Translations under genes and position numbers: made by a program | Shown here: positions 1 through 64,000 of the stretch, piece after piece | How the letters are laid out: each line of letters begins with the position of its first letter | Position numbering within the stretch: position 1 is the stretch's first letter | Notes under the pieces: model-generated | The model's database searches: none | What the model saw: the letters and a program-made list of their open reading frames with translations, nothing else | What the model was told of the DNA's origin: nothing | Source: Burkholderiales bacterium | Lineage (GTDB): Bacteria; Pseudomonadota; Gammaproteobacteria; Burkholderiales; Ga0077523 | Reading direction: 5' to 3' | Assembly: GCA_022843925.1 (NCBI GenBank) | Contig: JALHMS010000023.1 | Span: 1-64,000 of the forward strand | Length of the DNA: 64,000 nucleotides

Positions 1-84
1 GCCGGTTGCCGGCGAAGTCGCATCCCCGAGCGGCCGCGTCGGGCGGAGCCCGACCCACGACCCGCCCCTCCCACGATCCCGCAC

Positions 85-1149
85 CTACTCCCCTGCCCCG
101 CCCCCCCGGACACCGAGGGCCCGTCTGCGCGCATCGGACTCCAGCTTCGTCAGGCGCTTCGCCTCCGCATAGAACTTCGGCAGGTCGCGTCCGACGCGAT
201 CGAGCAGCGCATCGAGCGCGGGCAGGGCATCCTCGTACGTGCCGATCGATGCGAGGTGGGCGTTGCCCAGCGCCTGGGCGAACCATCGGTCGTAGCCCGC
301 GAATCCGTCCCACGACGCCTTGAGCGCCGCGTAGTCGCCACGCATCGCCTGGAACGCCTCGGCCTTGCGCAGGCGCATCTCGTCGGGCGGCAGGGGCGAT
401 GCATACAACGCGTCGAGCCGCGCGCGGGTCCGCTGGACGAGTGCCACGAAGTCGCGCTTGCGCCGGGTCATCGCATCGAACTCCGCCTGCTCGCTCGGCG
501 TGCCGACGCGGGCCAGCCAGCGCCGGACGCCCTCCAGTTCGACGGCCGTCGCGAAGGCCTCGTTGAACGCACTGTCCCCGGGGGCGTAGGCGACCTGGTG
601 GGCCAGTTCGTGGAAGACGAGGCGGGCGACCTCGGCCCGCGGATACCGCAGGAAGCTGGAGAGCAGCGGATCGTCGAACCAGCCGAGCGTCGAATAGGCC
701 GGGACGCCGTGGACGAGCGTATCGAAGCCGTCCGCCCGCAGTTCCTCGGCGAGGCGCTCGGCATCGCGTTCGTCGTACCACCCCTTGTAGGTGACGCATC
801 CGGCCACGGGGAAACACCACTCCCTGGGCCTCGTGGAGAACTCGGCGGCCGCCACGACGTTCCACACGGCGTACGGACGCCCCAGCTCGGCATACCCCCG
901 ATAGCTGCCATTGTCGGGGAGCCCCAGGTCGCGGACCGCGAAGTCGCGGATGTCGCGGGCAGCCTCGAGGCGGGTGCGCAGCGGGTCCGGGGTCTTCGGG
1001 TCGGCAAGCCAGGCATCGACCGGTCGGGCCGCATGCACGATCGTGAGATGGCCTCGCGCCGCCTGGTAGTAGTAGCCGATCGTAGAGCACCCGCCGACCG
1101 CCGAGAGCAGCACGAGGACCGACAGGACACCCAGCAGCAGCCGCTTCAC
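85..1149 (-). CDS. Predicted aminopeptidase (COG4324-like lipoprotein metallopeptidase)
   Basis: Lipoprotein-like N-terminus (KRLLLGVLSVLVLLSAVGGC), zinc-peptidase motif VFHELAHQ and downstream FNEAFAT; GTG start at 1149. Confidence 0.8.
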   Translation of the reverse strand: MKRLLLGVLSVLVLLSAVGGCSTIGYYYQAARGHLTIVHAARPVDAWLADPKTPDPLRTRLEAARDIRDFAVRDLGLPDNGSYRGYAELGRPYAVWNVVAAAEFSTRPREWCFPVAGCVTYKGWYDERDAERLAEELRADGFDTLVHGVPAYSTLGWFDDPLLSSFLRYPRAEVARLVFHELAHQVAYAPGDSAFNEAFATAVELEGVRRWLARVGTPSEQAEFDAMTRRKRDFVALVQRTRARLDALYASPLPPDEMRLRKAEAFQAMRGDYAALKASWDGFAGYDRWFAQALGNAHLASIGTYEDALPALDALLDRVGRDLPKFYAEAKRLTKLESDARRRALGVRGGGAGE

Positions 1150-1820
1150 GGGTCCTCGCCGCGATCGAATCGTCCATGTCGCAGGAAGGCGCCGGTCTGG
1201 CGCGCCACTTCGCGCGAGAAGAGCAATCCGGCGTGCGTCGCCGGCAGGGTCAGGTGATCCGCGAGGCCGGGAAGACGCGTTTCGGCGACGCGCACGACGC
1301 CATCGTGCGGACGGTCGAGCCGCGCCACCAGCTGCCCGAGGCCCCATGGCCGGTCGCCGGCAATGACGGCGACAGCGACGCCATCAGGCACCGCGGCCAT
1401 CGGCGCGCGCCGCCATTGCGCGATACCGGCACCGAGGATGGCCCGGCCCGCCGCCCATCGGGAAAGGACGTCGACCACCCGGCTGTCCACGCACGGGGAC
1501 CCGAGCAGCACGACGCGCCCCAGTCGGGCCGGCGCCGCCAGCGCGATCATGCGCAGCAGCACGAGCCCGCCGAGGCTGTGGCCGACGAAGTGGAGGCGAT
1601 CCCCCGGCGCCCGGGCGGCGAACGCCGCCAGGGCGCGGGCGTTGTGGTCGAGATCGCGGCGCATGGTGGGGTAGCCGAACGCCACCGCATGGAACCCGGC
1701 GTCACCGAGGCGACGACACAGGGGCCGGACGATGGCGGCCTGGAACCAGAGGCCGTGCAGGACGATGACGGTTTCCAATCGGGGGCTGCGCAGAGAAAGG
1801 GAGGAGCGCGCGTGCCGCAC
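1146..1820 (-). CDS. Alpha/beta hydrolase (lipase-like)
   Basis: VIVLHGLWF and nucleophile elbow GHSLGGL; the true start may be internal to this ORF (near METVIVLHG). Confidence 0.75.
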   Translation of the reverse strand: MRHARSSLSLRSPRLETVIVLHGLWFQAAIVRPLCRRLGDAGFHAVAFGYPTMRRDLDHNARALAAFAARAPGDRLHFVGHSLGGLVLLRMIALAAPARLGRVVLLGSPCVDSRVVDVLSRWAAGRAILGAGIAQWRRAPMAAVPDGVAVAVIAGDRPWGLGQLVARLDRPHDGVVRVAETRLPGLADHLTLPATHAGLLFSREVARQTGAFLRHGRFDRGEDP

Positions 1821-1962
1821 GGCGCGAAGCGTTCGATTCTATGGACTGCAAGCCCGCCATGCACGCAGTGCCCGCCATCGACGAATCCGCACGACGGGAT
1901 CCGTCCGGACCCGCTGCTACACTCGCATCGATGTCCTCCCGCCGTCGCTCCCCGGTCATCCC

Positions 1963-2715
1963 GTGCTGACACCTCCCGACCCGGTGGTCGCCGTCGCGGC
2001 CGTGGTCATCGTGCTGGCCGCCTACGCGCTCTTCGCGATCACAGGCTTCGGTTCGGCGCTCGTGTCGATTCCGCTCCTCGCGCACTTCCTGCCGCTCGAG
2101 ACCGTCGTCCCGCTCATCCTCCTGCTCGACTTCTGGGCGGCACTCACCACCGGCTTTCGCGCACGGGCGGTGGTGGACCGGCGGGAAGTGAAGTCCGTCC
2201 TGCTCGGCGTCGCCGCGGGTGCGGTGGCGGGCGTGCTGCTGCTCGCGAACGTGCCGGGTGACGGCCTGCTCGTGGCGCTGGGCGCCTGCATCACGGCCTA
2301 CGGAGCGTACAGCCTCGCGGGAGCGCGACCGATCCCCGCCGCACCGCTCGCCCTCGCGCTGCCGGTGGGCTTCGTCGGCGGGATGCTTGGCGCGCTCTTC
2401 GGCGTGGGCGGGCCGATCTACGTGGCGTACTTCGGCAGCCGGATGCGGGACCCGATCCGGCTTCGCGCGACGCTCTCCGTGGTCTTCGCCGCGAGCACCG
2501 GACTGCGGATCGTGCTATTCCTGCTCACGGGATTCCTGCTCGACCTGCACCTGTGGGGCGCCGCCGCACTGCTGTTCCCCGTGATGCTCGCCGGCACCGC
2601 GCTCGGGCGGCGCTTGGGCTCGCGCCTGTCGCGGCCACTGGTGCTGCGTTTCATGGCGTTGCTGCTCGTGGCGAGCGGCGCCTCGCTGCTTGCGCGGGGC
2701 CTGGCCGGATTCTGA
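1963..2715 (+). CDS. Sulfite exporter TauE/SafE family membrane protein
   Basis: ITGFGSALVSIPLL and GGMLGALFGVGGPIYVAYF repeats typical of TauE; several TM segments; GTG start likely. Confidence 0.8.
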   Translation: MLTPPDPVVAVAAVVIVLAAYALFAITGFGSALVSIPLLAHFLPLETVVPLILLLDFWAALTTGFRARAVVDRREVKSVLLGVAAGAVAGVLLLANVPGDGLLVALGACITAYGAYSLAGARPIPAAPLALALPVGFVGGMLGALFGVGGPIYVAYFGSRMRDPIRLRATLSVVFAASTGLRIVLFLLTGFLLDLHLWGAAALLFPVMLAGTALGRRLGSRLSRPLVLRFMALLLVASGASLLARGLAGF

Positions 2716-2734
2716 CCGGACGCCCGCGCGGTCG

Positions 2735-2932
2735 TCAGCGCGTGGCCGGACAGGTGCGGATGCCCAGGATCGAATACAGGGGGCAGAACCGCATCGCCGC
2801 CGTTGCGAGCGGGACGATACCGATGAGCCCCCAGAACTTCGACGGGCCCTCGACGAACACCAGCATGGACAGCAGGCCGATCCCCAGCACGATGCGCAGT
2901 CCGCGGTCGATTCCTCCGACATTGGCAACCAT
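2735..2932 (-). CDS. DUF2892 (YgaP-like) small inner membrane protein
   Basis: MVANVGGIDRGLRIVLGIGLL...GLIGIVPLATAAMRFCPLYSILGIRTC pattern. Confidence 0.85.
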   Translation of the reverse strand: MVANVGGIDRGLRIVLGIGLLSMLVFVEGPSKFWGLIGIVPLATAAMRFCPLYSILGIRTCPATR

Positions 2933-3083
2933 GGTCGTCTCCCTTCTCGTTGGCCCGAACCGCGGCGCGGCTCGCTGACGGAACGAAGCATGCGCCCGCG
3001 GGCAACCCACGTCGGTGACCTGGGTCACCCGGGCCGGGTGCGGCTACACTCCCACCTGGTTTTTCACCCCTGGAGGAAGACGC

Positions 3084-3434
3084 ATGAAGCACATCAAGTG
3101 GGATGACATCCCCTACGAGAAATTGAACGACAAGTTCCTGCGCAAGCTCGCCTGGGACGGCAAGGTGATGATCGCGCTGACGGAGGTGGCGGAAGGTTAC
3201 GTGGTCCCGCCCCATTCCCACGATAACGAGCAGGTCACCTTCGTGGTAAGCGGCAAGTGGCGCTTCCACCTCGAAGGCAAGACGGTGGACGTGGGCCCGG
3301 GCGAGATGATCTTCATCCCCGCGAACGTGGTGCACACCGTGGATGCGGTCGAAAGCCTGGTCGCCTACGACATCTTCACGCCGCCGCGCGAGGACTGGAT
3401 CTCCGGTTCGGACGCCTACCTTCGCGCGAAGTGA
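3084..3434 (+). CDS. Cupin domain protein
   Basis: PPHSHDNEQVTFVVSGKWRFHLEG...GEMIFIPANVVH cupin motifs; upstream AGGAAGA. Confidence 0.85.
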   Translation: MKHIKWDDIPYEKLNDKFLRKLAWDGKVMIALTEVAEGYVVPPHSHDNEQVTFVVSGKWRFHLEGKTVDVGPGEMIFIPANVVHTVDAVESLVAYDIFTPPREDWISGSDAYLRAK

Positions 3435-3510
3435 TTCGGGCTGCTGCCCGACGCGGCGTGTCCCGCACCGCGGACATGCTCGGCAATATCTTCGTCGTCC
3501 GGCACACCTG

Positions 3511-3690
3511 AGCCGGAGCAGCGATGCGGCGCAGGCGCTGAGCGTCGACGATCTCGACCTGCTCGCGCCCGAGTGACACCAGCCCCCGCTCGGCAAAGCG
3601 CTCGAGCAGGCGGCTCACGATCTCGCGGACACCACCCAGTGCATCCGCGAGTGCCTGGTGGGTCGCGTGGACCACGCGGCCCTTCCCCGG
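3511..3690 (-). pseudogene. Displaced 3' fragment of a Crp/Fnr-type regulator gene
   Basis: Encodes VVHATHQALADALGGVREIVSRLLERFAERGLVSLGREQVEIVDAQRLRRIAAPA, with 5 differences over 55 aa from the end of the intact gene at 11464-12132; the stop codon is changed TAG to CAG. Confidence 0.85.
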
Positions 3691-3820
3691 GATTCACGCC
3701 ATCGGATGCGGATCGAGGCATCTGCCCATCGACCCGACGCTTTCATCGGGTCCCCGATACGCTCGACCGGGCACACCATGGAATGCAACGGATCCCTTCG
3801 CTGGCGGGCACCAGCGCGCT

Positions 3821-5083
3821 TCAGTTGAAGTCGGTCATCGGGCGCGAGCGGCGGCCCACTTCGATCCGTCCGTCCATACGAACGAGTTCAGCAGGCGTAT
3901 CGCGTCCAAGGAACAGGATGGGGCTGGCCGTCAGCCCGTAGGCGCCAGACTTCAGGACACCGACGAGATCTCCGATCTCGGGAGCAGGCAGTTCGACGTC
4001 GATGCCGAGCAGATCGGTCGGATTGCAGGACGGACCCGCGATGTTGCAACGGGTCGGAGCCGCATCGGAGCGCGTGAGATTGCGCAGGATGAAATTGGTG
4101 CGCAGCGCAGCGCCGAAGGTCCCGGCCGCCGCGAGTTGATGGTGCAACCCGCCATCCGTCGCGAAGAACTGCTTTCCCCGGGAGGTCTTCGCACTGATCA
4201 CGCGGGCCACGTAGATGCCGGCGTTGGCGACGAGATAGCGACCGAGTTCGAACACGAAACGCCGCCGCACGGATGACGTCGCAGCGAAGTCACGCAGCAC
4301 CGGCGAGAGCAGCGTCGCGAGCGCACCGAGATCCATCTCCTTGGCTGCGTCCACGTGAGAGAGTCCGAAGCCACCGCCAAGGTTGATGGTCATGCAACGT
4401 AGCGGCGTCGTGGCCTCGACCTCCCGCACCACCTTCAGGGTGCTTTCGACACCTTCCACGACGCCGGCCGCATCGAAGCACTGGCTGCCCGCGTAGACGT
4501 GGACGCCACGGAAATCGAGGGCATCGAGGTGCGCGACGATGTGCTGCAGGACGCCCGATATCTCTTCCTCGTCGATGCCGAACTGCGTCGCGCGCCCTCC
4601 CATCTTCATGCCGAACGCCCGATTGAGAAGCTGCGGATTCACCCGCATCGTGATGCAGGCGCGCTTTCCGAGTCCGCGGGCCACCTGCACGCACTCGTCG
4701 ATCTCGCGGACGGATTCGACACTGATGCAACCGACCCCGCTCACGATGGACGCGGTGAGTTCAGCGCGACTCTTGGCCGGCCCGGCAAAGCTGAGCGCTG
4801 CCGCGTCATAGCCGGCAAGGAGCGCCTGATCGAGCTCGCCCCCGGAGGAGATGTCGAGACCATCGACCGTCGTGCGCAGTGCGCGGAGCAGTCCGAGGTT
4901 CGGATTCGCCTTGACGGCGTAGTAGACCTGGACCTGACCGTCGAAGGCGTCGCGCACCGCCTGGATGCGGGCCCGTACGTCGTCAGCGTCGTACAGATAG
5001 AACGGTGTGCCGTGGCTTCGGGCGAGCGCCTCGAAGCGCTCTGCGGACAGCGATGACCAGGGGTCGGGAGTCAGTGATGCCAT
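3821..5083 (-). CDS. Fold-type III PLP-dependent decarboxylase (DAP/ornithine decarboxylase family; VinO/BtrK-like or exosortase-associated type)
   Basis: YAVKANPN, SGGELDQAL, HVYAGSQC, NLGGGFG, ELGRYLVANAG, GPSCNPTD motifs. Confidence 0.85.
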   Translation of the reverse strand: MASLTPDPWSSLSAERFEALARSHGTPFYLYDADDVRARIQAVRDAFDGQVQVYYAVKANPNLGLLRALRTTVDGLDISSGGELDQALLAGYDAAALSFAGPAKSRAELTASIVSGVGCISVESVREIDECVQVARGLGKRACITMRVNPQLLNRAFGMKMGGRATQFGIDEEEISGVLQHIVAHLDALDFRGVHVYAGSQCFDAAGVVEGVESTLKVVREVEATTPLRCMTINLGGGFGLSHVDAAKEMDLGALATLLSPVLRDFAATSSVRRRFVFELGRYLVANAGIYVARVISAKTSRGKQFFATDGGLHHQLAAAGTFGAALRTNFILRNLTRSDAAPTRCNIAGPSCNPTDLLGIDVELPAPEIGDLVGVLKSGAYGLTASPILFLGRDTPAELVRMDGRIEVGRRSRPMTDFN

Positions 5084-5124
5084 GGCGTTCTCGCGGTCGT
5101 GCCCGCCGGGCACGACGGAATCGT

Positions 5125-6417
5125 TCAGGGGGAGGCGTTACCGGACCATGTGATGCCGTCGATCCAGAGCTGGTATCCGCGATCGATCAGGATCGACGGC
5201 GACGGGTTGTCGCCGGTGCGGAACAGATCGAACACCCGCGCGGCCCCCGCCTCCGTCAGCGTCTGGGATGAACCTCCGGTCAGGATGATCTGGGCGATGC
5301 GGCCGAGATCGCCTGCGGGCAGTCCCGGGCCGCGCCCCTGTGCGAAGCGGTCCAGGGCAACGAAGAGGCAGCCGTACGACAACAGGGTCGGCGAGGCTTC
5401 GTAGGACCCCTCGCGCATCAGTCGATAGGGATCCTCGACGTCACCCTCGAGGACACTCCTCAGGAACTCGTACAGGCGCGCATGCGAGCGGAGCTGCAGC
5501 ACCAGGCTGTCCCGCGATGCGACGATGCCCAGGTCGACGAAGACATACCTCGCGACGGAAAGCCCCGCAGCCGGCTTCGCCTCGCTCTCGTCGCGCACGA
5601 TCTCGACGGTGTAGTGGAGGTCGGTCGTGGCGCCACCGATGTCGAGCACGACGCAGGCACCCGAGATGTCGATGCCGGAGGAGTTCGCGAGGGCGCGCTG
5701 AAAGCCCCGGCTGACGATCTCCGGGGTGGGACGGATGCCCCCGGAAAGGTTGCTGCGCAACTCGCTGACACCCTCCTTGTAGACGAGATCGTCGAGGTAG
5801 GCCCTGCGCACCGCCTCGAAGACGCTCAGGTTCCGGCTCGCCAGCGCGGCGGCGAGCGGATTGTCGATCACGATGGTCTCGGGGAAGCGGCGTACGAAAT
5901 CCGCGGCGAGGAAACGATTGCCCGCGAAGGCGAGCGATCCGTAGCGATACCGGGTCGGATCGAAGCGGGCGAGACGGTCGGCGAGCGGGCCGGCATCCTC
6001 GCAGTCGATGCCCCCTCCCACCATCAGGATGTCGACGCGTTCGAGGCTGCCGGCGGCCTCGTCCATGTCGTGAACGAACGTGGGATTCGCCCCTGCGAGC
6101 AGCACCTGATTCCTGAGGGTCGCGCCGCTGAAATGCTTGGAAAGGCAAACGATGCCGACACGCAGGCCGCCGTTGGCCGACGAACAGACCAGCACATCGT
6201 CCGTATCGACCGTCGCCGTCAGGGGAGCGAGCAGCGATTCGACCTGCTTCGCAATGCCGGCCTCGAAATCGCGCCCATGCAGCATCTGCGAAAGCACGCG
6301 ATCGTGCCCGTCGATCAGCGCCACCTTGACGACCGTCGACCCGATGTCGATGGCGACCCTCCTGGCCTCGGTGGCCTCGGTGGATTCGGTGGGGAGGGAA
6401 CTCTTGCTCGCAGTCAT
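5125..6417 (-). CDS. MutL/GlmL family protein (putative glutamate mutase reactivase)
   Basis: AIDIGSTVVKVALID and VVLDIGGATTDLHY ASKHA-type motifs; adjacent to glutamate mutase genes. Confidence 0.85.
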   Translation of the reverse strand: MTASKSSLPTESTEATEARRVAIDIGSTVVKVALIDGHDRVLSQMLHGRDFEAGIAKQVESLLAPLTATVDTDDVLVCSSANGGLRVGIVCLSKHFSGATLRNQVLLAGANPTFVHDMDEAAGSLERVDILMVGGGIDCEDAGPLADRLARFDPTRYRYGSLAFAGNRFLAADFVRRFPETIVIDNPLAAALASRNLSVFEAVRRAYLDDLVYKEGVSELRSNLSGGIRPTPEIVSRGFQRALANSSGIDISGACVVLDIGGATTDLHYTVEIVRDESEAKPAAGLSVARYVFVDLGIVASRDSLVLQLRSHARLYEFLRSVLEGDVEDPYRLMREGSYEASPTLLSYGCLFVALDRFAQGRGPGLPAGDLGRIAQIILTGGSSQTLTEAGAARVFDLFRTGDNPSPSILIDRGYQLWIDGITWSGNASP

Positions 6418-6424
6418 CGAGGAA

Positions 6425-7834
6425 TCACACCATCATCATGTTGATGTCGCCGAGCAGTTGTCGGTAGGTCTTGTCGTTCCGGTCACCCACGGAAGCCAGC
6501 AGTGCCCGCTCCTGCTCGGCGTCGGCGTCCGATATCGGCACGTGACCGCGATCGACGATGCGGATCGACTTGTTGGCATCGCGCATCGACACCAGCAGGT
6601 TCGCGTTATCGCTGTGAGGCGAGAACGGGATGTCGAGGTAGCCCATCTGGAAGGCGCGATAGACGCTTTCCCAGAACACGTCGCCGGACAGGTCGAAGAT
6701 CGCACCGATGATGCTGCGCACCTCGGACTTGATCAGCGCCGCCTCCCGGTCGATCAGCGGCGAGGTGACCGGTGCGGCGCACGCGAAGATCCGAAGCATG
6801 TAGCGCACGCTGTCCACCGCTTCGGCATTCACTTCGGGCCGGGGCACCCCGAGGGCTTCGTCGACCGTCTTCACGACGACCTTGTCCGCGCCGACCATGC
6901 CCGAGATCATCGCGGAACCGGCGATCAGCGCCGCGGCCTTCTCGCGCTGCTGCGGGAACTGTCCCATCCACTGGTGGTAGACGAGGTAGGCGCGCGTCGT
7001 CTCGAAACCGAATTCGTCGAGATAGCTCCGGGTGAGGTGCTTCAGCACGCGGGCCGCGGCGACGTCCTGGATGAGCGAGCCGGTCTGTCCGAAGCTCACG
7101 GCGAAGGACACGACCCCCTGTTCTGCCGCAAGCAGCGCTTCGATGATCTGCACCGCGATCGCGATGGCCGGCGGCACGAGCGTCGCGGAAAGGGGCCCGA
7201 AGCTTTCGCGATGGATGGGCCTGTCTTCGGTCGAGTAGAGCGCGCAGATGCGGTCGACGTACTGCCAGTAGAGCAGGCAGCGGTCGAGGGGAAATCCTTC
7301 GGAGTACGGCAGGCAGTAGCAGATGCCGCCGCCCTCGATCTCGGCGATGCCGGAGGCCAGGGCGACCTCGGCCAGCAGACGTGCATCGGGCGTTCCGTGC
7401 CGGAGGCTGATCGGCTTGTCGATCCCGGTGTACAGCTCGCGCGACAGCTCGTGCCCGTGACTCACCAGCGGATACCCGTTGAGGTAGTCCTTGCCCTCCT
7501 CCTCGCTGCGGCGGAGAAGCTGCGTGGCCGTGTCGTACTGGTTGTGACGCGTGTAGCTGTCGATGGTGAGGGGAACGAAGTCCGCACCGGCCTCGCTCAG
7601 TCGACGTGTCAGGGCGTGCTGCGCCTCGAAGAGCGGCACACCGCCGCGCGGCTGGATGCAAGGCAGCGGGCCGCGCTCGTCGTAGGCCACGCGCGGGAAC
7701 CGGCGCCGCGGCACCTTCGCGAGGTAATCCTGTACTTCCCGCGGCGTGATACCGCGGGCGAGCGGATGCGAGAGCACCTGATGCCGGGTGTGCTCGAGGG
7801 CCGTCCGCCTTGCGTCACGCCTGGGCCTTGCCAC
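6425..7834 (-). CDS. glmE: Methylaspartate (glutamate) mutase epsilon subunit
   Basis: Whole-length family resemblance (PLTIDSYTRHNQY, NGYPLVSHG, LRHGTPDARLLAE, GGGICYCLPYSEGFPL); gene order S-E-L. Confidence 0.85.
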   Translation of the reverse strand: MARPRRDARRTALEHTRHQVLSHPLARGITPREVQDYLAKVPRRRFPRVAYDERGPLPCIQPRGGVPLFEAQHALTRRLSEAGADFVPLTIDSYTRHNQYDTATQLLRRSEEEGKDYLNGYPLVSHGHELSRELYTGIDKPISLRHGTPDARLLAEVALASGIAEIEGGGICYCLPYSEGFPLDRCLLYWQYVDRICALYSTEDRPIHRESFGPLSATLVPPAIAIAVQIIEALLAAEQGVVSFAVSFGQTGSLIQDVAAARVLKHLTRSYLDEFGFETTRAYLVYHQWMGQFPQQREKAAALIAGSAMISGMVGADKVVVKTVDEALGVPRPEVNAEAVDSVRYMLRIFACAAPVTSPLIDREAALIKSEVRSIIGAIFDLSGDVFWESVYRAFQMGYLDIPFSPHSDNANLLVSMRDANKSIRIVDRGHVPISDADAEQERALLASVGDRNDKTYRQLLGDINMMMV

Positions 7835-8249
7835 GTTTCAGATCCTCCAACAGGTCAGCAATCGCAACCCCGATATCGGGTTGCTGGTGATAGACGCGAT
7901 CGAAACCGTATCCGGTGAACAGCGAGACCACATCGGCCATGGCGCGCTTGCCGACGACGACATTGCCGCCCACGTAGAGGAGGATCCCGCCGAGTCCGAC
8001 GTCGGCGAACTGGCGGCGGAAATCCGCGCACCAGTACTCGCCTTCGCCGTTCAGCGACGATACGAACACCGCGTCCGCGTTGACCTCGAGAGCCGCCTGA
8101 CAGAAGTGCTCCGGGCGGTTGCGGGTCCGGAGGTTGAAGACCTGGAAACCGGACTCCTCCAGCGCCAGCTGCATGATGCGGTTACCGACGACATGGATGT
8201 CGTCACCGATCACCCCGACCACCACCCGCCCTGCGCATACCTTTTCCAT
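7815..8249 (-). CDS. glmS: Methylaspartate (glutamate) mutase sigma subunit, B12-binding
   Basis: DxHxxG (GDDIHVVG), SSLNGEGE and GGNVVVG cobalamin-binding signatures; overlaps the glmE start by 20 nt. Confidence 0.9.
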   Translation of the reverse strand: MEKVCAGRVVVGVIGDDIHVVGNRIMQLALEESGFQVFNLRTRNRPEHFCQAALEVNADAVFVSSLNGEGEYWCADFRRQFADVGLGGILLYVGGNVVVGKRAMADVVSLFTGYGFDRVYHQQPDIGVAIADLLEDLKRGKAQA

Positions 8250-8258
8250 CGATGCCCT

Positions 8259-9845
8259 TCAGCCCTTCGGATGACCGGGATCGGTCACGAGAGGCGTCTT
8301 GCCCAGACGTTCGAAGGACGCCTGCTTGATCCACTTGCGGTCCAGCTTCCCGGCGTTGCCCGTGATCGGAAAGCTTTCGAAGTGCAGGAGGTAGGCGGGC
8401 ACCATGTGCCGGGGCAGCTGCGCTTTCAGGTACTGCAGCAACGCGTGTTGGGGAAGCGGTTCTCCGCTCACTGTCGTGTAGGCGCAACCGACGTCCTCTC
8501 CGACTTCGATGTTCTGTACGGCGAAGGCCACGGCATCGACGACGTCCGGATGCCGCACGACCTCGGTTTCGACCTCCGTCGGGCTCACGCGGAAGCCCTG
8601 GGTCTTGATCATGTCGTCGGCGCGGGCGACGAAGTAGAGGTAACCCTCGTCGTCCTTGTAGGCGCGGTCGCCGCTGAACACGAGTGTCTCGCCGGGGAAC
8701 CTGGGATGCGTGCGGAACACCTTGGCCGTGTTCTCGGGATCGCGCCAGTATCCCTTCGTGACCGTGGCGCCCCGGTGGACGAGTTCACCCACGACATTCG
8801 GCGCACACTCCTCACCGTGCTCGTCGAGCACCATCACCTGGCAGTCGGGGATGGCCTTGCCGACGGAGGTCGGGTGGGCGTCGAGCTTGTCCGGATCGAG
8901 ATACGTGGAACGGAACGCCTCGGTCAGACCGAACATCGAGAAGATGCGCGCGCTCTTGAAGGTCGACCGGAGGTCCTTGATCATGTCCTCGGAGATGCGT
9001 CCCCCCGTCGTACACACATACCGCAGGGCGGAGAAGTCATGGTTGGCCGTCGCGAGCTTGAGTCGCTTGTCGAACATCTTCGTGATGATGACCGGCATCA
9101 CGGGCAGAGCGGTGATCGACTCCTTCGCGAGCATAGAGAACAGGTCGTTGGGCAAGGCCAGTTCGTGCAGGTAAAGCGTCGCGCCCTTGCGGATCGTCTG
9201 CCAGATCTGATTGAGGCCGTAGTCGAAGTTGAACGACAGCACGCATCCGATCCGCTCGTCCTGATGGGTCCCGAGATACTCGGCGATGATGTCCGCGCCA
9301 TCGGCCAGATTGCGCTGCGAGATCAGGATGCCCTTCGGCCGGCCGGTGGACCCTGACGAATAGATGATCGCTGCGTTGTCGTTGCCGATGCGATCGAAGA
9401 AGTCGCGCGGCTGAACGAATCGCCGCATGTAGGGCAGGTTCGGCCAGGTCTGATCGATCTCGCCGTGACCGGTGATGAGCTTGGTGATCCCGGCGAACTC
9501 GATCACTTCGTTCAGGCGCTCGGTATCGGTCACCATCGCGACCATGCCCGAGTTGTCGATGATGTGACGGATGTTCGGCCCCTTGAGACGCGGCAGGATC
9601 GGCACGAACACCGCGTTGGCGAACAGGGCTCCCAGAATCACCGACACCTGGTCGACGGTCTTCTCCATGCAGATGCCGATGCGATCGCCGGGCTGGATAC
9701 CGAGGTCCCGAAGGCACGCCGCCGTTGCCAGCGCCTCGTTCAGCAGCTCGGAGAACGTCACCGAACGCTCGCGCCCAACGATCGCGGTCTTGTTCGGCAG
9801 GCGCTCTGCAGTTTCGAGCAGAAAGCGAGGGATCGACCTGAGCAT
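8259..9845 (-). CDS. AMP-dependent synthetase/ligase (acyl-CoA ligase or amino acid adenylation family)
   Basis: IIYSSGSTGRPKG, SGDRAYKDDEGYLYF, FPITGNAGKLDRK motifs. Confidence 0.9.
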   Translation of the reverse strand: MLRSIPRFLLETAERLPNKTAIVGRERSVTFSELLNEALATAACLRDLGIQPGDRIGICMEKTVDQVSVILGALFANAVFVPILPRLKGPNIRHIIDNSGMVAMVTDTERLNEVIEFAGITKLITGHGEIDQTWPNLPYMRRFVQPRDFFDRIGNDNAAIIYSSGSTGRPKGILISQRNLADGADIIAEYLGTHQDERIGCVLSFNFDYGLNQIWQTIRKGATLYLHELALPNDLFSMLAKESITALPVMPVIITKMFDKRLKLATANHDFSALRYVCTTGGRISEDMIKDLRSTFKSARIFSMFGLTEAFRSTYLDPDKLDAHPTSVGKAIPDCQVMVLDEHGEECAPNVVGELVHRGATVTKGYWRDPENTAKVFRTHPRFPGETLVFSGDRAYKDDEGYLYFVARADDMIKTQGFRVSPTEVETEVVRHPDVVDAVAFAVQNIEVGEDVGCAYTTVSGEPLPQHALLQYLKAQLPRHMVPAYLLHFESFPITGNAGKLDRKWIKQASFERLGKTPLVTDPGHPKG

Positions 9846-9983
9846 TGCGTCCTCCAGTGAAGTGTGACGGATTTGGTGGCGCCGGCTCCCCGCGAGATGG
9901 GGGAGCCCGGCAGTTTTTCAGACCGGCGCCGGAAGCAAGTGGCTTGCCACTGAAAAGCCCCCGTGGGCCGCAGGATTCGGCAG

Positions 9984-10226
9984 CTAGGCGGCCTTCCGCT
10001 TGTCGATCAGCGCCACGATGCGCGCCAGGGATGCCAGGTTCTCGCGGGTGAGGTCCTCGGCTTCGAGTTCGACGCCGAACTCCTCCTGGATGAAAACGGC
10101 GAGCTGGACGATGCTGAAGGAGTCGAGGATCTTCGCCTCCAGCAGGTCTGCCTCGGCATCGACCTTTCCCTTGTAGCCCACCTCATCGCGGATGTACCCA
10201 GTCAGGACTTCCACTTCCGGTCGCAT
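9984..10226 (-). CDS. Acyl carrier protein
   Basis: About 80 aa acidic protein with phosphopantetheine site LEAKILDSFSIVQL. Confidence 0.85.
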   Translation of the reverse strand: MRPEVEVLTGYIRDEVGYKGKVDAEADLLEAKILDSFSIVQLAVFIQEEFGVELEAEDLTRENLASLARIVALIDKRKAA

Positions 10227-10448
10227 ATCGCGAACTCCTCTCGGTCTCGACCACCCGACCCGGCGCGTCTGCAACGCACGAACGGCGTTGCGCGAGACTG
10301 GCGCGGGCACAGGGGACACATGGATGGAACGGATCGGGAACAATCCGAGTAGAGGCCGGTGGCAGGCACGAACCGTTCCCGAGGTTGGCGCGCGCGAGGG
10401 TGACCAGGCGCCGCAGGACGGCTCAGGCCATCGCGAGCGAAACCGTGT

Positions 10449-11192
10449 TCATCCGGGCCCGCTGGTGTGCGACACAGCGTCAGTCGCTGTCGCAGATTGT
10501 CCGCGGAGCAGAACGTCGGGCCGCAGATCGATGTGGACCTTGGACCGGCCGACCGTCAGGCAGACATACGGGAACACCGTGGCGAGCATCAGTTCCAGTC
10601 CCCACACCTGCAGGAAGAGCGCGCGCCCTGCCACCTTCCAGCCGAGGTGTTGATGTGAGCGCCGCGAGGCAAGGTTGAAGCGGGTCAGGCGGCTGAACGT
10701 GTACTTGATGCCTCGACGGGTCAGATACTCGTTCGCGCCGTTCCAGAGACCGACGAAGCCCAGGCCCATCCGGTGCTCGGGAAAGAGATAGAAGTCGAAA
10801 TCGAAGACGGCCTGGTCCACGGGATGAAGCCGATACCGGCAGCGCACCTCGTCCTCGTCGTACGACTCGAAACAGAACCACATGTACCCGATGAACTGGT
10901 CGCGACGGAACGCGCCGAGACATACCGATCGCTGGACGAAACGCTGGGCCATGATCTCGGGCCGCACGGGCATCCTGGCGATCTCCGGATCCCCGGGCAG
11001 GATTTCGCGGATCTCCAGCTGCCGTCCGAGCGACCCGCGAAGCAGAGGCTTGTCGGAGATGGGCTGCACCATCAATTCGTACACCTGCAGGCGAAGGCGT
11101 GGCGAGATGGACGACAGCACGCGATCGGTCGCGTAGAGCAGTCCGGCGCCAAGACCGAACTCCCTGAACGGACCGAGGATCTTTTTCAGCAT
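10449..11192 (-). CDS. GNAT-like acyltransferase
   Basis: HRMGLGFVGLWNGANEYLTRRGIKYTFSRLTRFNLASRRSHQHLGW resembles GNAT motif A/B; co-oriented with the cluster. Confidence 0.55.
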   Translation of the reverse strand: MLKKILGPFREFGLGAGLLYATDRVLSSISPRLRLQVYELMVQPISDKPLLRGSLGRQLEIREILPGDPEIARMPVRPEIMAQRFVQRSVCLGAFRRDQFIGYMWFCFESYDEDEVRCRYRLHPVDQAVFDFDFYLFPEHRMGLGFVGLWNGANEYLTRRGIKYTFSRLTRFNLASRRSHQHLGWKVAGRALFLQVWGLELMLATVFPYVCLTVGRSKVHIDLRPDVLLRGQSATATDAVSHTSGPG

Positions 11193-11463
11193 CTGACAGA
11201 ACCCTCAGGAATGAACGGTCTTCCGCCTCGGGCGACTGGCACGCCGCGCGGACCTCCGGTTTGCCTGGACCTCAAGCAACACGCACGCCGGACGCCCTGG
11301 ACCGCCATGGGGCTGCGCGCCGTCGGGGAGGCGACGTCCGATCAGCGGATCGGGCCTACCGCGCAGGCAGTGTCCAATGCCGTCGGGCGGGGTAGCTGCC
11401 AGCGGGAGGTCGCCACGGTTGCCGCGCACAGGCCGGCACTGCGGGCATGTCGACCCGGCCTCT

Positions 11464-12132
11464 CTAAGCCGGCGCGGCGATGCGGCGCAGGCGCTGGGCG
11501 TCGACGATCTCGACCTGCTCGCGCCCGAGAGACACCAGCCCCTGCTCGGCGAAGCTCTTGAGCAGGCGGCTCACGATCTCGCGAACACTACCCAGCTCGT
11601 CCGCGAGCGCCTGGTGGGTCGCGTGGACCACGCGACCCTTTCCCAGGAGCAAGGTCGCCAACCGCTGATCGAGGCGCTGGAAGGCCACGGCCTCCACCAG
11701 TTGCATGAGCTCTGCGATGCGCTCGGCGAAGAGCGCGAAGACGTAGTCACGAAATGGCGGGTGCTCCGCGAGCAGCCGCGAGAACACCGGCTGCGGCAAG
11801 GCCACCGCGAGCACCGCGGACTCCGCCACGCCGCGGGCGTTGTAGGCCACGCGCCCGAGCAGGCAGCTCGACGTGAGGATGCAGGCCTCGCCGGGCACCA
11901 CGCGGTAGAGCTGCAGTTCCCGTCCGTTCGCACCCACCTTCGAGACCCGGATGGTCCCGTCGAGCAGAAGCGGGAAGGCCTGGCACGGACTCTCCTCGTC
12001 GAAAAGCACCGTGCCGGCGGGCACGGCCATGACGTGCGCGTCCTCGAGCAGTCGCGTGAGGGCGGCATCGGTCAACGATTCCAACGCGGGGTAGAGCGCG
12101 CGGATGCGGTTCGTGATCTCTTCGGATTTCAT
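11464..12132 (-). CDS. Crp/Fnr family transcriptional regulator
   Basis: cNMP-binding-like N-terminus and C-terminal HTH (LADELGSVREIVSRLLKSFAEQGLV). Confidence 0.85.
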   Translation of the reverse strand: MKSEEITNRIRALYPALESLTDAALTRLLEDAHVMAVPAGTVLFDEESPCQAFPLLLDGTIRVSKVGANGRELQLYRVVPGEACILTSSCLLGRVAYNARGVAESAVLAVALPQPVFSRLLAEHPPFRDYVFALFAERIAELMQLVEAVAFQRLDQRLATLLLGKGRVVHATHQALADELGSVREIVSRLLKSFAEQGLVSLGREQVEIVDAQRLRRIAAPA

Positions 12133-12185
12133 CCCGTGACCATAGGGTCGTCGTCGCGAACTGTAAAGCGCCGGAACACCGTCCG

Positions 12186-13256
12186 TCACCGCTCGCGCCG
12201 CGCCGTCTCCGAGGGACGTTCGCCGAACATCCTCCGATAGTCCGCGGAGAACTGGCTCGGATGCCAGAAGCCCCAGCGCGCAGCGACATCGGCGACCCGC
12301 TCGTCCGGGGTCGTCCGGCGGAGTTCGCGCCGCACGCCGTTCAGTCGTAGCGCCCGCAGGAACTGTACGGGGCTCACGCCCAGAATCTCCTGGAAGCTGT
12401 ACTGCAACGTGCGACGGCTCACTCCCAATGCGGCACACAGCTCGGCGACGGTGACCGGCACTTCGCGCTGCGCATGCAGATGCTCCCGCGCGCGCTCCAC
12501 GAGCCGGGTGCGGGATCGCAACGACAGCACCGGCTGACCGATCAGCCGGCTGCCGGCCTGGGCGCCCGGCTGGCGGGCAGATCGGGCAACCTCCTGACTG
12601 CCGCCGCCCGCGAACACCGCATCCACGCCGACCAGAAGGGACGACACCAGCGCCCGGCGGACCTCGGGACGGTCGAACACGGCGGTCGCGCCGCCCTCCA
12701 CGGCGTCGAGGAATGCAAGCGCGAGGGTGCCCAGCCGGCGGAGTGCCGGGGAGTCCGACAGGACGGCAGGAAGGATCGCGGGCAGTGGGCCCTCCGCGCG
12801 ATCGTCAGGGTCGTCGCGCAGGAGCGCCGCCGGCACGGCGATGCCGATCACGTCGAAATCGCGGGGGGCCCGCAGGCTGAAATCGCCCGGCGCGCCGAAG
12901 GCGAAGCCGGTGCCCGCCGGCAGGCTGTGGTCGTGGAACGCGGCATCGCCCCCCGAGGCGACGATGAGCCCGAGGATGCACGCCCCCGGCCAGGCGCGTC
13001 CGGACTGGAAGACCATCTGGTTCGTCCGTTCCCGGAACACCTGCACGTCGTCGACCCATGTCTCGGTGACGTGCCCGGCGAAGCGCCCGCGCGTCAGCTG
13101 CTCGTAGCGCTGGTCCCAGGCGGCGAGGGCCTCGGCATGCTCGTCGGCGTCGCGGAAGGCGAGCTGCGCGCACCGGAAGGATGCCGGCGCTGCGCGGGCG
13201 GCAGGCTCGGCGCACAGGGTGGGGGCGGGCAGCGGTGGGAAGATCGACGAGGTCAT
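12186..13256 (-). CDS. AraC family transcriptional regulator
   Basis: C-terminal AraC HTH pair (VTVAELCAALGVSRRTLQYSFQEILGVSPVQFLRALRLNGVRREL...WGFWHPSQFSADYRRMFGERPSE); divergent from the amine dehydrogenase operon. Confidence 0.85.
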   Translation of the reverse strand: MTSSIFPPLPAPTLCAEPAARAAPASFRCAQLAFRDADEHAEALAAWDQRYEQLTRGRFAGHVTETWVDDVQVFRERTNQMVFQSGRAWPGACILGLIVASGGDAAFHDHSLPAGTGFAFGAPGDFSLRAPRDFDVIGIAVPAALLRDDPDDRAEGPLPAILPAVLSDSPALRRLGTLALAFLDAVEGGATAVFDRPEVRRALVSSLLVGVDAVFAGGGSQEVARSARQPGAQAGSRLIGQPVLSLRSRTRLVERAREHLHAQREVPVTVAELCAALGVSRRTLQYSFQEILGVSPVQFLRALRLNGVRRELRRTTPDERVADVAARWGFWHPSQFSADYRRMFGERPSETARRER

Positions 13257-13433
13257 CCGTGGCAACGCGATGGTTGGAAATACGAAGCGGCGGCCAGCAC
13301 TTTTCGGTCCCGTGCGGCCCGGGGGTAGTCTGAAGCCCGTTCGGCAGCCTTGCCGATTTTCGATACCGGTGCGTGGCGGGCGACAGTACGCTCCGTACCG
13401 TCGGGTGGGCAAGGCCGACCCTTGTTGGGACTT

Positions 13434-13597
13434 AGGAGCCTTTCGGACTTGGGATGATTCGGCTGCAACGGTGGGAGAGCGGTCCATGTTCCGCCGCTTT
13501 CCCCTCACGTATTCCCGATACGTTCGTCGACATCGTCAGAATCTGTCCTCGCTCGCCCCCCGTTTCGCTATCGACCACCCAAGCCCGACAGGCTCCT
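13434..13597 (-). repeat. 164-bp MITE-like element, copy 1 (inverted relative to copies 2 and 3)
   Basis: AGGAGCCTTTCGGACTTGGG...AAGCCCGACAGGCTCCT; same length and order as the copies at 39190 and 48344. Confidence 0.85.
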
Positions 13598-13612
13598 AGG
13601 GAGAACACATTG

Positions 13613-14767
13613 ATGAAGGCCATTCTCGAAGCAGCACGACGGGGGCTTCCGATCCTCGCCCTGGCCGGTCTGATCCAGTCGTTGCCCGCGGCGGCGGATC
13701 TGCCCATCGAGACGCTTGGCAGCGAGCCGGTGGTGAAGGCGAAGACCCGGATCTACATCCCCGACATCGCCATCATGCACATCGCCGACGGCAAGCTGCA
13801 CGTGGTCGACGGCGAGACCGGCGCCTACCAGGGGGTCATCGGCACGGGTTTCACCGGTCAGACCAAGGTCTCCCACGACGGCAAGCAGATCTTCATCGCG
13901 ACGGGCTACTACTCGCGCGGCCAGCGCGGCGAGCGCACCGACATCGTCGAGGTCTGGAATGCGGACACCCTCCGCTTCGAGTACGAGATCCCCATCAGCG
14001 AGAAACGCGCGATGGCCCTCAACTACAAGTGGCTCCTCACGCAGTCGTCCGACAGCCGCTGGCTGATCGTGCAGAACGCCACGCCGGCCACCTCGGTGCA
14101 GGTGATCGACCTGCCCCAGAAGAGGACGGTCTCCGAGATCACTATGCCCGGGTGCTGGGCCATCTATCCCGTGCCGTCCCAGCCGAACCGCTTCGGCGCC
14201 CTGTGCGGCGACGGCACTATGCAGATGGTGACCCTGGCCGAGGATGGCAGCGCCGCGTCGCGCACGATCTCCGAACCGCTGTTCGACCCCGACGCCGACG
14301 CGCTTTTCATCCAGGGTGAACCCACCGGCGACATCTACCACTTCGTCAGCTTCACCGGCAACGTCGTCAGCATCGACCTGAGCGGCGAGACGGCCAAGGC
14401 CGCGGGCAAGTGGTCGCTCGTCTCGACTGCGGAACGCAAGAAGGGCTGGCGTCCGGGTGGCTACCAGCCGCTCGCGCTGCACGTGGACTCCGGCCGCATG
14501 TACGTCGCGATGCATCCGGGCGGCGCTGAGGGCAGCCACAAGAATCCCGCGAAGGAAGTCTGGGTGTACGACGTCGCGACGAAGAAGCGCGTCGCGAAGG
14601 TCCATGGCCACGGTGCGACGGCCATCGCCACCTCCACCGACGGCAAGCTGCTCTACGCGATCGATGCCGAGAAGGCCGCCCTCGTGATCACGCAACTGGG
14701 CAAGAAGCCGAAGGTGCGCGGCACGTTCCAGGTGGGCGAGTTCCCCAGCCAGCTCGAGGTGCGCTGA
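13613..14767 (+). CDS. TTQ amine dehydrogenase large (heavy) subunit, MauB/AauB-like
   Basis: Beta-propeller amine dehydrogenase family sequence followed by MauE, MauD and MauA homologues. Confidence 0.85.
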   Translation: MKAILEAARRGLPILALAGLIQSLPAAADLPIETLGSEPVVKAKTRIYIPDIAIMHIADGKLHVVDGETGAYQGVIGTGFTGQTKVSHDGKQIFIATGYYSRGQRGERTDIVEVWNADTLRFEYEIPISEKRAMALNYKWLLTQSSDSRWLIVQNATPATSVQVIDLPQKRTVSEITMPGCWAIYPVPSQPNRFGALCGDGTMQMVTLAEDGSAASRTISEPLFDPDADALFIQGEPTGDIYHFVSFTGNVVSIDLSGETAKAAGKWSLVSTAERKKGWRPGGYQPLALHVDSGRMYVAMHPGGAEGSHKNPAKEVWVYDVATKKRVAKVHGHGATAIATSTDGKLLYAIDAEKAALVITQLGKKPKVRGTFQVGEFPSQLEVR

Positions 14768-14768
14768 G

Positions 14769-15341
14769 ATGGATCCGTCCGCGATCCTCTCGGATCCGGC
14801 CGCGGCAGGCATCGTCGTGGGTGCGCTCGCACTCATCCTCTTCGGTGCCGCGTGGCACAAGCTGTCGGAGCCGAACGCATTCCTGTCGTCGCTCGCCGCG
14901 TACCGCCTCGTGCCCGACGCCACGCTCGATATCGCGGCGCGCGCGGTGCCCGTCGTCGAGATCGCGCTGGGCATCGGCCTGCTGATCCCGGTGACGCGCG
15001 TGCCGGCGCTCGTCGGGACCGCGCTGCTGATGCTCGCGTACGCCACGGCGATCGGCGTCAATCTGTTGCGCGGTCGCAGCTACATCGACTGCGGCTGCGG
15101 CGGCGCCGCCCATCCGCTGTCGTGGGGTCTCGTCGTCCGCAACGGCGTGCTCGCGGCGGCGGCTCTCGCGGTGAGCGGCCCGACGGCGGACCGCGCGCTC
15201 GGCTGGCTCGATGCCTTCACCCTGATCGCGGGCGTGCTCGCGTTCTATGTCGCCTATCTCATGGCCGACGAACTGCTCCGCCAGGCGAGCCGCATGGCGC
15301 GGGCGGACCGGTCGAGCCACGAAGGGAGTCCCCTCTCATGA
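14769..15341 (+). CDS. mauE: MauE-like methylamine utilization membrane protein (DoxX-like)
   Basis: Four-TM protein with SYIDCGCGG motif; gene order B-E-D-A. Confidence 0.85.
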   Translation: MDPSAILSDPAAAGIVVGALALILFGAAWHKLSEPNAFLSSLAAYRLVPDATLDIAARAVPVVEIALGIGLLIPVTRVPALVGTALLMLAYATAIGVNLLRGRSYIDCGCGGAAHPLSWGLVVRNGVLAAAALAVSGPTADRALGWLDAFTLIAGVLAFYVAYLMADELLRQASRMARADRSSHEGSPLS

Positions 15342-15949
15342 CCAGCATCACCATCTCGAACGCCATCCTGTGGGTCCTCATGCTCGGCGTGATCGTCGCA
15401 CTCTGGGCGCTCGCGCGTCAGGTGGGCATCCTCTACGAGCGCGTCGCCCCGATGGGTGCACTCATCACCGACGCGGGGCCCAAGCTCGGCGAGGCTTCGC
15501 CCAGCTTCGACCTCCCCTCGCTCGACGGCCGCACCATCGCCATCGCCGGCACGCGGCCCAAGAGCCAGCTCGTGTTCTTCCTCTCGCCCACGTGCCCGGT
15601 CTGCAAGAAGCTGCTGCCGATCCTGCGCTCCGCGTCGCAGGCCGAGAAGTCGTGGCTCGACGTCGTGCTCGCGAGCGACGGCGACTCCACGCAGCACCTC
15701 GCCTTCTACCGCGACCAGAACCTCGCGCAGTTCCCGTACGTGCTGTCGGCCGATCTGGGCATGACGTACCGCGTGAGCCGCCTCCCCTATGCCGTGCTGC
15801 TCGACGAGCGGGGCGTGATCCGCGCGAAGGGGCTCATCAACAATCGCGAACAGCTGGAGAGCCTGTTCAACGCCAAGGAGATCGGCGTCGCCTCCGTGCA
15901 GGACTACCTGCAGCGTGGCGCCGGCTCGCAGACCGGCGAGACCGCCTGA
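15338..15949 (+). CDS. mauD: MauD-like thiol-disulfide protein
   Basis: Thioredoxin-like CPVCKK motif after an N-terminal TM segment; start overlaps the mauE stop. Confidence 0.85.
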   Translation: MTSITISNAILWVLMLGVIVALWALARQVGILYERVAPMGALITDAGPKLGEASPSFDLPSLDGRTIAIAGTRPKSQLVFFLSPTCPVCKKLLPILRSASQAEKSWLDVVLASDGDSTQHLAFYRDQNLAQFPYVLSADLGMTYRVSRLPYAVLLDERGVIRAKGLINNREQLESLFNAKEIGVASVQDYLQRGAGSQTGETA

Positions 15950-15969
15950 AACCCCGAAGGAGAATCGAC

Positions 15970-16491
15970 ATGCTCCAGATCATCGAAACGTGGATCGACA
16001 AGATGGCGGAACGCCGCGTCCGCAGCGCCGCGCAGAGTTCGTCCCGTCGCAGTGCCGTCGCGAAGATCGGCACGATGATGGTGGGCGGCGCCGTGCTGCC
16101 GATGCTGCCCTTCGACCGCTCGGGCGGCGAGGCCCACGCCGGCATGCCGGCGATCGACGACCCCATGAAGTGCGAGTACTGGCGCAACTGCGCGCTCGAC
16201 GGATTCCTCTGCACCTGCTGCGGCGGTTCCGTGACGACGTGCCCGCCCGGGGCCGAGGCCTCGAAGGTCACCTGGGTCGGCACCTGCAAGAACCCGAAGG
16301 ACGGCAAGGACTACCTCGTCAGCTACAACGACTGCTGCGGCAAGGTGGCGTGCGGCCGCTGCCTCTGCAACTTCAACGAGCGCGAACGGCCGGCCTACCG
16401 CATGGGCGTGCACAACGACATCAACTGGTGCATGGCGGACAAGCAGACGATGTATCACTGCACGGTGTCCGTCATCGTCGGCGTCGCCTGA
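15970..16491 (+). CDS. TTQ amine dehydrogenase small (light) subunit, MauA/AauA-like
   Basis: RRSAVAKIG Tat-like signal, Cys-rich core CEYWRNCALDGFLCTCCGGSVTTCPPG, and Trp residues in VTWVGTC and NDINWC as in TTQ proteins. Confidence 0.9.
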   Translation: MLQIIETWIDKMAERRVRSAAQSSSRRSAVAKIGTMMVGGAVLPMLPFDRSGGEAHAGMPAIDDPMKCEYWRNCALDGFLCTCCGGSVTTCPPGAEASKVTWVGTCKNPKDGKDYLVSYNDCCGKVACGRCLCNFNERERPAYRMGVHNDINWCMADKQTMYHCTVSVIVGVA

Positions 16492-16513
16492 GTGACTCGG
16501 CAGCCGGGGACGC

Positions 16514-17038
16514 GTGCAGGCGGCATCGGTGGAGAGCGCATCCATGAGGGCATCGATCAGCCTTCCGGGCTGCGTACGTCGCTTGTTGCGCTGCTGCGTG
16601 CTGATCTCGATCGGCACCGCGGCCGCGATGCAAGGCGCGATCGCGCGCGACACCGACACGCAGTACACCGACAAGCGTGCACGGATCGACTACACGCTGC
16701 ACTGCTCGGGCTGTCACGGCATGGACGGCCTGGGCAAGCCCGCCGCGGGGATCCCGGTCTTCACCGATCAGGTGGGGCATTTTCTGCGGATGCCCGAGGG
16801 GCGTGCCTTCCTGATGCAGGTGCCCGGCCTGCTGGGCGCCCGGCTCCCCGATGACCGGGCCGCGGCGGTCACCACCTGGATGGTCCGGGCGTTCGCCGGA
16901 CCTTCGCTCCCGCCGGACTTCGTGCCCTACACGGCCGAGGAGGCGAAGCGCTACCGGGAGAGCCGGCCCGCCGATGTGATCGGCAAACGCAATGCGTTGT
17001 ATCGGCAGTTGCTGGAACACGGTTACGCGATTCAGTAG
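16514..17038 (+). CDS. c-type cytochrome
   Basis: Single CSGCH heme motif with signal-like N-terminus; immediately downstream of the amine dehydrogenase. Confidence 0.8.
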   Translation: MQAASVESASMRASISLPGCVRRLLRCCVLISIGTAAAMQGAIARDTDTQYTDKRARIDYTLHCSGCHGMDGLGKPAAGIPVFTDQVGHFLRMPEGRAFLMQVPGLLGARLPDDRAAAVTTWMVRAFAGPSLPPDFVPYTAEEAKRYRESRPADVIGKRNALYRQLLEHGYAIQ

Positions 17039-17076
17039 CCACCACGACAACCAGGCAGCACCACGGAGGACGATCC

Positions 17077-18342
17077 ATGAGCGATGTATCGAAAGGCAGG
17101 CGCGGCATTCTGAAGGGCATGGCAGCAATCCCGGCGGCAGCCGCGCTCCCGGGGCTCCTGCATGCGCAGGGCAGGCCCATCGTCGTGGGCCTGCCGATCG
17201 CGCAGAGCGGGCCGGCCGGTGTCGCGGATCACGCGGACCACCTGAACGGCGCGAAGCTCGCAGTGGCGGAGATCAACGCGGCGGGCGGCGTGCTGGGGCG
17301 GCCCATCGAGCTGAAGGTCGTGGACATCGACATCCTCACGCCCGAGGGCACGCAGGCCGCGTTCCGCAAGCTCGCGGACTCCAAGGTGCAGGCCATCTCC
17401 TCGCCCTTCGTGCTGATCCCGCAGCCGGCCATCGACGCGCTCGGCAGCTACAAGGCACCGTACCTGCACGGCAACACGCAGATCGCGTCACTGGAACTGG
17501 TCCGCAAGAACGCCCAGAAGTACGGCCACATCTTCCAGTTGGACCCTGCGGAGGTCTACTACGGCCTGGGCTTCCCTCCCTTCCTCGAGCAGTTGCAGGC
17601 GAGCGGTGCGTGGAAGCCGATCAACAACAAGGTCCACATCATCCAGGAGCAGATCGCCTACACGCAGACGATCTCCAAGTCGACGCAGGAAGCCCTGAAG
17701 GGCAGCAAGTTCCAGCTCGCGAAGGTGACGGACATCCAGTTCCCGGTGCAGGACTGGGGCCCCGTGATGCAGGAGATCAAGCGCACCGGCGCCGGCGTCA
17801 TCATGGTCGACCACTGGGTGGCCGCGGAGCTCGCGACGTTCTGCCAGCAGTTCTCGGCGAACCCGCTGAAGGGCGCGCTGGTGTATCTGCAGTACGGTCC
17901 GTCGCAGCCCGAGTTCCTGGAGCTCGCCGGCAAGGCCGCGGAAGGTTTCGTGTGGGGGACGGTGACCGGCGTGCTCGCCGACAAGAAGGGCACCGAGTTC
18001 CGCCAGAAGTACCGCAAGGCCAACCCCGGAATCATGGGCCTCGTCTACACGGGCATGGGCTACGACAGCATCTACATGCTCGCGGGTGCCTGGAAGGCCG
18101 TGGGCGACCCCGACAAGTTCAAGGAAGTGGCCGACCACATCCGCAAGACCCCCTTCCGCGGCGTGAACGGCTGGTCGTATCTCGACAACGAGTACCAGGC
18201 ATCCATCCACTATCCGCTGCAGGCGAAGGACCCCGAGAAGGGCATGGCGCACCTCTTCTTCCAGGTGCAGGGCGGCGAGCACCGCATCATCTCGCCCGCC
18301 ACGCAGAAGGAAGTGAACTTCAAGCCCGCTCCCTGGATGTGA
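17077..18342 (+). CDS. ABC transporter substrate-binding protein, branched-chain amino acid/amide type
   Basis: Tat-like RRGILKGMAAIP signal; LivK-like type I periplasmic-binding fold; followed by LivG/F/H/M homologues. Confidence 0.85.
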   Translation: MSDVSKGRRGILKGMAAIPAAAALPGLLHAQGRPIVVGLPIAQSGPAGVADHADHLNGAKLAVAEINAAGGVLGRPIELKVVDIDILTPEGTQAAFRKLADSKVQAISSPFVLIPQPAIDALGSYKAPYLHGNTQIASLELVRKNAQKYGHIFQLDPAEVYYGLGFPPFLEQLQASGAWKPINNKVHIIQEQIAYTQTISKSTQEALKGSKFQLAKVTDIQFPVQDWGPVMQEIKRTGAGVIMVDHWVAAELATFCQQFSANPLKGALVYLQYGPSQPEFLELAGKAAEGFVWGTVTGVLADKKGTEFRQKYRKANPGIMGLVYTGMGYDSIYMLAGAWKAVGDPDKFKEVADHIRKTPFRGVNGWSYLDNEYQASIHYPLQAKDPEKGMAHLFFQVQGGEHRIISPATQKEVNFKPAPWM

Positions 18343-18343
18343 C

Positions 18344-19096
18344 GTGGTCACGGCACCGCACGCGGGCACCGCGGTGCCCGGCGGGACTCTTTTCGCCTGC
18401 GAGGGCGTGGGGATCACGCTGGGTGGCCGCGAGATCCTCTCCGACGTGGGCCTGCAGGTCCGCGCCGGCGAGGTGCTCGGCATCATCGGGCCGAACGGCG
18501 CCGGCAAGACGACGCTGCTGGAGGTGCTCTCCGGCCGTCTGACGCCACGCACCGGGCGGGTCCTGCTGGAAGGGGCGGACGTGACCGCCCAGCCGATGCA
18601 CCAGCGCGCACGCCTGGGCATCGCCCGCACCTATCAGTCGCCCGTGGTGCCCGACGCGGTGCGCGTGCGCGACGTCTTCCAGGCCGCGCGCGAGGCCTGG
18701 AAGCCGTATCTCACCCGGCACCACGCGGAATGGGCCGCGGCGCTGGTGCGCTTCAAGGCCGACGAGATGATGCCTGCCGGCGCCCTGGAAACGCTCAACC
18801 GCCGCAAGCTTCTGCTCGCCTGCCTTCTCATGCGCAAGCCGCGCGTGATCCTCATGGACGAACCTGCGGCGGGGCTCATCAACGCCGAGGTGGACGAGAT
18901 CGACGCCCTGGTCCGCGTGCTGGCGAAGGAACTCGGCATGGGCGTGGTCATCGTAGAGCACCGCCTCGAACTGCTGGACGCCATCGCCGATCGCGTGGTG
19001 GTGCTGGACCTCGGCCGCGTCATCGCGGAGGGCCCTCCGGAGCACGTCTTCGAGCAGCCCGAGGTGCGCGCCGCCTATTTCGAGAACGCCGAATGA
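18344..19096 (+). CDS. ABC transporter ATP-binding protein (LivG-like)
   Basis: Walker A GPNGAGKTT, Walker B RVILMDEPAAGL. Confidence 0.9.
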   Translation: MVTAPHAGTAVPGGTLFACEGVGITLGGREILSDVGLQVRAGEVLGIIGPNGAGKTTLLEVLSGRLTPRTGRVLLEGADVTAQPMHQRARLGIARTYQSPVVPDAVRVRDVFQAAREAWKPYLTRHHAEWAAALVRFKADEMMPAGALETLNRRKLLLACLLMRKPRVILMDEPAAGLINAEVDEIDALVRVLAKELGMGVVIVEHRLELLDAIADRVVVLDLGRVIAEGPPEHVFEQPEVRAAYFENAE

Positions 19097-19112
19097 CGCC
19101 CGGTCGTCCGTC

Positions 19113-19838
19113 GTGACCACACCGGTCCTCGACATCCGCGGCCTCTCCGCCGGCTACGGCCCGTTGCGCGTCCTGCACGACCTCGACCTCACCGTGCATG
19201 CCGGCGAGCGCATCGGTCTCGTCGGGCTGAACGGTCATGGCAAGTCGACGCTGTTCCGCGCGGTGGCCGGCCTCACCGACTGGCAGAGCGGGTCCGTCCT
19301 CCTGAACGGCGTCGAAGTGGGCGGCACGCGCAGCCAGGGGCCGGGGCGCCACACCCACGAGATCGTCCGCCGCGGGCTCGCACTGATGCCGCAGGGCGAC
19401 GCGATCTTCCCGGGCCTCACCGTGCGCCAGCATCTCGACGCCGGCGCCTACACGCGACGTGCGTGGCGCGAGCGCGACCGCCGCTGCCGCGACATCCTCG
19501 ACATCTTCCCGCCGCTCGAGAAACTGCTCGACGTGGCGGTCGGCAAGCTCTCGGGCGGCGAGCGCCGGATGGTCTCGCTGGGCCGCGGCCTCATGGCCGA
19601 CGCGACGGTGCTCCTCGTGGACGAGCCCTCGCTCGGCCTGGCACCGAAGATCGGCAAGACTGTGATGGACGCACTGATGCGGATCGATCTCGAGTCCGGC
19701 GCGATGATCATCGCCGAACAGAATCTCAGCCTCCTCGAGGGCCGCGTGACTCGGCTGCTCGGCATGCACGCCGGGCGCCTCAAGGGCGGCGGCATGACGG
19801 CGCTGCCCGGCCGCCACGTGACGGGGGTGGAACTGTGA
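19113..19838 (+). CDS. ABC transporter ATP-binding protein (LivF-like)
   Basis: Walker A GLNGHGKST, signature LSGGERRMVSLGR, Walker B VLLVDEPSLGLAPK. Confidence 0.9.
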   Translation: MTTPVLDIRGLSAGYGPLRVLHDLDLTVHAGERIGLVGLNGHGKSTLFRAVAGLTDWQSGSVLLNGVEVGGTRSQGPGRHTHEIVRRGLALMPQGDAIFPGLTVRQHLDAGAYTRRAWRERDRRCRDILDIFPPLEKLLDVAVGKLSGGERRMVSLGRGLMADATVLLVDEPSLGLAPKIGKTVMDALMRIDLESGAMIIAEQNLSLLEGRVTRLLGMHAGRLKGGGMTALPGRHVTGVEL

Positions 19839-20719
19839 TCGCCGACCTGCCCTACGTCATCGTCTCGGCGCTCGCGCTCTGGGCCATCTACGGCCTGCTC
19901 GCCATCGGCATCTCGATCGTCTGGTCGAGCCTCGGGATGATCAACATGGCGCACGGCTTCACGTTCGCCGTCGCGGGCTACGGCGCATGGCTCGCGGCCC
20001 AGTACGTCTCCGACGCCGGCGTCGTGGTGCTCGGTGCCGGCATCCTCACCGGTGCGGTCAGCGGCGCGCTCATCTACGCGGTGGCCTTCCTGCCGCTGCA
20101 CGACAAGCCCAACTTCATCGTGCGCAGCCTCATCGCCACCCTCGCCATCAGCCTGCTCGGCACGCAGGCGCTGCAGTGGCTGTTCGGCCCGCGCGTGAAG
20201 TCGCTGCCGCGCGTCTTCGGCAACACGCCGCTGGAACTGGGCGAGATCGTGATCACCGCGGACAAGCTCGGCGCCGTGCTGTCGTCCACGCTGCTGCTGG
20301 GCCTGGTGCTCCTCTGGATGACCCGCAGCCGCCGTGGCCTCGAGATCCGCGCGATGATGCAGAACCCGGAGGGCGCCGCGCTCGTGGGCATCGGCCTGCG
20401 CCGCACCGCGATGTCGGTGATGGCAGTCACGGGGGCGCTCGCGGGCCTGGCGTCGGTGCTGCTGTCGCAGACCTTCTTCGTGAGTCCCGGTGCCGGTCTC
20501 CAACCGCTCGTGAAGGGGCTGATCGTCGCCCTCTGCGGCGGCCTCGGCAGCATCCCCGGCGCGCTGCTCGCGGCGGGTCTCGTCGGGATCACCGAAGCGG
20601 CCACCGCCACCTGGCTCGGTGGCCAGTACGTGCTGATGACCCAGTTCGGGGTGATCATCGGCGTGCTCCTCATCCGGCCCCGCGGCATCGGCGGCCTCCT
20701 CGACGAGACGCGCGAATGA
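19835..20719 (+). CDS. Branched-chain type ABC permease (LivH-like)
   Basis: Hydrophobic permease with GLLAIGISIVWSSLGMINMAHG; GTG start overlaps the livF stop. Confidence 0.9.
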   Translation: MIADLPYVIVSALALWAIYGLLAIGISIVWSSLGMINMAHGFTFAVAGYGAWLAAQYVSDAGVVVLGAGILTGAVSGALIYAVAFLPLHDKPNFIVRSLIATLAISLLGTQALQWLFGPRVKSLPRVFGNTPLELGEIVITADKLGAVLSSTLLLGLVLLWMTRSRRGLEIRAMMQNPEGAALVGIGLRRTAMSVMAVTGALAGLASVLLSQTFFVSPGAGLQPLVKGLIVALCGGLGSIPGALLAAGLVGITEAATATWLGGQYVLMTQFGVIIGVLLIRPRGIGGLLDETRE

Positions 20720-22275
20720 GCTGGCGCAATCCGCAACTGCGGCGCGATCCCGCGAAGGGACCGGTGCATCCGCACCTGCCGGTGGGCCGCCGACGCTGGT
20801 GGCCGCGACTGCGTGCCCACGGCGGGAACACCTGGCGCCGCATGCGGTATCCGCTCACCCGGCGGCACGTGCTCTGGACGCGCGGCGAGTACAACCCGCG
20901 CAACCTCGCCGCCGAGGTGCGCATCCTCGACAAGCGGCCGCTGTGGTGGATGGCGGGTCTCGCGTTCCTCGCCATCGCCCCGCTGCTCACCGACGACGGC
21001 ACCATCCTCTCCGCAGCGTCGATCTTCGCGATCTACGCCGCGATCAATCTGGTGTGGATGCTCGTCATCGGCACCGCGGGCATCACTTCCCTGGCGACGC
21101 TCGCGATCGTCGGCGCGGGAGCCTACGGTGGCGCCTATCTCTCGATCACGTACGACTGGCCGTGGTGGAGCATGCTGCCCGTGGGCGGCGCCATCGGGCT
21201 CGTGTTCGGGGTGATCGTCGCGCTGCCGGCCATCCGCCTGGAAGGCTTCTACTACGCGCTGCTCACGCTCGGGCTCGCGGAACTCTGCCGCGTGTACGTC
21301 GTGCAGTCGCGCGTCTTCGGCTCGGCGACGGGTGGCATGTACGGCGCCGCCACGCACATCCCCGACGACCTCTCCGACACCGGCCAGTTGCGTTTCGCGT
21401 ACTACGCGGCGTTCGCGCTGATGCTGTGCGCCCTCGCGCTCTACCGATGGGTGGACGGCCAGCGGCTCGGGCGACTGCTGCGGGCCGCGCCGGAGAAGAA
21501 CGAAGCCTTCGCGGAGGCGGTGGGCATCGACTACCGCCGGGCGCGCATCCAGGTGTTCATCATCTCGTCGGTGGCGCTCGGGGTGATCGGCGGCTTCTAC
21601 GCCTCGCACTTCAAGGGCGCCTCGCCCTCGCTGTTCTCCATGGACAGCCTGCTGCTCATGCTCGCGATGATCGTCATCGGCGGGATCGGCAAGGCCGAGG
21701 GCGCGGTGGTGGGCACGTTGATCGTCGTCGCCATCGACAAGGTGTTCATCGACCTGGGTGCGCTGCGGCTCATATTGATCGGTGCCGTGATGCTCGTCTC
21801 CGTGCTCACCACGCGCGCGGGGCTGTTCGGGATCCAGGCGCAGTTCCGCGCCTGGCGCGAGAAGAAGAAGAGCGAGCGGCGCGCCCGGCGCCAGGAGAAA
21901 GGAGGAGAGGTCGTGCCAGAGGAAGCCACCGAGATCGCCGACAAGCAGGCGATCTACCATCGTCGATTCGACAAGCAGATGCGCGACTTCCTGAAGACGC
22001 TCGTCACCGACGAGGTCGTCGAGGAGCACCGGCTGAAGCCGCTCGGCCAGCACAGCGAGGCGCTGTCGCGGCTGACCAACTACTTCCGCCGCGGCCCCAT
22101 GGCCGACAAGTACGCCGTCTTCACCATCGTGCCCATGCGCGAGTACCGCGTGGTCGCGCTGTCGGGCCAGCGCGGCGTGCCGCCGCGGCTCGTGAACGAC
22201 CGCACCTACCACTCGCTGGGTGACGCCTACCACGCGGTGTTCCTGCTGCGCATCAACGACCTGCTGGAGTCCTGA
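20716..22275 (+). CDS. LivM-like ABC permease with an in-frame C-terminal domain resembling the N,N-dimethylformamidase small subunit
   Basis: LivM TM region to about residue 370, then a charged linker and a ~120 aa soluble domain (HSEALSRLTNYFRRGPMADKY...HAVFLLRINDL); internal SD aaaggagg and GTG at 21913. Confidence 0.8.
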   Translation: MSWRNPQLRRDPAKGPVHPHLPVGRRRWWPRLRAHGGNTWRRMRYPLTRRHVLWTRGEYNPRNLAAEVRILDKRPLWWMAGLAFLAIAPLLTDDGTILSAASIFAIYAAINLVWMLVIGTAGITSLATLAIVGAGAYGGAYLSITYDWPWWSMLPVGGAIGLVFGVIVALPAIRLEGFYYALLTLGLAELCRVYVVQSRVFGSATGGMYGAATHIPDDLSDTGQLRFAYYAAFALMLCALALYRWVDGQRLGRLLRAAPEKNEAFAEAVGIDYRRARIQVFIISSVALGVIGGFYASHFKGASPSLFSMDSLLLMLAMIVIGGIGKAEGAVVGTLIVVAIDKVFIDLGALRLILIGAVMLVSVLTTRAGLFGIQAQFRAWREKKKSERRARRQEKGGEVVPEEATEIADKQAIYHRRFDKQMRDFLKTLVTDEVVEEHRLKPLGQHSEALSRLTNYFRRGPMADKYAVFTIVPMREYRVVALSGQRGVPPRLVNDRTYHSLGDAYHAVFLLRINDLLES

Positions 22276-22278
22276 CCC

Positions 22279-24594
22279 GTGGCGAAGATCAAGCTGTTCG
22301 GCTACTGCGATCGGATGTCGGTGAAGGCCGGCGACACCCTGCGGTTCATGCTCTCGGCGGACGGCACCGACACCGCGCAGTTCCAGCTCGTGCGATTGAT
22401 CCACGGCGACCAGCATCCCGACGGGCCGGGCTTCATGGAAGTGGAGGTGGACGCGCCGCTGAACCGCCAGTGGCCGGTGCGCAAGCAGTACGCGCAGATC
22501 GGCTCGTACCTGGAAGTGCCGGATCCCGACGGCCGGCTCGCCCCCGAGGGCGACTTCACGGTGCACGCCTTCATCTGGCCGGCGACGCCGAAGTCCGGCC
22601 GGCAGGTGATCGCCGGTCGCTGGTCGGTGACGGACGTCGCCGGATGGGCGCTCGGCATCGACACGAACGGCTTCCTCGAATTCTGGATGGGCGACGGCAC
22701 ACGCGTGGACGCCGTGCGATCCGAGATGCCGCTGCTCGCGCAGTCGTGGTACTTCGTCGCCGCGAGCTTCCACGCCGCGAGCGGTCGGGTCACGCTGTAC
22801 CAGGAGTCGGTGCTGAACCGCTACAACAGCCTGCTCTCGAAGATCGTCCCGCTCGAGTACCGCTCGCACGTCACCGAGTCCGTGCGCGTGCGCCCCGGGC
22901 GCCCCACGGCGCCCTTCCTGGTGGCGGGCGCCACGGAACACAACGCGCGGCGCGGGCGCTTCGTCTCGCAACTCTACAACGGCAAGGTGGACCGCTTCGG
23001 CGTGCAGGGCCGCTGCCTCTCGCGCGCGGAGTTGGACGCGATCCGCGACGGCGGCGAGCCACCCGCCGACGGCCTGATCGCGCGCTGGGACACCACCGCG
23101 GGCTACACCGACCGCGGCATCGGCAACACGGTCGTCGACACGGGTCCGCACGGCCTGCACGCGGAGGGCGTGAACCGCCCGGTGCGCGCGCAGACCGGCT
23201 GGAACTGGACCGGCCGCGAGGACTGCTTCCGGCTCGCGCCCGCCCAGTACGGCGGCGTCGAGTTCCACGACGACGCGATCGAGGACTGCTGCTGGGAGCC
23301 CGTGTGCGACTACACGATCCCCGACGCTCTGAAGAGCGGCTGCTACGCGGTGCGCATCCGCGCCGGAGAACCCGGCCGCGAGGCCGAGGACCACATCCCC
23401 TTCTTCGTCCGCGCCGCCCGCCCGTCGGCACCCATCGCGCTATTGATGCCCACCGCGAGCTATCTCGCCTACGCCAACGAGCACCTCGCGTTCGACGCAC
23501 CCATCGCACAGGCCATCGTCTCGCACACACCGGTCCTGTCGGAGTCCGACGTGGAGATGTACCGCAACCGCGAGTTCGGACTCTCGACCTACGACCACCA
23601 CGCCGATGGTGCGGGGGTCTGCTACACGTCGTACCGGCGGCCCATCGTGAACATGCGGCCCAAGTACCGCCTCGCCGCCATGGGCTTCCCGTGGCAGTTC
23701 CCTGCGGACCTCTCGATCGTCGCGTGGCTGGAGCACCTGGGCTACGACTACGAGATCCTCACCGACGAGGACCTCCACCGCGACGGCGTCGCCGCGCTCG
23801 CGCCGTACCGCATGGTCATCAACGGCACCCACGCCGAGTACTACTCGGAGCCGATGCTCGACGCCACCGAGGACTATCTCGCTCAGGGCGGACGCCTGCT
23901 GTACCTCTCGGGCAACGGCTACTACTGGGTGATCGGATTCCCGGAAGACAAGCCGTGGCTGATGGAGGTGCGCAAGCTCGACTCCGGTTCGCGCGCCTGG
24001 CAGGCCAGACCGGGCGAGCACTATCTGCAGACCACCGGCGAGAAGAGCGGCCTCTGGCGCCATCGCGGCCGCGCGCCGCAGAAGCTGGTCGGCACCGGCT
24101 TCGCGTCGGAAGGCATGGACGAATCCCAACCCTTCCGCCGCATGCCCGACAGCCATCACAAGGCCGTGTCGTGGATCTTCGAGGGCGTGGAGGGCGACAT
24201 CATCGGCGACTTCGGCCTGGCGCTCGGAGGCGCTGCAGGCGTGGAGATCGACCGCTACGACCTGAGTCTCGGCACGCCACCCCACACGCGCATCCTGGCG
24301 TCGTCGGAGGGGCACTCCGACAACTATCCGAAGGTGTCGGAGGAGATCCTCTACAACTTCCCCGGCATGGGCGGGACGCAGGACTTCCAGATCCGCGCCG
24401 ACATGACCTACTTCACCACGCAGTCGCACGGCGCCGTCTTCTCGGCCAGTTCGATCGCCTGGGCGAGCGCGCTCCCGTGCAAGGGCTTCGACAACAACGT
24501 GTCGCGGGTGATGAAGAACGTGGTGGACGCTTTCCTGAAGCCGGGTCCGCTGCCCGGTTCGGAGTTCATCGCGGAAGAGAAGCACTGGCGGTGA
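22279..24594 (+). CDS. N,N-dimethylformamidase beta (large) subunit family protein
   Basis: Family-like architecture (LamG-like N-terminal half, then RPSAPIALLMPTASYLAYANEH, YDHHADG, NGTHAEYYSEPMLDATEDYLAQGGRLLYLSGNGYYW). Confidence 0.8.
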   Translation: MAKIKLFGYCDRMSVKAGDTLRFMLSADGTDTAQFQLVRLIHGDQHPDGPGFMEVEVDAPLNRQWPVRKQYAQIGSYLEVPDPDGRLAPEGDFTVHAFIWPATPKSGRQVIAGRWSVTDVAGWALGIDTNGFLEFWMGDGTRVDAVRSEMPLLAQSWYFVAASFHAASGRVTLYQESVLNRYNSLLSKIVPLEYRSHVTESVRVRPGRPTAPFLVAGATEHNARRGRFVSQLYNGKVDRFGVQGRCLSRAELDAIRDGGEPPADGLIARWDTTAGYTDRGIGNTVVDTGPHGLHAEGVNRPVRAQTGWNWTGREDCFRLAPAQYGGVEFHDDAIEDCCWEPVCDYTIPDALKSGCYAVRIRAGEPGREAEDHIPFFVRAARPSAPIALLMPTASYLAYANEHLAFDAPIAQAIVSHTPVLSESDVEMYRNREFGLSTYDHHADGAGVCYTSYRRPIVNMRPKYRLAAMGFPWQFPADLSIVAWLEHLGYDYEILTDEDLHRDGVAALAPYRMVINGTHAEYYSEPMLDATEDYLAQGGRLLYLSGNGYYWVIGFPEDKPWLMEVRKLDSGSRAWQARPGEHYLQTTGEKSGLWRHRGRAPQKLVGTGFASEGMDESQPFRRMPDSHHKAVSWIFEGVEGDIIGDFGLALGGAAGVEIDRYDLSLGTPPHTRILASSEGHSDNYPKVSEEILYNFPGMGGTQDFQIRADMTYFTTQSHGAVFSASSIAWASALPCKGFDNNVSRVMKNVVDAFLKPGPLPGSEFIAEEKHWR

Positions 24595-24621
24595 GCTGCG
24601 GGACGCGGGAGGGACGTGGAG

Positions 24622-24912
24622 CGTCGGTCGATCTACGGCTCGACGCGGCGCGTCCCCGGGCACAGAGACGAATCCTGGAACACGGGCGTCGGGCGGTGCC
24701 CGACCCACGGGGGTAAGTACCTCGCGCGATTCCAATGCGAAGGTTGTCGTGGGTCGAGCCATGGCTCGACGCGGCGGGTCCCCGGGCGCAGAGACGGTTC
24801 CTGGAACACGGGCGTCGGGCGGTGCCCAACCCACGGGGGCAAGTACCTCGCGCGATTCCAATGCGAAGGTTGTCGTGGGTCGAGCCATGGCTCGACGCGG
24901 CGGGTCCCCGGG
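24622..24912. repeat. 126-bp tandem repeat of paired REP hairpins (about 2.3 units)
   Basis: Units start at 24622 (degenerate), 24749 and 24875; contain GTCGAGCCATGGCTCGAC and GTCGGGCGGTGCCCGAC hairpins. Confidence 0.85.
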
Positions 24913-24918
24913 CGCATG

Positions 24919-25515
24919 TGTTGTAGGAGCGGGCCATGCCCGCGAAAGCGAGGGTTCCGGTCGAAACGTTTCCTCGCATTCGCCGCTTTCGGGGCCATGG
25001 GCCCCTCCTACAGAAGCCACACCCATGGCGCCTGGCTGAATCACGGGGGGATATACAAGGGGTCCTCCCCTTGTTGGTACGCCCTGCGGCCAAGCCGCCG
25101 CGGGCCACCGGCCCGAGAGGCGGCCATGCCCGCGAAAGCGAGGGTTCCGGTCGAAACGTTTCCTCGCATTCGCCGCTTTCGGGGCCATGGGCCCCTCCTA
25201 CAAGGCCATGGGCCCCTCCTACAGAAGCCACACCCATGGCGCCTGGCTGAATCACGGGGGGATATACAAGGGGTCCTCCTCTTGTTGGTACGCCCTGCGG
25301 CCAAGCCGCCGCGGGCCACCGGCCCGAGAGGCGGCCATGCCCGCGAAAGCGTCGGTTTCGGTTGAAGCGCTTCCTTGCATTCGCCGCTTTCGGGGCCATG
25401 GGCCCCTCCTACAAGGCCATGGGCTCCTCCCACAAGGCCATGGGCCCCTCCCACAAGGCCATGGGCCCCTCCCACAAGGCCACGGGCCCCTCCCACAAGG
25501 CCATGGGCTCCGCCT
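24919..25515. repeat. REP/BIME-like array: roughly 190-211-bp units plus 21-bp tandem repeat tail
   Basis: gtaggagcgggccatgcccgcgaaagcg...cgctttcggggccatgggcccctcctac repeated from 24932, 25122 and 25333, then repeats of the 21-mer aaggccatgggcccctcccac. Confidence 0.9.
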
Positions 25516-25885
25516 ACGGCAACGGCGCCTCGATGAAGCTGTAGACCTTCCACATCTCGGACTCGGTCAGCTTGCCCTTCCACGCCGGCATCTGCGTGCC
25601 CTTGCGGCCCTGGATCACGATCTTCATGAACGCCTGGCCCTTCAGCTTCGACTTGCGCAGGTTGGGGCCGCGCGCCCCGGTGTCGCCGTGGCAGATGTAG
25701 CAGGTACTACGGTAGAGCCGCTGACCTTCCGCGATGGCCTCGGCGTCGCCGCTGTACGGGTTCTCGGTGTGTTCCCACACGTAGGTGTCCGCCTCGACCT
25801 TCGGGGGTTGATGGGCCTGGCCGGCGGCTTCGCCGAGGGCGCCTGCCAGCAGCGCCGCGCAGAGGATCCTGGCGGATGTCTTCAC
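25514..25885 (-). CDS. c-type cytochrome
   Basis: Signal peptide and CYICH heme motif; adjacent to a PQQ dehydrogenase. Confidence 0.85.
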   Translation of the reverse strand: MKTSARILCAALLAGALGEAAGQAHQPPKVEADTYVWEHTENPYSGDAEAIAEGQRLYRSTCYICHGDTGARGPNLRKSKLKGQAFMKIVIQGRKGTQMPAWKGKLTESEMWKVYSFIEAPLP

Positions 25886-25965
25886 GATGGATTCGGGATG
25901 CGGGCGGCGCCATCGTCGGGAGGGCGCCGCTGGGTGGATCGGAGCACGTCAACGACGTGCGGGGC

Positions 25966-27732
25966 TCATTTCGGAACGGGTGTGAGCGCACCTTCGATGT
26001 CGGTCACGCCCCACTCGCCCGCACCGGCCTTGCCAGCGGGCATGTTGTCGAGGGCGAACACGACGAGGCTGTTCCCCTTGGGTGCGCTGAAGTAGAAGCC
26101 CGGGTCCCCGCCGAGGCCCGACAGGATCGCGACGTACTGCTTCCCGCCGATCTCGTACGTGACGGGCGAGGCGTTGATGCCCGAGCCGGTCTGGTACTTC
26201 CACAGCACCTTCCCCGTCTTCGCGTCGGCCGCGTAGAAGAAGCCCAGCTGGTCTCCGGTGAACACGAGGCCCGATTTCGTCGCGAGCACGCCCGCGAACA
26301 CGGGCAACGGGCTCGGGATCTCCCACAGCCACTTCCGCTTCTCCACGTCGAACGCGCGCAGCCGGCCGATGGGGCCGCCCAGCGTGTGCATCTTGTAGTC
26401 CATGCCCATGTAGACCTTGCCGGGCTCGTACTTGATGTCCTCCGACTTGTAGCCCGTCAGGGACATCGCCCACGTGTTGGTCGGCACGAAGGCGATCTTC
26501 GTCTCGGGGTTGAACGCCATCGGGAACCAGTTGGTGCCGCCCTCGAGCCCGGGGATGATCGGCACGACCGGCTTGCCGTCCGCCAGCGGGCGCATCGCCT
26601 CGTTCACGGCCGGCCGGCCGGTGACCGGGTCGAGACCGGTCGTCCAGTTGATGCCTTCCACGGTGGGTGTGGCGTACAGGAACTTGCCGTTGGTCCGGTC
26701 GAGCACGTAGAAGAAGCCGTTGCGATTGGACTGGAGCGCGGCCTTCACGGGCTTCCCGTTCAGCGTGATGTCCGCGAGGATCGGCGTGTTGTTGCCGTCG
26801 TAGTCCCAGCCGTCGTTGGGGGTGTACTGGAACCCCCACTGGATGACGCCGGTGTCGGGGTTCATCGCGACGAGCGACGCGGTCCACTTGTTGTCGCCGG
26901 GACGCAGGTTGGATGTCCACGGGCCGGGGTTGCTGGTGCCCCAGTACAGCAGGTTCAGCGCAGGGTCGAACGCGCCCGACTGCCAGGTGGCGCCGCCACC
27001 CGTCTTCCACGTGTCGCCCGGCCAGGATTCGTTGCCGGGCTCACCGGGGCCGGGGATCGTGTAGGTGGTCCACGCGAGATCGCCGGTCTTCGCGTCGTAG
27101 GCGCGGATGTAGCCGCGCACGCCGTACTCGCCGCCGGCGATGCCGACGATGACCTTGCCCTTCACGACGAGCGGCGCGCCCGTGGCCGAGTAGCCGGCCT
27201 GCCAGTCGTCGATCACCTTCTCCCACGCCACCTTTCCCGTGGCCTTGTCGAGCGCCACGACGCGCGCATCGAGCGTCAGCACGTAGACGTGGTCACCGTG
27301 GATCGCGACCCCGCGGTTCACCGGTCCGCAGCAGAGCACGGTGCCCAGCCCTTCCGGCTCCTCGGGAGCCCACTGCCAGAGGCGTCGGCCATTGACGGCG
27401 TCGAAGGCGAACACGTGGGCGTGGGCACCGGTCACGTACATCACCCCGCCCTCCACCACCGGCGTGGCCTCGAGACCGTCCAGGGAATCGAGCGTCGCGG
27501 ACCACACGGGCCGGAGGCCCTTCACGTTCGCCTGCTTCACCTGGGTGAGCGGGCTGAACCGCTGGTTGTCGTAGCTGCGCCCGTACATCAGCCATTCGGA
27601 CTTGTTCTTCCCGGCGGCCACGAGGTCGGCGTCGGTCGGGCCCGCGACGGACGCGGCGGGAAGACCGACGATGGCGAAAGCGACCAACGAGGCGCACAAC
27701 GAAGGGGCGGGCAGGAAGGAGGGTCGGGGCAC
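25966..27732 (-). CDS. PQQ-dependent alcohol dehydrogenase
   Basis: Beta-propeller repeats with tryptophan-docking-like motifs, vicinal disulfide LCCGPVNRG, active-site region NDGWDYDGNNTP; GTG start with upstream GGAGA. Confidence 0.85.
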   Translation of the reverse strand: MPRPSFLPAPSLCASLVAFAIVGLPAASVAGPTDADLVAAGKNKSEWLMYGRSYDNQRFSPLTQVKQANVKGLRPVWSATLDSLDGLEATPVVEGGVMYVTGAHAHVFAFDAVNGRRLWQWAPEEPEGLGTVLCCGPVNRGVAIHGDHVYVLTLDARVVALDKATGKVAWEKVIDDWQAGYSATGAPLVVKGKVIVGIAGGEYGVRGYIRAYDAKTGDLAWTTYTIPGPGEPGNESWPGDTWKTGGGATWQSGAFDPALNLLYWGTSNPGPWTSNLRPGDNKWTASLVAMNPDTGVIQWGFQYTPNDGWDYDGNNTPILADITLNGKPVKAALQSNRNGFFYVLDRTNGKFLYATPTVEGINWTTGLDPVTGRPAVNEAMRPLADGKPVVPIIPGLEGGTNWFPMAFNPETKIAFVPTNTWAMSLTGYKSEDIKYEPGKVYMGMDYKMHTLGGPIGRLRAFDVEKRKWLWEIPSPLPVFAGVLATKSGLVFTGDQLGFFYAADAKTGKVLWKYQTGSGINASPVTYEIGGKQYVAILSGLGGDPGFYFSAPKGNSLVVFALDNMPAGKAGAGEWGVTDIEGALTPVPK

Positions 27733-27980
27733 GGGGAAATCTCCAGGGTCTCGGGCAGTTCGAAGGGGGCGTCGAGGACACGATGCGGCAGCGCACAAAG
27801 TAAGTTTCCTGGATCGGGGTGTCAACGAGTCCCACGGGCGGCCGGAAGCGTTCGTCGCCCGGGAGCGCACGGGCGGCAGTTCCCGTAGGTCATCGGTCAG
27901 AACCGGGCCGCCACCATGTTGCGGAGGCCACCTGCGGTCGCAGCCAGCCTCTTCCGACATCCGGCGTCAGAGGGCAATCC

Positions 27981-28793
27981 ATGCACGACTTCCTGTCACC
28001 CACCGAGTTCTGCGACAGTGACCATCCGCGCATCCGCAGCGCGATCCGCAACATCCTCTTCGCGACGCCGCAGGAACACACCGCGATCGCGCGCCGATGC
28101 TTCCACTGGGTGCGCGATCACATCCAGTACACGCTCGGCCTGTACAACGTCCCGGCGAGCGAGACGCTGCTCGCCGGTCACGGCTCGTGCTCCAACAAGG
28201 CGAACCTGCTCTGCGCGCTGCTGCGTGCAGCCGGCGTCCCCGCGGGGTTCCAGCCGATGCAGGTACGGACCAAGGAGTACTTCGGTCCGGCGTCGATCCC
28301 GCGGCTCAACCGGTTCGTGTCGGAGAAGTCGCTGCACGTGCATGCCACGGTGCATCTCGATGGCCGCTGGCTGCGCGTGGATCCGACGGACGACGTGCGG
28401 ATGAACCTCGGCTTCTTCCACATCTCGCCCACGTGCCGTCTCGTGGAGTTCGACGGCACCGGCGACGCCGTGCTCGCCCTCGATCCCGCGCACATCCTGG
28501 AGACTGCGGAGCAGCCCGTCGCGGACATCGACGACATCCTCCGAAAGAAGTCGCGCATTCCCCCGCAGCTGCTCGACGTGTTCAACGCGTACCTCGACTT
28601 CCTCCGCAGGTACGGCATCACGCTGGACTCCATCGCCGAAGGCGAGGTCGCCTTCTTCAACTGGTTCCGCGACACGAACCGCCACGCGTACGAGAAGTTT
28701 CTGCTGTTCGAGGAACTGTTCACGGCGCGGACCGCGCTCGCCACTCGCGACGCCGAAGCCGCGGACACGCGCGCTGCCGGCAGCACCGCCTAG
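27981..28793 (+). CDS. Transglutaminase-like family protein
   Basis: GHGSCSNKANLLCALLRAAGVPAGF (Cys), LHVHATVHLDGRWLRVDPTDD (His/Asp) triad region. Confidence 0.8.
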   Translation: MHDFLSPTEFCDSDHPRIRSAIRNILFATPQEHTAIARRCFHWVRDHIQYTLGLYNVPASETLLAGHGSCSNKANLLCALLRAAGVPAGFQPMQVRTKEYFGPASIPRLNRFVSEKSLHVHATVHLDGRWLRVDPTDDVRMNLGFFHISPTCRLVEFDGTGDAVLALDPAHILETAEQPVADIDDILRKKSRIPPQLLDVFNAYLDFLRRYGITLDSIAEGEVAFFNWFRDTNRHAYEKFLLFEELFTARTALATRDAEAADTRAAGSTA

Positions 28794-28803
28794 GACACGG
28801 CGC

Positions 28804-30060
28804 ATGGAGCCCTGGCACCCGCATCCGCCGCGCTCGACCGGCATCGGCGATCACGACGCTCCGCTGATCGGCCGCACGCTCGCCGGGAAGCGCATCGCCC
28901 TGTTGGTGACCGGCGGCATCGCAGCGTATCGCGCCCCCTCGGTGGCCCGTGCCCTGCGACGCCTCGGTGCGAGCGTGGTGCCCTTCGTGACCCCGGAGGG
29001 GCGACGCTACGTCGGCTTCGACGCCCTCGAATGGGCCTGCAACGCCACCGGAGTGACGGACCTCACCTTCCGCGCGGAACACCTGGGCGACGCCGCGCCG
29101 TTCGATGCCTACCTCGTGGCACCCGCCACCTACAACACGATCAACAGCCTCCGCGCCGGCATCGCGTCGAATCCGGTGCTCGCGGTGCTCGCGTCCGCGC
29201 TCGGTCGTCTGCGCCGCGGGGAGGCCGCCGTCCTGCTCGCCCCGACGATGCACGGGACGATGCACACCGACATCCTGCAGGAGAGCCTGACGCATCTTCG
29301 CGAATTGGGCGTGACGCTCGTCCCGCCCGTCGACCGCTACGGCAAGCACAATCTGCCGGCACCGGAAACGCTGGCCGCGTGGACAGCGGCGGCGTGTTCG
29401 CGATCTCCGCTGCGCGGCCGGCGCATCGTCGTCACGGCCGGGTCCATCCCCACCTGGATCGACGACGTGCGGGTGATGACGAACCTGTTCCGCGGTCGGC
29501 TCGGCATCCGCATCGCGGAGGAGTTGGCGCAGCGCGGCGCTCGCGTGCATTTGATCGTCGGGCCGACGGCGGAGGCGGTGCCCCCGTACGTGACGACGAC
29601 GCGCGTGCGTTCGTTCGACGAGTACCGCGAGGCCGTCCTGCGCGAGGCGGCCGTGGACGGGACGGCGGTCCACATCCTCAGCGCTGCGGTGGCCGACTAT
29701 CGCGTCCGGACGAAGCTCGACGGCAAGATCCCGTCGACCGGCCTCGATCAGCTGGATCTCACGCCCACCGCGAAGGTCGTGACGGAACTGATCGAACGGT
29801 TCCCCGCCACGCCCACCGTGTCGTTCAAGTTCCAGCTGGACATGGCGCACGAGACGCTCATGCGTATCGCGCGCGATCGCCTGCAGGAAGGCCACTTCGC
29901 GGTGATCGCCAATCGCGGAGAGGAGCGCGGGCCGGATGGCGAGCAGATTGCACACCTCGTGCATCGCATTGCGCCGCCGATGCGGATGGTGGGCAAGCCG
30001 GCGATCGCCGCTGCGATCGCAGACTTCCTCGAGGCGCACATCGCCCCGGTACCTCACTGA
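28804..30060 (+). CDS. CoaBC/Dfp-like flavoprotein (phosphopantothenoylcysteine decarboxylase/synthetase family, divergent)
   Basis: ALLVTGGIAAYRAPSVARALRRLGASV, LVAPATYNTINSLRAGIASN, RIVVTAGSIPTWIDDVRVMTN, SAAVADYRV motifs. Confidence 0.8.
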   Translation: MEPWHPHPPRSTGIGDHDAPLIGRTLAGKRIALLVTGGIAAYRAPSVARALRRLGASVVPFVTPEGRRYVGFDALEWACNATGVTDLTFRAEHLGDAAPFDAYLVAPATYNTINSLRAGIASNPVLAVLASALGRLRRGEAAVLLAPTMHGTMHTDILQESLTHLRELGVTLVPPVDRYGKHNLPAPETLAAWTAAACSRSPLRGRRIVVTAGSIPTWIDDVRVMTNLFRGRLGIRIAEELAQRGARVHLIVGPTAEAVPPYVTTTRVRSFDEYREAVLREAAVDGTAVHILSAAVADYRVRTKLDGKIPSTGLDQLDLTPTAKVVTELIERFPATPTVSFKFQLDMAHETLMRIARDRLQEGHFAVIANRGEERGPDGEQIAHLVHRIAPPMRMVGKPAIAAAIADFLEAHIAPVPH

Positions 30061-30102
30061 CGTCGGCCTGCGCGCGCATCGCACAGGCCCGCTGAACCGT
30101 CC

Positions 30103-31062
30103 CTACCGCACGCGCCGCCACTCGCTCGGCACGACGCCGAAGCGCCCGCGGAACTGCGAGGTGAGGTGGCTCGGCGTCGAGAATCCGCACTCGAAGGCGA
30201 TCTCGGTGACCGACCGCGATGTGCCGGAGATCAGCGAGGCGGCCCGCTCGAGCCGATGGGCCATGACGTACTCGTGCGGCGTGCGACCGGTGGTGTGCTT
30301 GAAGGCGCGCGCGAAGTGGTAGTTCGACATGCCCGCCGCCTCCGCGAGCACGCTGAGGTCGAGGGGCGCGTGGAGACCGTCCACGATGCGCTCGTGCACC
30401 TGGCGCAGCGCCATCACCGAGAGGCGTTCCACGCGGCGCCGGCGGCCCAGGGTGACGTTCGTCGTGCGGTCGAGCAGGTGCGCGACGAAGGCGTGGGCGA
30501 GGGTCTCGGCCAACAGGACGTCCTGGGCGGCTCCGGGCTGCGAAAGCCCCACGAGCTGGTCGACCGCGTGCATGAAGCCGGGCGGCTCCTTGCCGACCAT
30601 CGCGGGCAGCATCACACTCCCCGACTTCGCGTACCCGAGGCCCCGCGCCACGTTGTCGATCAGCGCCTGCGACAGCAGCACCATCTGGACGGACCCCACG
30701 CGCGCATCCCAGGCGTAACGCCCGGACATTTCGCCCGGGTGCACCACGAAGCCGCTGGTGGACCCGCGAAGATCGAACCACCGCCCGTCCAGTTCGACCC
30801 CCGTGACGCCTGCCTGATTGCGGCGCACGGTCACCATCTGGTCGGAGGAATCGGCCCCGACGGGCAACTCACCATCGAGCAGCGGCTCGCTCCATCCCGC
30901 ATCGCTGCCGCCGCCCATGTCGCTGGCCAGTTCGGCCGGCGTGAACGTGCATTCTGCGGGCTCCATCAGCGCCTTCTCCACCACGCGGAAGCCGCGCCAT
31001 GGTCTGTGGGCACTGTCGCTGACCACTTCGATGGGATGCTCGCATTCGCTGTCGATGATCAT
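30103..31062 (-). CDS. AraC family transcriptional regulator
   Basis: C-terminal AraC HTH: LSVLAEAAGMSNYHFARAFKHTTGRTPHEYVMAHRLERAASLI...FSTPSHLTSQFRGRFGVVPSEWRR. Confidence 0.9.
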   Translation of the reverse strand: MIIDSECEHPIEVVSDSAHRPWRGFRVVEKALMEPAECTFTPAELASDMGGGSDAGWSEPLLDGELPVGADSSDQMVTVRRNQAGVTGVELDGRWFDLRGSTSGFVVHPGEMSGRYAWDARVGSVQMVLLSQALIDNVARGLGYAKSGSVMLPAMVGKEPPGFMHAVDQLVGLSQPGAAQDVLLAETLAHAFVAHLLDRTTNVTLGRRRRVERLSVMALRQVHERIVDGLHAPLDLSVLAEAAGMSNYHFARAFKHTTGRTPHEYVMAHRLERAASLISGTSRSVTEIAFECGFSTPSHLTSQFRGRFGVVPSEWRRVR

Positions 31063-31373
31063 GAAACGGACTCGCAATAGAACGCCGCAGCCGGGGTGAA
31101 GCACAAGGTTCCCGACGACGCTGCGGTTCGCGGAAACGAACGATCTCGAAGCCCCTCCGACACGCCCACCCGCCCCGCGTTCGCGGTGGCGATGGCCATC
31201 GGTATGGCGACAGTGGGAGATATACCCCGAACCCCCGCTGCCCACCATCACGAGATTGCGGCACTCGCGGGCGGAGGCCATCGCCACCGCCGGACGACCG
31301 CAGACACACGATTGCCATGTCACGCAATGGCCCCGCGGCGTGGCGGCCACTGCGGTGCCACTGCCGAAAGGAT

Positions 31374-31405
31374 GGCGCCCCGATCCCTCGCGAGATCGGG
31401 GCGCC
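31374..31405. terminator. Strong hairpin: 12-bp perfect stem, 8-nt loop
   Basis: GGCGCCCCGATC-CCTCGCGA-GATCGGGGCGCC just 3' of the minus-strand gene 31422-31784; no clear U-tract. Confidence 0.5.
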
Positions 31406-31421
31406 GGACCTGCCTACAGCA

Positions 31422-31784
31422 TCAGTTGGTCTGCGAACCCTCCGTGCCGCCCTGACGCGTCGCGATCCGTGTGGCCTTCTGCGAGCGCGCCGCAAACTCC
31501 GGCCCCCCCTGACCGAAACCGAACTCGGACGGCGAGCGGACCACCTTGCTGAAGGTCACCTGCGAGGGCTGGATGTCGCCGTTCCGGAGATAGGCGGTCG
31601 GTGCGGCGATCTCGCGGGAGTGGACGACACGGGTGGCTTGCGACGGGGCCGCCACGGCATCGGCCTGACCGTACGGCGCCACGACGATGTCCCGCGAGCG
31701 GATGGTCTCCTCGGCGTGCGCTCCCTGGGAAAGCGGCAGGGCAAGGGCGGCGAATGCGAAGAGGTGTGCGATGCGAACGTTCAT
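31422..31784 (-). CDS. Small secreted hypothetical protein
   Basis: Signal peptide MNVRIAHLFAFAALALPLSQGAHAEE; no recognised domain. Confidence 0.6.
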   Translation of the reverse strand: MNVRIAHLFAFAALALPLSQGAHAEETIRSRDIVVAPYGQADAVAAPSQATRVVHSREIAAPTAYLRNGDIQPSQVTFSKVVRSPSEFGFGQGGPEFAARSQKATRIATRQGGTEGSQTN

Positions 31785-32290
31785 GAGGTGATTCCTTTTT
31801 CAATGCACGGGTGAGGGCTCTCGCGACGATCGCGACGATGCGGACCCGGGCGTCTCCCGCATCGCCGACCCGCGCCGATGGAATGGCGCGTTCGTGGATC
31901 CCACCGACTTGCATTCCGGCGAAGGATCGGTGGGGCGGCACCTCCCGCCATCTCCCCGATGCTCGATCGAAGCCCGTCAGTGAGTCGCGATGTGGTGCCA
32001 TTACACCGGCGCAGGCGCCTTCGCACTGTCACGGCCTTGCGGCAACAGGCTGCCTCCTGGAGATTGCGAAGGAAGCGGGCGTGCACCCTCGCAGAGCGGC
32101 GAACACACGATCACCCTGCTGAATTCCGCCCATCCGGTGCCGTGCTTCGGACCAATCCCTCGCGCCGGGTGTCATCCCTCCTCCGCACCTCGGGTTGGCG
32201 TCGGCGACGCAACGGGTCTGAAACGCCGCACGCCATAATGTTTCCGTTGCTGGGCGCTTCCCCAGCAGACTCCCTCCGGAGGGTGATTCC

Positions 32291-35200
32291 ATGCAGAGGA
32301 ACGACCCGGCATCCGCCAAGTACTCGATGCCCCGCATCGTCGGAGACATCGCGCGGGCGCGCCTCTTCCGATGGTTGGATGGCGCCTTCCGCCAGGGCGT
32401 CGTCTGGATCGCCGGGCCGCCCGGCAGCGGCAAGACGCGTCTGATCGCGACGTATCTCGAGGACCGATCGCTCACCTCGCTCTGGTACCACGTCGACGGA
32501 AGCGACCGGGATCCCGCTGCGTTCTTCCAGGACCTCGGAGCGCTGGCGGGCGACGACTTGGCCAGGCGCATGCCGGTGCTCACGCCGGACCAATCGCTGG
32601 ACCTGCCCACCTTCGCTCGCCGCTACTTCCGCCACTTCTTTGCACAGCTTCCGCGTCCGCGCGCTTTCGTGCTCGAGGACTGCCATGCCGCCGCATCGGC
32701 GACCATGGACACCCTCCTTGCGGCCGCATTCGACGAGACGCCGGGTGACATCACGCTGATCGTATTGAGCCGCATGGAGCCCGGATCCGCGCTCGCGCGG
32801 CACCGGATCAACGGTCGGGTCGCCACCCTTTCCCCTGGCGAGCTGGCCTTCACGCTCGACGAGGCGATGGCGCTGGCAGTGGCGCACGGCGTCACCGACA
32901 CGACCGCGATGCCAGCCCTCCTGGCGCGCTGCGAGGGATGGAGCGCAGGCCTCGCGCTTCTGCTTCGCGCCGGCGACGCGGGCAGACTGGCCTCGGATCT
33001 GCCGCGCGAACTGCTGGGCTCGTACTTCACGGCGGAGGTGCTGGATGCGATGCCGACGGCTGCCCGGCAACTGCTGCTTGCGACGGCTGCGCTCCCATCG
33101 TTCACGGCCGAGATGGCCCGCGAGCTGACAGGCATGGAGAACGCGGGCGTCGTACTCGCCGAGCTGCACGCGCAAGGCGGCTTCGTCGCGCAGCATCCCG
33201 GCACGCCGCCCCGATACCGCTGCCAGCCGCTGTTCCGCGAGATCCTCCTGGAACGCGCCGGAATCGAAACGTCCCCCGCCGAACGTCGTGACCGATCGCG
33301 GCTTGCCTCACGGATGCTCGCCGCGGAGGGGGACCTCGCAACCGCCTTCTCGCTGAGCCGCGACGTCGGGGACGCTGCGGGGCTCGCCGATCTCGTCGGC
33401 CGGCATGCGCACGATCTACTCGGCGCCGGGCGCCACGACACGTTGCGGACATGGCTCTCGGCGCTCGGAGAGCAGGCCATCGCCGACGACCCGTGGCTCA
33501 CGCTCTGGCAGGCGCGATGTGACACCTTCTCCAGGCCCCGAGAGGCCATGGCCAGGATCAGCGATGCGCATCGCGAGTTCGTCCGCAGGGGCGATACCTC
33601 CGGCGGCTTCCATGCTGCCGTGGCTGCGGTCGAGAGCGGCCTGGCACAGCTCCACGATCTGCACTCGCTGGACCCATGGATCGATGTACTGGCCGGCTCC
33701 CTGGACGCCGCGGGGAATGACGCGGATCGGCTCCGCGCCTGGTACGCCTTCCTGTACGCGGCACTGAGCCGGGCACCGGGGCATCCGCGCATTGCCGAGG
33801 GCATCCAGTGGGTCCGTCAGTACGCGCGAGAATGCGGACGGGCCGACGAGCGCACGGCGTGCGGCGTCATCCTGATCTTCTATGCATGCATCGCTTCCGA
33901 GACCGTGATCGGGCAGGAGATCATCGACACTGTCGAGCCGCGCCTCGGCGACGAAGCGACGCCGCCGATGGCCCGGTGGCTCTGGCACTACTGGCGCGGG
34001 CTGTATCACCTCTGGCGCATCGAGTATCCGATCGCCGAGATCGAATGGCAGACCTGCTTCGATCTCGGCCGGTCCCACGGGCTCGCTGCGCTCGATTTCC
34101 TCGTGCACGCGAACGTCGTGATGATCGACCTCGCAGAGGACCGCTTCGATGTCGCAGAAGCGCGGCTCGCCACGCTTCGGGATGCCTTCACCGGGACGGA
34201 ACGCCTCGCTCGTGCGCTCTACTGGCTGGGCGAGATGTTCCTGTGCTTTCACCGCAACCAGCGCACGAGAACGCGCGAGGCCATGCACCACTTCATCGAG
34301 TCCAGCCGGCAGGCAGGCCTGGTCAACCTGCATACGCTCGCACTCACCGACGTCGCCGCGCTTCATCTGCTGAATGGGGACATCGATCACGCCGAGACCC
34401 TTCTCGATCAGGCGCGCGACCTCGTGCGAGGCACGGTCGTGCTGCATTGCGACGGCCAGATCGCCGGCATCGAGACGGCCATCGCGTTCGCACGCGGCGA
34501 ATCGGAAGCGGCGAAGGCCTCCCTTCTGCGCACCCTGGCGCTCGTGGAGCAGAGCGGCATGTGCGGCTGCCTCATGTGGGTGAGGACAGGATTCAGCGCG
34601 CTGTTCTCCGAAGCGTGGCGCACCGGGGTGCGGCCGCAGGTGATCCGCGAACTCATCCGGCGCTTCGAGATTCCACCACCGACGCCATTCACCCAGCCGT
34701 GGCCCTGGCCGATCAGGATCCACGCCTTCGGCACACTCGACATCGAGATCGAAGACCGTCCGTGGCAACCGGACGGCAAGCCGCAGCACCGCGTGCTCGA
34801 CCTGCTCCGCCTGCTCATCACCGAAGGTGGACGGGACGTGAGCGCGCAGCGGATTTCCGACCGGCTCTGGCCGGACACGGACGGCGACGCGGCGATGACC
34901 AACGTCCGGGGTACGGTGAAGCGCCTGCGCGACATGCTCGGCGACGCCGAGTGCATCCGCGTCTTCGACAGCAAGGTCTCCCTCAACCGGCGCATCGTCT
35001 GGATCGACACCTGGGCCCTCGGAGAACTGCTCGAGACTTTGGAAGGCAATGGCGCGATCACCTCCGACATCCAATCTCTCGAGGGCAGGCTGTTCGCGCT
35101 GTATCGCGCCCCGCTGCTCGCTGCGGAGGATCACGCGTGGCTCATCGACGGACGCCAGCGGCAGCGCGACCGCTTCGCCCGCGGCGTGCAGACGCTCGTG

Positions 35201-35374
35201 CGCCACGCGACCGATGCCGGAGACATCGAGCACGCGCTGATCCTCTGTGATCGCGCACTTGGCGTGGACCCGCAGCTGCCGACCGTCGAGCGGATGCGCC
35301 AGGCGCTCCTGCAGCGGATTGCGCCGATCGGAAACACAACGGAGAGCGCGCAAGGCCCGTCACGTCTCCACTGA
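32291..35374 (+). CDS. Large ATP-binding transcriptional activator (MalT-like NTPase with C-terminal BTAD/SARP-type DNA-binding region)
   Basis: GPPGSGKT Walker A near the N-terminus, TPR-like middle, C-terminal winged-helix plus BTAD pattern (RVLDLLRLLITEGGRDVSAQRISDRLWPDTDGDAAMTNVRGTVKRLRDML). Confidence 0.8.
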   Translation: MQRNDPASAKYSMPRIVGDIARARLFRWLDGAFRQGVVWIAGPPGSGKTRLIATYLEDRSLTSLWYHVDGSDRDPAAFFQDLGALAGDDLARRMPVLTPDQSLDLPTFARRYFRHFFAQLPRPRAFVLEDCHAAASATMDTLLAAAFDETPGDITLIVLSRMEPGSALARHRINGRVATLSPGELAFTLDEAMALAVAHGVTDTTAMPALLARCEGWSAGLALLLRAGDAGRLASDLPRELLGSYFTAEVLDAMPTAARQLLLATAALPSFTAEMARELTGMENAGVVLAELHAQGGFVAQHPGTPPRYRCQPLFREILLERAGIETSPAERRDRSRLASRMLAAEGDLATAFSLSRDVGDAAGLADLVGRHAHDLLGAGRHDTLRTWLSALGEQAIADDPWLTLWQARCDTFSRPREAMARISDAHREFVRRGDTSGGFHAAVAAVESGLAQLHDLHSLDPWIDVLAGSLDAAGNDADRLRAWYAFLYAALSRAPGHPRIAEGIQWVRQYARECGRADERTACGVILIFYACIASETVIGQEIIDTVEPRLGDEATPPMARWLWHYWRGLYHLWRIEYPIAEIEWQTCFDLGRSHGLAALDFLVHANVVMIDLAEDRFDVAEARLATLRDAFTGTERLARALYWLGEMFLCFHRNQRTRTREAMHHFIESSRQAGLVNLHTLALTDVAALHLLNGDIDHAETLLDQARDLVRGTVVLHCDGQIAGIETAIAFARGESEAAKASLLRTLALVEQSGMCGCLMWVRTGFSALFSEAWRTGVRPQVIRELIRRFEIPPPTPFTQPWPWPIRIHAFGTLDIEIEDRPWQPDGKPQHRVLDLLRLLITEGGRDVSAQRISDRLWPDTDGDAAMTNVRGTVKRLRDMLGDAECIRVFDSKVSLNRRIVWIDTWALGELLETLEGNGAITSDIQSLEGRLFALYRAPLLAAEDHAWLIDGRQRQRDRFARGVQTLVRHATDAGDIEHALILCDRALGVDPQLPTVERMRQALLQRIAPIGNTTESAQGPSRLH

Positions 35375-35489
35375 GCGTGCTCCCGAGCTTGGAACCCCTC
35401 GTTCGATCCAACGGGTTTGGAACGGTCCTCTCCGCAGGATGATGACGTCGCGGAATCCTGCCGCGACGTCACCCATCAAGGAGGCACCC

Positions 35490-36464
35490 ATGGATTCCAC
35501 TCGAAGACAGCTCCTTCTTGCCGGCATGTCCGCCGGCGTGTCTGGCGCAGTCGTCGGCGCAGCACCTGCGCTTGCCGCACCGGCGATCCGGACGCTCGAC
35601 ATCGAGGCGAACGGCCTGCGCTTCCACGCGCTGGAGGCCGGCGAAGGACCGCTGGCGCTGTGCCTGCACGGCTTCCCCGATTCCGCGTGGACGTACCGGC
35701 ATCTTCTGCCGGAACTGGCCCGCGCCGGCTATCGCGCCGTGGCGCCGTTCATGCGCGGCTACGCGCCGACGGCCATCCCGGCCGACGGCGACTTCTCGAC
35801 GCGCGTACTGGCGGCGGACGCGAGCGGACTGCACGCAGCGCTCGGCGGTGACGAGCGGGCCGTGCTGATCGCTCATGACTGGGGCTCGGCCGCCGCGTAC
35901 GGTTCACTCATCGACCAGCCGGGACGTTGGCGCCGGGCAGCCGTGATCAACGTTCCCCCATGGGGCGTGTTCGGACAGATCGCCTTCCGTTACGACCAGT
36001 TGAAACGGTCGTTCTACTTCTGGTTGTTCCAGATGGGTGTCGCAGAATCCATCGTCGGCGCAAACGACCTCGCGTTCATCGATGGTCTGTGGCGCGACTG
36101 GTCTCCCGGCTTCGACCCATCCGCCGAGTTGCCGCGCATCAAGCCGTGTCTGCGTGACCCGGCCCACCTGCGCGCGGCGCTCGGGTACTACCGCGACTTC
36201 TTTGCTCCCGATCGATTCGGCACGCCCGCATGGGCCGAGGCGCAGACCGCCGTGCTCGGCGGACCGGTGACCCGACCCACCCTGTACCTGCACGGTACCC
36301 AGGACGGCTGCATCGCGCTCGACGCCGCGGGTGCCGATGCCGTGCGGGCGGCACTGCCGGCCGGATCGGAAGTCGAGCGAATTCCAGGCGTCGGGCACTT
36401 CATGCTCGTGGAGGCGCCGCGGCAGGTGAACGGCCGCATCCTCCGTTTCCTCGGACCCGCCTGA
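35490..36464 (+). CDS. Alpha/beta hydrolase (epoxide hydrolase-like) with a Tat-type signal
   Basis: STRRQLLLAGMSAG signal; LHGFPDSAWTYRHLLP, AHDWGSAAAYG, GVGHFMLVEAP catalytic regions. Confidence 0.85.
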   Translation: MDSTRRQLLLAGMSAGVSGAVVGAAPALAAPAIRTLDIEANGLRFHALEAGEGPLALCLHGFPDSAWTYRHLLPELARAGYRAVAPFMRGYAPTAIPADGDFSTRVLAADASGLHAALGGDERAVLIAHDWGSAAAYGSLIDQPGRWRRAAVINVPPWGVFGQIAFRYDQLKRSFYFWLFQMGVAESIVGANDLAFIDGLWRDWSPGFDPSAELPRIKPCLRDPAHLRAALGYYRDFFAPDRFGTPAWAEAQTAVLGGPVTRPTLYLHGTQDGCIALDAAGADAVRAALPAGSEVERIPGVGHFMLVEAPRQVNGRILRFLGPA

Positions 36465-36607
36465 CGCGGTCCGACGGTCGAGGGATACCCGATGGATTGC
36501 ATCCTTCGAACTCGAGCGCCTCCGAGCTCGGGGGGCCGGCGCCTGGCCCCCGATCTGGGAGAATGCGGGCCCGGCGCAGTGCCGGCATCGTTCGAAAGAG
36601 GAATCGC

Positions 36608-37279
36608 ATGAGAAACATCGTCATCGCCGCGCTCGCCAGCGCGGTGGCAGTCTCCGGGTGCTCGTCGACGGGCAGCGCCGACGGCAAGCGTTCGATGAAC
36701 AACACCGAGAAGGGCGCGATCATCGGCGCCGTGGGGGGTGCGGTGCTGGGCGCCGCGGTTGCCGACAAGAAGGGCAAGGGCGCGCTCATCGGCGCGGTGG
36801 GCGGCGGCCTGGCCGGCGCGGCTGTCGGCAACTACATGGACCGCCAGAAGCAGGATCTCGAAAAGAACCTCGCGGCCGAACGCAAGAGCGGCGCCGTCAC
36901 GGTGGAGAAACAGGCCGGCGACGTGATGAAGATCACGATGACCAGCCAGACGGCGTTCGACACCGGATCCGCCGAGATCAAGCCCGGGTTCCGCAGCACC
37001 ATGGACCGCCTCGCGGACGTCGTGGTCCGCTATCAGAAGACCGCCATCACCGTCGTCGGCCACACCGATGCGGAAGGCAGCGCAGAAAACAATCGCGAAC
37101 TCTCCCAGCGCCGCGCGCAGGCGGTGGTCGACTATCTCGGATCGAAGAACGTCAACGCCGCGCGCCTCACCGCCGTCGGTCGGGGCGAGACGGAACCGGT
37201 CGCCGACAACAAGACCGAAGCTGGCCGCCGCGCGAACCGGCGTGTGGAACTGCTGGTGGCACCCGTCCGGGCGGACTGA
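36608..37279 (+). CDS. OmpA family lipoprotein with glycine zipper
   Basis: Lipobox VSGCSST, glycine-zipper repeats, C-terminal OmpA peptidoglycan-binding domain (GHTDAEGSAENNRELSQRRAQAV). Confidence 0.9.
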   Translation: MRNIVIAALASAVAVSGCSSTGSADGKRSMNNTEKGAIIGAVGGAVLGAAVADKKGKGALIGAVGGGLAGAAVGNYMDRQKQDLEKNLAAERKSGAVTVEKQAGDVMKITMTSQTAFDTGSAEIKPGFRSTMDRLADVVVRYQKTAITVVGHTDAEGSAENNRELSQRRAQAVVDYLGSKNVNAARLTAVGRGETEPVADNKTEAGRRANRRVELLVAPVRAD

Positions 37280-37362
37280 CAGCGACCGGCGACACCGGAA
37301 CTCACGCGCCGCCCGGTGTCGCCCGGTTCATGAAGCGGCATCGCGCCGGACTGGCAACTCCA

Positions 37363-37833
37363 TCAGTCCGGCACTACGGCGTACGCCTCGATCTCCACCA
37401 GCAGTTCGTCGAGCACGAGGCTCGTCACGCCCACCATCGTGCTGGCCGGTCGCGGCTCCTTCGCGAGGAACTCGGCACGCACCTTGGAGATGAGTTTCCA
37501 TTTGTCGGCGTCGAGGTTCTTCACGAAGATCGTGTACTTGATCACGTCATCGAACGTGGCGCCGGCTGCGGCGAGCGCGCGCCGGACGTTCTCGTAGGTG
37601 AGGCGCGTCTGCGCCTCGAGGTCGCCCACGTGCTGCGGCTTGCCCGCGGCGTCCCACGCCACCTGCCCGCTGACGAACACGAGCCTGCCGCCCTTCGTCG
37701 TGCTCACCTGCGAGAAGCTGGGCACGTTCAGCAGCCCCTCGGGTCGCAGATGTTCGATCTTCGGGGCATCGGCGAAGGCGCTGAGAGGCGGCAGTGCCGC
37801 GAGCACGGCGAGATTCGATAGAAGCCTGGTCAT
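37363..37833 (-). CDS. Rid/YjgF family protein with N-terminal signal peptide
   Basis: LVFVSGQVAWDAAGK, QTRLTYENVRRALAAAGATFDDVIKYTIFVKN, PASTMVGV...LVEIEAYAV. Confidence 0.85.
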   Translation of the reverse strand: MTRLLSNLAVLAALPPLSAFADAPKIEHLRPEGLLNVPSFSQVSTTKGGRLVFVSGQVAWDAAGKPQHVGDLEAQTRLTYENVRRALAAAGATFDDVIKYTIFVKNLDADKWKLISKVRAEFLAKEPRPASTMVGVTSLVLDELLVEIEAYAVVPD

Positions 37834-37915
37834 GGTGGTCTCCCTGTCGTAGGTGCGTGTCGGGATCGGATCATGCGCACGGGTGGCCCGGCAAGTCGAG
37901 ATCGAATCCGGCCCT

Positions 37916-39160
37916 TCACCCGCCGATCAGCGGCAGGAACACCTCGTCCGGCAGCAGCCCGCCGCCGGTCGTCCACAGCAGATGCGTCGCCGACGCCCGG
38001 TCGAACTCGCGGTTCGCCTCGCACCATGGGATCACCGCTGCCATTGCCGCCGCGGCCGACGGTTCGACCCGCAGGCCCGCATCCTCCCAGGTCCGCTTCA
38101 CCCACTCGAGCGCCTGGGCATCCGAAACGGTCACGATGCCTTCTATCAGATGCCGGACCATGCCCGCCGCGAAGAGGGAGGCCGACGCCACCGCGAGGCC
38201 ATCCTGGATCGTCCGGTTCGTGAGACCGACGTCGTACACCGACACCGCGCGCGACTCGCCCGACGACAGTTGCACCAGCATGCAGGGTGCGTCGACCGGT
38301 TCGACGAACACGCATCGCACGGCATCGCCGAACACGTGCTTCAGCCCGAAGGTGAGCCCTCCGGGCGCGCCTCCGACACCGCACGGCAGGTACACGATGA
38401 GCGGGTGCGCCGCATCCACCCGCAAGTGCGCAGCGTCGAGCTGTCGATGCAGATCGAGCGCGGCCGTCGCGTAGCCGAGGAAGAGATGCACCGAGCTTTC
38501 GTCGTCGACGAAGTGACAGCGGGGTCGCTGCTCCGCAGACGTCCGCGCGGACGCCACCGCGGCGGTGTAGTCGCCCGCGTGCTCCACGACCTCGACGCCG
38601 ATCCGCCGCAGGCGATCCTTCTTCCACGCCTTGGCATCGCTGGACATGTGGACCTCGGCCGCGAAGCCCAGGGCGCGCGCCATCACGCCCACGCTGTAGC
38701 CGAGGTTGCCCGTGCTGCCGACGACCACCGTGTGCGTCGCGAAGAGATCGCGCCACGCCGGCCCCGCCAGCACGGCGTGGTCCTCCCGCAGCCCCGCCTG
38801 CCGGGCCACCTGCTCGGCGTACCACAACACCTCGTACACGCCACCGCGCGCCTTGATGCAGCCCGTGACCGGCAGATCGTGATCGGCCTTGATGCCGACC
38901 CGCCCCGGCCCGCCGAGCACCGCGTGCGCGAACTCGGCATCGGCCGGCAGCAGCGGCGAATCGATGTGCCCGCCGGTGGCGCGCAACTCGGGGAACAGGA
39001 TGGCCAGCAGCGGTGCGAACCGGCGCCAGCGCGCGATCGCCTGCTCGACGTCGTCCCAGTGCAGCGGTGAGGCCGCGAGCACCTCCGGCGCGGGCCGGCG
39101 CACGGGGTTGCGCCAGACGGTCGGCTCGCCGTCGCGGACGGCTGCAGGGATCTCGATCAT
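37916..39160 (-). CDS. dsdA: D-serine dehydratase (DsdA-like), PLP-dependent
   Basis: KADHDLPVTGCIKARGGVYEVL PLP lysine region, VGSTGNLGYSVG, LPCGVGGAPGG, LWTTGGG. Confidence 0.85.
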   Translation of the reverse strand: MIEIPAAVRDGEPTVWRNPVRRPAPEVLAASPLHWDDVEQAIARWRRFAPLLAILFPELRATGGHIDSPLLPADAEFAHAVLGGPGRVGIKADHDLPVTGCIKARGGVYEVLWYAEQVARQAGLREDHAVLAGPAWRDLFATHTVVVGSTGNLGYSVGVMARALGFAAEVHMSSDAKAWKKDRLRRIGVEVVEHAGDYTAAVASARTSAEQRPRCHFVDDESSVHLFLGYATAALDLHRQLDAAHLRVDAAHPLIVYLPCGVGGAPGGLTFGLKHVFGDAVRCVFVEPVDAPCMLVQLSSGESRAVSVYDVGLTNRTIQDGLAVASASLFAAGMVRHLIEGIVTVSDAQALEWVKRTWEDAGLRVEPSAAAAMAAVIPWCEANREFDRASATHLLWTTGGGLLPDEVFLPLIGG

Positions 39161-39189
39161 GGAATTGGGTCCGGTATGTGGCACGGGCT

Positions 39190-39353
39190 GGGAGCCTGTC
39201 GGGCTTGGGTGGTCGATAGCGAAGCGGTGGGAGAGCGAGGACAGATTTTGACGATTTCGACGAACGTATCGGGAATACGTGAGGAGAAAGCGGCGAGATA
39301 TGGACCGCTCTCCCACCGTTGCAGCCGAATCATCCCAAGTCCGACAGGCTCCT
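39190..39353 (+). repeat. 164-bp MITE-like element, copy 2
   Basis: GGGAGCCTGTCGGGCTTGGG...CCCAAGTCCGACAGGCTCCT with internal inverted repeats (GGTGGGAGAGCG/CGCTCTCCCACC). Confidence 0.9.
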
Positions 39354-40626
39354 AGAGCGGGAGCGCCGCGGCGCCGTTGAAGCGCGCCCACATCGCGCGA
39401 TATTGCGGGTTCGACACCGCGAACGGCCGTTGTTCCAGACGCGTGAGCCAGCGCTCCGACGCTTCGGTGGCGAGGCGCCAGCACTCGTCGACGAAGGCCT
39501 TCTGTTCGCCGACGCCAGCGGTCATGACCTTCGCACCTTCGGCGAAGAAGCGATCCTCCAGCGCATCGAAATCCGCACGCAGATCGGGCTTCACCGCGTG
39601 GTAGTCGGCCATCACGCGCCGGTGCAGCCGCTCGTACCGCCACCAGTACGCACCGGGCGTGTCGCTCTCGCGCGGCATCGGTCCGAGATCGGGAAGTTCG
39701 ACGCCGCAGAACACCGGCTTCATGATCGACACGTCGGGGCCGGAGGTCGCGGTGGCCCACCCCATCACCCGTCCGCCCTTCGAGACGCTGATCATCGATC
39801 CGGTCGCCTGCCACAGGCGGAAATCGTACGGTGCTGCATGCATGCAGATGCGCGTGGGCCGGTCGCCGTCCATGGGGTCGTAGTCGCCTTCGCCCGTGTA
39901 GCGAAGCAGGTCGGCCATGGTCCGCACGGTGATGCGGCCGCGCGCCCGCGACAGGAAGTCGAACGACGCCTTCTGGCGCTCGTCGGGCGCGGTGCACCGG
40001 CTCTTCGCCTCATCGGTGAAGCGCGTGCGGAAGTCCGTCCCCGCCTCGCACGAGGCGCGATACCAGTCGGTGCGGATGCTGTGGACGTTCGAGATGGTCG
40101 AGATGTCGTGCACGCGCTTCGCCGCCCACTGCTTTCCGGCCGTCTGCAGTTCGACCGCACCCGTGTGATCGGCGAGGAGGAAGCCGCCGTCGAAGTGGCT
40201 GTTGCCGCGCAGCTCGCAGTTGCCGCCCTGACCGTGCTCGGCGAGCAGATCGGCCAACACGTCGACCGCCTCATCGCACGTCGTCGCGCGTTCGAGCATG
40301 AGACGCAACAGGTCGATGATCATCACGCCGTCGCCCTCGGACGGCTGATTGGTGAACACCGCCTCGTTGCCGCAGGCGAGCCCGTGCTCGTTGAAACCGA
40401 TCTCGGCCCCGTAGGTCCAGAACGACTTGTCGAGCACGACATCGTGCGTGACGCGTGGCTGCGGGATCACCTTGTGCGTCACGCGCACGGTCGCGCCCGG
40501 CGCCCACTCGCGGCGCGGGAAACGCACGAGGTGCTGCGCCTCGTTGATCTCGGTGTCGGCGTTCTTCGCGAGCAGCACCGAACCATCGGCGGTGCTGTTC
40601 GCGAGGGCCACTAAGGTGTCGCACAT
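39352..40626 (-). CDS. C69 family dipeptidase (secernin-like)
   Basis: N-terminal nucleophile MCDTLVALANSTADGSVLLAKNADTEINEAQHLV. Confidence 0.85.
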   Translation of the reverse strand: MCDTLVALANSTADGSVLLAKNADTEINEAQHLVRFPRREWAPGATVRVTHKVIPQPRVTHDVVLDKSFWTYGAEIGFNEHGLACGNEAVFTNQPSEGDGVMIIDLLRLMLERATTCDEAVDVLADLLAEHGQGGNCELRGNSHFDGGFLLADHTGAVELQTAGKQWAAKRVHDISTISNVHSIRTDWYRASCEAGTDFRTRFTDEAKSRCTAPDERQKASFDFLSRARGRITVRTMADLLRYTGEGDYDPMDGDRPTRICMHAAPYDFRLWQATGSMISVSKGGRVMGWATATSGPDVSIMKPVFCGVELPDLGPMPRESDTPGAYWWRYERLHRRVMADYHAVKPDLRADFDALEDRFFAEGAKVMTAGVGEQKAFVDECWRLATEASERWLTRLEQRPFAVSNPQYRAMWARFNGAAALPL

Positions 40627-40643
40627 GGAACGATTCCTCGCGT

Positions 40644-41630
40644 TCACCCGCCCGCGAAATGACAGGCGGCGATGTGGGTGGGGGACAGTCGCACCTCGGC
40701 CGGCGCCTCGGCACGGCAGCGGTCGACCGCCTGCGGACAGCGCGGCGCGAAGGGGCATCCTCCGGCCGTCGCCTCGGTCATCTCGGTGGCGGGCTGCACG
40801 ACGCGCGCGCGTTTGCGGGCCACCAGTTGCGGCACCGCGGTGAGCAGCATGCGCGTGTAGGGATGCGCGGGCGCGGTGAAGATCTCGTCGCGGGTGCCCT
40901 GCTCCACGAGCCGCCCGCGGTACATCACGGCGACCCGATCCGACACGTGGCGCACCACCGACAGATCGTGGGCGACGAACAGCATCGAGAGCCCGAGCGC
41001 CTCGCGGAGATCCGCGAGCAGGTTGAGGATCTGCGCCTGGATCGACACGTCGAGCGCAGCCACGGGTTCGTCGAGCACGAGCAGCGAAGGTCGCACGGCT
41101 AGCGCGCGGGCCAGCCCCACGCGCTGACGCTGGCCGCCGCTCATCGCCCGCGGGTATCGCGTCGCCATGGTCTGGGGCAGCCCCACCACGTCGAGGAGCC
41201 GCTTCACTTCGTCATCGACACCGTCCGTCGGCACGACCCGGTGGAATCGCAGGACCTCGGCGAGCGTCTGCGCGATGGTCATGCGCGGATTGAGCGACGA
41301 GTACGGATCCTGGAACACCATCTGCACTTCCCGGCGCAGGCGCTGCTGCCAGTCGGGCATGGGATCGCCCATCGCGCGGCCGCGATACAGGATGTCCCCC
41401 TCCGCGACGCGATGGATGCCGAGGATCGCGCGGCCGAGCGTCGTCTTGCCGCTGCCGCTCTCGCCCACGAGCCCCAGCGTCTCACCGGGCAGCAGGGCGA
41501 GGTTCGCCCCCTCGACGGCGCGCACGGCGGAAGCCGGACGCCGCAGCAGGAGATCGACGAGGCCGCGCGGCTTCGCGAAGCGCACGTGCACGTCGCGCAC
41601 GGTGAGCAGCGGGGCAGCGGCGACGGTCAT
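40644..41630 (-). CDS. Dipeptide/oligopeptide ABC transporter ATP-binding protein (DppF-like)
   Basis: [16 protein letters not shown] Walker [33 protein letters not shown]-terminal oligo_HPY-like Cys region. Confidence 0.9.
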
Positions 41631-42622
41631 CAGACGACCGACTCCGGAAAGAGGCAGGCGGAGGCGTGCCCCGGCGCGACCTCGCGCAGCCGCACCGACT
41701 CGTGGCGACAGGCGTCGCGGGCGAAGGTGCAGCGCTCCACGAACGGACATCCCGGCGCCGGCCGCGCGAGGTCCGGCGGCTGGCCCGGGATCGGTTGCAG
41801 GCGCGTGGCGTGCTCGTCCATGCGCGGACTCGACCGCATGAGCCCCAGCGTGTACGGATGCCGCGGATTACCGAGCACCTCTGCCGCGGGCCCGGTCTCG
41901 ACCAGCGTGCCGGCGTACATGACGGCGATGCGGTCGCAGGTCTCGGCCACGACGCCGATGTCGTGCGACACGAGCACCATGGCCATGCCGTTCTTCGCCT
42001 GGAGATCGGCGAGCAGCGCCAGGATCTGCTCCTGGATGGTGACGTCGAGCGCCGTCGTCGGTTCGTCGGCGAGCAGCAGGCGCGGACCGCACGCCATGGC
42101 CATCGCGATCACGGCCCGCTGCAGCATGCCGCCCGACCACTGCGAGGGATGATCGTCGTAGCGGCGCGCGGCGTCGGGGATGCCGATCGCGCGGAGCAGC
42201 TCGACACCGCGATCCCGCGCTGCCGATTTCGAGAGGCCGCGATGGATGCGCAGCCCCTCCGTCACCTGGTCGCCGATGGGCCACACGGGGCTCAGGCTCG
42301 TCATGGGGTTCTGGAACACCATGGCGATGTCAGTCCCGCGGATCTCCCGCATGCGCGCCTCGGGCAGCGCGAGCAGATCGACGCCGTCGAAGAGAACGCG
42401 TCCACCGCGGATCTGCGCGGGTGGCGACGGCAGCAGCCGCAGCAGCGCGCGGCACAGAACGCTCTTGCCGCTGCCCGATTCGCCGACGAGACCGAGCGTC
42501 TCGCCCTGCCGCACCTCGAACGACACACCCCGGGTCGCGAGCACGTCCCCGCCGCGCACCCGGAAGGCGATCTCCAGGGCCTCCACGCGCAGCAGCGCGC
42601 CCGCGTCAGCCGCCGGTGACAT
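41630..42622 (-). CDS. Dipeptide/oligopeptide ABC transporter ATP-binding protein (DppD-like)
   Basis: [42 protein letters not shown]. Confidence 0.9.
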
Positions 42623-43466
42623 GGCGATCGCCCAGCCGGTGCGTGAGGCCGTCCCCGAGCAGCGCGAGCGCCACCCCCGTCACCACGATCATGAGACCCG
42701 GCAGCGTGCTGATCCACCACGCCTGCTGCATGAAGTCCTTGCCCTCGGCCACCATCGCGCCCCACTCCGGCGTGGGCGCCGGCACGCCGAGCCCGAGGAA
42801 GCTCAGGCCGGAGACGAGCAGGATGTTCAGCACGAAGTCGGACATCGAGAACACGATCGACGACCCGATGATGTTCGGCAGCGCATGCCGGAGCAGGATG
42901 CGCGAGGTGGGATACCCCAGCGTGCGGGCCGCGAGGATGTAGTCCTTCCCGCCCTCGACCAGCATCTCGGCGCGGGCGAGACGCGCGTACATCGTCCAGC
43001 CGACCAGGAACACCGCGATGTAGATGTTCTGCGTGCCGGGGCCGAGGATCGCGAGGATCACGATGATGAGCACGAGGAAGGGGAACGCGAGCGCGGTGTC
43101 GATCACGCGCATCAGCACCGTGTCGAACCAGCCGCGTACGAGGCCGGCGTAGGCGCCGAGCAGCACGCCCACGACCATCGGCACGTACGTCGTCCAGAAG
43201 CCGATGACGAGATCGGTGCGGATCGCGTAGAGCGACCGCGTGAAGATATCGCGCCCGAGCGAATCGGTCCCGAACCAATGCCCCGGCCCCGGCGGGCGGA
43301 GCGCGGCGCCGTAGTCCTGACGCAGCGGATCGTAGGGCGTGAGCCATGGCGCGAAGAGGCCGGCGAGCACGATCACGGCAAGGAGCCCGATACCGATCCA
43401 GAGCGAGGGAGACCACCGCCGCATCTCGGTACGCCACGTTCCCGCAGAGAGGGCTGCCGCGCTCAC
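42606..43466 (-). CDS. Dipeptide ABC transporter permease (DppC-like)
   Basis: GTDSLGRDIFTRSLYAIRTDL and DPP permease EAA-like loop. Confidence 0.9.
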   Translation of the reverse strand: MSAAALSAGTWRTEMRRWSPSLWIGIGLLAVIVLAGLFAPWLTPYDPLRQDYGAALRPPGPGHWFGTDSLGRDIFTRSLYAIRTDLVIGFWTTYVPMVVGVLLGAYAGLVRGWFDTVLMRVIDTALAFPFLVLIIVILAILGPGTQNIYIAVFLVGWTMYARLARAEMLVEGGKDYILAARTLGYPTSRILLRHALPNIIGSSIVFSMSDFVLNILLVSGLSFLGLGVPAPTPEWGAMVAEGKDFMQQAWWISTLPGLMIVVTGVALALLGDGLTHRLGDRHVTGG

Positions 43467-44404
43467 GCGTTGCGCGTCCGGCGGTCGATGAGCGCGCAGG
43501 CGACGTCGGCGAGCAGGTTCACACCGATGACCATCAGCGCGAACACGAGCGTGAGCCCCTGGATCACCGGGTAGTCGCGCGTCGACACCGCATGGACGAG
43601 CAGCATGCCGAGGCCGGCGACGGAGAACACCGCCTCGACGATCACGCTGCCGCTCACCATCCAGCCGATGTTCACCGCGAGGATCGTGACCACCGGGATC
43701 AGCGCGGCGCGCAGCACGTACTTGAAGAGGATGCGACGCTCGCCCAGCCCCTTCGCACGCGCCACTTCGACGTGCTCTGCCGTCATGGCGTCGAGCATCG
43801 CGGCGCGCAACGACTGGATGAGAAGCGGCGCGAGGAAGAGGGCGATGGTGAGCGCCGGCAGGAAGAGATGGCGCACGTGCCCCCAGAAGCCCTGCCCGAA
43901 GCCGGCGATGGGGAACCACTTCAGCGTGAGTCCGAAGCCCAGGATGAGGATGAGACCGATCCAGAACGAAGGCATCGCAAAGCTCACGGTGCCGGCGATC
44001 CGGATCACGTGGTCCGCGAAGCGATCCCGGCGGGCCGCCGCCCAGACCGCGAGCGGGACGGCGAGCAGCACGGACAGGAGCGTCGCGTAGGCGAGCAGGA
44101 AGCTCGACGGAATGAGGCGCTCCGTCACGATCTTCGAGACGGGCGCGCGCTGGATGATCGAAGTGCCGAGATCGCCGGTGACCGCGCGGCCGACGAAACG
44201 CCCGTACTGCACGAGGAGCGGCTGATCCAGTCCGAGCCGGGCGTTGATCTCGGCCACGGCGGCGTCGCTGGCCCGCCCCTGCAGCATGATGCGAACGGGG
44301 TCGCCGGGCACCAGATGTATGGCGAGGAACGCCACCAGCGTGATGCCGAGCAATACCGGAATCGCCTGCAGCAGGCGCAGGCCGACGAAGCGGAAGATCC
44401 ACAT
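43463..44404 (-). CDS. Dipeptide ABC transporter permease (DppB-like)
   Basis: MWIFRFVGLRLLQAIPVLLGITLVAFLAIHLVPGDPV N-terminus typical of DppB. Confidence 0.9.
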   Translation of the reverse strand: MWIFRFVGLRLLQAIPVLLGITLVAFLAIHLVPGDPVRIMLQGRASDAAVAEINARLGLDQPLLVQYGRFVGRAVTGDLGTSIIQRAPVSKIVTERLIPSSFLLAYATLLSVLLAVPLAVWAAARRDRFADHVIRIAGTVSFAMPSFWIGLILILGFGLTLKWFPIAGFGQGFWGHVRHLFLPALTIALFLAPLLIQSLRAAMLDAMTAEHVEVARAKGLGERRILFKYVLRAALIPVVTILAVNIGWMVSGSVIVEAVFSVAGLGMLLVHAVSTRDYPVIQGLTLVFALMVIGVNLLADVACALIDRRTRNA

Positions 44405-44434
44405 GTGAGGGGTACCGGCAGGACGGTGAAGGCC

Positions 44435-44450
44435 GCCCTGCCGGCAGGGC
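44435..44450. terminator. Perfect palindrome between the SBP gene and dppB
   Basis: GCCCTGCCGGCAGGGC; possible attenuating hairpin controlling SBP versus permease levels. Confidence 0.35.
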
Positions 44451-44453
44451 GCC

Positions 44454-46079
44454 TTACTTGTTCCGGATGACGTCCTTCAGCCACCACCAGCCGTTGTTCG
44501 CCGTCTTCCAGCCCTCGACGTAGCTGTGGTACGCGTTCAACGCGGGGGAGAAGCTGAGCGGCACGCTGTAGCCATCGTGGTAGACGGTGTCCTGCACCTT
44601 CGCGTACATCTCGGCGCGCTTCGCGGGGTCGCCCTCCTTGCGCGCTTCGTCGAGCATCTTGCCGACCTCGTCGTTGCGGTAGTTCGAGAAGAACGACTTC
44701 GAGCTGCCGCGGCCGTCGGCCTGGAGGGTTGCCAGTTCGTCGGTGTCGTTGATGTCGCTCGTGATGTAGCTCACGTACGCCATGTAGTTGCCCTTGCTCG
44801 ACATGTCGAACGCGGTGCCCACGTCGAACTCGACGATCTCGACCTTCATCCCCGCCTCGGTCCAGCCCTGCTGCAGGATGGTGGCGATCTGCTTGGACGG
44901 CGCGTTGCCGGTGTCGACCATCAGCTTGATCGTCTGGCCCTTGTAGCCCGACGCCTTCACGAGTTCCTTCGCCTTCTCGATGTCGTACGGGATCGACTCG
45001 ACGGCGTCGGAGTGGAAGTTCACCTTCGGCATGTAGGAGTTCGGAATCTTCCCGTAGCCGAAGAAGACGACCTTGAGGATCGCCTCGCGGTCGGCTGCGT
45101 AGTTCATGGCAAGGCGCAGCTCCTTCTTGTCGAGCGGCTTTGCCTTGTGGTTCAGGTACACGTAGTCGAGGCGGAAGATCGGCGCCTCTTCGAGCTTCAC
45201 CTCGGGCAGTTCCTTCAGCGACTCGGCCTGGTTGAACGGGACGATCGCGATGGCGTCGAGGTCGCCGTTCTTCAATCCGAGCACGCGGGCGTTGCTGTCC
45301 GCGATGTAGCGCATCTCGACCTTGTCGACATAGGGCAGCGACTGGCCGTCCTGGCCCTTCTCCCAGTAGTCGGGCGTCTTGGCGAGCACCACGCGCGTGC
45401 CGCGGCTGTACTCCTCGACGGTGAATGCGCCCACGCACACCGGCTTCTGACCGAAGGCTTCGGGACCCGCCTCGTACGCCTTCTTGGACACGATCGCCGC
45501 GCCGAAGGCCGACAGCGCCGAGAGCATGGGCGCATAGGGTTGCTTGAGCGTGATCTTGATCGTCGTCGGATCCGGGGCCTCGACGGACTTGACGGGTTCG
45601 AAAAGGAACCCGAGCGGCGCCGCTTCGGCGGAGGCCTTCTTCATCGAGAAGAGCACATCGTCGGTGGTGACCGGATCCCCGTTGCTGAACTTCGTGTCGC
45701 GCAGCTTGAAGGTGTAGACGAGCTTGTCGTCGGAGATCTCCCACGATTCCGCGAGGCCGGGCCGCAGGCCTTCGCCGGTCGCATCGGGCTCGACGAGGGA
45801 GTCGCACACCTGCTCGATCGCGTAGATCGAGCCGTTGTCGCTGGGAATGTACGGGTCGAACGTGGCGGGCTCCTCGGGGCGCGCGAAGATCAGCGTGCCT
45901 CCGCGCTTCGGCCCGGCGGGCACCTCGGCCTTGGCCGGCTCCGCACTGGTCTGGGGCGGCGCCGGCTCCTCCTTCGAGCATCCGGCGAGCGAAACCACGA
46001 ATGTCGCGGCGAGCGCACTGGCGAGAGCGCGGCGCGCCCTGGTCGACATGTCGATGCCAACGTGATCATTCATGGACAT
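44454..46079 (-). CDS. Dipeptide ABC transporter substrate-binding protein (SBP family 5), lipoprotein
   Basis: Lipobox VVSLAGCSKEE; GLRPGLAESWEISDDKLVYTFKLRDTKFSNGDPVTTDDVLFS. Confidence 0.9.
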   Translation of the reverse strand: MSMNDHVGIDMSTRARRALASALAATFVVSLAGCSKEEPAPPQTSAEPAKAEVPAGPKRGGTLIFARPEEPATFDPYIPSDNGSIYAIEQVCDSLVEPDATGEGLRPGLAESWEISDDKLVYTFKLRDTKFSNGDPVTTDDVLFSMKKASAEAAPLGFLFEPVKSVEAPDPTTIKITLKQPYAPMLSALSAFGAAIVSKKAYEAGPEAFGQKPVCVGAFTVEEYSRGTRVVLAKTPDYWEKGQDGQSLPYVDKVEMRYIADSNARVLGLKNGDLDAIAIVPFNQAESLKELPEVKLEEAPIFRLDYVYLNHKAKPLDKKELRLAMNYAADREAILKVVFFGYGKIPNSYMPKVNFHSDAVESIPYDIEKAKELVKASGYKGQTIKLMVDTGNAPSKQIATILQQGWTEAGMKVEIVEFDVGTAFDMSSKGNYMAYVSYITSDINDTDELATLQADGRGSSKSFFSNYRNDEVGKMLDEARKEGDPAKRAEMYAKVQDTVYHDGYSVPLSFSPALNAYHSYVEGWKTANNGWWWLKDVIRNK

Positions 46080-46250
46080 ATTTTCTCTCCCGGGTGATGT
46101 GATGGTGATCGGTCTCCGCCGGACGAGCCTCCCGGCGGAGACACGAGACGCGGCGGACCTGCATACAGTATCAAGTTGCAGGCCATCGGTAGAGCCCATC
46201 TTCATCCGGATATGCGGGGCGTGTCCATCGGACCACGCCCCGCAGGCCGC

Positions 46251-47033
46251 TCAAACCCCGCGAGTTCTGCGCTTCCCGGCCCAACCCACGACCGCGAGCC
46301 CGAGGGCCATCAGCGCGTAGGTCTCCGGCTCGGGGACAGGCGCCACTTCGAAGCTGATGCGGTAGATCTCGGTGTCGGCCGCGAGCTGGCTGTCGAACAC
46401 GTTCCCGGCAGCCGTCGTCAACCCGTTGAACGCCGCGAACTCCGCGAAGTTGAAGGCCACCACCGAATTCTGGTCCGCACGCAGACCGTTGGTGCCGACG
46501 AACGCCGAAGCCAGGGGATCGAAGACCTCGGAACCCGCATCCCAGACGTCACGGCTGCGCTGCGTGATGCTCGAGATCTGCAGATTCCCGGCGGCGTCGA
46601 AGAGCTGGTACCGCTGCGCGCCATCGTTGCCGATGAAGAAGTCGTTGCTGGGTACGACCATCGACGCGAACGTGAAGTACTGGTTGGTCATGGTATCGAC
46701 GGTGAACGTCATCGACCGTGACATGCCCGGCATCAGTGGCGCGCCGATGGTCCCGATCGTTGCCCCGGGATCCGCAGCGGCGAACGCCGGGAGCCAAGCG
46801 CTTCCGCTGCCGCCCTCGGCGACGGAGATGATCTCGGGTGTGGCGGCCTGACCGATGTCGAACGCGTCGAAGACGCCGCTGTGGAAGCCCAGATGCAGCG
46901 GCGCGAACACGACGCTGTTGGATGGGGCCAGATTGTCGATGGTGACCGTGACCTGCATCTGTGCCGCAGAGGCGGCACCGCTGGCGAACAGGGCGACGGC
47001 AAGGGCCGTCCGTGTGAAGCGGGTGATCGTCAT
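46251..47033 (-). CDS. Spondin_N-like PEP-CTERM protein, copy A
   Basis: VTVTIDNLAPSNSVVFAPLHLGFHSGVFDAFDIGQAA spondin-like start; C-terminal PEP-CTERM VPEPETYALMALGLAVVGWAGKRR. Confidence 0.85.
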   Translation of the reverse strand: MTITRFTRTALAVALFASGAASAAQMQVTVTIDNLAPSNSVVFAPLHLGFHSGVFDAFDIGQAATPEIISVAEGGSGSAWLPAFAAADPGATIGTIGAPLMPGMSRSMTFTVDTMTNQYFTFASMVVPSNDFFIGNDGAQRYQLFDAAGNLQISSITQRSRDVWDAGSEVFDPLASAFVGTNGLRADQNSVVAFNFAEFAAFNGLTTAAGNVFDSQLAADTEIYRISFEVAPVPEPETYALMALGLAVVGWAGKRRTRGV

Positions 47034-47168
47034 GGCATGTCTCCTGGAGTTGGCGCTGGCGGGCACGGCGATCCGTGTCCGCACACACCCCATCCTCCGG
47101 AGCCGGGGTCACGCAGTCCTCACGCGAACTTCACGGCCCCGTGAGGACTTCGTGCGCCGCCTCGGTTC

Positions 47169-47330
47169 GCATGTGCATCCGGTCGCAGACGTCCGTCGTG
47201 GAAGGCATCGTGACTAGGCGCTCCCTCGGCCTCGCAGAAGCCGACGAGGCCATCGTCAAGAGGGTGACGCTGCACCTTCGCCCGGCCGGCTTCCAGGTCC
47301 GACGCGAGTGGGAAGCCGGCGACGCGGTAC
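47169..47330 (+). pseudogene. Truncated 5' fragment of an OmpR-type response regulator gene
   Basis: Matches the 5' region of the intact gene at 48516-48667 (catgtgcatccg...ctccct...ggtgacgctgca...gccggcttccaggtccgacgcgag), then abruptly joins the start of the next duplicated unit. Confidence 0.8.
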
Positions 47331-47431
47331 ACGGCGGACCTGCAGGTGGTATCAAGTGGCAGGCCATAGGTAGATCCCGTCTTGATCCGGATGCGCAGGG
47401 CGTGTCGGTCGGGCCACGCCCTGCACGTCGC

Positions 47432-48214
47432 TCAGACCCCGCGGGACTTCCGCTTCCCGGCCCAACCCACGACCGCGAGCCCGAGGGCCATCAGCGCGTA
47501 GGTCTCCGGCTCGGGGACAGGCGCGACCTCGAAGCCGATCCGGTAGATCTCGATCCCGGCCGAGAGCTGGCTGTCGAACACGTATCCGGCTGCCGTCGTC
47601 AACCCGTTGAGCGCCGCCAGTTCGGCGAAGTTGAAGGCCACCACCGAGTTCTGGTCCGCCCGCAGACCGCCGGTGCCGACGAACGCCGAAGCCAGGGGAT
47701 CGAAGATCTCGGAGCCGGCATCCCAGATGTCACGGCTGCGTTGCGTGATGCTCGTGATCTGCAGATTCCCCGCGGCGTCGAAGAGCTCGTAGCGCTGCGG
47801 GCCATCGTTCCCGATGAAGAAGTCGTTGCTCGGAATGACCATCGACGCGAAGGTGAAATAGCGGTTGGCCATGGGATCGACCGTGAAGGTCATCGAGCGC
47901 GTGTTGCCGGGCCGCAGTTGGCCGGCGATGGTGCCGATCGTCGCACCGGGGTCCGCGGCGGCGAACGCCGAAAGCCAGGACATCCCGTTACCACGCTCGG
48001 CAATGGAGATGATCCCGTCCGTCGCCACCTGACCGATGTCGAACGCGTCGAAGACGCCGCTGTGGAAACCCAGATGCGTCGCCGCGAAGGCGACGCCGTT
48101 GGCGTGCGCCAGGTTATCGATGGTGACAGTGACCTGAACCGGCGCGGCAAAGGCGGCACCGCCGGCGAGAAGAGCGGCGGCGAGGGCCGTCCGAGTGAAG
48201 CGGGTGATCGTCAT
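47432..48214 (-). CDS. Spondin_N-like PEP-CTERM protein, copy B (tandem paralogue)
   Basis: Same length and near-collinear sequence with copy A; ends VPEPETYALMALGLAVVGWAGKRKSRGV. Confidence 0.85.
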   Translation of the reverse strand: MTITRFTRTALAAALLAGGAAFAAPVQVTVTIDNLAHANGVAFAATHLGFHSGVFDAFDIGQVATDGIISIAERGNGMSWLSAFAAADPGATIGTIAGQLRPGNTRSMTFTVDPMANRYFTFASMVIPSNDFFIGNDGPQRYELFDAAGNLQITSITQRSRDIWDAGSEIFDPLASAFVGTGGLRADQNSVVAFNFAELAALNGLTTAAGYVFDSQLSAGIEIYRIGFEVAPVPEPETYALMALGLAVVGWAGKRKSRGV

Positions 48215-48343
48215 GGGATGTCTCCTGGAGTCGGGGCTGGCGGGCAGGGCGATCCGTGTCCGCACGGGCGCCATCGTCCGGTTCCGGTATCACGCAGTCC
48301 TCACGCGAACTTCACGGCCCCGTGAAGACTTCGCGGGCCGCCC

Positions 48344-48507
48344 AGGAGCCTGTCGGACTTGGGTGGTCGATAGCGAAACGGCGGGAGAGCGAGGACAGAT
48401 TTCGATGATTTCGACGAACGTATCGGGAATACGTGAGGAGAAAGCGGCGGAATATGGACCGCTCTCCCACCGTTGCAGCCGAATCATCCCAAGTACGACA
48501 GGCTCCT
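48344..48507 (+). repeat. 164-bp MITE-like element, copy 3
   Basis: AGGAGCCTGTCGGACTTGGG...CCCAAGTACGACAGGCTCCT, same orientation as copy 2. Confidence 0.9.
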
Positions 48508-48554
48508 TGGTTTTCATGTGCATCCGCTCGCCCCGGTCCGCCGTAGAAAGCATC

Positions 48555-49265
48555 GTGAACACACGCTCCCTCCTCCTCGTGGAAGACGACGACGCCATCG
48601 CCGAGGTGGTGACGCTGCATCTGCACGAAGCCGGCTTCCAGGTCCGACGCGAGCGCGACGGCGGCATCGCGATGCGGGTGGTCACGACGGACCGCTTCGA
48701 TCTCGTGCTGCTCGACCTCATGCTGCCGGGAGCGGACGGGCTCGATGTGTGCCGGCAGCTCCGCACGAGACCCGACCACGTGCCGCTCATCATCCTGAGC
48801 GCCCGCGCCACCGAGACGCACCGGGTGCTGGGTCTGGAACTGGGTGCCGACGACTACCTGCCCAAGCCCTTCTCGATGCTCGAACTGGTGGCGCGGGTGC
48901 GTGCGCTGCTGCGGCGTGCGGAGAAGCAGCGCGCCGCCACTGGCACTGCTCCAGCCCTCCGATTCGGTCCTTACGATCTCGACCCCGTGCGGCGCGAGCT
49001 GCGCCGGGCCGGCGAGACCATCCCGCTGACCTTGCGCGAGTTCGACCTGCTCCACTTCCTCGCTCGGCATCCCGGGGAGGTGTTCAGCCGCGGCGCACTG
49101 CTCGATCGTGTCTGGGGCGCGAGCTTCGAGGGCTACGAACATACGGTCAACTCGCACATCAATCGCCTCCGCACGAAGATCGAGGCGGACCCGCAGACGC
49201 CCCGCCTCATCGAGACCGTTTGGGGCGTCGGCTACCGCTTCGATGCGCGACCCGCCACCCAATGA
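48555..49265 (+). CDS. OmpR-family response regulator
   Basis: LLLVEDDDAIAEVV receiver, LVLLDLMLPGADG, KPFSMLELVARV, C-terminal winged helix; GTG start. Confidence 0.9.
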   Translation: MNTRSLLLVEDDDAIAEVVTLHLHEAGFQVRRERDGGIAMRVVTTDRFDLVLLDLMLPGADGLDVCRQLRTRPDHVPLIILSARATETHRVLGLELGADDYLPKPFSMLELVARVRALLRRAEKQRAATGTAPALRFGPYDLDPVRRELRRAGETIPLTLREFDLLHFLARHPGEVFSRGALLDRVWGASFEGYEHTVNSHINRLRTKIEADPQTPRLIETVWGVGYRFDARPATQ

Positions 49266-50758
49266 CCGGCTCGTTCTCGCGGCGCATCGTGCTCGCGTTC
49301 GCCTCTCTGCTCCTCGCGTTCGGGCTGCTCGTGGCCTTCCTCGGGCATCGAGTGACCATCCAGCACGAGCAGGAGACCCTGCAACGCCTGTCCCACGGAC
49401 TCGCGCGGCACATCGTCGACCACTGGCCGCAGGTGACGCGGCCGGCGGACGGTGCCATCGATCGTGCGTCGCTCGACGACGTGCTTCACATGCTGATGGT
49501 GGTGAATCCGGCGATCGATCTCTACGTGCTCGACGCCGAGGCGATCGTACGCAACTATCTCGGGGATCCCGGCGCCGTGCGAGATCCCCGCGTCGACATG
49601 GGGGCCATGAACGCGTTTCTTTCGGGTGCACCGCTGCCCTTGCTCGGCTCGGACCCGAAGGCCCCGGGGGTGCCCAAGATCTTCAGCGCAGCCCCGTTTC
49701 CGCGCACGGCGGACGGCCGCACGCCCGGCTATCTCTATGTGGTGCTGAACGGGGAGGCCAGGACGCGCATCGCCGCGGGCATCGGCGCGAATCGGGTCTG
49801 GCAGACGACCCTCCTGATCGGCATCGCCGGGCTCCTGGTCACGCTGAGCATCGGCCTCATGACGTTCCACACCCTGACGCGTCCGCTGCGTCGCGTGGCC
49901 GAACGCATGCACACCTTCGGCCTGGACGACACCGGTACCACCCCGCCGACGCCGGTCGGCGCCGCCTCGCGCGACGAGGTCCGGGCCATCGAGGAGTCGT
50001 TCGAGGCCATGGCGGCGCGCATCAGCGCGCAGGCGCAGGCCCAAGCGGAGCAGCAGGGCGCGCATCGCGAGGTCATCGCCAACGTCGCCCACGACCTGCG
50101 CACGCCGCTCACCGCCCTGCACGGATATCTCGAGACGCTGAGCCGCCGCGACCTCGCGCTGCCGCCCGGCGAACGGCACCGCTACCTCGGCGCCGCACTC
50201 GCCCAGAGCGACAAGGTGCGGCGCCTGACGCAGCAGCTGTTCGAGCTGGCGCGCTTGCAGTCGACCAGCGAGGTGCTGCAGCGCGATCGCTTCCGCCTCG
50301 ATGAACTGGTGCACGACACGGTGCAGAAGTTCGAGCTTTCCGCACACCCCGCCCCGGTCACGCTGACCGGGCCGCCGCCCGGGCCGGTCGAGATGGAGGG
50401 CGATCTGCAACTGATCGACCGCGCTCTCACCAACCTCATCGACAACGCCGTACGCCATGGCCCCGGGGCGCGGCCCGTACGCGTGAGCTTGCTGTCCCGA
50501 GGACGTGGTGCGACCGTCCTCGTGGAGGATTCCGGTCCGGGCCTGCCTGGCGAGATCGCCCGCCGACTCGACCACGGTCAGCCCGTGCGCGAGCCTCCTC
50601 CCGAACGGCCCGGCGGCGGATTCGGTGGCCTGGGGATCGCCATCGCCCAGCGCATCGCGTGGCTGCACGGCGGCAGTCTGCGCACGCTGCCGGCGCCCCG
50701 CGGCGGTACGCGGTTGTGCCTTGCGCTTCCGCTCATTGCGCGAAGGCAGGCTTCGTAG
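49262..50758 (+). CDS. Sensor histidine kinase (HAMP, HisKA, HATPase_c)
   Basis: ANVAHDLRTPLTALHGYLETL H-box, NLIDNAVRHG N-box; overlaps the response regulator stop. Confidence 0.9.
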   Translation: MTGSFSRRIVLAFASLLLAFGLLVAFLGHRVTIQHEQETLQRLSHGLARHIVDHWPQVTRPADGAIDRASLDDVLHMLMVVNPAIDLYVLDAEAIVRNYLGDPGAVRDPRVDMGAMNAFLSGAPLPLLGSDPKAPGVPKIFSAAPFPRTADGRTPGYLYVVLNGEARTRIAAGIGANRVWQTTLLIGIAGLLVTLSIGLMTFHTLTRPLRRVAERMHTFGLDDTGTTPPTPVGAASRDEVRAIEESFEAMAARISAQAQAQAEQQGAHREVIANVAHDLRTPLTALHGYLETLSRRDLALPPGERHRYLGAALAQSDKVRRLTQQLFELARLQSTSEVLQRDRFRLDELVHDTVQKFELSAHPAPVTLTGPPPGPVEMEGDLQLIDRALTNLIDNAVRHGPGARPVRVSLLSRGRGATVLVEDSGPGLPGEIARRLDHGQPVREPPPERPGGGFGGLGIAIAQRIAWLHGGSLRTLPAPRGGTRLCLALPLIARRQAS

Positions 50759-50849
50759 CCGGCCGGCACCGGCGGTGACGTCCAGAACGCAGGCGACGTC
50801 CGGGCGTACGGAAGAAATGGCTTCGGACGCGCGGCACCCGGCGCTGCAC

Positions 50850-50881
50850 AAACAAAAAACCGACCCGCGAAGGGGTCGGTT
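50850..50881 (-). terminator. Rho-independent terminator for 50921-51382
   Basis: Minus strand reads AACCGACCCCTTCGCGGGTCGGTTTTTTGTTTG: 9-bp stem followed by a T-tract. Confidence 0.85.
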
Positions 50882-50920
50882 CGTCGGCGGACGGACTCCG
50901 CCCGGAGGCGGATCGCTATC

Positions 50921-51382
50921 TCAGAGACCGGCCTGCGCGTAGCGGCGGACAAGCTTGCGCGTGGCCGCATCCTGCGAACACACGGAAGCCAGCGCAAGAT
51001 GCTCTTCGGTGGACTTGGGCGACGCGAGCAGGGTGGGGCCGCTGTTGCGATCGGCCCAGACGATCTTGCCGTCACCGAGATTGCCGCTGTAGAGCTCCCA
51101 CCCATCCATACCGACCTTCCGTGCCGCGCAGTCCACCGCGTAGCGCACTTTGGCGGAGCGGTGGGGGTAGAGGCTGCTGCCCGTCTGGGCATCGTCCCCC
51201 AGCGTGACCACCTCGTCGTAGCTGCGCATCACGGTGACTTCGGTCGTGCCCATGACTTCCACGAAGGAGGCACGATCGAGGTAGGCACGGCCATCACCTG
51301 CATTGGGAATCTGAACCCAATCGCTGCTGGCAACAGCGGTCGTGGACAGGAGGGCGAGAGCGAGAGCTGCGAACTTGTGCAT
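50921..51382 (-). CDS. Secreted hypothetical protein (surface-adhesin E-like)
   Basis: Signal peptide; ~150 aa with SDWVQIPNAGDGRAYLDRASF...KVRYAVDCAARKVGMDGWELYSGNLGDGKIVWAD. Confidence 0.6.
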   Translation of the reverse strand: MHKFAALALALLSTTAVASSDWVQIPNAGDGRAYLDRASFVEVMGTTEVTVMRSYDEVVTLGDDAQTGSSLYPHRSAKVRYAVDCAARKVGMDGWELYSGNLGDGKIVWADRNSGPTLLASPKSTEEHLALASVCSQDAATRKLVRRYAQAGL

Positions 51383-51516
51383 GAGTGACTCCGGAAGGTT
51401 GGAAACAATGGGTTGTTTGTTGGCGCACAGCGACTTGGTATGGACGCAATGTACAGACGTATAAACATCATGTCAACACCGCCGTTCAAATATTTTCCGA
51501 AGCGCACAAATCATGT

Positions 51517-52491
51517 CTAGATTATGGAAGGCTTGTCCAGATCGATTCCCTCGAATGCCAGCAGACGCGCCAGGCTGTCCTCGATCATCGAGCGGGCCAC
51601 GCCGGCCGTCTGCTGGAGGTCGCGGTGGATGTGGGCATCGGCGGGGCTGCGACTCTCGCACTCGCCGCTGTACCGCTCGAAGGCCGCGAGGCTACCGATG
51701 AGGTCCGCGAGATGGCGGGGACACTCGCACGCGATGACCGGCGCGCGGGCCACGATCCGGGCGAGTTGCTCCGGATCGAACCGCCTGGGCGGCGCCGGTG
51801 ACGGGCGCCCGCCTCCGGGGCGCGTCACGGCGGTGGCCAGGGCATCCGCGCAGGCGCGGTCCACATCCACTGCACTGACGGGGCCCTTCAGACAGAGCGC
51901 GCCCGCCGCCTCCAGTGCATTGATGGCGCCCCGCGCCCCGAACTCGTACACCACCACCGCTGCCCGCGCACAGGCGCGCAGGAGCGCATCGGCCACCAGA
52001 TCCAGGGTGTCATCGTGCACGGTCGGCAGGTCGATCACCAGCACGTCGGCGGCGTGCTCCGCGGCATCGATGTCCGCCACTGCGCCGACCACGAAGGCGC
52101 TTTCCAGGGTGGATGTCCATGCACCGCTCTCGACCAGACGACTGGCAAGGCCCCGCCCCACCAGGCCGATGCGGCTCGTGCGCCGCGTCACCGGCGGGGC
52201 GGTTTCGCGAGGCGCGACGTGACTCGCCTTGCGCAGCGCCTCGAGCTGGGCATCCCCCAGCGAGGCGACCGAACCGACCGGATGACCGGCGTCGACCAGC
52301 GCCTTCACCAACGTGATGCGCTTGATGTCGTCGGGGGAATAGAGTCGGTTGCGGCCACCGGCGCGGGCGGGCTTCACGAGGGCGTAACGGCGCTCCCAGG
52401 CGCGAAGCGTCTCGGGCGCGATGCCGGTCATCCGGCAGACGACTCCGATCGGGAAACCTGGTTGCGGTGGAAGAAAAACTTCTTGTGACAT
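51517..52491 (-). CDS. MerR family transcriptional regulator
   Basis: GFPIGVVCRMTGIAPETLRAWERRYALVKPARAGGRNRLYSPDDIKRI MerR HTH; C-terminal Rossmann-like region lacking a DxHxxG/ExxxH B12 motif. Confidence 0.85.
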   Translation of the reverse strand: MSQEVFLPPQPGFPIGVVCRMTGIAPETLRAWERRYALVKPARAGGRNRLYSPDDIKRITLVKALVDAGHPVGSVASLGDAQLEALRKASHVAPRETAPPVTRRTSRIGLVGRGLASRLVESGAWTSTLESAFVVGAVADIDAAEHAADVLVIDLPTVHDDTLDLVADALLRACARAAVVVYEFGARGAINALEAAGALCLKGPVSAVDVDRACADALATAVTRPGGGRPSPAPPRRFDPEQLARIVARAPVIACECPRHLADLIGSLAAFERYSGECESRSPADAHIHRDLQQTAGVARSMIEDSLARLLAFEGIDLDKPSII

Positions 52492-52510
52492 GGCATGCAC
52501 TCGCTCTGAT

Positions 52511-52529
52511 ATGTACATGGAGTGTACAT
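52511..52529. promoter_or_regulatory. Candidate operator of the MerR regulator (ATGTACA-N5-TGTACAT)
   Basis: Perfect 7-5-7 palindrome ATGTACATGGAGTGTACAT 20 bp upstream of the MerR start codon. Confidence 0.55.
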
Positions 52530-52680
52530 TCAAGAGCGCGCCCTGTCGCGAAAGAGTCGCAGCCTGCAACGACCCCGGGGCGAGGTTTCACCTCGATGCC
52601 CGCCATGCGCCGCAGAAGTCCGGCCGATCCCGCCGCCGGAACGCGCATCCCTCGGCGGCCGAGGCGGCCCACGCTTCCTT

Positions 52681-52965
52681 TCAGGGCTTCAGCTCGATCT
52701 CGACGAACACGTACTCGAAGTCGTTGGCGTTGATCACGTCATGGTCGACACCGGCCTTGCGCGTGTACGAGACCCCGGCCTTCAGTTGCACCTCGCGCGT
52801 CCCGGTGGGTTCCACCAGCCGCAATTTGCCGTCCATCATGGGGACCACGACGTAGTCCATCTCGTGACGATGTCGACCGGTCGCGGCGCCGGGTGCGAAG
52901 CGCCATTCGGTCACGCGCACGCGCTCGTTGTCGATCTGCAGGGTCGGGACGGCGGCTTCGGTCAT
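52681..52965 (-). CDS. Small cupin domain protein
   Basis: RHRHEMDYVVVPMMDGKLRLVEPTG cupin motif. Confidence 0.8.
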   Translation of the reverse strand: MTEAAVPTLQIDNERVRVTEWRFAPGAATGRHRHEMDYVVVPMMDGKLRLVEPTGTREVQLKAGVSYTRKAGVDHDVINANDFEYVFVEIELKP

Positions 52966-53030
52966 GGCGGACTCCAGTGGGATGGGCCGAGTATAGGAGC
53001 GCTGCGCGCGCGTTGGTCGGGCAACCGTGG

Positions 53031-53130
53031 GCGTCGGGCTGCAGCCCGACCCACGGGAGTTGCTCCGAGCGTCGAGGCATCGCTTCGCTAAGTTGCTCGT
53101 GGGTCGAGCAATAGCTCGACGCGGCGAGGG
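53031..53130. repeat. REP hairpin pair (GTCGGGCTGCAGCCCGAC and GTCGAGCAATAGCTCGAC)
   Basis: Inverted pair with CGTGGGTCG flanks; same family as 24749, 56149-56320, 57482 and 58503. Confidence 0.8.
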
Positions 53131-53288
53131 CATCGATCACCCGTGAAGTCACACCAAGACATGGGTACGGCTGCGACGCGAATCGACGGCCCGATGAACC
53201 GGGTGAACTCCCCGGATGCCCGATGGCAACGAATGAGGGACTCGATCAAGATTGCTGCACGCTGTTGCCCGCCTGCCCCGAGAACACC

Positions 53289-53942
53289 ATGACCGCATTC
53301 CGCCCTGCCCGCCTCGTCACCCCGTTGACGCTCGCGCTGTGCCTTCCCCTCGGCGCACTGGCAGAGGATCCTTCGTCCTCACTCTGGGGTACGACGCCCT
53401 ATGTGGGTGGCTCGCTCGGGCGCATCACCTCCGGCTCCGACTACACGCTGCCGCCTGGCGCCACCGTGACCCGCGAGTCGACGAGCGCCACCGGAGGCAG
53501 CCTCTTCGCCGGCCTGAAGCTTGGCAAGTACGCGGGTGTGGAAATCGCCTATCTGAACCTCGGCAGCATCGGCGTCGATGCGACGGGCACGGGCGGCGCC
53601 GTGAACGGTATACGCAGCCTCGATTTCGCGAGCTTCAACGTGGTGGGCTTCCTGCCGCTGGGGCCCCGCTGGGAAGTGTCCGGCCGGCTGGGTCTCGCGC
53701 TGAATGCGAGCTACCGCACGGGCGAGACCTGCTTCGGCACCAACCGTACCGGCGCCGGCTACACCACCCGCGCCTACCCGTGCACGCGCACTTCGTGGAT
53801 GGTGGGCCTGGGCGCCCGCTATGCCGTGACGGACCACTGGGGCGCGCGGCTGGACTGGCTGTACGTCGACTATCAGGACAGCCGCGAGGGCCTCAACTAC
53901 AAGCCGCACTTCTTCGGGGTGGGCGTGGACTACCGGTTCTGA
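53289..53942 (+). CDS. Outer membrane beta-barrel protein
   Basis: Signal peptide, alternating beta strands, terminal FGVGVDYRF aromatic C-terminus. Confidence 0.8.
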   Translation: MTAFRPARLVTPLTLALCLPLGALAEDPSSSLWGTTPYVGGSLGRITSGSDYTLPPGATVTRESTSATGGSLFAGLKLGKYAGVEIAYLNLGSIGVDATGTGGAVNGIRSLDFASFNVVGFLPLGPRWEVSGRLGLALNASYRTGETCFGTNRTGAGYTTRAYPCTRTSWMVGLGARYAVTDHWGARLDWLYVDYQDSREGLNYKPHFFGVGVDYRF

Positions 53943-54039
53943 AGTCGGGAGTCGGCGAGGCTGACTCGGAGGTACCACGCCACTTCGCGATGCGCGCCGG
54001 CAATACCGACATGAGGGATCTCCCGGCAAGCGCTTCGAC

Positions 54040-54895
54040 CGGAACAATCGCTCTCGCGGGCATGGCCCGCTCCTACAAGAGCGGGGCCCGTGCCAACAGC
54101 GGATGGCGCATCCACCGCCCCTGTAGGAGGGGCCCATGGCCCCGAAAGCATTCGATGCTGCGGAAGCGCATCACCCGAAAGGATCGCTTTCGCGGGCATG
54201 GCCCGCTCCTACAAAAGCGGGGCCCGTGCCAACAGCGGATGGCGCATCCACCGCCCCGTAGGAGGGGCCCATGGCCCCGAAAGCATTCGATGCTGCGGAA
54301 GCGCATCACCCGAAAGGATCGCTTTCGCGGGCATGGCCCGCTCCTACAAGAGCGGGACCCGTGCCAACAGCGGGTGGCGCATCCACCGCCCCTGTAGGAG
54401 GGGCCCATGGCCCCGAAAGCATTCGATGCTGCGGAAGCGCATCACCCGAAAGGATCGCTTTCGCGGGCATGGCCCGCTCCTACAAGAGCGGGGCCCGTGC
54501 CAACAGCGGATGGCGCATCCACCGCCCCTGTAGGAGGGGCCCATGGCCCCGAAAGCATTCGATGCTGCGGAAGCGCATCACCCGAAAGGATCGCTCTCGC
54601 GGGCATGGCCCGCTCCTACAAGAGCGGGACCCGTGCCAACAGCGGATGGCGCATCCACCGCCCCTGTAGGAGGGGCCCATGGCCCCGAAAGCGGTGAGCG
54701 CACGGACACGCCTCAACCGGAGCCATCGCTTTCGCGGGCATGGCCCGCTCCTACAAGAGCGGGGCCCGTGCCAACAGCGGGTGGCGCATCCACCGCCCCT
54801 GTAGGAGGGGCCCATGGCCCCGAAAGCGGTGAGCGCACGGACACGCCTCAACCGGAACCAACGCTTTCGGGGCCATGGGCCGGTCCTACAATGTC
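54040..54895. repeat. BIME-like tandem array, six units of about 136 bp
   Basis: gtaggaggggcccatggccccgaaagc starts at 54123, 54258, 54394, 54530, 54666 and 54801, each paired with an inverted cgctttcgcgggcatggcccgctcctac. Confidence 0.95.
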
Positions 54896-54927
54896 AACAG
54901 TCAGCGCGCGCACGAACCTTCACAACG

Positions 54928-56040
54928 TCACGCTGGCGACCCGTCCATCTTCGGATAGTCGATGTAGCCCTCGGGCCCCTTCGTGTAGAACGTCGCCCGG
55001 TTGTACAACGTCAGCGGCGTACCGGTACGCAGGCGCTCCGGCAGGTCCGGGTTGGCGATGAAGAGGCGACCGAAGGCGATCGCATCCGCATGCCCCTCGG
55101 CGAGCATCTCGTTCGCGGAGTCGCCGCGAAAATTGCCCGCGGCGATCAGTGCGCTGTGCCACATCGGGCGGAAGAGCTTCGCGGCGGACGGCACGTTCTG
55201 GTGGTCGACCTCCCGCTGGCCCGCGCCGCTCGCGCGCGGCTCGATGAGGTGCAGGTACGCGAGACCCAGCTTGTCGAGTTCACGGACCAGATAGGTGTAG
55301 AGCGGCATGGGGTCGGGCTCGCCAGTGTCGTTGGCGATGCCGTACGGTGAGAGCCGGATGCCGACGCGGTCCGCGCCCCAGACGCCGATCAATGCCTGAG
55401 CCACTTCCAGGATGAGACGGCTGCGGTTCTCGACCGAACCGCCGTACGCATCGGTACGCTGGTTCGTCCGCGACAGCAGGAACTGCTCGAGCAGGTAACC
55501 GTTGGCGGCATGGATCTCGACCCCGTCGAAGCCCGCCGCCATCGCATTGCGTCCCGCCTGCGCATAGCTCTCGATCAGCCCGGGAATCTCGCTCGTCTCG
55601 AGTGCGCGCGGCGTGAGGAAAGGCTCGCGCTTGTAGTCGGCCGTGAGGGCCTCACCCTGCGCCGCGATGGCAGAGGGCGCCACGGGCAACGCACCGTCCA
55701 GATACGACGGATGCGAGAGCCGGCCCATGTGCCAGAGTTGGAGAAACATCCTCCCACCCTTGGCGTGCACAGCATCGACGCAGAGCTTCCACCCTGCGAT
55801 CTGTTCCGGCGTGTGGATGCCGGGTGTCGACGGAAAGCCGCGACCCTGTGCCGAGATCTGCGAAGCCTCGCCGATGATGAATCCACCCAGCGTGGCGCGC
55901 TGCCCGTAGTACTTCGCCATCATCTCGTTGGCGGCGTTGCCGTGATCGGCGCGCATGCGGGTAAGGGGCGGCATCACGACACGGTGGGACAGCGAGAGGC
56001 GGCCGAGGGTGAGCGGCGTGAAGAGGTTCGTGGCGGGCAT
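54928..56040 (-). CDS. Old yellow enzyme family NADH:flavin oxidoreductase
   Basis: LFTPLTLGRLSLSHRVVMPPLTRMRA, GFDGVEIHAANGYLLEQFLLSRTNQRTDAYGGSVENR. Confidence 0.9.
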   Translation of the reverse strand: MPATNLFTPLTLGRLSLSHRVVMPPLTRMRADHGNAANEMMAKYYGQRATLGGFIIGEASQISAQGRGFPSTPGIHTPEQIAGWKLCVDAVHAKGGRMFLQLWHMGRLSHPSYLDGALPVAPSAIAAQGEALTADYKREPFLTPRALETSEIPGLIESYAQAGRNAMAAGFDGVEIHAANGYLLEQFLLSRTNQRTDAYGGSVENRSRLILEVAQALIGVWGADRVGIRLSPYGIANDTGEPDPMPLYTYLVRELDKLGLAYLHLIEPRASGAGQREVDHQNVPSAAKLFRPMWHSALIAAGNFRGDSANEMLAEGHADAIAFGRLFIANPDLPERLRTGTPLTLYNRATFYTKGPEGYIDYPKMDGSPA

Positions 56041-56148
56041 CGGGGGTCTCGGTGAGAGGAACGAAAGGGGCTTGCGCCGGAGGGCCGCAAGCGTAGCGCA
56101 TCGGTGATAGGCAATCGTCTGCGCGCGTGGCCAACGGCGATAGTTTGC

Positions 56149-56330
56149 CGTGGGTCGGACTTCAGTCCGACCCCGCGATGGACCAGGCCACCGAGGTGGT
56201 CACGCCAGGGGAAGCGTCGGGCTGCAGCCCGACCCACGGGGATTGTTCTCAGCGCTGGGGAATCCAGTCGCGACGGGTTTCGTGGGTCGAGCCATCGCTC
56301 GACGCGGCGACCGCTCGGGCGCAGCGACGA
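56149..56330. repeat. REP hairpins (three, covarying stems)
   Basis: GTCGGACTTCAGTCCGAC, GTCGGGCTGCAGCCCGAC, GTCGAGCCATCGCTCGAC. Confidence 0.8.
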
Positions 56331-56364
56331 CGCCGGAAACGCACGCGGCGCGCTGCAACCGGCC

Positions 56365-57348
56365 TCAGCTGTTCGGCCGCAACTGCACCTTGCCGCCGCG
56401 CGATTCGCGCTTCGCGTGGGCCATGGCCTCGGCCACTCGCTCGAGCGGGTAACTCGCTTCTACGGCCACATGAATGGTCCCGTCGACGAGTCGCGCCGCG
56501 AGCGCGCCGTACATCGACTGGATCTCGTCGAAGGTCATCGTCCGCATCAGCTTGGCCAGCCAGAAGCCGACCAGACGGATGTCGCGGAACACGAAGTGGA
56601 ACGCATCGATCTGGATGGGCTCGCCGGACATCAGACCGTAGTTGATGACGGTGCCGCCCTCGGACACGCACTGCGCGAGTCGGCCCACCGCAGCGCCGGC
56701 CACGGCGTCGATGCCAAGCCCGATGGTCGCACCGCCGGTGGCCTCGGCGACGCGCTGCGCGAGATCGGGACCGTCGACGACCACGACATCGGCGCCGATC
56801 TGCTTCAGCTCGTCGATCAGCGCGGCTCTGCGCACGACATTGACGCTACGGACACCGCTCGCCCGCGCGAGGCGGATCAGATCCACCCCCACGCCGGAGT
56901 TCGCCGCGTTCTGGATCACCCAATCACCGCGCTTCAGGTCCACGTAGCGGGTCAGCATGAGATGCGCCGTGGCGACGTTCACCTTCAGCATCGCGGCCTG
57001 CGCGAGATCCACGTCCGCCGGGAGCCGCACGAACGCCTGCGCCTTGTCGCGGATGCGCTGGACCCAGTTGGTGCGCACCAGACTCATCACCTTGTCGCCG
57101 ACCTTGAGTTGGGTGACGCCCTCCCCCACCGCCGCGACCGTACCTGCGCCCTCGATGCCCAGCGGACACGGCGGTGTCGGCTTCGTGGCGTACTGCCCTT
57201 CGATGGAGAGGATGTCCGCCGGATTGATGGAGCACGCGACGACATCGACCAGCACTTCGCCGGGCCCCGGCGCGCCGGGATCAGGCACGTCGACACACTG
57301 GACGGTCTTCTCGGCGGGGCCGATGGCGCTGAGCTGGGCTGCTTTCAT
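56365..57348 (-). CDS. Zinc-free quinone oxidoreductase-like MDR protein
   Basis: MDR family: PGEVLVDVVACSINPADILSIEGQYATKPTPPCPLGIEGAGTV; C-terminal GGKVQLRP. Confidence 0.85.
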   Translation of the reverse strand: MKAAQLSAIGPAEKTVQCVDVPDPGAPGPGEVLVDVVACSINPADILSIEGQYATKPTPPCPLGIEGAGTVAAVGEGVTQLKVGDKVMSLVRTNWVQRIRDKAQAFVRLPADVDLAQAAMLKVNVATAHLMLTRYVDLKRGDWVIQNAANSGVGVDLIRLARASGVRSVNVVRRAALIDELKQIGADVVVVDGPDLAQRVAEATGGATIGLGIDAVAGAAVGRLAQCVSEGGTVINYGLMSGEPIQIDAFHFVFRDIRLVGFWLAKLMRTMTFDEIQSMYGALAARLVDGTIHVAVEASYPLERVAEAMAHAKRESRGGKVQLRPNS

Positions 57349-57480
57349 TGGGGAGTTCCTGTTGGGTGGTGTTGCGGGCTGTCGTGAAGACGTGGTCGGG
57401 GCTTCGAATCGCCGCGTCCGGCTGCGCTCTGGCCTGCGGATTGTGAAGCGGATCGGGGCAGGCGGTCACGCCAGAGGCTT

Positions 57481-57511
57481 GCGTGGGTCGGGCTTCAGCC
57501 CGACGCGGCGC
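57481..57511. repeat. REP hairpin GTCGGGCTTCAGCCCGAC
   Basis: cgtgggtcgggcttcagcccgacgcggcg. Confidence 0.8.
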
Positions 57512-57537
57512 CTCCCGTGACCACCACACCTGCGACA

Positions 57538-58410
57538 TCAGCGCCCGGCCGCCTCGAGCAACGCATGTCGAGCGAGCAGCCGCTGTGCATTGGTGTGGAT
57601 CGGCACTTCCAGATGATTGCCATCCACCTGCGCACGCTCCCCGGCGGCGTGCGCGCGTTCGAACTCCGCGACGATGCGTCGAGCGCGGTCGACATCGGGA
57701 GCGCTCGGCGTGAGCAGGTCGTTGATGATCCCGGCGTGGGACACATCCACCGTCGACTTCGCGCCATAGCCCAGCCGGCGTGCGTGGCGCGTTTCGGCCT
57801 CCACACCCGCGGCGTCGCTGAACGTGTAAGGACAGTCGATCGCCACGACGCCTGCCGCACGACACTCCACGAGAAAGCGCCCGCGCGCGTACGCCAGTTC
57901 GACGCCGTCCCGGCCGCGCTCGGCACCGAGGCTGGTCGTCAGATCCTCGCTCGCGAGCAGGCACGCACTGACCCACGGATGCGCGGTGGCGATGTCGAGC
58001 GTACGCACGAGTCCCAGCGCCGTCTCGATATTGGGCACGATCTCGATGGGCTTCGACGCCCCCGCCTCGATGCGCGCTGCGAGCGTGCGCACCTGCTGCG
58101 CCGATTCCGTCTTCGGCAGCAGGATGGCCGTCGGCGCTGCAGGCAGCACGGCGCGCAGATCCTCCTCGCCATCGCCCTCCAGCGGGTTGATGCGCACGCA
58201 CGGCACTTTGCCGGCGCGCCTCGTCCGCTCGACGAAATCGCGGATCCCTTCACGCGCCCTTGGTCGTAGATGCGGCGGCGTGCCGTCTTCCAGGCAGAGG
58301 ATCAGCGCGTCGGCGGCGCAGTCGATCGGATGATCGGTGCCCGGCGCAGGCACGCCTGGATGGAACAACCAGGACCTTCTCAGCGCCGGCGGGCGGACGA
58401 CGATCGACAT
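57538..58410 (-). CDS. HpcH/HpaI aldolase / CitE-like CoA ester lyase
   Basis: RSWLFHPG, DALILCLEDGTPP, VRINPLEGDGEEDL, LLPKTESAQQV, GYGAKSTVDVSHAGIIND. Confidence 0.8.
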   Translation of the reverse strand: MSIVVRPPALRRSWLFHPGVPAPGTDHPIDCAADALILCLEDGTPPHLRPRAREGIRDFVERTRRAGKVPCVRINPLEGDGEEDLRAVLPAAPTAILLPKTESAQQVRTLAARIEAGASKPIEIVPNIETALGLVRTLDIATAHPWVSACLLASEDLTTSLGAERGRDGVELAYARGRFLVECRAAGVVAIDCPYTFSDAAGVEAETRHARRLGYGAKSTVDVSHAGIINDLLTPSAPDVDRARRIVAEFERAHAAGERAQVDGNHLEVPIHTNAQRLLARHALLEAAGR

Positions 58411-58502
58411 GGCGGCAGGACTCCCTCGACGATTGATGGCGACGATCGACGAAGCGTATCGCAGGGTCAACGTCAGCGTGCGCGGATGCAGCACCGGGGT
58501 CT

Positions 58503-58531
58503 CGTGGGTCGGGCTTCAGCCCGACGCGGTG
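58503..58531. repeat. REP hairpin GTCGGGCTTCAGCCCGAC
   Basis: cgtgggtcgggcttcagcccgacgcggtg. Confidence 0.8.
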
Positions 58532-58592
58532 TCTGCCTCGGGCACGGCGTATCGAACGCTCCCGAATACATCGAACGCACGACCACTTCGAC

Positions 58593-59231
58593 TCACCGAG
58601 CGATCGCCCGAAACCGGAAAGTGGCCTCGATGCGGTTGTCCTCCGCGACGAGATGCGAGACGTCGAGCTCTTCTACGTCCACGGTGAGCGGCACCTTGCC
58701 GGCCACGAGCATGTCCCGCACGGCCTTGCGAAGATCGATGTCCACCACCCGCCCCACGGCCACCTGGAGCATCGGCGTGAGCAGCGCCCGGTAGAACTCG
58801 TTCGACAACTGATCGATGCGCAGGTCGTCCAGCCCGATGCGGCCATCGCGATAGAACGCCCGGCCCGACGCAACGATGTCGATGGAGTCCCCGAGACCGC
58901 CGACGCACTGGTTGCCGGCGGGCACGCCCGCCCTTCCGGTCAGCCGCGCCGCCAGCGCCACGCGCCCCTTCGCGATGACGATGAGGGGTGACTCCAGATA
59001 CGCGAACGCGCATGGCGTCGGGGGCACGAGGTCGAGGCGGCCCGTGCGGAAGGCCTGATCCTTCAGCACTGCCAGAAGCGCTGTGTGCGTGACGACCAGT
59101 TCGTTGGCATGCGCGAGGGTCGTGCCGGCGAGGAGAAGCGCGGCGATCAGGAGCCGGGGGATGCGGGCGGAACGGGATCGGATCGCATGACTGACGACGG
59201 ATCGCGTCGCGTTCGGTTCGTTGCCTGCCAT
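58593..59231 (-). CDS. Secreted hypothetical protein (DUF1439-like)
   Basis: Signal segment RLLIAALLLAGTTLAHANEL; amphipathic beta-rich lipid-binding-like sequence. Confidence 0.5.
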   Translation of the reverse strand: MAGNEPNATRSVVSHAIRSRSARIPRLLIAALLLAGTTLAHANELVVTHTALLAVLKDQAFRTGRLDLVPPTPCAFAYLESPLIVIAKGRVALAARLTGRAGVPAGNQCVGGLGDSIDIVASGRAFYRDGRIGLDDLRIDQLSNEFYRALLTPMLQVAVGRVVDIDLRKAVRDMLVAGKVPLTVDVEELDVSHLVAEDNRIEATFRFRAIAR

Positions 59232-59414
59232 GGGCGGCTCCTTCGTCGGGACTGCGCCGTTCTAGCACAGTCCGACGAGCCGGCATGGATCGGCAGGCGG
59301 GAGGATGGGCGAGGGGCTCGTCCTCGAGGGTCAAGACACGTTCGCGGCAGAGGCGGCGCCGGGGTGCTTGGCGATCTTCGCGGCTCCCCCGCGCGGCCTC
59401 CCGAACCAGGTGCT

Positions 59415-61238
59415 TCAGTTCAGCCCGGAGCCACCGCCGACGCTGCGCCGTCTCCGAAGCCAGGGACCCAGCACGGACAGCCCGGCGAGCATCAGCACGA
59501 AGTCCGACGGTTCGGGAACGGCGGTCACGTCGCTGATGGCGAATCCTGTCGGCAGGAACTCGAAGCCGGCGGTGCCGCCCACGACCGACACTGCGCCCAG
59601 GAAGCTGCAATCGGCACCGGCGTCGGTGCAGGTCAGGAGATCCAGCGGGCCGGTCACCGTGCCCACGCTCGGGTCGAGGACGACGCGGATGAGGCTCCCC
59701 TCGGCGAAGTGCATGCCCTTCGCGCTGACCGTGTCGAACGACAGGTCGCCGAGGGCATCGCGGGTGATCTCCAGTTCGAGCACCGAACCCGCGCCAAGGG
59801 TCAGCACGCCGCCGACCGTCAGGGCACCCGGGCTGTTGCCGGGCGTGAAGCACGCCACGCCGGCCGGGGCGCTGCTGCACGGGCCGTCGAAGGCAGGGCC
59901 GGATCCCGACAGGAACAGGTCGGCATTGATGAAGCCGGCGCCGTCGAGGAGCCCCCCCGACATGGAGACCGATGTCAGGGCGGTCGGGGAGCTCAGGGGG
60001 TCCGGCCCGATGCGCCCCTGGACGGTGACGTGGCCGCCCGCGATCAGCAACTCGCTCGTCTCGATGGCGCCGCCGGCGGCGACGACCAGGCGACCCGTGG
60101 TCGTGAGGCTGCCGCCGGTCAGGCTCCCCGCGATACTCAGCAGGCCTTCGTTCTCGAGGCGTCCGGCGTCCAGACCACCGACGCTCTGCGTGAACCGGGA
60201 GCCCCCCGAGACATCGATGGAGCCACCCGCCCGGTTGAGCACGTAGTTGCCGTTGTCGAAAGCGGCCCGGTTCGAGAGGACGATGGCGCCACCGTTGAGG
60301 ATCGCGCCATTCTCGCGGGTTCGCAGCACGCCACCGTCGACCTCCGTCGTGGCGCCCGCCTCCTGTTGGTACCGGCCGGAGATGAACGACCCGGGCGCGG
60401 TGCCCGAGCCCGAGGTCTCGAGCACACTCCCCTGCAGAACGCGCACCGTGGCGCCGGTGCGGTTCGCAAACTCTCCGGTGTTCACGAACGTGGTGCCCTC
60501 GCCGAGTACCACGACACCGGGACCCTCGTTGTCGAACCGCGCGTCCGACAGGACCCCCGTCGTTCCCAGCCGGACCGTCTGCGCGTAGGGAAGACTGGGA
60601 TCGAGTTCCCGCAAGACCGGCGCATTGACGCTCTCGAACAGCCCGGTGTTGTGCACCCGGTTCACGATGTCGAGATTGCCATGATTCGTCCAGGTGCCGG
60701 TGTCAGTCCAACTCCCTCCTCCCGTGACCCCGGACACCGTGGTGAAGGTGAGGTTCTCCACCAGCCCCAACACCGTGAACCGGCCGAAGGATGGAGCGGC
60801 AAACGTCTCGGTGGCGTCCGTGTACGAGCCCGTGATGAGGCGGGCCCCCTCGTTGCGCAGCACGCCGATCACCTCCCCCTGCGCTGCCTGCAGGCGCGCC
60901 GGGCTGCCGAAGAAAGGCACGCGGTTGTAGACGAGGCCGCTGCTGCCGACCGAGAGTCCGCCGCTCTCGCTGCTGAACCCCACCCGGACGTCCGCATCGT
61001 TGATCAGGGTACCCAGCACCGCGACGGCCCGGACGGATCCGAACGTGCCGGTGTCGAGACTGCCCGGCGGAAACACCTGGAGAAAATCGTTGACGGGGAC
61101 GGTCACGGAGGGGATCACCCGCTCCGTTCTGATCACCACGTAGTTCTGTGCGAGCACAGGCGAGGGATCGAGCAGTGCGGCGAATGCGGCCGCGAACGTG
61201 GCGGCAGCGCGGGCGATGGGATGGCGTCGGAACATCAT
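59415..61238 (-). CDS. Large PEP-CTERM protein with autotransporter-like beta-helix repeats
   Basis: Gly/Asn/Thr-rich repeats (TGRLVVAAGGAIETSELLIAGGHVTVQGRI) and C-terminus AVPEPSDFVLMLAGLSVLGPWLRRRR. Confidence 0.85.
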   Translation of the reverse strand: MMFRRHPIARAAATFAAAFAALLDPSPVLAQNYVVIRTERVIPSVTVPVNDFLQVFPPGSLDTGTFGSVRAVAVLGTLINDADVRVGFSSESGGLSVGSSGLVYNRVPFFGSPARLQAAQGEVIGVLRNEGARLITGSYTDATETFAAPSFGRFTVLGLVENLTFTTVSGVTGGGSWTDTGTWTNHGNLDIVNRVHNTGLFESVNAPVLRELDPSLPYAQTVRLGTTGVLSDARFDNEGPGVVVLGEGTTFVNTGEFANRTGATVRVLQGSVLETSGSGTAPGSFISGRYQQEAGATTEVDGGVLRTRENGAILNGGAIVLSNRAAFDNGNYVLNRAGGSIDVSGGSRFTQSVGGLDAGRLENEGLLSIAGSLTGGSLTTTGRLVVAAGGAIETSELLIAGGHVTVQGRIGPDPLSSPTALTSVSMSGGLLDGAGFINADLFLSGSGPAFDGPCSSAPAGVACFTPGNSPGALTVGGVLTLGAGSVLELEITRDALGDLSFDTVSAKGMHFAEGSLIRVVLDPSVGTVTGPLDLLTCTDAGADCSFLGAVSVVGGTAGFEFLPTGFAISDVTAVPEPSDFVLMLAGLSVLGPWLRRRRSVGGGSGLN

Positions 61239-61528
61239 GGGTCAGGTCTCCTTCGATGCCGGATGTTCGAGGCGCTCCGGACGAGGAGCGCCAGACAACT
61301 CTGGGCGCGCTGAAGTTTATTGACCCGACTCGATCGAATCTACCTTATTGTGAGCTTTGGTTTTCCTTTGGGGGTGCGGCGTCGTCCGTCGGAACGACGA
61401 CGTGTCCGCCGCGGATCCTCGAAGCCGCGGCGTGCGGAACTGGTGGAGTCGCGGGGCTGGCGACGCACTCGAGGCACGAAGCGGACTGGGGTACGTCCTT
61501 CCTCGGGACCGACACGTCCGACGCCGCG

Positions 61529-61888
61529 CTACTCGACGCCCGCGAGCAGACTCTCGTAAGGAATCTTCAGTCCGTCGTGCAACCGCTTGACCATCCGAAG
61601 GCTCAGCGGCCGTTTGCGGTTCAGCACCTCCGACACGCGACCGCTCGGGCCGATGAAGGGTTCGAGATCGCGCGCCGTAAGCCCCTCCTGCTCCATGCGG
61701 AACTGGATCGCCTCCACCGGGTCGGCCGGCCCGAAGTCGTAGTGGCTGTTCTCGTATGCCTCGACGAGGGTGACCAGCACGTCGCGCTCGTCGGCCTGCG
61801 GCGTCCCTTCCTCGGCCTGGAAGATCTTCTCCAGCCGGCGAAAGACACGCTTCAGATCGTCGTCGTTGCGAATCGGCTTAATGGTCAT
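61529..61888 (-). CDS. HigA-like HTH antitoxin
   Basis: MTIKPIRNDDDLKRVFRRLEKIF...VEAIQFRMEQEGLTARDLEPFIGPSGRVSEVLNRKRPLSLRMVKRLHDGLKIP. Confidence 0.85.
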   Translation of the reverse strand: MTIKPIRNDDDLKRVFRRLEKIFQAEEGTPQADERDVLVTLVEAYENSHYDFGPADPVEAIQFRMEQEGLTARDLEPFIGPSGRVSEVLNRKRPLSLRMVKRLHDGLKIPYESLLAGVE

Positions 61889-61980
61889 TCACCGGTCTCC
61901 ACATCGCTGCGGTCGTATTGCGCATGCGTCCCGAGGAACTTCACCCATACGATGCCTGGTCGGTACTGAACCTCAGCAGA
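61885..61980 (-). pseudogene. C-terminal remnant of a HigB-like toxin
   Basis: PGIVWVKFLGTHAQYDRSDVETGE matches the conserved HigB C-terminus; no recognisable N-terminal part upstream. Confidence 0.75.
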
Positions 61981-62237
61981 TCTGATGCTTGCGCGCGTCC
62001 GACCCTTGGCGGGTTCCGTACTCGACGGTGCATTCCGGCATCGAAACCGGGGCTTCAAGCGGAAAAATGGGGGCATTCGAAGAACATTCTTGCCGCTGAT
62101 CAGCGGCTTGACTTGGTCCGACCCCAGAGAACCGCCGCCGTCGCGTCGTAACATCGGGCCTCTGCCCGTCGGACCCGTTACCGTGACGGATCAGCCGGCC
62201 TACGAGCGTCCGGCAAGGTGCCTGTCACCAACGAAAC

Positions 62238-64000
62238 GTGAACAAGAAGAGCCTCTCCGAGAGCGACATCTGCGACAAGTTCATCCGACCTGCCATGGAG
62301 GCGGCCGGATGGGATGGCATGTTGCAGATCTACCGGGAGTACCCGTTGCGGGCGGGCCGTGTCGTCGTGCGTGGGCGGAAGGCCCGCCGGGATGCCTCGA
62401 CCGTGCTGCGCGCCGACTACGCGCTCTTCCACAAGGCGAACATCCCGCTGGCGATCGTCGAGGCCAAGGACAACAGGCACGCCGTGGGTGCCGGCATGGG
62501 CCAGGCGATCCAGTACGCCAACCTGCTCGACGTACCGTTCTGTTTCTCCAGCAACGGCGACGGCTTCGTCTTCCGCGATGCGACCCTTGCCGACGGCGTG
62601 CTCGAACGCACCCTGGCGCTGGACGAGTTCCCGTCCCCGACGGAACTGTGGAACCGCCTGTGCCTGTGGAAAGGGTGGACACCCGAAGTCCAGCGGGTCG
62701 CCGAGGCCGACTACGCGCCCAGCAAGACACCGCGCTACTACCAGATCAACGCCATCAATCGCACGGTGGAGGCGATCGCCCGCGGTCAGGACCGCGTGCT
62801 GCTGGTCATGGCCACCGGAACGGGCAAGACGTACACCGCGTTCCAGATCATCTGGCGCCTGTGGAAGAGTGGTGCGCGGAAGCGGATCCTCTATCTGGCC
62901 GATCGCAACATCCTGATCGACCAGACGATGGTGAATGACTTCCGTCCGTTCAAGGGTGCGATGGCCAAGCTGAGCCCCCACGCCAAGGGCATCGAGGTGG
63001 TGGACGCGCAGGGCGGGACCACCATCGAAGCGATCGATCTCGCCATCCACCGGACCACGAAGCAGGTCAACAAGAGCTACGAGATCTACCTGTCGCTGTA
63101 TCAGGCCGTGACCGGCACCGACGAAGGCGACGACATCTACCGCCAGTTCTCGCCGGACTTCTTCGATCTCGTGATCGTGGACGAATGCCATCGCGGCAGC
63201 GCGGCGGACGACTCGGCCTGGCGCGCCATCCTCACGTACTTCGGGCGTGCCACGCACATCGGGCTGACTGCCACGCCCAAGGAGACGGCCGACGTCTCCA
63301 ACACCGACTACTTCGGCGAGCCCGTCTACACCTACACGCTGCGCCAGGGCATCGAGGACGGCTACCTGGCACCGTACAAGGTGATCCGCGTCGACCTCGA
63401 CAAGGACACCTTCGGCTGGCGGCCCACCGACGGCATGACCGACAAGCTGGGCCAGGTGATCGAGGACCGCATCTACACCGGCCTCGACATGAACCGGTCG
63501 CTCGTGCTCGAAAAGCGCGACGAGGTCGTGGCGGCGCGCATCACCGAGTACCTCAAGGCCACGGACCGCTACGACAAGACGATCGTCTTCTGCGAGGACA
63601 TCGATCACGCGGCCCGCATGCGGCAGGCGCTGTCCAACGCGAATGCCGACATCTGCCGGTCCCACCCCAACTACGTCGTGCAGATCACCGGCGACAACGT
63701 CGAGGGCAAGCGCGAACTCGACAACTTCATCGACCCCGAGAAGACGTATCCCGTGATCGCGACGACATCCCGGTTGATGAGCACCGGCGTAGATGCCCAG
63801 ACCTGCAAGCTCATTGTGCTGGACCAGCACATCCGGTCGATGACGCTGTTCAAGCAGATCATCGGGCGCGGCACCCGTCTGCGGGAGGACCTCGGCAAGA
63901 GCTGGTTCACCATCCTCGACTTCAAGCGCGCCACCGAACTCTTCGCGGATTCGACCTTCGACGGTGATCCCGTGCAGATCTACGAGCCGCGGGGCGACGC
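62238..64000 (+). CDS. hsdR: Type I restriction enzyme HsdR subunit (DEAD/DEAH helicase), truncated by the window end
   Basis: GTG start then [25 protein letters not shown]; nuclease-like [25 protein letters not shown] Walker [18 protein letters not shown]; absent from the supplied ORF list, apparently because it is open-ended. Confidence 0.9.

Follow-up and report, generated by a model that had tools for sequence, protein, structure and literature searches.

The seven genes at positions 3821-11192 of the window (the whole stretch of 64,000 nucleotides analysed here) on balance make up a biosynthetic unit whose product, a beta-amino acid bound to a carrier protein, is used in surface-glycan or exosortase A (XrtA) chemistry. 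In the proposed pathway, the glutamate mutase GlmS/GlmE, with GlmL, would convert L-glutamate into (2S,3S)-3-methylaspartate, a VinN-type ligase would adenylate the beta-carboxylate of this product and load it onto an acyl carrier protein (ACP), and a BtrK/VinO-type decarboxylase would take off the alpha-carboxylate, giving 3-aminoisobutyryl-ACP. A GNAT-like protein would then move the 3-aminoisobutyryl group onto an acceptor, for which an amino sugar in the exopolysaccharide of an XrtA locus is the most likely candidate. The genes present, their conserved order, the catalytic residues, the clades and the genomic linkage are established at the level of sequence, and we consider every enzymatic step up to 3-aminoisobutyryl-ACP quite likely, as inferred from characterised relatives without a substrate assay. 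Transfer by the GNAT-like protein, a glycan as the acceptor and a possible part in protein sorting are inferred from context only and remain tentative.

Gene content and conservation of the module

All seven genes were found on the minus strand, as the co-directional run that the first-pass annotation of this DNA had described, and encode a GNAT-like protein, an ACP, an AMP-ligase, GlmS, GlmE, GlmL and a fold-III PLP decarboxylase. From the ligase through the decarboxylase gene, the intergenic gaps are operon-like (9, -19, 7 and 11 bp); at the 5' part of the run, 225 bp separate the GNAT-like and ACP genes and 138 bp the ACP and ligase genes. The set recurs, with identical order, in two further genomes (L001/G002 and L002), whose ligases are 92% and 75% identical to that of the window. 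Conservation of the order at these identities indicates that the arrangement is not due to chance. A recent duplication of the XrtA trio (ligase, ACP and decarboxylase) of the same genome was ruled out, because the ligase and decarboxylase clades are separate from all the standard ones.

The module is bracketed by a 194-nt direct repeat with an arm spacing of 7956. The left arm (3499-3692, minus strand) is a truncated 3' copy of a Crp/Fnr-type gene and is 89% identical to the right arm (11455-11648, minus strand), the 3' end of the Crp/Fnr-type gene at 11464-12438. Upstream of the ligase gene we also noticed a sigma-54-like -24/-12 site, TGGCAAGCCACTTGCT (9934-9949, minus strand), matched once in the window against 0.08 expected. 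It is kept as a lead only, and a sigma-54 promoter is not claimed because the site is absent in both L001 and L002.

A glutamate mutase with an intact active site, linked to a ligase

GlmS, the cobalamin-binding subunit (7815-8249, minus strand), matches PF02310 and scores 157 bits with NF002612 (cut-off 110), with its DxHxxG motif intact as DIHVVG. The catalytic subunit GlmE (6425-7834, minus strand) matches PF06368 (MutE) with 430 bits and TIGR01503 with 405.6 bits (cut-off 390), so that at least one NCBIfam model names each subunit over its cut-off. Compared with PDB entries 6h9e and 1cb7, GlmE scores 340 and 336 bits, and it keeps all the substrate residues R66, R100, R149, H150, E171, Y177 and Y181. 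The accessory protein (5125-6417, minus strand) is a diverged GlmL/MutL-like protein, with 97 bits for PF13941 and 84.6 bits for NF040745, whose cut-off is 475.

All eight active-site-complete GlmE proteins met in our surveys co-occur with a VinN-type ligase, adjacent in seven cases. Mutase genes conserved independently of the ligase, ACP and decarboxylase genes would have refuted the initial reading, and in our sample an active-site-complete GlmE never occurred without a VinN-type ligase. The GlmE and ligase trees agree, the module clade being paired in both with a clade of genomes that carry GlmS, GlmE, GlmL and the ligase (GlmSEL-ligase). Three related GlmSEL-ligase genomes count against our preferred reading, as neither a TIGR03099-type decarboxylase nor an exosortase was found in them. 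The assumption that all GlmE homologues of the order are glutamate mutases was rejected: seven lack E171, R149 is missing as well from six of these, and the trio is present in none of the seven.

Ligase, carrier protein and decarboxylase

The ligase (8259-9845, minus strand) matches PF00501 and PF13193 and scores 495 bits with TIGR03098, the exosortase A ligase, under the cut-off of 592. Alignment with VinN showed that Asp230 and Arg331 are kept (D208 and R312), with Tyr for the bulky F231 (Y209), Thr for S299 (T280) and Phe for K330 (F311), the last of which counts against our preferred reading. In VinN-type ligases the beta13-beta14 loop is shorter by one residue than that of alpha-amino-acid A domains; the loop of the window ligase has no gap against VinN and gaps of 1-2 residues against LgrA domains. 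Judged by this alignment, the ligase carries the VinN signature, with an Asp for the amino group, an Arg for the alpha-carboxylate and the short loop. The amino-acid-binding Asp on which the earlier reading had been staked is present, and the enzyme is something other than an ordinary fatty acyl-CoA synthetase. It is predicted to load 3-methylaspartate onto the ACP via the beta-carboxylate, the loading itself being inferred.

In the ligase tree, the enzyme falls with other mutase-linked ligases (support 100/99), apart from the standard XrtA ligases. The residue code DYGxN was found in 8/8 mutase-linked ligases and in 1/14 others (Fisher p 3e-5). As a marker of 3-methylaspartate it was not accepted: the compared rows are related and one unlinked XrtA ligase also has it, so it is kept solely as a lead, and 3-methylaspartate cannot be told from aspartate by reading the ligase sequence.

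The ACP (9984-10223, minus strand; 79 aa) matches PF00550 (E 5e-7), with the phosphopantetheine Ser within a DSF motif and a start at ATG 10223 preceded by AGGAG. Its closest curated models are OlsHI ACP, DltC and AmcB, all scoring under their cut-offs.

The decarboxylase (3821-5113, minus strand; PF02784 and PF00278) scores 282/280 bits against BtrK structures and at most 160 against LysA structures, and its tree splits it from LysA at 100/100 support, which bears out the BtrK precedent invoked earlier. BtrK, the closest solved structure, likewise takes an acidic amino acid bound to an ACP; its substrate, though, is L-glutamyl-BtrI, in the aminoglycoside pathway of butirosin. The window enzyme is predicted to act on ACP-bound 3-methylaspartate, an activity that is inferred. 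Its TIGR03099 score (427 bits) and those of the copies in G002 (415) and L002 (388) all fall under the cut-off of 478.

In their trees the two enzymes form old, separate clades, and their nearest families are TIGR03098 and TIGR03099. The likeness of the trio to exosortase A gene sets, pointed out in the first-pass annotation, holds in this sense only: these are distant relatives, not members. In the XrtA set (ligase_PEP_1, dCO2ase_PEP1, ACP, hydr1 and hydr2; TIGR03098-TIGR03101) the ligase, the ACP and the decarboxylase come from the same superfamilies as those of the module, and the GNAT-like family is shared, whereas the module stays under the curated cut-offs, forms separate clades and adds GlmS, GlmE and GlmL.

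The closest functional parallel proposed at the outset was vicenistatin, where VinH/VinI, VinN, VinL and VinO likewise provide a mutase, a beta-amino-acid adenylating enzyme, a stand-alone ACP and a PLP decarboxylase. This logic is borne out by the ligase pocket, the BtrK-like decarboxylase, the intact mutase site and the linkage of mutase and ligase. Unlike the vicenistatin cluster, the module has no PKS and no recognised VinK, VinM or VinJ homologue, and has instead the GNAT-like protein and an XrtA context.

The GNAT-like protein and the XrtA context

The putative acyltransferase (10449-11192, minus strand) found no match in a Pfam search at 0.001, nor did its profile against PDB. It has a PEHRxGLGFVGLW motif, and relatives give marginal Acetyltransf matches. 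A structure model built with three sequences was of poor quality (mean pLDDT 51.6); among the PDB matches listed by Foldseek for this low-confidence model, the overwhelming majority were GNAT enzymes. Homologues occur in 12/300 genomes of the order, TIGR03099 being present in 12/12 of them (p about 8e-10), and they sit inside standard XrtA gene sets. We propose that the protein transfers the ACP-bound beta-amino acyl group; its use of an ACP donor is not proved.

A link to the exosortase had been called unproven; the family of the GNAT-like protein and the genomic context now back it. In L001/G002 the module is part of an exopolysaccharide locus of the XrtA type, with xrtA (307 bits, cut-off 208) about 8 kb away and hydr1, hydr2, an O-ligase, the XrtA amidotransferase and stp1 as flanking genes. 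In L002 it is enclosed by the ligase (763 bits) and the decarboxylase (626 bits) of a standard XrtA set. The source genome also has a standard XrtA set, including a ligase and decarboxylase pair that the earlier reading had left unmentioned; the module is on contig C23 and the XrtA genes on C6 and C20, so that the copy in the window stands outside an XrtA locus, a point against our preferred reading. For the three PEP-CTERM proteins reported earlier for the window, PEP-CTERM-like C termini were found (46251-47093, 47432-48274 and 59415-61238), each under its curated cut-off.

The same ligase and decarboxylase types also occur in other polysaccharide loci. In L094, the ligase, a GlmSE fusion and the decarboxylase adjoin glycosyltransferases and a PIG-L de-N-acetylase, by which a sugar amine would be exposed.

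Alternative explanations

The trio might act on L-aspartate and yield beta-alanyl-ACP, with the mutase genes as bystanders or serving another pathway. In the Burkholderia lipopeptide systems AfcQ/AfcK/AfcP and BolO/BolC/BolN, a ligase, an ACP and a decarboxylase convert L-Asp to beta-alanyl-ACP without a mutase, and the product goes into a lipopeptide; AfcQ and AfcP load L-Asp and form beta-Ala on the carrier AfcK (PMC12186527), and VinN itself takes L-Asp weakly (PMC11284099). A Burkholderia pair of this type (L058) belongs to the same families, over the TIGR03098 and TIGR03099 cut-offs with 700 and 559 bits, a finding that also counts for our preferred reading. We label it afc/bol-type only, because no letter-for-letter match to AfcQ was established (its Arg is at 324 in the ORF against 311 published, and the distance from Arg to the catalytic Lys is 191 against 192). 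We nevertheless find this explanation unlikely, considering that in 3/3 genomes the mutase genes separate the ligase gene from the decarboxylase gene, with nearly touching ends in the window, that the source genome already has a standard set, and that ligases with a linked mutase are placed in other clades than those without one. The module could also supply the starter unit of a diffusible macrolactam or lipopeptide, with the PKS or NRPS elsewhere in the genome, and would then follow exactly the logic of vicenistatin and AFC-BC11. This reading is improbable given that the GNAT-like family tracks XrtA sets, that glycosyltransferases and XrtA genes surround the module in L001 and L002, and that no PKS or NRPS was seen in the neighbourhood of the module in three genomes. 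Glutamate fermentation through the mesaconate pathway, to which this mutase belongs, is very improbable. The Clostridium cochlearium enzyme, which feeds that pathway, has the same subunits and substrate residues; here, however, the mutase genes are set among those for a ligase, an ACP and a decarboxylase in three genomes, and inspection of the neighbouring genes, without a family search, revealed no methylaspartate ammonia-lyase beside the module.

A free primary amine would suit a sortase-like transpeptidase, and the carrier-bound beta-amino acid could be the amine nucleophile for exosortase A, through which PEP-CTERM proteins are joined to glycan. The proximity of the module to xrtA in L001/G002 and the similar ligase, ACP and decarboxylase in standard XrtA sets speak for this possibility, which we rate as rather unlikely: on plasmid records that have no exosortase, related pairs of ligase and decarboxylase are part of polysaccharide loci, and a genome with ligase and mutase (G777) lacks an exosortase as well. 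The broader speculation, that XrtA systems generally make a carrier-bound beta-amino acid, beta-alanine in the standard set and 3-aminoisobutyrate in the mutase variant, which on the exported glycan would be the amine for PEP-CTERM joining, is equally doubtful.

Significance

Exosortase A loci repeatedly contain a ligase, an ACP, a decarboxylase and hydrolases, for which we found no assigned chemistry in the literature. The family link to the Burkholderia beta-alanyl-ACP enzymes, together with the mutase-bearing variant, gives a defined substrate and product that can be tested by mass spectrometry, and the module thereby offers a testable chemistry for exosortase-cluster enzymes without an assigned job. 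If our preferred reading of a glycan-directed beta-amino acid is true, bacterial surface glycans would carry beta-amino acid groups, for which no entry appears in a recent review on the side groups of glycans (PMC10609480), and the acceptor question of exosortase sorting would become approachable.

A seven-gene module bracketed by a direct repeat

The first-pass annotation had described a co-oriented run of seven genes, and this run is indeed present on the minus strand, from 11192 down to 3821, where the order of transcription is GNAT-like protein, ACP, AMP-ligase, GlmS, GlmE, GlmL and fold-III PLP decarboxylase. From ligase to decarboxylase, the five genes touch or overlap, with spacings of 9, -19, 7 and 11 bp. 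The ACP retains its phosphopantetheine serine and is best read as starting at ATG 10223, the most plausible start, giving 79 aa. A public genome scan with the ligase as query returned the identical set, in the same order, in two further records, a Betaproteobacteria MAG (L001, ligase identity 92%) and a Rubrivivax MAG (L002, 75%). L001 matches the genus relative G002 in coordinates and identity, and the two are treated together as L001/G002. Several of the loci compared come from MAG contigs, and in counts based on trees the events are not independent. Within the open-access library searched, nothing on this gene combination was found.

The module is flanked on both sides by a direct repeat of 194 nt (89% identical; 3499-3692 and 11455-11648), which corresponds to the 3' end of a Crp/Fnr-type gene, and so seems to have arrived as one unit, in a cassette-like manner. 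We also noted a sigma-54-like promoter site at 9934-9949, upstream of the ligase gene, that is not conserved in the relatives. Separately, 13454-16491 holds methylamine-dehydrogenase-like genes, for a large and a small subunit that each reach about 164 bits and miss the cut-off, and for MauD, which passes its own; they adjoin an AraC-type regulator, lie upstream of an ABC transporter and likely encode a TTQ amine dehydrogenase for another substrate.

The mutase is paired with a VinN-type ligase

The module GlmE passes the TIGR01503 cut-off and shares R66, R100, R149, H150, E171, Y177 and Y181 with the Clostridium enzyme. We surveyed GlmE in 399 genomes of the order, 369 of the class and 349 of the phylum (overlapping draws), together with the loci behind the public scan. 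Eight GlmE proteins had a complete active site, those of the three modules and of loci L086, L087, L092, L093 and L094; a VinN-type ligase adjoins seven, and for the eighth (genome G764) the ligase is on a different contig. E171 is absent from seven further homologues, spread over six genomes; six of the seven lack R149 too, and none has the ligase/ACP/decarboxylase trio. In GlmS/GlmL/GlmE-like sets of other genomes of the order (L047-L052), Leu replaces both R149 and E171, so that these mutase-like proteins, judged by their residues, probably use a substrate other than glutamate.

The module ligase reaches 495 bits against TIGR03098, the XrtA-associated ligase family (cut-off 592). Aligned to VinN (3wv4), its Asp208, Tyr209, Thr280, Phe311 and Arg312 correspond to D230, F231, S299, K330 and R331, whose roles are described in PMC11253843 and PMC7756342, and it also has the shortened VinN-type loop. 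In trees, the module ligases group with those of GlmS-GlmE-GlmL-ligase units from two other genomes and with one Campylobacteraceae ligase, to the exclusion of the standard XrtA, Burkholderia and Sinorhizobium enzymes (support 100/99). The GlmE tree is concordant: there too, the module clade and the GlmSEL-ligase clade pair with each other. The four-gene units at L086:6242-10840 and L087:5200-9756 have no ACP or decarboxylase nearby. No exosortase match was found in genomes G777, G587, G661 and G764, and the mutase-ligase chemistry is therefore not tied to exosortase.

The best solved relatives of the module decarboxylase are BtrK entries (282 and 280 bits), followed by LysA (160), from which it is split at 100/100 in the trees; standard XrtA decarboxylases form another, distinct clade.

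The GNAT-like protein and the putative acceptor

Relatives of the GNAT-like protein occur in 12 of 300 genomes of the order, every one of which belongs to the 57 that carry TIGR03099, the XrtA-associated decarboxylase family (hypergeometric 8e-10, not corrected for kinship). Besides the module, ten loci were read, and in eight the gene lies amid standard XrtA genes for ACP, hydrolase, ligase and decarboxylase; the remaining two are in genomes G004 and G116. Among the PDB matches listed for its AlphaFold model, a weak one, the great majority are GNAT enzymes. Since some GNAT enzymes (LuxI and OlsB types) use acyl-ACP donors, an ACP donor is plausible here too, by analogy and without assay data. 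The XrtA sets of two genus relatives (L081, L082) carry the GNAT-like gene between ACP and ligase, whereas the XrtA set of the window's own genome, G000, has none (L053:12982-13343); within G000, the gene was found in the module alone.

Both Sinorhizobium pSymB and Paracoccus carry mutase-free ligase/decarboxylase pairs within polysaccharide loci. At L094, genes for ACP, ligase, a GlmS-GlmE fusion and decarboxylase adjoin a PIG-L de-N-acetylase and glycosyltransferases, and at L093 ligase and GlmSE lie within an NDP-sugar locus without a decarboxylase. Amino sugars with aspartyl groups attached via the side-chain carboxylate are known (PMC10609480). Together, these contexts and this precedent favour a glycan amine as acceptor, which is not proven and has no biochemical data behind it. 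The protein of L094:4806-5888 is related to that of L059:7466-8353, beside the Sinorhizobium ligase (24% identity, 2e-17); neither belongs to a Pfam family, and each stands next to a ligase/decarboxylase pair, in polysaccharide loci that are unrelated to each other.

Relation to the XrtA sets

In L001/G002, XrtA hydrolases 2 and 1 and an XrtA O-ligase precede the seven genes, a glycosyltransferase, an XrtA amidotransferase and an stp1 glycosyltransferase follow them, and exosortase A itself (307 bits, cut-off 208) lies about 8 kb away within this locus. In L002, the module comes after a standard XrtA ligase (763 bits) and is itself followed by an XrtA decarboxylase of the standard type (626 bits). 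The window begins at the end of its contig (G000:C23:1-64000). Contig C6 of G000 carries a standard XrtA set (hydr1, hydr2, ACP, ligase of 757 bits, decarboxylase of 593 bits, then PrsK, PrsR and PrsT), and the module is therefore an additional set; exosortases are on contigs C20 and C21, and LysA on C20.

L058, from Burkholderia cenocepacia, combines genes for KAS III, an ACP, an A domain, a decarboxylase and an acyl-CoA dehydrogenase-like protein, and we read it as afc/bol-type; its ligase (700 bits) and decarboxylase (559 bits) exceed the TIGR03098 and TIGR03099 cut-offs. AfcQ activates L-Asp via its side-chain carboxylate and loads it onto AfcK, where AfcP decarboxylates it to beta-Ala (PMC12186527); the same steps are proposed for BolO, BolC and BolN (PMC7756342). 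Because the standard XrtA ligases and decarboxylases belong to the same families as this pair, we predict, by family membership, that they would make beta-alanyl-ACP.

Follow-up and report, generated by a model that had tools for sequence, protein, structure and literature searches.

The gene at 20716-22275 of the 64-kb stretch of Burkholderiales DNA analysed here (the whole stretch is called the window below) joins an ABC importer permease to the small subunit of an enzyme resembling N,N-dimethylformamidase (DMFase), and is very likely a maintained two-product gene. It probably yields the small subunit both attached to the permease and free. The original prediction of two products is strongly supported by comparison with related operons: the internal start codon is kept, the Shine-Dalgarno (SD) sequence in front of it is spelled with rare codons, and the site is replaced by a free gene where it has been lost. 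From this pattern we infer that ribosomes initiate at the internal start and that the free subunit is synthesized.

Operon organization and properties of the fusion protein

The fusion gene and its neighbours are listed in Table 1. The frame is open throughout from the ATG at 20716, which overlaps the livH stop codon (ATGA), to the stop codon at 22273-22275, and 3 nt separate this stop from the large-subunit gene.

Table 1. Features of the operon and of the fusion junction (window coordinates)
Feature	Position	Strand	Basis
Periplasmic substrate-binding protein, LivK/UrtA-like	17077..18342	+	PF13458 E 2.5e-30
ABC ATP-binding protein, LivG/UrtD-like	18344..19096	+	NCBIfam UrtD/LivG matches under cut-off
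ABC ATP-binding protein, LivF/UrtE-like	19113..19838	+	NCBIfam UrtE/LivF matches under cut-off
LivH/UrtB-like permease	19838..20719	+	PF02653 E 3.2e-28
Fusion gene, LivM/UrtC-like permease + DMFase-like small subunit, 519 aa	20716..22275	+	
Interdomain hinge, residues 393-399, with conserved (K/R)GGE	21892..21912	+	low-confidence stretch of model
Internal Shine-Dalgarno AAAGGAGG	21898..21905	+	read directly
Internal in-frame GTG start, 7 nt after SD	21913..21915	+	read directly
DMFase-like small-subunit domain / predicted free 120-aa product	21913..22275	+	phmmer, Foldseek
DMFase-like large subunit, 771 aa	22279..24594	+	6lvb_A E 2.8e-211; PF20254

Residues 97-362 of the fusion protein match BPD_transp_2, and this domain is found, as in the HAAT family, in an operon with a substrate-binding protein, LivG, LivF and LivH. 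The curated cut-offs for LivM (76 bits vs 366) and UrtC (57 vs 296) are not reached by the fusion permease, and every NCBIfam Liv/Urt model scores under its cut-off on the operon. Judged by these matches, the permease is classed as HAAT-type, and not as LivM or UrtC proper. At its N terminus the LivM-like protein is extended by a basic stretch, and its C-terminal domain is the enzyme subunit.

A domain resembling the small subunit of Paracoccus DMFase begins at approximately residue 400: residues 408-516 match 6lvb_B (phmmer E 3.9e-9), with a Foldseek TM score (target) of 0.80 over 118 columns. The large subunit is homologous to 6lvb_A over its full length, and the Fe ligands of the Paracoccus enzyme (Y399/Y440/E521) correspond to Y398/Y438/E520. 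As with DmfA1A2, a small subunit with the DmfA1 fold is encoded beside the large one, here as a fused domain and a predicted free form. A 34-40% identical DMFase paralogue in Paracoccus has no link to DMF use (PMC4543880), so DMF is not assumed to be the substrate of the present enzyme.

As modelled by AlphaFold (37 sequences, mean pLDDT 82), the fusion protein consists, in order, of the permease, a basic helix (residues 370-393), a break (residues 393-396, pLDDT <50) and the small-subunit fold; block means over residues 391-410 are 51 and 55. The internal start corresponds to residue 400, in the hinge of the model and at the domain boundary. The basic residues, read by the positive-inside rule, indicate that the C-terminal tail is likely cytoplasmic.

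Genes for a methylamine dehydrogenase heavy chain and MauE are located directly upstream of the operon (13454-15341), which suggests that the amine product of the amide is used. A PQQ dehydrogenase and a cytochrome c are encoded downstream; given both sets of neighbours, the operon likely functions in one-carbon or methylated-amine metabolism. Between the large-subunit gene and the opposite-strand cytochrome/PQQ-dehydrogenase genes is a block of tandem repeats (24622-25508) with units of 126, 211 and 21 bp and 94-100% matches.

Predicted internal initiation site

Read in frame, the junction is CAG GAG AAA GGA GGA GAG GTC GTG CCA GAG GAA GCC. The SD at 21898-21905 and the in-frame GTG 7 nt behind it at 21913, as originally predicted, are exact to the letter on rereading; the length of 120 aa given for the product is also correct, and its frame is that of the ATG at 20716. 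An initiation signal consisting of SD and GTG is therefore present at 21913, and the gene has what a two-product gene would have at its domain boundary: a start codon in frame with an initiation signal before it.

The motif AAAGGAGG is present once in the 64-kb window. The fusion ORF has 43 ATG, GTG or TTG codons in frame, and the one at 21913 outdoes all others in computed anti-SD pairing (-10.9 kcal/mol, compared with -3.0 at the start of the fusion gene and -5.9 at that of the large subunit). Of 1425 ATG or GTG codons that lie internally and in frame in the window's long ORFs, 0.84% have an equally strong SD. Taken alone, SD strength at 21913 is suggestive, not compelling.

Distribution of the fusion among relatives

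The same fusion is present in all 97 scorable related operons, from alpha-, beta- and gammaproteobacteria, Pelagibacter and Desulfobacula (relatives retrieved twice were taken out of the counts). Fusions account for all ten full-length copies from the relatives searched first, for 80/80 named loci from one-genome-per-species records and for the close loci added to these. The genome of the window has a second complete fusion with a large subunit (L002, G000:C24), 63% identical and with an ATG-type internal start. With an open frame, a second copy in the same genome and counterparts in relatives, the fusion reported in the original prediction is genuine.

The unfused order, in which livM has its own stop codon and is followed by a separate dmfA1, was recovered from just two distant relatives, L212 and L213, in a survey whose query was the fused protein and whose seed included the peptide just after the start, so that unfused forms are under-sampled. 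In L212, the small-subunit ATG is 4 nt after the livM stop. The proposal that a livM stop codon was lost in front of an intact gene start can be kept as a possible remote origin, and not as a recent event or a leftover: comparison of the junction does recover a retained stop in these two relatives, but the fusion is fixed in 97/97 scorable operons of the family. A stop-codon loss would thus be a reasonable but remote origin of the fusion, and its fixation, with unfused forms confined to two distant relatives, argues that the internal start is a maintained element and not a leftover.

Two further loci were considered and set aside. L092, from a Pelagibacter single-cell genome, has a frame break between permease and small subunit (approximately 505-558) and was not counted as unfused, as the break is in a T run and may be a sequencing error; its internal SD and ATG are intact, so the small subunit could still be made. 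L215, a haloarchaeal protein annotated as 'inner-membrane translocator', was rejected as a fusion since it has no permease domain. The operons of L045 (titled Klebsiella pneumoniae) and L079 (titled Oceanobacillus, 65% GC) group with proteobacterial environmental genomes, and these records are probably mis-assigned or contaminated.

Conservation of the start codon and SD codons

An ATG, GTG or TTG immediately follows SD-compatible codons in 82 of the 97 operons. In all 82, which are the operons without a free small-subunit gene, a start codon occupies either the position aligned with 21913 (Y) or the codon preceding it (X): X is ATG in 55, and otherwise Y is ATG in 21, GTG in four and TTG in two. 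Where the start is at Y, X encodes V, I, A or P, and the residue pairs at the start site are variable (M-L, V-M, V-V, P-L). The feature that is kept is thus a start codon 4 or 7 nt after the SD, and not a peptide.

The KGGE peptide encoded by the SD is itself conserved in relatives, and its natural spelling at high GC would be AAG GGC GGC GAG. Codon bias was evaluated in 30 start-bearing high-GC loci thinned to <85% identity, with each codon compared to the usage of its own locus. K(-5) is AAA in 23/29 vs 5.7 expected (z 10.3), the most rare-codon-biased of 434 columns of the gene; G(-4), spelled GGA, GGG or GGT, is second (z 7.9), and GAA three codons after the start is third (z 6.2). This GAA is present in 66/82 operons. 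Thinning to 75% leaves the same two columns, K(-5) and G(-4), on top. GGC GGC is found in none of the 30 thinned loci, a result with a probability of ~1e-8 under their own codon usage, and the same test detects no deviation at the SD codons in operons with a free gene. Elsewhere in the gene, synonymous sites approach saturation (mean excess codon identity 0.04), so the bias at the SD codons does not come from shared descent alone.

Pairwise synonymous-codon identity along the gene has no peak at the junction, because several SD-compatible spellings alternate. In approximately one fifth of loci with a start (Bradyrhizobium, Methylorubrum, Agrobacterium), the spelling is AAA GGC GGA or AAA GGT GGA, for which the computed SD is weak and no better than that of random synonymous codons. 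As judged from codon usage, the initiation signal is under selection, as it should be in a two-product gene.

Loss of the internal site and free small-subunit genes

The remaining 15 operons have lost at least one of the two elements, start codon and SD, and these same 15 contain a separate, unfused small-subunit gene of approximately 120-135 codons: a free gene is found inside the operon in 15/15 cases of site loss and 0/82 site-bearing cases, with no exceptions. At the junction they have AAG GGC GGC or a similar non-SD spelling (GGT GGT in one), and the start codon is mostly gone (e.g. GCG CTG or CTG CTG). The free gene lies between the fusion and the large gene in L048, L062, L071, L075, L078, L079, L083, L086, L091, L094 and L204, and between two large genes in L160, L161, L165 and L203.

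Fisher's test on the 82/15 table, for which the criterion that GGC GGC means a lost SD was set after the data were seen, gives 5e-14 at 90% thinning and 1.8e-3 at 70% thinning. On a tree of the fusion protein built without the junction columns, the change to a free gene occurred twice, and both traits shifted together each time; with two independent origins, a sign test cannot reach 0.05. With the number of independent events limited to two, the association stands as strong circumstantial evidence, short of statistical proof.

L165 and L203 have lost the SD alone and still have the ATG, the state predicted by decay of the site once a free gene has taken over. In L078 and L165, the counterpart of the internal start is the ATG that opens the free gene, an indication that a protein beginning at this codon can act as a subunit. 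Whole-genome searches of 19 start-bearing genomes and the window's own only rarely turned up a further full-length small-subunit gene; the exceptions are G440, where the extra copy belongs to a startless operon, and a Methylopila genome with a distant orphan copy.

Orphan free small-subunit genes are found in L164 (Methylopila), L200 and L201, whose genomes also carry a start-bearing fusion; the L164 orphan has no large-subunit gene in the adjacent 2.8 kb. Most genomes with the fusion also encode members of a separate family of approximately 150-aa proteins (L003 and L012-L015, with weak matches in most carrier genomes); these match the small subunit over its final 70 residues only (~37% identity, motif RGVPP).

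Alternative explanations

The SD and GTG could be fossils, unused remnants of a formerly separate gene whose sole product is now the fusion protein. The unfused livM-stop/dmfA1 arrangement in L212 and L213 makes a separate gene start a plausible ancestor, but the rare SD codons and the start persist in alpha-, beta- and gammaproteobacteria and Desulfobacula despite near-saturated synonymous sites, and vanish only where a free gene exists; we regard this explanation as very unlikely. That the SD-like motif is a ribosome pause site for membrane insertion or domain folding appears highly improbable. Its location between membrane and soluble domains is one where pausing could be useful, yet a pause would not require a start codon, which is always kept at one of two positions; start and SD both erode in operons that have a free gene, and a codon following the start is biased as well. 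It is scarcely credible that the codons of a conserved peptide merely happen to resemble an SD. KGGE is indeed also conserved in operons without the start codon; these, however, spell it with AAG GGC GGC, whereas start-bearing operons mostly use AAA GGA GGN or another spelling that avoids GGC GGC, the absence of which from the thinned loci is far outside their own codon usage, and start and SD decay jointly.

There is an appreciable, if minor, chance that internal initiation is real and serves mainly to drive translation of the large subunit by coupling, with localisation of the free subunit a minor matter. The large-subunit start in the window follows the small-subunit stop at 3 nt and has the weaker SD of the two, and in one free-gene lineage the free copy directly precedes the large gene. 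Against this, the gap between small and large genes varies from approximately 0 to 124 nt, and in L033 reaches 1285 nt with an inserted porin-like gene, and the internal start codon is still kept.

Proposed function of the two products

If the gene has two products, initiation at the ATG at 20716 would produce an ABC importer permease with the DMFase-like small subunit as a cytoplasmic C-terminal tail, at which large subunits could dock to the transporter. Initiation at the internal SD and GTG (21898/21913) would produce the free 120-aa small subunit. Translation of the large subunit, encoded 3 nt downstream, is presumably coupled to termination in the small-subunit frame, and both forms of the small subunit would assemble with it.

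DMFase is an alpha2beta2 enzyme or a dimer of alpha2beta2, and the purified large subunit is inactive without the small subunit (PMC7686228). If each large subunit likewise requires one small subunit, a fusion that was the sole source would impose one permease per active enzyme unit, a constraint that would be relieved by internal initiation supplying free small subunit. Internal starts would then let enzyme exceed permease in amount and provide a soluble form beside the tethered one; the purpose may be stoichiometry, a soluble pool, or channelling at the importer. We give about even chances to the fuller proposal of a transporter-enzyme metabolon in which one gene sets the ratio of docked to soluble enzyme by internal initiation, an arrangement replaced twice by a duplicated free gene.

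Internal starts usually escape annotation. Rhizobium and Agrobacterium plasmids have the same operon, and in the plasmid records inspected the fusion is annotated as a single 'branched-chain amino acid ABC transporter permease', with no small-subunit gene beside the large one, though the large subunit should depend on one. The comparative data are unusually direct evidence for a functional internal start, with natural knock-outs compensated by a free gene. Should docking of the enzyme on the importer prove true, the family would be a system for asking whether substrates of ABC importers channel to the first enzyme, and would also suit the question of how the ratio of tethered to free subunit is set.

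Comparison with known systems

No published description of the fusion or its internal start was found in the open-access literature, nor was any report there of a two-product gene in an ABC-permease/enzyme fusion.

Some types of Cas system encode the small subunit separately. In others, Cas11 comes from internal in-frame translation of cas8 genes, as with Haloferax Cas11b (PMC11899642). As proposed here, the small subunit of a complex is obtained from an in-frame start inside the gene of a longer subunit, and a potential SD precedes the internal Met; however, the long product is in that case a soluble subunit of the complex, whereas here it is an ABC permease with an enzyme-subunit tail. SctQ of type III secretion (HrcQ, YscQ, Spa33) similarly gives a full-length protein and a C-terminal product, SctQ-C, from an internal start, and some species have two proteins, HrcQa and HrcQb, instead of one (PMC8553256). 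SctQ is a single protein family without a membrane domain, in contrast to the joining of unrelated import and hydrolysis functions in the present gene.

The enzyme resembles Paracoccus DmfA1A2 (PDB 6lvb, PMC7686228; pAMI2 operon, PMC4543880) in subunit sequences, folds, Fe ligands and adjacent genes. The known dmfA1 is a separate gene without a permease fusion, and the present family is DMFase-like by sequence. Like importers of the Liv/Urt type (HAAT), the operon combines a substrate-binding protein, two ATPases and two permeases; unlike them, it falls under the NCBIfam cut-offs and its LivM-like protein is extended at both ends. The design of one gene giving a long product and a C-terminal short one is already known; new here is a long product that is a transporter and a short one that is the subunit of a metabolic enzyme.
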